From Candidatus Poribacteria bacterium (lineage in GTDB: Bacteria > Abyssobacteria > SURF-5): a DNA stretch of 16,105 nucleotides. Shown here piece by piece: positions 1 to 16,105 of the stretch. A program made the translations under genes and the position numbers. How positions within the stretch are numbered: position 1 is the first letter of the stretch; each line of letters opens with the position of its first letter. The notes under the pieces are model-generated. The model did not search any database. It was given only the letters and a program-made list of their open reading frames with translations, and was not told the DNA's origin. The stretch spans positions 1 through 16,105 of the forward strand of contig JACRIR010000006.1 of assembly GCA_016215705.1 (NCBI GenBank), given 5' to 3'.

Positions 1-2
1 CC

Positions 3-719
3 ACTGCATCGCTGCCGGTGGGTGCGCATTCGGCCATAATAACGATCAGCGATCCGAATTCGACGAACAGCCCGCAGACGATATCGGTAAACCTGACGGT
101 GTGGAAGCCGACCATCACCTTGAGCACAAGCGCGCTCTCGAGGACGGTACGATGGGGTCTGAATGCTACGAGCCAGACCTTCCAGGTTCGCAACAGCGGC
201 ACGGGGACGCTCTCGTACACGATAAGTGACAATGCCGACTGGCTGGCGTGTACCCCTGCGAGCGGGACGTCGACCACCGAGAACGACACGATCTCCGTCG
301 TCTACACTACCTACGCGTTGGCAGTAGGCAACTATTCGGCCACTATCACGGTCACCGACGCGAATGCGACGAACAGTCCGCAGACGATATCGGTAAGCCT
401 GGGCGTGGTGCTGCCGACGATAGCCCGCAGTCCGACGACGCTGGTTCCAGCATGTGTGCGAGGGCAGAATGCCGCGAGTCAGAGTTTCGAGGTGTGGAAC
501 ACGGGATATGGCATACTCTCGTACACGATAACCGACAATGCTGCATGGCTGTCATGCAGCCCCGTAAGTGGCGACTCCCTGGGCGAACACGACACGATCA
601 ATGTCACATATATCACTTCCGCCCTGGCGCCAGGTAGATACACGGGCGTAATCTTCATAAAAGACGTCAACGCGACCAACACGCCGCAATATATTATTGT
701 GACGTTGACTGTGTATTAG
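3..719 (+). CDS. C-terminal part of a BACON/Ig-like repeat surface protein (5' end outside window)
   Basis: The frame is open to the left edge and ends at a TAG at 717-719, so only the last ~239 residues are seen. A GTG at 18 lies inside a repeat and is unlikely to be the true start. The protein consists of tandem beta-rich repeats of about 102 residues: two full copies, beginning at the prolines near 108 and 414, plus the tail of an earlier one. Each copy carries 'SYTISDNA.WL.C.P.SG', a stretch like 'DTI.V.Y', 'YSATITVTD' and a closing 'NSPQTI.V.L'. This is the pattern of BACON-type (Bacteroidetes-Associated Carbohydrate-binding Often N-terminal) repeats, common in large secreted or surface proteins. 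I infer an extracellular role in adhesion or carbohydrate contact. The catalytic part, if any, lies upstream. No sorting signal or membrane segment follows the last repeat. Confidence 0.8.
   Translation, partial: TASLPVGAHSAIITISDPNSTNSPQTISVNLTVWKPTITLSTSALSRTVRWGLNATSQTFQVRNSGTGTLSYTISDNADWLACTPASGTSTTENDTISVVYTTYALAVGNYSATITVTDANATNSPQTISVSLGVVLPTIARSPTTLVPACVRGQNAASQSFEVWNTGYGILSYTITDNAAWLSCSPVSGDSLGEHDTINVTYITSALAPGRYTGVIFIKDVNATNTPQYIIVTLTVY
61..396 (+). repeat. 306-base tandem repeat inside the BACON gene
   Basis: A near-identical stretch containing 'CCGCAGACGATATCGGTAA' starts near 61 and again near 367. The spacing is 306 bases, or 102 codons. The stretch includes the same 'cgacgaacag' lead-in both times. 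The third occurrence near the gene end encodes a similar peptide but has diverged at the DNA level. This fits intragenic duplication or gene conversion between repeat units. Confidence 0.7.
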
Positions 720-763
720 CGTTGCGCGCCGGGAATAACTTATAAGAAGTTTGTGGCGTGCTC

Positions 764-793
764 CGTGGGGGCGGTTTGCGAACCGCCCCTACG
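764..793. repeat. 30-base palindromic intergenic repeat
   Basis: The arms CGTGGGGGCGGTT and AACCGCCCCTACG enclose the loop TGCG. They form 13 pairs, one of them G-U. No T-run follows on either strand, so this is not a classic intrinsic terminator, although a hairpin of this strength just after the BACON gene could still stall transcription or protect the mRNA end. It resembles the widespread GTAGGGGCG-type interspersed palindromes of environmental bacterial genomes. It lies in the 259-base gap 720-978, which otherwise holds only the putative promoter listed separately. Confidence 0.6.
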
Positions 794-882
794 AGAGACC
801 GCATCGGCATCTCAGACACACAGGAATCGGCGCGAAGAATCAAGTCTGCAAAGCCCACCACCCGCTTCTTGTCAAAATCAGG

Positions 883-911
883 TTGCACGCGCTTTCCATT
901 CATGGTAGAAT
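883..911 (+). promoter_or_regulatory. Putative sigma70-type promoter of the moxR-VWA operon
   Basis: TTGCAC at 883-888, a 17-base spacer and TAGAAT at 906-911 form a plausible -35/-10 pair, with a weak -35 and a good -10. Transcription would start near 918, about 60 bases before the ATG at 979. That ATG is preceded by a clear AGAGAGG ribosome binding site 8 bases away. No operator is evident. Confidence 0.4.
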
Positions 912-978
912 TATCTTTTGATTGAACGGGAGCTGACGGCCTTCAATCTTCAATCCTGGTCCAAAGAGAGGTAATTGA

Positions 979-1908
979 ATGGCGAGACTTGATGATTTCA
1001 AAGGGTCGGACAAATACATAGTCGATGAGGATCTCGCAAAGGCGTTTCTAATAGCGAGAATACTTGGGAAACCACTACTGCTCGAGGGTGAGCCCGGTAC
1101 GGGCAAGACAAAACTCGCGCAAGAGTATGCGCGGCACGCCGGTTTGCAGATATTCGAGTTTCCTGTCACGTCCGAAAGCAAAGTGTCACATCTCGTTTCG
1201 AGCTTTGACGACGTGCTGAGGCTAATGGACTCGCAGGCAATAATCGCGAACGCTCAGATGGAACGCGCGGGCCTGAAGACGCGGCTCGACCTCAAAGGCA
1301 GACACATAGACAACCTTCACAATTATGTGAGACTCGGGCCACTGGCTCAGGCCTATAAGGCGCCCAATTCGGTTCTCTTGATTGACGAGATCGACAAAGC
1401 TCCGCGAGAGTTTCCGAACAATCTCCTTTATGTCATCAATGACAGAAAAGTGGTTATTCCGGAAACGGGCGAAGTTATCGAGACGACGCTGGCAACCATG
1501 CCGACAATTGTAATTACCAGCAACCATGAACAAGACCTTCCCGCTCCTTTCATCAGAAGATGTGTTTACCACTACATTGAATTCCCGAACCAGAAACGGA
1601 TGCGTGAAATAGTCCGGCTGCATCATCCGGATGCAAACGACACGCTGGTCGAATCGGCCATTACTATTTTCTATCAATTGAGAGACCTCGGGCTTCAAAG
1701 AAAGCCGTCCACAAGTGAGATCATCGATTGGCTGACCTATCTGAAGAGAGACGGCGACATATCCGCCGAGAAACTGGGTCATCTGGAAGGCTATCAAACG
1801 CTGGTCAAGCATAAGGATGACTTGCCCGTGCTCGAGGCAATCAAGAAGAACGGCATGGACTACGTTCGAGCGCCGCGAAGCGTCAAGTCTCCGTATTTGA
1901 ATCGTTGA
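979..1908 (+). CDS. MoxR-family AAA+ ATPase
   Basis: This 309-residue cytoplasmic ATPase is of the MoxR class, chaperone-like AAA+ proteins that act with VWA-domain partners to activate or assemble protein or metalloenzyme targets. Walker A is GEPGTGKT (residues 37-44), Walker B is LLIDEID (about 133-139), and sensor 1 falls in 'TIVITSNHEQDLP' near residue 180. It is followed by 'FIRRC', the usual arginine-finger region. Length and motif order fit the family. The ATG has a strong AGAGAGG ribosome binding site. The VWA gene starts 7 bases after the stop, a typical MoxR-VWA pairing that implies co-expression and physical partnership. The substrate is unknown. No hydrogenase, CO dehydrogenase or methanol dehydrogenase genes are visible nearby, so classic CoxD/MoxR roles are not supported here. 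Confidence 0.93.
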   Translation: MARLDDFKGSDKYIVDEDLAKAFLIARILGKPLLLEGEPGTGKTKLAQEYARHAGLQIFEFPVTSESKVSHLVSSFDDVLRLMDSQAIIANAQMERAGLKTRLDLKGRHIDNLHNYVRLGPLAQAYKAPNSVLLIDEIDKAPREFPNNLLYVINDRKVVIPETGEVIETTLATMPTIVITSNHEQDLPAPFIRRCVYHYIEFPNQKRMREIVRLHHPDANDTLVESAITIFYQLRDLGLQRKPSTSEIIDWLTYLKRDGDISAEKLGHLEGYQTLVKHKDDLPVLEAIKKNGMDYVRAPRSVKSPYLNR

Positions 1909-1915
1909 TGAAGAA

Positions 1916-3301
1916 ATGTTTACCAGTTTCCCTGAAACTTTGAGAGCTTTTGGCCTGCAGTCCGACGTGCGCACGCTCGGCGAATTGTACCACTGCATGT
2001 CACAGGGTTTAGCTGCCAGCCTCGGCGATCTCTTCGACATCGGCAAGATACTCATCGTTAAGCGCAAGCGAGAGGTCGCGCCTTACACGCTCGCCTTTTT
2101 CAATTATTTCCTCGGCGTCGAAACCAAGAACGCGAAGACTCTAGACGAGGCCGTCTTGAGTTCTGTCTCCTTCAATACCTGGCTAAACACTTTTCTCGAG
2201 CAGACCGGCAAATCAAAATGGGATTTCAATGAATCAGAGTTGGTCGACAAGTTTCTCGACGACGTTTTGAGGAGCAGTTCCGCCGAGGAAATCGCCCGAA
2301 AATTTTCCGGCAAGGATATACTGGGGAACGACGACCCGAACCGGGCGGATGATGGCGGAGGGGCGGGCGGGGGAAGGTCTCCGTTCGCAGATGCTTTTGC
2401 GGATTACCGGGACATCGATATCGAGGAAATACTCCGGAGAATGGAACAGGTTGCTCGCCAGCAGAAAGGGCCACACAGCGGCGGCAGTCACTGGATCGGA
2501 ACAGACGGCATATCGCCCTATGGCCACGGGGGCAGGGCTGCAGGCGGTATCAGGATTGGCGGGCAAGGGAGAGGCAAGGGCGCGAGAAAGGTTCTGGGAG
2601 ATCCGGAATACTATCCCGTCATGATCGATAAGGTTCTCACCGACGACATGATCGACGTCACTCTTGCATCGCTCAAGAACATCGCCGACTCGACAATAGA
2701 TTTCAAACTGGACATTGAGAAGACAATCGAAGAGGGTGTCAAGAAGGCAGGGATATTCATTCCATACCTACGCCCGATAACGGACGACAGGATACAGGTC
2801 ATCCTTCTGATTGACAATGGCGGCTTCTCCATGCGGCCGCATTCAAAGACCGTATCAGCGCTGTTTTTGAAGATGAAGAGAAGATTCACCCACGACTTGA
2901 AAATCTATTTCTTTCATAACTCGATCTATCATCGCGTTTACTCCGATGAGGCCAGACGCGATCCAGTTCCGATTGAGAAAATCCTGGATATGAACTCCGA
3001 CCATCGGGTGTTCATCGTGGGTGACGCCGACATGGCGCCTCATGAATTGATGGCGAGGTACGGCTCGATCGAGCCGAGAGAAGAGACCGAGATTCCGAGC
3101 ATAGAATATCTGCAGAGGATTGCGGCGAGATTCCGGAGAACCGTCTGGTTGAACCCGATACCCCAGAAATCGTGGCTGATCACAACAGCCGAGTACATAA
3201 TCCGTGTCATGAAAATGTTCCCGCTTACACCCCACGGCATTGCGGATTCGGTTGACTACATGAACCACAAACTTCCGTCTCTCACACACCACATTGAATA
3301 A
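1916..3301 (+). CDS. VWA (CoxE-like) domain protein, partner of the MoxR ATPase
   Basis: The protein has 461 residues. The N-terminal part (about 1-145) is helical and charged. A glycine-rich stretch (about 145-225) acts as a likely flexible linker. The C-terminal half is a von Willebrand A-like domain beginning at '[12 protein letters not shown]', with D300 as the presumed MIDAS aspartate. It continues through '[15 protein letters not shown]' and '[11 protein letters not shown]', as in CoxE-like VWA proteins. The canonical MIDAS DxSxS is replaced by D-N-G-G-F, with serine at 305, so metal-dependent binding may be altered. There is no signal peptide, so it is presumably cytoplasmic. The ATG at 1916 follows the ATPase stop by 7 bases with a weak GAAGAA-type ribosome binding site. 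The 3' end overlaps the convergent DAHP synthase gene by 20 bases. Operon partnership with the ATPase is the best functional clue, and the target is unknown. Confidence 0.85.
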
Positions 3302-4244
3302 GGCGAGCGGGTGTCAGTCCTCTGCCCATCGCCTCGACAATCGGAGTTATTTCTTCCATCAACTTTCTGAACATTTCAAAGGTAAGGCTTTGAGCTCCGT
3401 CGCTCAGAGCTCTGTCGGGATCGGGATGCACCTCGATGAGCAGGCCGTCCGCCCCGGCCGCTACCGCCGCGCGCGCCATGGGGATGACCAGGTTGCGTTT
3501 GCCCGTCCCGTGACTTGGGTCCACAACCACCGGCAGATGTGTTTCCTGTTTAGCGACGGCGACTGCGCTCAGGTCGAGCGTATTGCGGGTCATTGTTTCG
3601 AACGAGCGGATTCCTCGCTCGCAGAGTATCACATTCGGGTTGCCGTGCGACAGTAGATACTCGGCGGACATCAGCCATTCCTCGATTGTGCAGGACATGC
3701 CCCGCTTCAAGAGAACCGGTTTTCCGCTTCGGGCGACCTCACACAAAAGAGGAGTGTTCTGCGCGTTGCGCGCGCCTATCTGGATGAGGTCGGCGCAGGA
3801 TGCGACCGACTCGACATCGCCAACCGACAGGAGCTCCGTCACGACCGGCAGGCCAGTTGACTCTCTCGCGCGGGCCAAGCGTCGAAGTCCTTCATTGCCC
3901 CATCCCTGAAAGCTGTAGGGGGAAGTGCGCGGTTTGAATGCGCCGCCGCGAAGCATGTGCGCGCCTGATTGTTTCACGCTTCGCGCCGTCTCAACGATTT
4001 CCTCCTCGCCCTCGACACAGCAAGGGCCTGCTATCACGGTGAACAATGCGCTTCCGACGGGTATTCCCGCAACGTTCACCACCGTCGATCGGGGATGCCC
4101 TTCGCGGCTCGCGAGTCTGTAAGGTTTCGAGACCGCCGCGCCGCGCGGAACTTCTTCGAGTACGGCAAGGACTTCGGCGTCCTCCCCGGACAGACTTGGG
4201 TTGCCGGCGCTTCCTGTGGCTTGCTTCTTGAGCGTAATCGTCAT
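3282..4244 (-). CDS. aroF: 3-deoxy-7-phosphoheptulonate (DAHP) synthase, type I-beta
   Basis: This enzyme condenses phosphoenolpyruvate and erythrose 4-phosphate into DAHP, the first shikimate-pathway step, in the cytoplasm. It has 320 residues. Diagnostic motifs are 'IAGPC' with the metal-ligand Cys75, '[11 protein letters not shown]' (104-114), '[10 protein letters not shown]', 'LLKRGM', 'ILCERGIR', '[11 protein letters not shown]' (metal His), and '[17 protein letters not shown]' (metal Glu and Asp). The order and wording match the Thermotoga/Bacillus I-beta class. The start at 4244 is fixed by GGAG and GAGAGG ribosome binding elements just upstream. Only about 40 residues precede 'PYRLASRE', against roughly 85-90 in Thermotoga maritima, so the ferredoxin-like regulatory domain is shortened or absent. 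A leader-peptide attenuator lies upstream. The stop overlaps the convergent VWA gene. The symbol aroF is used in the general I-beta sense. Confidence 0.96.
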
Positions 4245-4330
4245 ATCCTCTCAACTCCTTCACTGTTCTCCAAGCTGGCAGCTATTCTTGTGGGACCAAC
4301 GAACACACTTGCATATTCAAGGCATTTCCC

Positions 4331-4348
4331 GTGCGAACAAATTCGCAC
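4331..4348. other. Perfect hairpin between attenuator and DAHP synthase start
   Basis: GTGCGAA and TTCGCAC pair perfectly around a 4-base loop. In the minus-strand transcript this hairpin lies just after the terminator U-tract and about 85 bases before the DAHP synthase ATG. No T-run follows, so it is not a second terminator. It could stabilise the read-through mRNA, but no function can be assigned from sequence. Confidence 0.45.
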
Positions 4349-4356
4349 TTGCAGCC

Positions 4357-4396
4357 GAAAACAAAAAGGCCACGGACTCTTCTGAGCCCGTGGCCT
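4357..4396 (-). terminator. Intrinsic terminator (attenuator) in the DAHP synthase leader
   Basis: Read on the minus strand, AGGCCACGG (4396-4388) pairs perfectly with CCGTGGCCT (4375-4367) around a 12-base loop. The run TTTTTGTTTT follows at once. This 9-pair GC-rich stem with a U-tract is a textbook intrinsic terminator. It sits upstream of the coding region, 28 bases after the stop codon of an aromatic-rich leader ORF, so it acts as an attenuator. On the plus strand no T-run follows the stem. Confidence 0.88.
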
Positions 4397-4434
4397 CTGT
4401 TACTCTTTGCTCTCTAGAGGAAACTAACCAAGGC
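4393..4434 (-). promoter_or_regulatory. Candidate antiterminator segment overlapping the leader stop codon
   Basis: On the minus strand three 4-base blocks, GCCT (4434-4431), GTTA (4428-4425, overlapping the TAG) and CTCT (4419-4416), can pair in order with AGGC (4396-4393), TAAC (4402-4399) and AGAG (4406-4403). The last-formed block takes the first four bases of the terminator arm, so the two folds exclude each other. A ribosome stalled on the Trp codons would leave the segment free. A ribosome at the stop codon would cover it. The pairings are visible, but their use in vivo is inferred. Confidence 0.5.
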
Positions 4435-4495
4435 GAGCGGGCACAGAATACCACCAGCTAAAGTAAAATCGAAAATACTTTCTCGCCGATGACAT
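4424..4495 (-). CDS. Aromatic-rich leader peptide of the DAHP synthase attenuator
   Basis: This 23-codon ORF runs from the ATG at 4495-4493 to the TAG at 4426-4424. Residues 7-16 read YFRFYFSWWY, and 8 of 23 residues are Phe, Tyr or Trp, with tandem Trp at 14-15. A GAGG ribosome binding site lies 11 bases upstream (4510-4507) and a near-consensus promoter precedes it. An intrinsic terminator follows within 30 bases. This matches leader peptides of amino-acid operons such as trp and pheA, where stalling at scarce charged tRNAs prevents termination. The gene controlled, DAHP synthase, supplies all three aromatic amino acids, which fits a leader reading all three codon types. The peptide is probably not functional as a protein. 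Confidence 0.85.
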   Translation of the reverse strand: MSSARKYFRFYFSWWYSVPARLG

Positions 4496-4543
4496 TCTGT
4501 CGCTAACCTCGGTTTGTCCTCTGTGCGTCAAGTTATTGCAATC

Positions 4544-4571
4544 ATTATACCACCATTTCCCGGAATGTCAA
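4544..4571 (-). promoter_or_regulatory. Sigma70 promoter of the leader peptide-DAHP synthase unit
   Basis: On the minus strand a perfect TTGACA (4571-4566), a 16-base spacer and a perfect TATAAT (4549-4544) preceded by TG (extended -10) form an essentially consensus promoter. Transcription should begin near 4537, about 42 bases before the leader ATG. Such a strong promoter suits control by attenuation further downstream. It is divergent from the promoter at 4611-4638. Confidence 0.85.
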
Positions 4572-4610
4572 GTTCGATGAAGAGATGGAGAGGCGAGGTC
4601 ACTGTGCGTG

Positions 4611-4638
4611 TTGACTTCTTCCATGAAGTTGATATAAT
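4611..4638 (+). promoter_or_regulatory. Extended -10 promoter driving a leaderless transcript of the SGNH gene
   Basis: TTGACT (4611-4616), a 16-base spacer and TATAAT (4633-4638) with TG at 4630-4631 form a near-consensus promoter. Only six bases separate the -10 from the ATG at 4645, so the expected start point falls at or next to the A of the start codon. There is no room for a ribosome binding site. Confidence 0.75.
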
Positions 4639-4644
4639 CGAATT

Positions 4645-5544
4645 ATGAGGAAACTCACACAAGTCGCCTCGTGGTACACTGTTTTCCTTTTGACTGCCGG
4701 CTTCTATGTCTCAGTTAATTCTCCTGATGTGTGGGTGAGAAGACACCTGCCTTCCGACTGTTGGGAAACATTCTTGACGGATTTTGACGACCGACTGCAG
4801 ATTTACAATTGCCTGCGTCGGTACGGCCCACGGACGGTGATTGTTGGGCCTTCGTACGCCTGGCAGCTTGGCAGTTTTTCCGGCATATACAATCTGAGCA
4901 TACTTGGCGCTAATCCGGCCGAAACGGCCAATGTGCTCCGGTACTGTCGCCAGGAGGACACTGTTTTATATATTTTTACGCTTAGAGAGGTGGCGCTCTT
5001 CAAAAGAGAGGCGAAATATTCAAGCTCTTGCGCCCTTACGAGACGCGCCGCTATCATGCGAAAGTCCATACGCTGCATGGTATTCGGCACGGACAACGCG
5101 CCATACAATCCGATACCGGAGGCGGACACGTCCGTATCGGAGGTGGAAATAGAGACATTTGCGAAAGCAATAGACTTGAGTAAAGTGAACGTCGTGCCCA
5201 AGAGGGCGATTTTCCGACTTAGAATATGCAGTGTGCCTCCGGAAGATATCACATTGCGTCCATTCCTTGAGCTTGCAGAACAACATCCCGGAATCGTTTT
5301 TGTCTTTCACCCGATGCTACCCCTAAATCGCGTCGCGGACGACACTTCGCTGGCGCATTCCATCAGCCGATGCCTTGAGTCGCAAGAAAGAATCAGGGAG
5401 CTTTTCTCTCAAAGCGACCTAAGGTTTGTTGACTTCTCTGATAGTGTTCCGGCCTCGATGTTCGGTGATTTCTATCACCTGCGTGACGATGGCAAGGAGC
5501 TGCTTCGTCAAGAGATATCCGCGTATTTATCCCACTTGTCTTGA
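4645..5544 (+). CDS. SGNH-hydrolase-like protein with N-terminal signal anchor, glycan cluster
   Basis: This 299-residue protein begins with a hydrophobic segment (about 8-25, 'WYTVFLLTAGFYVSV'), which suggests export or membrane anchoring toward the periplasm. Residues 64-77 'TVIVGPSYAWQL' resemble SGNH block I, with Ser70 as candidate nucleophile. 'YNLSILGANPAET' (82-93) resembles block II. 'DFYHLRDDGKELL' near the C-terminus supplies the Asp275-x-x-His278 pair of block V. This layout recalls SGNH esterase/acyltransferase-type proteins of alginate, DltD-like and exopolysaccharide clusters, which add or remove acyl groups on glycans. Block III Asn is not obvious. It is the first gene of a long same-strand run of glycan genes, and its ATG lies 6 bases after a TATAAT box. 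Substrate and direction of reaction are unknown; overall similarity to a named family is low by eye. Confidence 0.65.
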   Translation: MRKLTQVASWYTVFLLTAGFYVSVNSPDVWVRRHLPSDCWETFLTDFDDRLQIYNCLRRYGPRTVIVGPSYAWQLGSFSGIYNLSILGANPAETANVLRYCRQEDTVLYIFTLREVALFKREAKYSSSCALTRRAAIMRKSIRCMVFGTDNAPYNPIPEADTSVSEVEIETFAKAIDLSKVNVVPKRAIFRLRICSVPPEDITLRPFLELAEQHPGIVFVFHPMLPLNRVADDTSLAHSISRCLESQERIRELFSQSDLRFVDFSDSVPASMFGDFYHLRDDGKELLRQEISAYLSHLS

Positions 5545-5570
5545 CTTTTCCTCGATTTCTGTGTTAGATT
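5541..5570 (+). promoter_or_regulatory. Possible promoter before the first radical SAM gene
   Basis: TTGACT (5541-5546), an 18-base spacer and TAGATT (5565-5570) would start transcription near 5577, leaving about 19 bases before the ATG at 5596 with an AAGGA ribosome binding site. The -35 overlaps the end of the SGNH gene. Read-through from the upstream promoter is equally possible. Confidence 0.35.
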
Positions 5571-5595
5571 TGTTCTAAAATCGAATAAGGAATAT

Positions 5596-6861
5596 ATGCG
5601 CCAGAGCGGGGCGATAGAACTTATGGGGTTTAAACGATACAATTTATCTTCAAAAAATGAACAAAAGAATTTGCGAAATATGAACAACGATTCTGTCGAG
5701 AATACGAAGGTCGCAGCGCGGGGGAGTCGCAACCAGGATGCAATCGGAGAGTTGCTTCAGGTATTCTGGGGTCGCTACGGTTATCGCAAGCAGAGACTGG
5801 CGGCTGTGCTGACACGATTCGCGAAAAGACATTCCATTTACCGTTCTATTGCGCCTCCCGCTCATTGCTACATCGAACTGAACACGTACTGCAATCTGAA
5901 ATGCCCATTGTGCCCGAGCGGATCAGGCAATATCGACCGCATTCCGAAAGCCATGGAGTGGGACATTTTCAGATTGATTGTGGATGATTTGGCAAAATTT
6001 CGCGTCAACTCCACGCTCAATATGTGGGGCGAGCCGCTGCTTAACCCGGAATTCATCCCCATGACTCGCTACGCGCATGAGAAAGGTTTGAGGAGTCTAT
6101 CGTGCAACACCAATGGGAACATAGACAAGGATGAGGCGTGGTTCAGGGAACTGGTCCAGAGCGGACTCTCAAGCATTCTCATTGACATTGACGGCGCGGA
6201 CGCAGAAACTTACGGCAAATATCGCAAGAGAGGTCGTTTCGAGCTTGTTCTGGATTTCTTCCGAAAACTGGGCGAAGCCAAGAAGAGCCTTCATTCAGAT
6301 TTGCCGCATGTTATTGCGCTTACGGTTGTGAACCGATATAACCAGGATCAGCTTGACGACATCCGATCGCTCATTGAGTCGTTTGGAGTTACCGAATTAA
6401 GGACACGAAATATCGGCCACATCGGGATGATCCCTATTAAGGCAGGAATGTTCGCGGAATTCATGCAGACCAAATATCCCGAACAAAACCCTCAAGCTAT
6501 TGATAAAGAAGGGATGGTCTGCTTTTATCCTTCCGTCAGTCCTCCTCAGCAGTTGATATGCGAATATTTGTGGGATGGACTGGCGATTGATGAATGCGGC
6601 AATTACGTGCCGTGCTGCAAAGAATACTCGACGACCTCAGTGCTCGGGAACGTTCGCGAGATAAGTCCGACCGAATTCTGGTTTTCGAGGACGATGGCCG
6701 AATTCCGCAAGAGAAACCTGCTCGATCCTCTTTCCATACCGCTTTGCGCAAAATGTTACTTCGTCTGTCATATACGTGGGTTCGTAAGCGAACCAGTGAG
6801 AAGATTTGGTCCCGCTTCCGGACCCGAGACCGATCGAAGGACTGAAAATCCTTCATGCTGA
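5596..6861 (+). CDS. Radical SAM/SPASM domain protein, glycan cluster
   Basis: The protein has 421 residues. The radical SAM motif C99xxxC103xxC106 ('YCNLKCPLC') binds the 4Fe-4S cluster that cleaves S-adenosylmethionine. 'LNMWGEPLLN' is the GGEP-like SAM-binding strand, and 'DIDGADAETYGKYRKRG' is typical of this family. The C-terminal part has a SPASM-like set of cysteines ('CGNYVPCCKEY' and 'LCAKCYFVC') for auxiliary clusters. The first ~45 residues look unstructured. ATG 5596 is chosen for its AAGGA site, although ATG 5680 cannot be excluded. Such proteins occur in surface-polysaccharide and peptide-modification loci. The reaction here is unknown, but position between an SGNH protein and AsnB suggests glycan or sugar-nucleotide modification. 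The protein ending at 15404 and beyond is a relative: compare 'NLYNWGEPFLN' and 'SLDGATQATYEKYRVKG'. Confidence 0.88.
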   Translation: MRQSGAIELMGFKRYNLSSKNEQKNLRNMNNDSVENTKVAARGSRNQDAIGELLQVFWGRYGYRKQRLAAVLTRFAKRHSIYRSIAPPAHCYIELNTYCNLKCPLCPSGSGNIDRIPKAMEWDIFRLIVDDLAKFRVNSTLNMWGEPLLNPEFIPMTRYAHEKGLRSLSCNTNGNIDKDEAWFRELVQSGLSSILIDIDGADAETYGKYRKRGRFELVLDFFRKLGEAKKSLHSDLPHVIALTVVNRYNQDQLDDIRSLIESFGVTELRTRNIGHIGMIPIKAGMFAEFMQTKYPEQNPQAIDKEGMVCFYPSVSPPQQLICEYLWDGLAIDECGNYVPCCKEYSTTSVLGNVREISPTEFWFSRTMAEFRKRNLLDPLSIPLCAKCYFVCHIRGFVSEPVRRFGPASGPETDRRTENPSC

Positions 6862-6870
6862 GTGTTGCTC

Positions 6871-8691
6871 ATGTGCGGCATTGTAGCTACTATAAACGTG
6901 CGTGCTTCCGAAGCGTCAAGACGTCGGAGTCTGCAAGCCCTCAAGGAGCGAGGTCCTGATAGTGAAGGACAATGGACTTCGCCGGCGCAAAGCGTCTGGC
7001 TGGGGCATAGACGCCTATCGATCGTCGATCTGACGGATGCAGGGACTCAACCCATGCGCAATGAGGACAGCAGTATTCGGCTCGTATGCAACGGCGAAAT
7101 ATACAACTATCCTTCTCTGAAGACTGAATTGGAGGCTTTAGGGCACAAGTTTTATTCGCACAGCGATAGCGAAGCGATCATTCACGCATATGAACAGTGG
7201 GGCGAGGAGTTCGTCAGTCATCTCGAGGGTATGTTTGCGTTTGCGTTATGGGACGAACGAAACCAGAAGCTTTTTGCCGCGCGCGACAGAGTAGGAATCA
7301 AGCCGCTTTATTATTACTCCTCCGGTGATGCGCTTGCGCTCGCTTCTTCGGCAGGCGCGCTCTTGTGTTTTCTGAAGGACAAGCCGGCGCCGGAGCCTCT
7401 TTCCGTCGCATATGTGATGACGCTGGGCTACATTCCCTCGCCGTGGAGCGTTTGGCGGGGAGTAAGCAAGCTCGAGCCCGGGCATATCCTTGTCTGGCAA
7501 GCCAAGAAAGGCGCGCGGGTCTTACGGTACTGGGAGCCACCGCGCGAGATCGACAGTGACAGCCGGCCGGACCTCGAAGAGTGGCGTGATCTTTTCGCAC
7601 AAGTGCTCTCGGAGCACTTATTGGCCGATGTTCCCCTTGGCTTTTTTCTCTCCGGCGGGCTCGACTCGTCCTCGATAGCCGCGGGACTGGGCGAGTCGGG
7701 CCACTCGTTACAGGCGTTGACTGTAAGCTTTCCAAGCGGCGGTTTGGATGAGTCGCCCATCGCCGAAGCCACGGCCAGACATCTCGGTCTTCCGCACCGG
7801 CGGATACCGCTGCAACTCGAGGACGTGAGTTCGCTTCTGCGCTCGGTCGCGCAAGCTTACGACGAACCGCAGGGATACAGCGCATTGCTTACCATGTATC
7901 TGATAACCAAGGCCGCGGCCATGGACTTCAAGGTGGTGTTGGCCGGTGACGGCGGCGACGAGGTCTTCGGTGGCTATACATGGTACGCAAACCTCGATGG
8001 GAAACCGAATCCGGCCGCCCATCTCACAAGAAGGGTGTTTCGTTCTTTTGTTTCCGGCGACGCAAAGCCGCTCATGCGGCAGCGCGCTGCGCGCGCATTC
8101 CAGAATGTATCACCGCTCCATCGACACGCTTGGCGTTTGTTCCCGAGGTTTTTACCGGAAGAAGCCGAGGCGCTTCTCAAACCGATGGGACTTCGGTTCA
8201 GCGATGAACAGATGCTTGCGCCGTTACGGAAGCACTTCATTTCTTCGCTCCCGCTCAAGCGCGCGCTTCAGAGGGTAGACCTTATGAGCTTCTGCTCGGA
8301 TTCGATACTTGCGAAAGTGGATCGCGCAAGCATGGCGCATTCGCTCGAGGTGCGTGTGCCGTTTCTCGACCGGCGGGTAGTCGAGCGTTTCATCACGGCG
8401 CCCCTCAATCCACGTGAAGACTCCGAGAGCAAGCCGATTCTCAGGGATTATTTGCGACCGCGTGTTCCCTCTGCTGTGCTATCGGCGCCGAAGCAGGGCT
8501 TCAGCCTGCGCATTCTAGACGGGTTCGATTGGGATTCGGCCGTGGATGCGATTCAGAGTGGGCCTTGGCTAAGGGCCGGCTACTGGGACAACAACTGGAA
8601 GGCGCTCGTTCAGCCGGGTGTTCCTTATCGTGAGGCGCGAATATGGACTCTGCTAATGTTGACGCGATGGGGAGAGGCGTGGCTTTCGTAG
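6871..8691 (+). CDS. asnB: Asparagine synthetase-type glutamine amidotransferase
   Basis: The protein has 606 residues and two domains. The N-terminal class II glutamine amidotransferase begins MCGIVA, with Cys2 as the nucleophile exposed after Met removal. This fixes the start at ATG 6871 rather than the GTG at 6862. 'GHRRLSIVDL', 'NGEIYNY' and 'ARDRVGIKPLYYY' are typical. The C-terminal ATP-pyrophosphatase domain carries SGGLDSS at 261-267, 'LAGDGGDEVFGGY' and 'VDRASMAHSLEVRVPFLD'. The known reaction is glutamine- and ATP-dependent amidation of aspartate. AsnB-like copies inside polysaccharide loci are often thought to amidate uronic acids or other carboxylates, and that reading suits this location. 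It starts 9 bases after the radical SAM stop without a clear ribosome binding site, suggesting coupling. All catalytic motifs are present. Confidence 0.95.
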   Translation: MCGIVATINVRASEASRRRSLQALKERGPDSEGQWTSPAQSVWLGHRRLSIVDLTDAGTQPMRNEDSSIRLVCNGEIYNYPSLKTELEALGHKFYSHSDSEAIIHAYEQWGEEFVSHLEGMFAFALWDERNQKLFAARDRVGIKPLYYYSSGDALALASSAGALLCFLKDKPAPEPLSVAYVMTLGYIPSPWSVWRGVSKLEPGHILVWQAKKGARVLRYWEPPREIDSDSRPDLEEWRDLFAQVLSEHLLADVPLGFFLSGGLDSSSIAAGLGESGHSLQALTVSFPSGGLDESPIAEATARHLGLPHRRIPLQLEDVSSLLRSVAQAYDEPQGYSALLTMYLITKAAAMDFKVVLAGDGGDEVFGGYTWYANLDGKPNPAAHLTRRVFRSFVSGDAKPLMRQRAARAFQNVSPLHRHAWRLFPRFLPEEAEALLKPMGLRFSDEQMLAPLRKHFISSLPLKRALQRVDLMSFCSDSILAKVDRASMAHSLEVRVPFLDRRVVERFITAPLNPREDSESKPILRDYLRPRVPSAVLSAPKQGFSLRILDGFDWDSAVDAIQSGPWLRAGYWDNNWKALVQPGVPYREARIWTLLMLTRWGEAWLS

Positions 8692-8789
8692 TTCATTGAC
8701 GTCAAGAACAAATGCAGCCATCCACAGTCAAAAAGCTTAGGGACCCGGAGGACAGGCCGTTCCCCGGCAAGTAAGGCGGTGTCTTAAAC

Positions 8790-9926
8790 GTGCGAATCCT
8801 GGTAGCGGCGGCGTTCGAGGCAGGCTCGCAACACGCCCACACGATAAACACTGTGAAGATGGCTCAGGGATTCGCTTCGCTCGGGCACGGAGTCACAATT
8901 CTGTGTAAGCAGCCGCTCTCGGGCGAACTCAGGAGTGCAGGCCTTTCGGCGATGTACGGCGTGCCCGAGTCAATCAGATGGGTTCAGGGTCCTTTTCGGA
9001 AACTGCTGGGACGGCCTATCGGACTTCACTGGGATTTTGCGATTATTGCCCTCATGGCGGCGCTCAAGGCGCGTCCTGATTTCGTGTACGCCCGCAACTA
9101 CATTCTGCCGTATTTGACATCGCTGTCAGGATGGCCGACAGTTGCCGAAACGCATGCGCATCCGGACAATGAAACGAAAGCTTTCCGGCGGATGTTGAAA
9201 GGGACGTCAAACAGGAATTTCAAGTTGCTTGTGACTATTTCCGAAAGCCTTGCAGAGGCATACCGGGCGCGAGGGGTATTGCCGGAGAAAATAATTGTGT
9301 TGCCGGACGCGGCCGACACGGAGCTTTTCCGCCGGCCCGCGCAGTTGCCAACGAGTCCGTACAATGGAAAGAAGCCAGTCGTTGCATATGCGGGTCACCT
9401 ATACGACTACAAGGGAATCCCGACTGTTCTGGAAGCGGCGGCAATGCTGCCTGATGTTCAGTTCCATTTTGTCGGGGGGTTTCCCGAGGATATCAAGCGC
9501 CAAAAGGAAAGGGCGAAGTCGTTTGGGGCCCACAACGTTTGTTTTCACGGCATGAAGCCGCACCGTGAGGTTCCGTCATATCTCTGGCATGCCGATGTGT
9601 TGTTACTGCCGCCATCGGCCGACCATCCGAGTTCGCAGTGGACAAGCCCTGTGAAATTGGGTGAGTACCTGGCTTCCGGCACACCCGTTGTAGCCTCATC
9701 TATCCCGGCGCTCAAGGATTTGCTTTCAGATGATGAAGTGAGATTTGCGGTTCCGGATAATGCGCGCGCTCTTGCGGAGGCGATAAGATATGTGCTCGAT
9801 GATTGTCAGTACTCCGGTTCTCTCAGTCGGGCCGGTACGAAGAAAGCTGAGGCTCTTTCGATAGGGGAAAGAGCGAGGAGAATACTGGAACGCGCGTATG
9901 TCTCACAAGAAAGTATACATCAATAG
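8790..9926 (+). CDS. Glycosyltransferase family 4 (GT-B fold)
   Basis: The protein has 378 residues with a GT-B layout. The N-terminal acceptor half begins 'RILVAAAFEAGSQHAHTINTVKMAQGFASLGHGV'. The C-terminal donor half includes 'VLPDAADTELF', 'VVAYAGHLYDYKGI', 'VQFHFVGG', and the family signature region 'SPVKLGEYLASGTPVVAS'. Family GT4 enzymes transfer sugars from nucleotide-sugar donors on the cytoplasmic face of the inner membrane. There is no signal or membrane segment. The start is GTG 8790 with AAGGCGG 10 bases upstream; an in-frame TAA at 8772 rules out longer versions. The 98-base gap from asnB shows no promoter I trust. The 3' end overlaps the next methyltransferase gene by 29 bases, so the two are tightly coupled. 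Sugar specificity cannot be read from sequence. Confidence 0.92.
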   Translation: MRILVAAAFEAGSQHAHTINTVKMAQGFASLGHGVTILCKQPLSGELRSAGLSAMYGVPESIRWVQGPFRKLLGRPIGLHWDFAIIALMAALKARPDFVYARNYILPYLTSLSGWPTVAETHAHPDNETKAFRRMLKGTSNRNFKLLVTISESLAEAYRARGVLPEKIIVLPDAADTELFRRPAQLPTSPYNGKKPVVAYAGHLYDYKGIPTVLEAAAMLPDVQFHFVGGFPEDIKRQKERAKSFGAHNVCFHGMKPHREVPSYLWHADVLLLPPSADHPSSQWTSPVKLGEYLASGTPVVASSIPALKDLLSDDEVRFAVPDNARALAEAIRYVLDDCQYSGSLSRAGTKKAEALSIGERARRILERAYVSQESIHQ

Positions 9927-10683
9927 GAGATTGGCTTTCTATGGCGCGCCTGGCGCCAGCTCTCAGTTCTGGGGGAATCATTGGGAGAATCAGGACTGGC
10001 GAGCGTGGCTCGATGGATCGAAGAGCGGCGCATTGGGTCATCCGGAGGAGTTATTCGCCAGATATCTCCCGAAAGAAGGTAGAATACTCGAGGCCGGCTG
10101 CGGGCTTGGACAGATTGTTGTAGCTTTGAGGGCACGCGGGTATGACGCTGAAGGGGTGGAGTTCAGCGAGAAGACGGTATCAATGGTCAAACAGTATCTG
10201 GGCGAATGCCCGATACAGGTCGGCGACGTGAGGAATCTCGATTATCCGGACAATCATTTTTCCGCATACATTTCGCTCGGCGTGATGGAACACTTCGAGC
10301 AGGGACCGGAACCAATATTGAAGGAAGCATACAGAGTGCTGAGAGACAGCGGATATGCGCTCATTTCTGTCCCGCGGATTCATTCTATCCGGAAAGTGAA
10401 GACATGGCTGGGTTTCTATTCGGGCGCACCGGCGGGCGACTTCTATCAGTACGCCTTCGAGGGAGGCGATTTCGAGGATATTCTGAGGAAAGAAGGATTC
10501 TCAGTCGAACACCGTCATTACTATGGTTCAGTCAAGGGCATCAAGGATGAGGTCGCATTGTTCAATTTTTTCTACAAGCGAAACCGAATATCCCCCGAGA
10601 TGCTGGACAGGATCGAGAGAAGCCGACTGCTGAATCGGTTGGCTTCGCATATGGTTCTTTTTGTCGCTCGAAAGAGACTCTGA
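9898..10683 (+). CDS. Class I SAM-dependent methyltransferase (first)
   Basis: The protein has 261 residues with a Rossmann-like methyltransferase core. Motif I is 'ILEAGCGLGQ' (63-72), the acidic end of strand beta-2 lies in 'AEGVEFS', and 'VGDVRNLDYPDNHFSAYISLGVMEHF' covers motifs II-III. This is the Methyltransf_11-like pattern. The N-terminal 60 residues contain Trp-rich 'FWGNHWENQDWRAW', perhaps for substrate recognition. It begins inside the upstream GT4 gene (29-base overlap) and ends five bases before the next GT4 ATG. Co-expression with glycosyltransferases makes O-methylation of a sugar or lipid-linked glycan, or capping of a chain end, plausible. The acceptor is unknown and no cysteine-based radical chemistry is present. 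Confidence 0.88.
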   Translation: MSHKKVYINRRLAFYGAPGASSQFWGNHWENQDWRAWLDGSKSGALGHPEELFARYLPKEGRILEAGCGLGQIVVALRARGYDAEGVEFSEKTVSMVKQYLGECPIQVGDVRNLDYPDNHFSAYISLGVMEHFEQGPEPILKEAYRVLRDSGYALISVPRIHSIRKVKTWLGFYSGAPAGDFYQYAFEGGDFEDILRKEGFSVEHRHYYGSVKGIKDEVALFNFFYKRNRISPEMLDRIERSRLLNRLASHMVLFVARKRL

Positions 10684-10687
10684 GGGA

Positions 10688-11833
10688 ATGGAGAATACGA
10701 AGCCAAAATTGATGCTTCTTTTTACTCGCGGCGTATCGCTACAGGTTTGGGATTCCATCGGGATGCTCGAACGCGAAATCGAACTTTATCGGCGTCTTTT
10801 ACCCCATCTGTCGCGGATCAGCTTCCTGACATATGGAGATGACAGCGAACTTAGATATCAACCTCTGCTCGACGGCATAAAGATCATTCCAAACAGCCGG
10901 CGGCTCACGCCGACACGGTTCAGCATTGTTGCGCCGTTCCTGTTCCGCAAGGAGTTTCGCGATGCCGACATTGTAAAGACCAACCAGTTGGACGGCGCAT
11001 GGACCGGGGTGATTGCCAAGCTGTTTTTTCGGAAAAAACTTATTGTCAGATGCGGCTATCTCAGATCGTTCACGTACCAGAAGCTTTTCGGTGATAACTG
11101 GCACACGCATTGGGCTTTTCTCCTGGAGAAGTTATCTTTCAAGTTGGCTGACGCATGCATCGTATCAGCGTCGAGCCATAGCACATATTTGAGTAAGGTT
11201 CATAAGATTCCGGAGAGGAAAGTTCTCGTGGTCCCCAACGCAATTGACACCAAGATTTTTTGTCCTCTGCCGACGGTTGAAAGGGAGAAGGGTTTAGTAT
11301 GTTATGTCGGCAGACTCGCTCCGGAGAAGAACCTCGATCTTCTTTTCGACGCCGCTGCCGGTCTCCCGGGCATCAAGCTTCTCATCATCGGCAATGGCCC
11401 GCTTAGAGCAATGCTCGAGAGGAAAGCGACAGACAACAAGCTCGATGTCGAGTTTCACTCGCGTATGCCGAACCATGAGCTTCCTCAATTTCTGAACCGA
11501 GCTTGTATGTACGCTCAGCCCTCGTCATATGAGGGATGTCCGAAGACGCTGCTCGAGGCGATGTCCTGCGGGCTGCCAGTAATCGGCACGGACGTTGAAG
11601 GTATCAGCGACATCATTTGCCATCGCGAGAACGGCGTTTTGTGTGACAAATCCGTACAAGGCATAAGGGATGCGATCCTGAGTATGCTTGGAGATGATAC
11701 AATGGCTGAACATATGGGCAAAAAGGCCCGTCAATATGTGACTGAATATCATTCCATCGACCGCATAGTGCAAAAGGAGTTGGAAATCATACGGATGCTT
11801 TATGGGCAGCAGAAGAGCGAGATTGAGCGATGA
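10688..11833 (+). CDS. Glycosyltransferase family 4 (second)
   Basis: The protein has about 381 residues and a GT-B fold. N-terminal 'LMLLFTRGVSLQVWDSIGMLEREI' starts the acceptor domain. 'VVPNAIDTKIF', 'LVCYVGRLAPEKNLDLL', 'LLIIGNGPL' and the donor signature 'QPSSYEGCPKTLLEAMSCGLPVIGTDVEGISDII' with its ExxxxxxxE-type spacing define GT4. Annotating from TTG 10661 would overlap the methyltransferase end; I prefer ATG 10688, although the GAGGG just before it is very close. The stop overlaps the next ATG as ATGA. It is distinct in sequence from the first GT4, so it likely adds a different sugar or linkage. It is presumably cytoplasmic or membrane-associated. Confidence 0.92.
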   Translation: MENTKPKLMLLFTRGVSLQVWDSIGMLEREIELYRRLLPHLSRISFLTYGDDSELRYQPLLDGIKIIPNSRRLTPTRFSIVAPFLFRKEFRDADIVKTNQLDGAWTGVIAKLFFRKKLIVRCGYLRSFTYQKLFGDNWHTHWAFLLEKLSFKLADACIVSASSHSTYLSKVHKIPERKVLVVPNAIDTKIFCPLPTVEREKGLVCYVGRLAPEKNLDLLFDAAAGLPGIKLLIIGNGPLRAMLERKATDNKLDVEFHSRMPNHELPQFLNRACMYAQPSSYEGCPKTLLEAMSCGLPVIGTDVEGISDIICHRENGVLCDKSVQGIRDAILSMLGDDTMAEHMGKKARQYVTEYHSIDRIVQKELEIIRMLYGQQKSEIER

Positions 11834-12657
11834 TACCGGCCAGGTGGCGACACATGATGCTCATAAGAGTACTCCGGCGCGCTGCGGCCAGTGCGCTCGA
11901 CAACAACAAAGCGTCCGGCGACGGAGAGGACAGTATACGTTCGGTTGTTGAACTAGTGGATGAGCTTCGAACGATCGTAGCGAGAGTTGAAAGTACTGTT
12001 TCAGGGAAGGAAGGTCGTTCCGCCGTCATCCCCATCATGAAGTCATTGCTGAGTCTGGACAATGAGCTCTACAAGGCCATTTCCGTCGGTGCGTGCAAAT
12101 ATGACAACGGGATACATCCCAAGCACCGCCTAATGAAGTACCACGAATTCTTTTGCAAGAATGTAGGCACTGAAGATACTGTCCTCGACATAGGCTGCGG
12201 CAACGGGTTCCTGACGAGTGATGTTGCCAAATGCACCAGTGGGCGGGTTGTCGGCATTGACATGAACCGGGGAAACATCGACTTCGCCAAGAAGCATTAC
12301 CATGCAGACAACATAGAATATATATACGGCGACGTGAATACCGACATCAAGCCCGGCCATTTCGACATAGTCATTCTTTCAAACGTGCTTGAACATCTGT
12401 CCAATCGCGTCGGGTTTCTGAGGCAGGTTCGAGAAAAGGTTTCCCCTTCAGAATTCCTGCTTCGTGTGCCCATGTATGAACGCGAATGGATGGTTCCCCT
12501 GAAGCAGGAATTGGGGATAGACTACCTGCTTGATGCAACGCATGAAATCGAGTACACGCAGGAACAGTTTTTCGAGGAGCTTAAGGCAGCCGGACTCGTT
12601 CCCGAGGCATGGGAAATCCGGTGGGGGGAGATTTGGTGTTGCGCGACGCCAGAGTAA
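11830..12657 (+). CDS. Class I SAM-dependent methyltransferase (second)
   Basis: The protein has 275 residues. A helical N-terminal region (about 10-95) precedes the SAM domain. 'GIHPKHRLMKYHEFF' leads into motif I 'VLDIGCGNGF' (118-127), then 'VVGIDMN', 'YGDVN' and 'FDIVILSNVLEHL'. This form is frequent in O-antigen and exopolysaccharide loci. The start ATG overlaps the preceding stop (ATGA), indicating coupled translation with the second GT4. Sequence is clearly different from the first methyltransferase, so two separate methylation steps are likely. The acceptor is unknown. It is the last gene before a 230-base repeat-bearing gap. Confidence 0.9.
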   Translation: MIPARWRHMMLIRVLRRAAASALDNNKASGDGEDSIRSVVELVDELRTIVARVESTVSGKEGRSAVIPIMKSLLSLDNELYKAISVGACKYDNGIHPKHRLMKYHEFFCKNVGTEDTVLDIGCGNGFLTSDVAKCTSGRVVGIDMNRGNIDFAKKHYHADNIEYIYGDVNTDIKPGHFDIVILSNVLEHLSNRVGFLRQVREKVSPSEFLLRVPMYEREWMVPLKQELGIDYLLDATHEIEYTQEQFFEELKAAGLVPEAWEIRWGEIWCCATPE

Positions 12658-12794
12658 GGCGAAAGGCGATAAAAGGCTTGGGGAAAAAGGTGAAACGGGG
12701 AAAAGGTAAAGAAGGAACGCGAGAGTCGTGGGTCACGAGTTTCGGGCCTCGGGTCAACATAAGCGAATGAAGATACGAATCTATGAAATGGAAC
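12658..12794. other. Non-coding purine-rich spacer
   Basis: This first part of the 230-base gap between the second methyltransferase and the GT2 gene is G/A-rich on the plus strand. It contains several related 'TCGGGTC/TCGTGGGTC' pieces around 12725-12755, including the small hairpin TCGTG-GGT-CACGA. Minus-strand reading frames here look like low-complexity shadows. I see no convincing gene, terminator with U-tract or promoter. Confidence 0.5.
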
Positions 12795-12822
12795 GTCATT
12801 CTGAGCGAAGCGAAGAATCTCA
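12795..12822. repeat. Interspersed palindromic repeat, GTCATTCTGAGCGAAG type
   Basis: The stretch from GTCATTCTGAGCGAAGC to AAGAATCTC is a familiar element in intergenic regions of many environmental and metagenomic genomes. When translated, such elements give the spurious peptide 'ILRFAQND'. The ATTCT and AGAAT ends can pair. No transposase is linked. It lies 19 bases from a second palindromic element. Confidence 0.7.
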
Positions 12823-12840
12823 ATCCAAAATCCAAAAACA

Positions 12841-12867
12841 TGGATTCCCGCTTTCGCGGGAATGACA
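12841..12867. repeat. Interspersed palindromic repeat, ATTCCCGC hairpin type
   Basis: ATTCCCGC (12844-12851) and GCGGGAAT (12856-12863) form a perfect 8-pair hairpin with loop TTTC, flanked by TGG and GACA. This is the widespread element whose minus-strand reading gives the spurious peptide 'VIPAKAGI'. It ends 20 bases before the GT2 start codon, so it probably contributes to the mRNA leader of that gene. Confidence 0.75.
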
Positions 12868-12887
12868 AGAACAGCTTGATCTAAAGC

Positions 12888-13865
12888 ATGTCGCAACCTA
12901 AAGTCAGCGTTGTCATGGGCGTATATAATGGAGCGAGATTCCTGCGCGAAGCGGTGCAGAGCATTCTCGACCAGACGTTCAAAGACTTTGAGTTTTTGAT
13001 CGTAAATGATGGCTCGACCGACGTGACTGCGCGAATACTGAAGGAATTTTGCGACCCGCGCATCAAGGTCATAGAAAACACACGCAACGAAGGGCTAACG
13101 CGCAGCCTGATCAAAGGCTGCGGCATTGCGCGCGGCGAATATATCGCGCGCATGGACGCCGACGACATCAGCTATCCCATGCGGCTTCAGAAGCAGGTCG
13201 AGTTTCTCGAAGCTAACGCCGATTACTCGGTTGCCGGCACTCAGTTTCACTTTGTCGACAGCTCCGGGAAGCGGCGGCAGACTTCCGGAATGCCGTATCT
13301 GACGGAAGAAATCAGGCAGGTCTTGAGCCGGACGCAGTCGCCAGTCGCTCATGGCTCCGTAATGTTTGTGCGACACCACATTTTGGAATGCGGCGGGTAT
13401 CGCGAAGTTTTCCGGTACGCGCAGGATTACGACCTGTGGCTGCGGGTTATGGAGAAACACAAGATCACCAATCTGAAAGAGGTGCTGTATGGACTTCGGT
13501 TTCACCGCGAATCTACGACCCAACAGAAGTCTTACTATCAACTTTTGTTCGGGGAACTTGCGCGCCGGTTCGCCGAGATGCGGGGGGAAACAGGTTCCGA
13601 CCCGTTGATGCGCGGCGAAGTCGAGCAAGTGCGGCAGGAGATCGAATCCTGGTGGCCCGATGGAATAATTCAGAAGGGCAGGATACGTTCCGACAGCGCC
13701 TTGCGCCTTGCGCACGAATTGGTCCGTTGGGCGAAACTCTCCGACGTACTCTTGCTGTGGCTGAAATCGGTGGGGAATAGCCCGCTAAACAAGGAGGCAT
13801 GGCGATTCCTCGTATCGAAAGAGTTGCGCCAGCGCTTGAGCGACACGATCAAGAGGAGATTGTGA
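12888..13865 (+). CDS. Glycosyltransferase family 2 (GT-A fold)
   Basis: The protein has 325 residues. N-terminal 'KVSVVMGVYNGARFLREAVQSILDQTF' is the classic GT2 opening. 'IVNDGSTD' (39-45) and 'ARMDADD' (88-93, DxD-type metal and nucleotide-sugar binding) follow, then 'PVAHGSVMFVRHHI..CGGYRE' and 'AQDYDLWLR', the usual acceptor/catalytic-base region with the ED-like 'QDYD'. The C-terminal ~90 residues are variable. It likely acts in the cytoplasm, adding one sugar from a nucleotide-sugar donor. No clear ribosome binding site precedes ATG 12888, and the leader consists of interspersed repeats. The next gene begins directly after its stop, with AGGAG inside this gene's last codons. Specificity is unknown. 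Confidence 0.92.
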   Translation: MSQPKVSVVMGVYNGARFLREAVQSILDQTFKDFEFLIVNDGSTDVTARILKEFCDPRIKVIENTRNEGLTRSLIKGCGIARGEYIARMDADDISYPMRLQKQVEFLEANADYSVAGTQFHFVDSSGKRRQTSGMPYLTEEIRQVLSRTQSPVAHGSVMFVRHHILECGGYREVFRYAQDYDLWLRVMEKHKITNLKEVLYGLRFHRESTTQQKSYYQLLFGELARRFAEMRGETGSDPLMRGEVEQVRQEIESWWPDGIIQKGRIRSDSALRLAHELVRWAKLSDVLLLWLKSVGNSPLNKEAWRFLVSKELRQRLSDTIKRRL

Positions 13866-15404
13866 ATGTGTCCGATGAGAATTCACCTGGTCTATCTTGA
13901 TCCCTTTTCCATATATCCTCCGCATTACAGCGTGGGGGTGGGCAGTGTAGCGGCGGTCCTTAAGCGCGAAGGGCATGAGGTCTCGCTCAGCTATGTGAGG
14001 AATGACCGTGACGCGGAGGACTTTTGTCGATTCGTCGAGCAAACACGTCCGCGGGTTGTGGCGTTTTCCTCGATGTCGTCCATGTTTCCGTGGGTGAAGA
14101 AGCTCGCGCCAATGGTCAAGCGCGTCGCGCCGGGAGCCTTTACCGTATGCGGGGGAGTCCATCCGACGCTCGAGCCCGCTTGCCTCGGGGAAACCGACGG
14201 CCTGGATGCGATATGTAGAGGCGAGGGGGAATATCCGTTCCTCAATCTACTCGAGGCCTTAGAGAAAGGCCAAGACCACTCACGCACAGAGAGTTTTTGG
14301 TGTAAGGCGCAAGGCGAAGTTACGCGGAATCCGCTCGGGCCACTGGTCGCAGACCTGGACGAGTTGCCTTTCCCTGACCGGGAAGTGTTTGATTATGAGA
14401 AGATATGTGCTCCGGGAAACTCGGTTCGCCGATGCGGTATTCCCGATAAACGCGCGGGAGAATTTCTGTTTACACGCGGCTGCCCATTCGACTGCGCATT
14501 CTGTTCCAATCGCGCCTTGCGTGATCTTTACCCTGGAAAATATGTGCGTTTCCGCAGCGTCGACAAGGCAATCGAAGAACTTCATTCGATGATTGACAGA
14601 TACAAACTGGAGGTCATCCTGCTGCATGACGACATCATAACGCTCAACAAGAAATGGTTCTACGATTTCTTCACGCGGTATGCCAACTCGATATGCTTGC
14701 CCTTCGTGTGTAACAGCAGGGTGGGCACATGCGACGAAGATATGATGCGACTCCTGAAAGAGGCCGGCTGCCACTTGCTTGTATTTGGCGTCGAATCAGG
14801 GAACGATTACATTCGGAACCGTGTGCTCAAGAAAGGGCTAGCAAGAGAGAAGATAATCGAGACGTTCGCGCTGGCTCATAGACACGGGATACAGACGCTT
14901 TCGCAGAACATCGTAGGAATCCCTGGAGAGACTCCTCGCCGGTTCATTGACACTATCAACCTCAATGCGGACCTTGAGCCGAATATCCCGTGCATCGGAA
15001 TATTTCATCCATACCCGGGGACCGAACTGGGAAAGCTGTGCGTCGAGAGAAAACTCATCAAGAACGATGAGATCAGTTTCGTCGAGCGGACTGACACTGC
15101 ACTTGAGCTACCGGGATTTCGGGCCAATCATATCCGGTACTATCATGATAACTTCCTTCATCTGGTGAAGCGAAGGGCAAGGGGGAAGACAAGGGGATTG
15201 TTTTCTCCGGAAAGGCTGATTCCACCGTATCCAATCTTTGCCGGAATCATCCGGCGCCACGAGGAAGGTCAAAGGGAGGCATCTCCGGGACCTTTCGGGA
15301 GAACCAGGTGGGCGTTGCGCGCGGTGCTCGGAGAAAGGCTCTATGCAAGGCTCCGCAGTGTGCGCCGAAAAATCCTTCGGAACGCCGGAAGCGACGGAAC
15401 ATGA
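13866..15404 (+). CDS. B12-binding-domain-type radical SAM protein
   Basis: The protein has 512 residues. Residues 1-120 form a cobalamin-binding-like Rossmann domain ('SVGVGSVAAVLKREGHEV', 'VVAFSSMSSMFPW', 'VCGGVHPTLEP') without a DxHxxG motif, so base-off B12 binding is uncertain. The radical SAM core has C206xxxC210xxC213 ('RGCPFDCAFC'), then 'ILLHDDII', 'CNSRVG', 'LLVFGVESGND' and 'QNIVGIPGET'. The last ~70 residues are basic and variable. Relatives methylate unactivated carbons, rearrange rings or act as Fe-S oxidoreductases on lipids, tetrapyrroles and antibiotics; here the substrate is presumably a glycan or lipid carrier. ATG 13866 is preferred over ATG 13875 because AGGAG lies 7 bases before it. 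The stop overlaps the next gene as ATGA. Confidence 0.9.
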   Translation: MCPMRIHLVYLDPFSIYPPHYSVGVGSVAAVLKREGHEVSLSYVRNDRDAEDFCRFVEQTRPRVVAFSSMSSMFPWVKKLAPMVKRVAPGAFTVCGGVHPTLEPACLGETDGLDAICRGEGEYPFLNLLEALEKGQDHSRTESFWCKAQGEVTRNPLGPLVADLDELPFPDREVFDYEKICAPGNSVRRCGIPDKRAGEFLFTRGCPFDCAFCSNRALRDLYPGKYVRFRSVDKAIEELHSMIDRYKLEVILLHDDIITLNKKWFYDFFTRYANSICLPFVCNSRVGTCDEDMMRLLKEAGCHLLVFGVESGNDYIRNRVLKKGLAREKIIETFALAHRHGIQTLSQNIVGIPGETPRRFIDTINLNADLEPNIPCIGIFHPYPGTELGKLCVERKLIKNDEISFVERTDTALELPGFRANHIRYYHDNFLHLVKRRARGKTRGLFSPERLIPPYPIFAGIIRRHEEGQREASPGPFGRTRWALRAVLGERLYARLRSVRRKILRNAGSDGT

Positions 15405-16105
15405 ACTTTCTCGCAGGGAAAAAGCTGGTTAACCTCGTCCTTGTGAACGTGTCGCGGAGACTCGGGCTTCGGCGCTCGCTGGGCCGTCCATTCTTTATGC
15501 TCATCGATCCCTGTAACTTCTGCAATCTGCGATGCCCGCTTTGCATCTCAGTTTTGGAGAAAGGGAACTTCGGAGAGGGATTCATGCCTATCGCGTTGTA
15601 TCGTGAGGCGCTCGAATACTTCGGTCCATATCTAACGCACTTGAACCTCTACAACTGGGGCGAGCCCTTTCTCAACAAGCACATCTACGAAATGATAAGG
15701 CTGGCGAAGGGCTATGATATCCATGTCACGATTTCAAGCAACCTCAATGCGGGCGAACCCGCAGAAATTGTGGATTCGGGACTGGATGTCCTGGTATGCT
15801 CTCTGGACGGCGCAACGCAGGCAACTTACGAAAAATACAGGGTGAAAGGAAACCTGGAACGCGCACTGGCAAGAGCCCGTCAGATTGTGAGGCTGAGGAA
15901 AGAAAAAGGTGTGTCCAAACCACTGCTGATCTGGCAATACCTTCTCTTTGAGCATAACAAGGACGAACTCGAGATGGCGAGAGGATTAGCCGAGCAAGGG
16001 GGATTTGACAATTTTGTTTCCGGGCCGGGGCACGTATGGGTCGAACACCCCGTGATTAAGCCGGTGAGCGGCGAGCTCAGCAGGAACGAGAAGGGGTCGC
16101 TGCAA
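15401..16105 (+). CDS. Radical SAM protein, second SPASM-type family member (3' end outside window)
   Basis: The frame is open for 235 codons from ATG 15401 to the window end, with no stop. Radical SAM cysteines are C41xxxC45xxC48 ('CNLRCPLC'), with an extra Cys38 just before. 'LTHLNLYNWGEPFLNKHI' is the GGEP-like segment, 'VTISSNLNAG' follows, and 'SLDGATQATYEKYRVKGNLERAL' matches the SPASM-associated family. The same segments occur in the gene at 5596, so the two are related. The first ~30 residues are basic and hydrophobic ('NFLAGKKLVNLVLVNVSRRLG') and may form an amphipathic helix near the membrane. The start overlaps the preceding radical SAM stop (ATGA), so translation is coupled. A C-terminal SPASM cluster would lie beyond the window and cannot be confirmed. 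Confidence 0.87.
   Translation, partial: MNFLAGKKLVNLVLVNVSRRLGLRRSLGRPFFMLIDPCNFCNLRCPLCISVLEKGNFGEGFMPIALYREALEYFGPYLTHLNLYNWGEPFLNKHIYEMIRLAKGYDIHVTISSNLNAGEPAEIVDSGLDVLVCSLDGATQATYEKYRVKGNLERALARARQIVRLRKEKGVSKPLLIWQYLLFEHNKDELEMARGLAEQGGFDNFVSGPGHVWVEHPVIKPVSGELSRNEKGSLQ

Follow-up and report, generated by a model that had tools for sequence, protein, structure and literature searches.

The window analysed here is a stretch of 16,105 nucleotides from Candidatus Poribacteria bacterium, placed by GTDB in the Abyssobacteria (SURF-5). Its minus strand carries a gene for a type I-beta DAHP synthase. The encoded protein scores 400 bits against TIGR01361 (cut-off 268 bits) and 452 bits against NF006421 (cut-off 335 bits), and its closest named relative is the enzyme of Candidatus Abyssobacteria SURF_17, with 79% identity. 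Upstream of this gene, and in this order on the minus strand, lie a promoter, a GAGG motif, a 23-codon open reading frame (ORF), and a terminator. The features of the leader are as follows.

4571-4544 (-): promoter of the sigma-70 type, TTGACA-16-TATAAT, matching the consensus at 12/12 positions
4485..4522 (-): segment 1, the 5' arm of a protector/pause hairpin found by folding; it spans the ribosome-binding site and start codon of the leader
4507..4510 (-): GAGG, a short and likely ribosome-binding site for the leader peptide, 11 nt 5' of the ATG and within the 5' arm of the protector hairpin
4424..4495 (-): leader peptide ORF of 23 codons, MSSARKYFRFYFSWWYSVPARLG and a stop codon, kept in G002/SURF_17 and G001
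4451..4477 (-): regulatory codons 7-15 (Tyr Phe Arg Phe Tyr Phe Ser Trp Trp), from a scan of ribosome positions
4416..4459 (-): segment 2, found by folding; this 3' arm of the protector hairpin extends from codon 13 to a point 8 nt beyond the leader stop
4430..4442 (-): 5' arm of the antiterminator, GCCCG-CUC-GCCUU, at ORF nucleotides 54-66 (codons 18-22); same helix in 3/3 genomes
4386..4397 (-): 3' arm of the antiterminator, which is also the 5' arm of the terminator, GAGGC-CA-CGGGC; same helix in 3/3 genomes
4358..4398 (-): intrinsic terminator with a 15-pair stem (9 GC), a 4-nt loop, and a TTTTTGTTTT tail
3282..4244 (-): the regulated gene, an aroF-like type I-beta DAHP synthase (TIGR01361 and NF006421)

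The original prediction had named the near-consensus promoter, the GAGG site (4510-4507), and the 23-codon ORF (4495-4424(-)) with YFRFYFSWWY at residues 7-16, and each of them is present. Eight of the ten residues in this motif are Phe, Tyr, or Trp. Two anatomical details needed correction. The terminator had been given 9 pairs, and its stem has 15 (4398-4365). The pairing segment had been placed across the leader stop codon, about 16 bases after the second Trp codon; the best-supported arm consists of codons 18-22, begins 8 nt past that codon, and ends just upstream of the stop. Segment 1 covers ORF nucleotides of about -27 to +11 in the folding and is located wholly upstream of the aromatic codons.

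Chance does not account for these features, and the leader ORF, promoter, and terminator are confirmed as genuine. Among 20,000 dinucleotide-shuffled versions of the leader, none has an ORF in which 8 of 10 residues are aromatic, and a single one reaches 7. Among the 345 small ORFs of the window, the second-best density is 5 in 10 residues. Compared with shuffled sequences, the leader folds with a z of -8.8 in the window and of -7.7 and -6.7 in two relatives. In a scan of the window and 11 related loci with Rfam covariance models at the gathering score, no leader family (Trp_leader, Phe_leader, or others) and no T-box is found.

Conservation of the leader in Abyssobacteria

Three Abyssobacteria genomes of one family can be compared: the window's own, G001, and G002/SURF_17. 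As anticipated for homologous leaders, both relatives keep the ORF with its two Trp codons, the promoter, and the terminator. The promoter reads TTGACT-16-TATAAT at the equivalent position in both, and the terminator aligns in all three genomes. The leader peptides are MSSARKYFRFYFSWWYSVPARLG in the window, MPSARRYYGFFYFSWWRSVPARLR in G002, and MTPAVRNFWFYYFSWWRPVPVRLE in G001, and their lengths differ in frame only. They share an FSWW core, with tandem Trp codons that are invariant in 3/3, and a C-terminal VP[AV]RL. Their aromatic content is constant (3 Phe, 2-3 Tyr, and 2-3 Trp), while the positions of Phe and Tyr swap. A second copy of TTTAGCTGGTGG, on contig 66 of G001, lies outside any aromatic ORF according to the scan and was rejected.

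The long hairpin formed by segments 1 and 2 (the 1:2 hairpin) is kept in 3/3 genomes despite a diverged 5' arm, through two-sided and one-sided changes. The covariation expected by the original prediction is thus seen in part. RNAalifold on the three leaders counts 3 two-sided pairs and gives a covariation term of +2.1, which is slightly unfavourable and comes from an imperfect 5' alignment. With three sequences, the apparent covariation is supportive, not conclusive.

The gene upstream of the leader is not the same in all of these genomes. In the window it is divergent (4645-5544 +), whereas in G001 a co-directional gene ends just before the promoter. Since the two upstream genes are unlike, the leader travels with the DAHP synthase. 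Each of the three genomes also has a paralogous second DAHP synthase, and no aromatic leader is found before it. Likewise, no convincing leader of this kind precedes the two chorismate-binding (trpE/pabB-type) genes or pheA in the three genomes.

The divergent gene of the window has a promoter-like sequence of its own in the region 4611-4645(+). This sequence, TTGACT-16-TATAAT, leaves only about 6 nt to the ATG at 4645, which suggests that the gene is leaderless or that its start is misplaced.

The enzymes themselves differ at the N-terminus. Against the T. maritima enzyme, the alignment of the window's DAHP synthase begins only at residue 32 (chain residue 59), and that of G001 at residue 1. 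Most of the N-terminal ferredoxin-like regulatory domain is thus lacking in the window (4131-4244(-)) and in SURF_17, whereas G001 has it at full length. Feedback control may therefore have been lost in two of the three Abyssobacteria species, in which case attenuation would be the remaining brake.

Competing structures and the proposed switch

When the three leaders are folded independently, each forms two blocks, the long hairpin and the terminator. In the long hairpin, the 5' end, the ribosome-binding site, and the start codon of the leader are paired with the region from codon 13 to past the stop. A third structure appears once a ribosome is placed on the leader. In this model the ribosome, whose footprint reaches +16 relative to the P site, moves codon by codon, and the downstream RNA is folded before the 3' arm of the terminator has been made.

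The antiterminator obtained in this way is common to 3/3 genomes, GCCCG-NNC-GCCUY paired with RAGGC-CA-CGGGC, with a duplex energy of -15.3 to -16.9 kcal/mol. It is part of the minimum free energy (MFE) fold in all three for A-site positions from codon 7 to codon 14/15, with fold energies of -16 to -27 kcal/mol, and these drop to -3 to -5 kcal/mol once the ribosome is at the stop codon. Both the competition between antiterminator and terminator/protector hairpin and a pairing segment left free by the stalled ribosome had been predicted, and they are borne out by computation in the three genomes. The tandem Trp codons are the last stall positions that leave the antiterminator arm free. An alternative antiterminator closer to the one originally predicted, in which CCUUGG and UUCCUCU pair with AGAGGCCACGGG and overlap the stop codon, was dropped; the GCCCG/GCCUY register is in the MFE of 3/3.

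Compared with shuffled sequences, the stability of the antiterminator is modest for stalls at Trp and at the last Phe (z of about -2 to -3), and in the relatives it does not exceed the shuffles for stalls at codons 8-10. When the A site holds a Trp codon, 23, 21, and 19 of 1000 shuffles match the antiterminator energy in the three genomes. In the window, z is -1.0 with the A site at Trp15 and -2.3 at Trp14. A mutually exclusive antiterminator is thus found by computation in three genomes, with a weaker signal in the window alone than in the three jointly.

These results point, with a probability of roughly 0.88, to control of the DAHP synthase gene by ribosome-mediated transcription attenuation of the trp/his class. 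The reading is built on the identified parts, on how they are ordered and conserved in the three genomes, and on the structures that compete in the computed folds. An aromatic-rich leader ORF, a terminator before the first gene, and a 1:2 protector/pause hairpin are all present, as expected for a member of this class. Overall the original prediction of an attenuator is supported, and every prediction that it made at the level of sequence gave a positive result.

In the proposed mechanism, RNA polymerase would start at the 4571-4544 promoter and a ribosome would begin the 23-codon leader ORF. As long as charged tRNA-Phe, tRNA-Tyr, and tRNA-Trp are all in good supply, the ribosome should reach the stop codon and cover GCCCGCUCGCCUU. 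The 15-pair terminator would then end transcription about 115 nt before the start codon of the DAHP synthase. If any one of the three is scarce, the ribosome would stall at codons 7-15 and GCCCGCUCGCCUU would stay free. It could then pair with GAGGCCACGGGC, the 5' arm of the terminator, so that no terminator forms and DAHP synthase is made. Without a ribosome, the long 1:2 hairpin would hold GCCCGCUCGCCUU and termination would be the default. Once formed, this hairpin would also hide the ribosome-binding site of the leader, so the first ribosome would probably decide the outcome.

The proposed switch differs from E. coli trp and pheA in one respect. There, the stalled ribosome covers segment 1; in Abyssobacteria, segment 1 lies upstream of the regulatory codons, and the strict E. 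coli trp-type geometry is absent. Segment 1 is left uncovered by a stalled ribosome, and in principle the lower 1:2 stem could re-form around it. The stalled ribosome, or one following it, may hinder this re-pairing. The placement of segment 1 makes the leader less "built like trp"; it does not lower its status as a ribosome-mediated attenuator.

Related attenuators and leaders in other lineages

The mechanism is classical. The E. coli trp and pheA attenuators likewise have a protector hairpin, an antiterminator, a terminator, and regulatory codons just before the edge of the switch, but each reads a single amino acid and controls a branch-specific operon. In E. coli ilvGMEDA, the codons of one leader correspond to several end products made by a shared pathway. 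The Abyssobacteria leader resembles it in this, with Phe, Tyr, and Trp in place of Ile, Val, and Leu. The ilvGMEDA system is listed among attenuators in PMC1183508, which is also a source for details of the trp attenuator.

Two published cases concern DAHP synthase genes. The first is the aroR-aroF attenuator of Corynebacterium glutamicum (Neshat et al. 2014, as summarised in PMC11802643; PMC4046766), in which a leader with aromatic codons precedes the DAHP synthase gene and ribosome stalling raises read-through. The leader is described by its Phe-Tyr-Phe residues, without mention of Trp, and is reported to respond to Phe and not to Tyr (PMC11802643). The second is the uORFC-13-1 motif of Acholeplasma and environmental sequences, found exclusively upstream of aroF, where an upstream ORF with one or more Phe codons and a terminator led to a prediction of attenuation only; Phe is emphasised and Trp unreported (PMC8632094). 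A 2010 survey of premature terminators makes no mention of aroF or aromatic leaders (PMC2965389). No published leader that reads Phe, Tyr, and Trp together was found in the open-access PMC literature, and the version with three amino acids is apparently undescribed.

Similar leaders occur well beyond the Abyssobacteria. The nearest relatives of one query gave 111 DAHP synthase loci, of which 109 were tested after the duplicates L001 and L003 (= L002, L032) had been skipped. A leader was counted if a small ORF with at least 6 aromatic residues in 10 was followed by a terminator. This combination is found in 25/109 upstream regions, compared with 0/1199 control windows taken from flanking sequence in those records; the fraction describes the nearest relatives of one query, with many related Clostridia among the positives, and is not a frequency for bacteria at large. 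The terminator scan accepted short loops and strong U tracts only, and it missed further cases: terminators at L007 and L024 are found by a wider scan, and L038, L041, and L097 show hairpins in their tail sequences.

Leaders with Phe, Tyr, and Trp are found in 3/3 Abyssobacteria, in 19/19 genomes of the order of G097 (L009, L132-L149), and in G033, G032, and a Fusobacteria genome (L109). Examples of the ORFs that, with a terminator, lie upstream of DAHP synthase in the order of G097 are SFTYFFYTYYWFWQRGG, SYWWYYFYSWRE, and FSYSFYAYYFWFYQERST, and these leaders have the same computed switch behaviour. Across a set of 25 leaders with three aromatic amino acids, the antiterminator energy has a mean z of -3.6 against shuffles, with a range of -0.7 to -8.5. 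The leader peptides of these lineages have no recognisable sequence in common. Clostridia have two other types before DAHP synthase, both mainly with Phe and Tyr: one is conserved, reads SYFYFYFN or a variant of it, and is followed by a terminator (L044, L048-L050, L052, L053, L056, L057, L061, L064, L098, L107, L110), and the other has an FSFGFF-like motif (L055, L065, L084, L085). DAHP synthase attenuators would thus be far commoner than the two published cases found.

Which signal the leader reads

The codon content and the geometry of the leader suggest that scarcity of any of Phe, Tyr, or Trp could be sensed, and in the model the geometry fits a general aromatic sensor. We lean, by a modest degree, towards a broader proposal in which a single leader would act as an OR gate for Phe, Tyr, and Trp before the first committed enzyme of the shikimate pathway, with several origins (Abyssobacteria 3/3, a second order 19/19, and three further lineages), and in which attenuation may replace feedback inhibition in Abyssobacteria. 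Such a leader would be a natural three-input sensor for aromatic starvation, and it could show how codon position sets the weight that each of the three amino acids has in one leader. It would also extend classical attenuation to an uncultured candidate lineage.

Alternatively, the attenuator may in effect respond to a single amino acid, which would most likely be Trp; the Phe and Tyr codons would then only slow the ribosome or be tolerated. The tandem Trp codons are invariant and mark the exact edge up to which the antiterminator remains free, and the Phe-Tyr-Phe leader of Corynebacterium is reported to answer to Phe and not to Tyr (PMC11802643). This is nevertheless rather unlikely. Stalls at codons 7-13 leave the antiterminator arm free as well, and the numbers of Phe and Tyr are kept though their positions change. 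Furthermore, other lineages have leaders rich in Phe and Tyr with one Trp or none, and DAHP synthase supplies all three aromatic pathways.

A different kind of signal would be read by an arrest peptide similar to TnaC. Here the nascent peptide itself would sense free Trp or another ligand and stall through its conserved C-terminal VPxRL. The C-terminus is kept in three genomes as such a peptide would require, but the same codons build the antiterminator arm, and their third positions are conserved. The sole variable codon (Ala/Val, GCT/GTC) falls in the internal loop of the antiterminator, where the variable nucleotides of the arm (CUC/UCC) are located. RNA pairing thus explains the conserved VPxRL codons. 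Other lineages show the same layout with unrelated C-termini, and an arrest peptide is very improbable. Intergenic terminators are common, but that this one belongs to an upstream transcription unit, with the aromatic ORF as a chance frame, is scarcely credible given the divergent upstream gene of the window (4645-5544 +), the different one of G001 beside which leader and DAHP synthase stay together, and shuffles that never reach the aromatic density of the leader.

Two other regions of the window may be mentioned beside the ribosome-mediated attenuator. At 979-3301(+), an AAA-type ATPase with a weak match to the MadB family comes first; the next gene, whose product gives a weak SAV_2336-like match, runs into the end of the convergent DAHP synthase gene. 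At 12522-12896(-), a frame reads VIPAKAGIHVFGFWIEILRFAQNDV, which may be a translated dispersed intergenic repeat rather than a gene.
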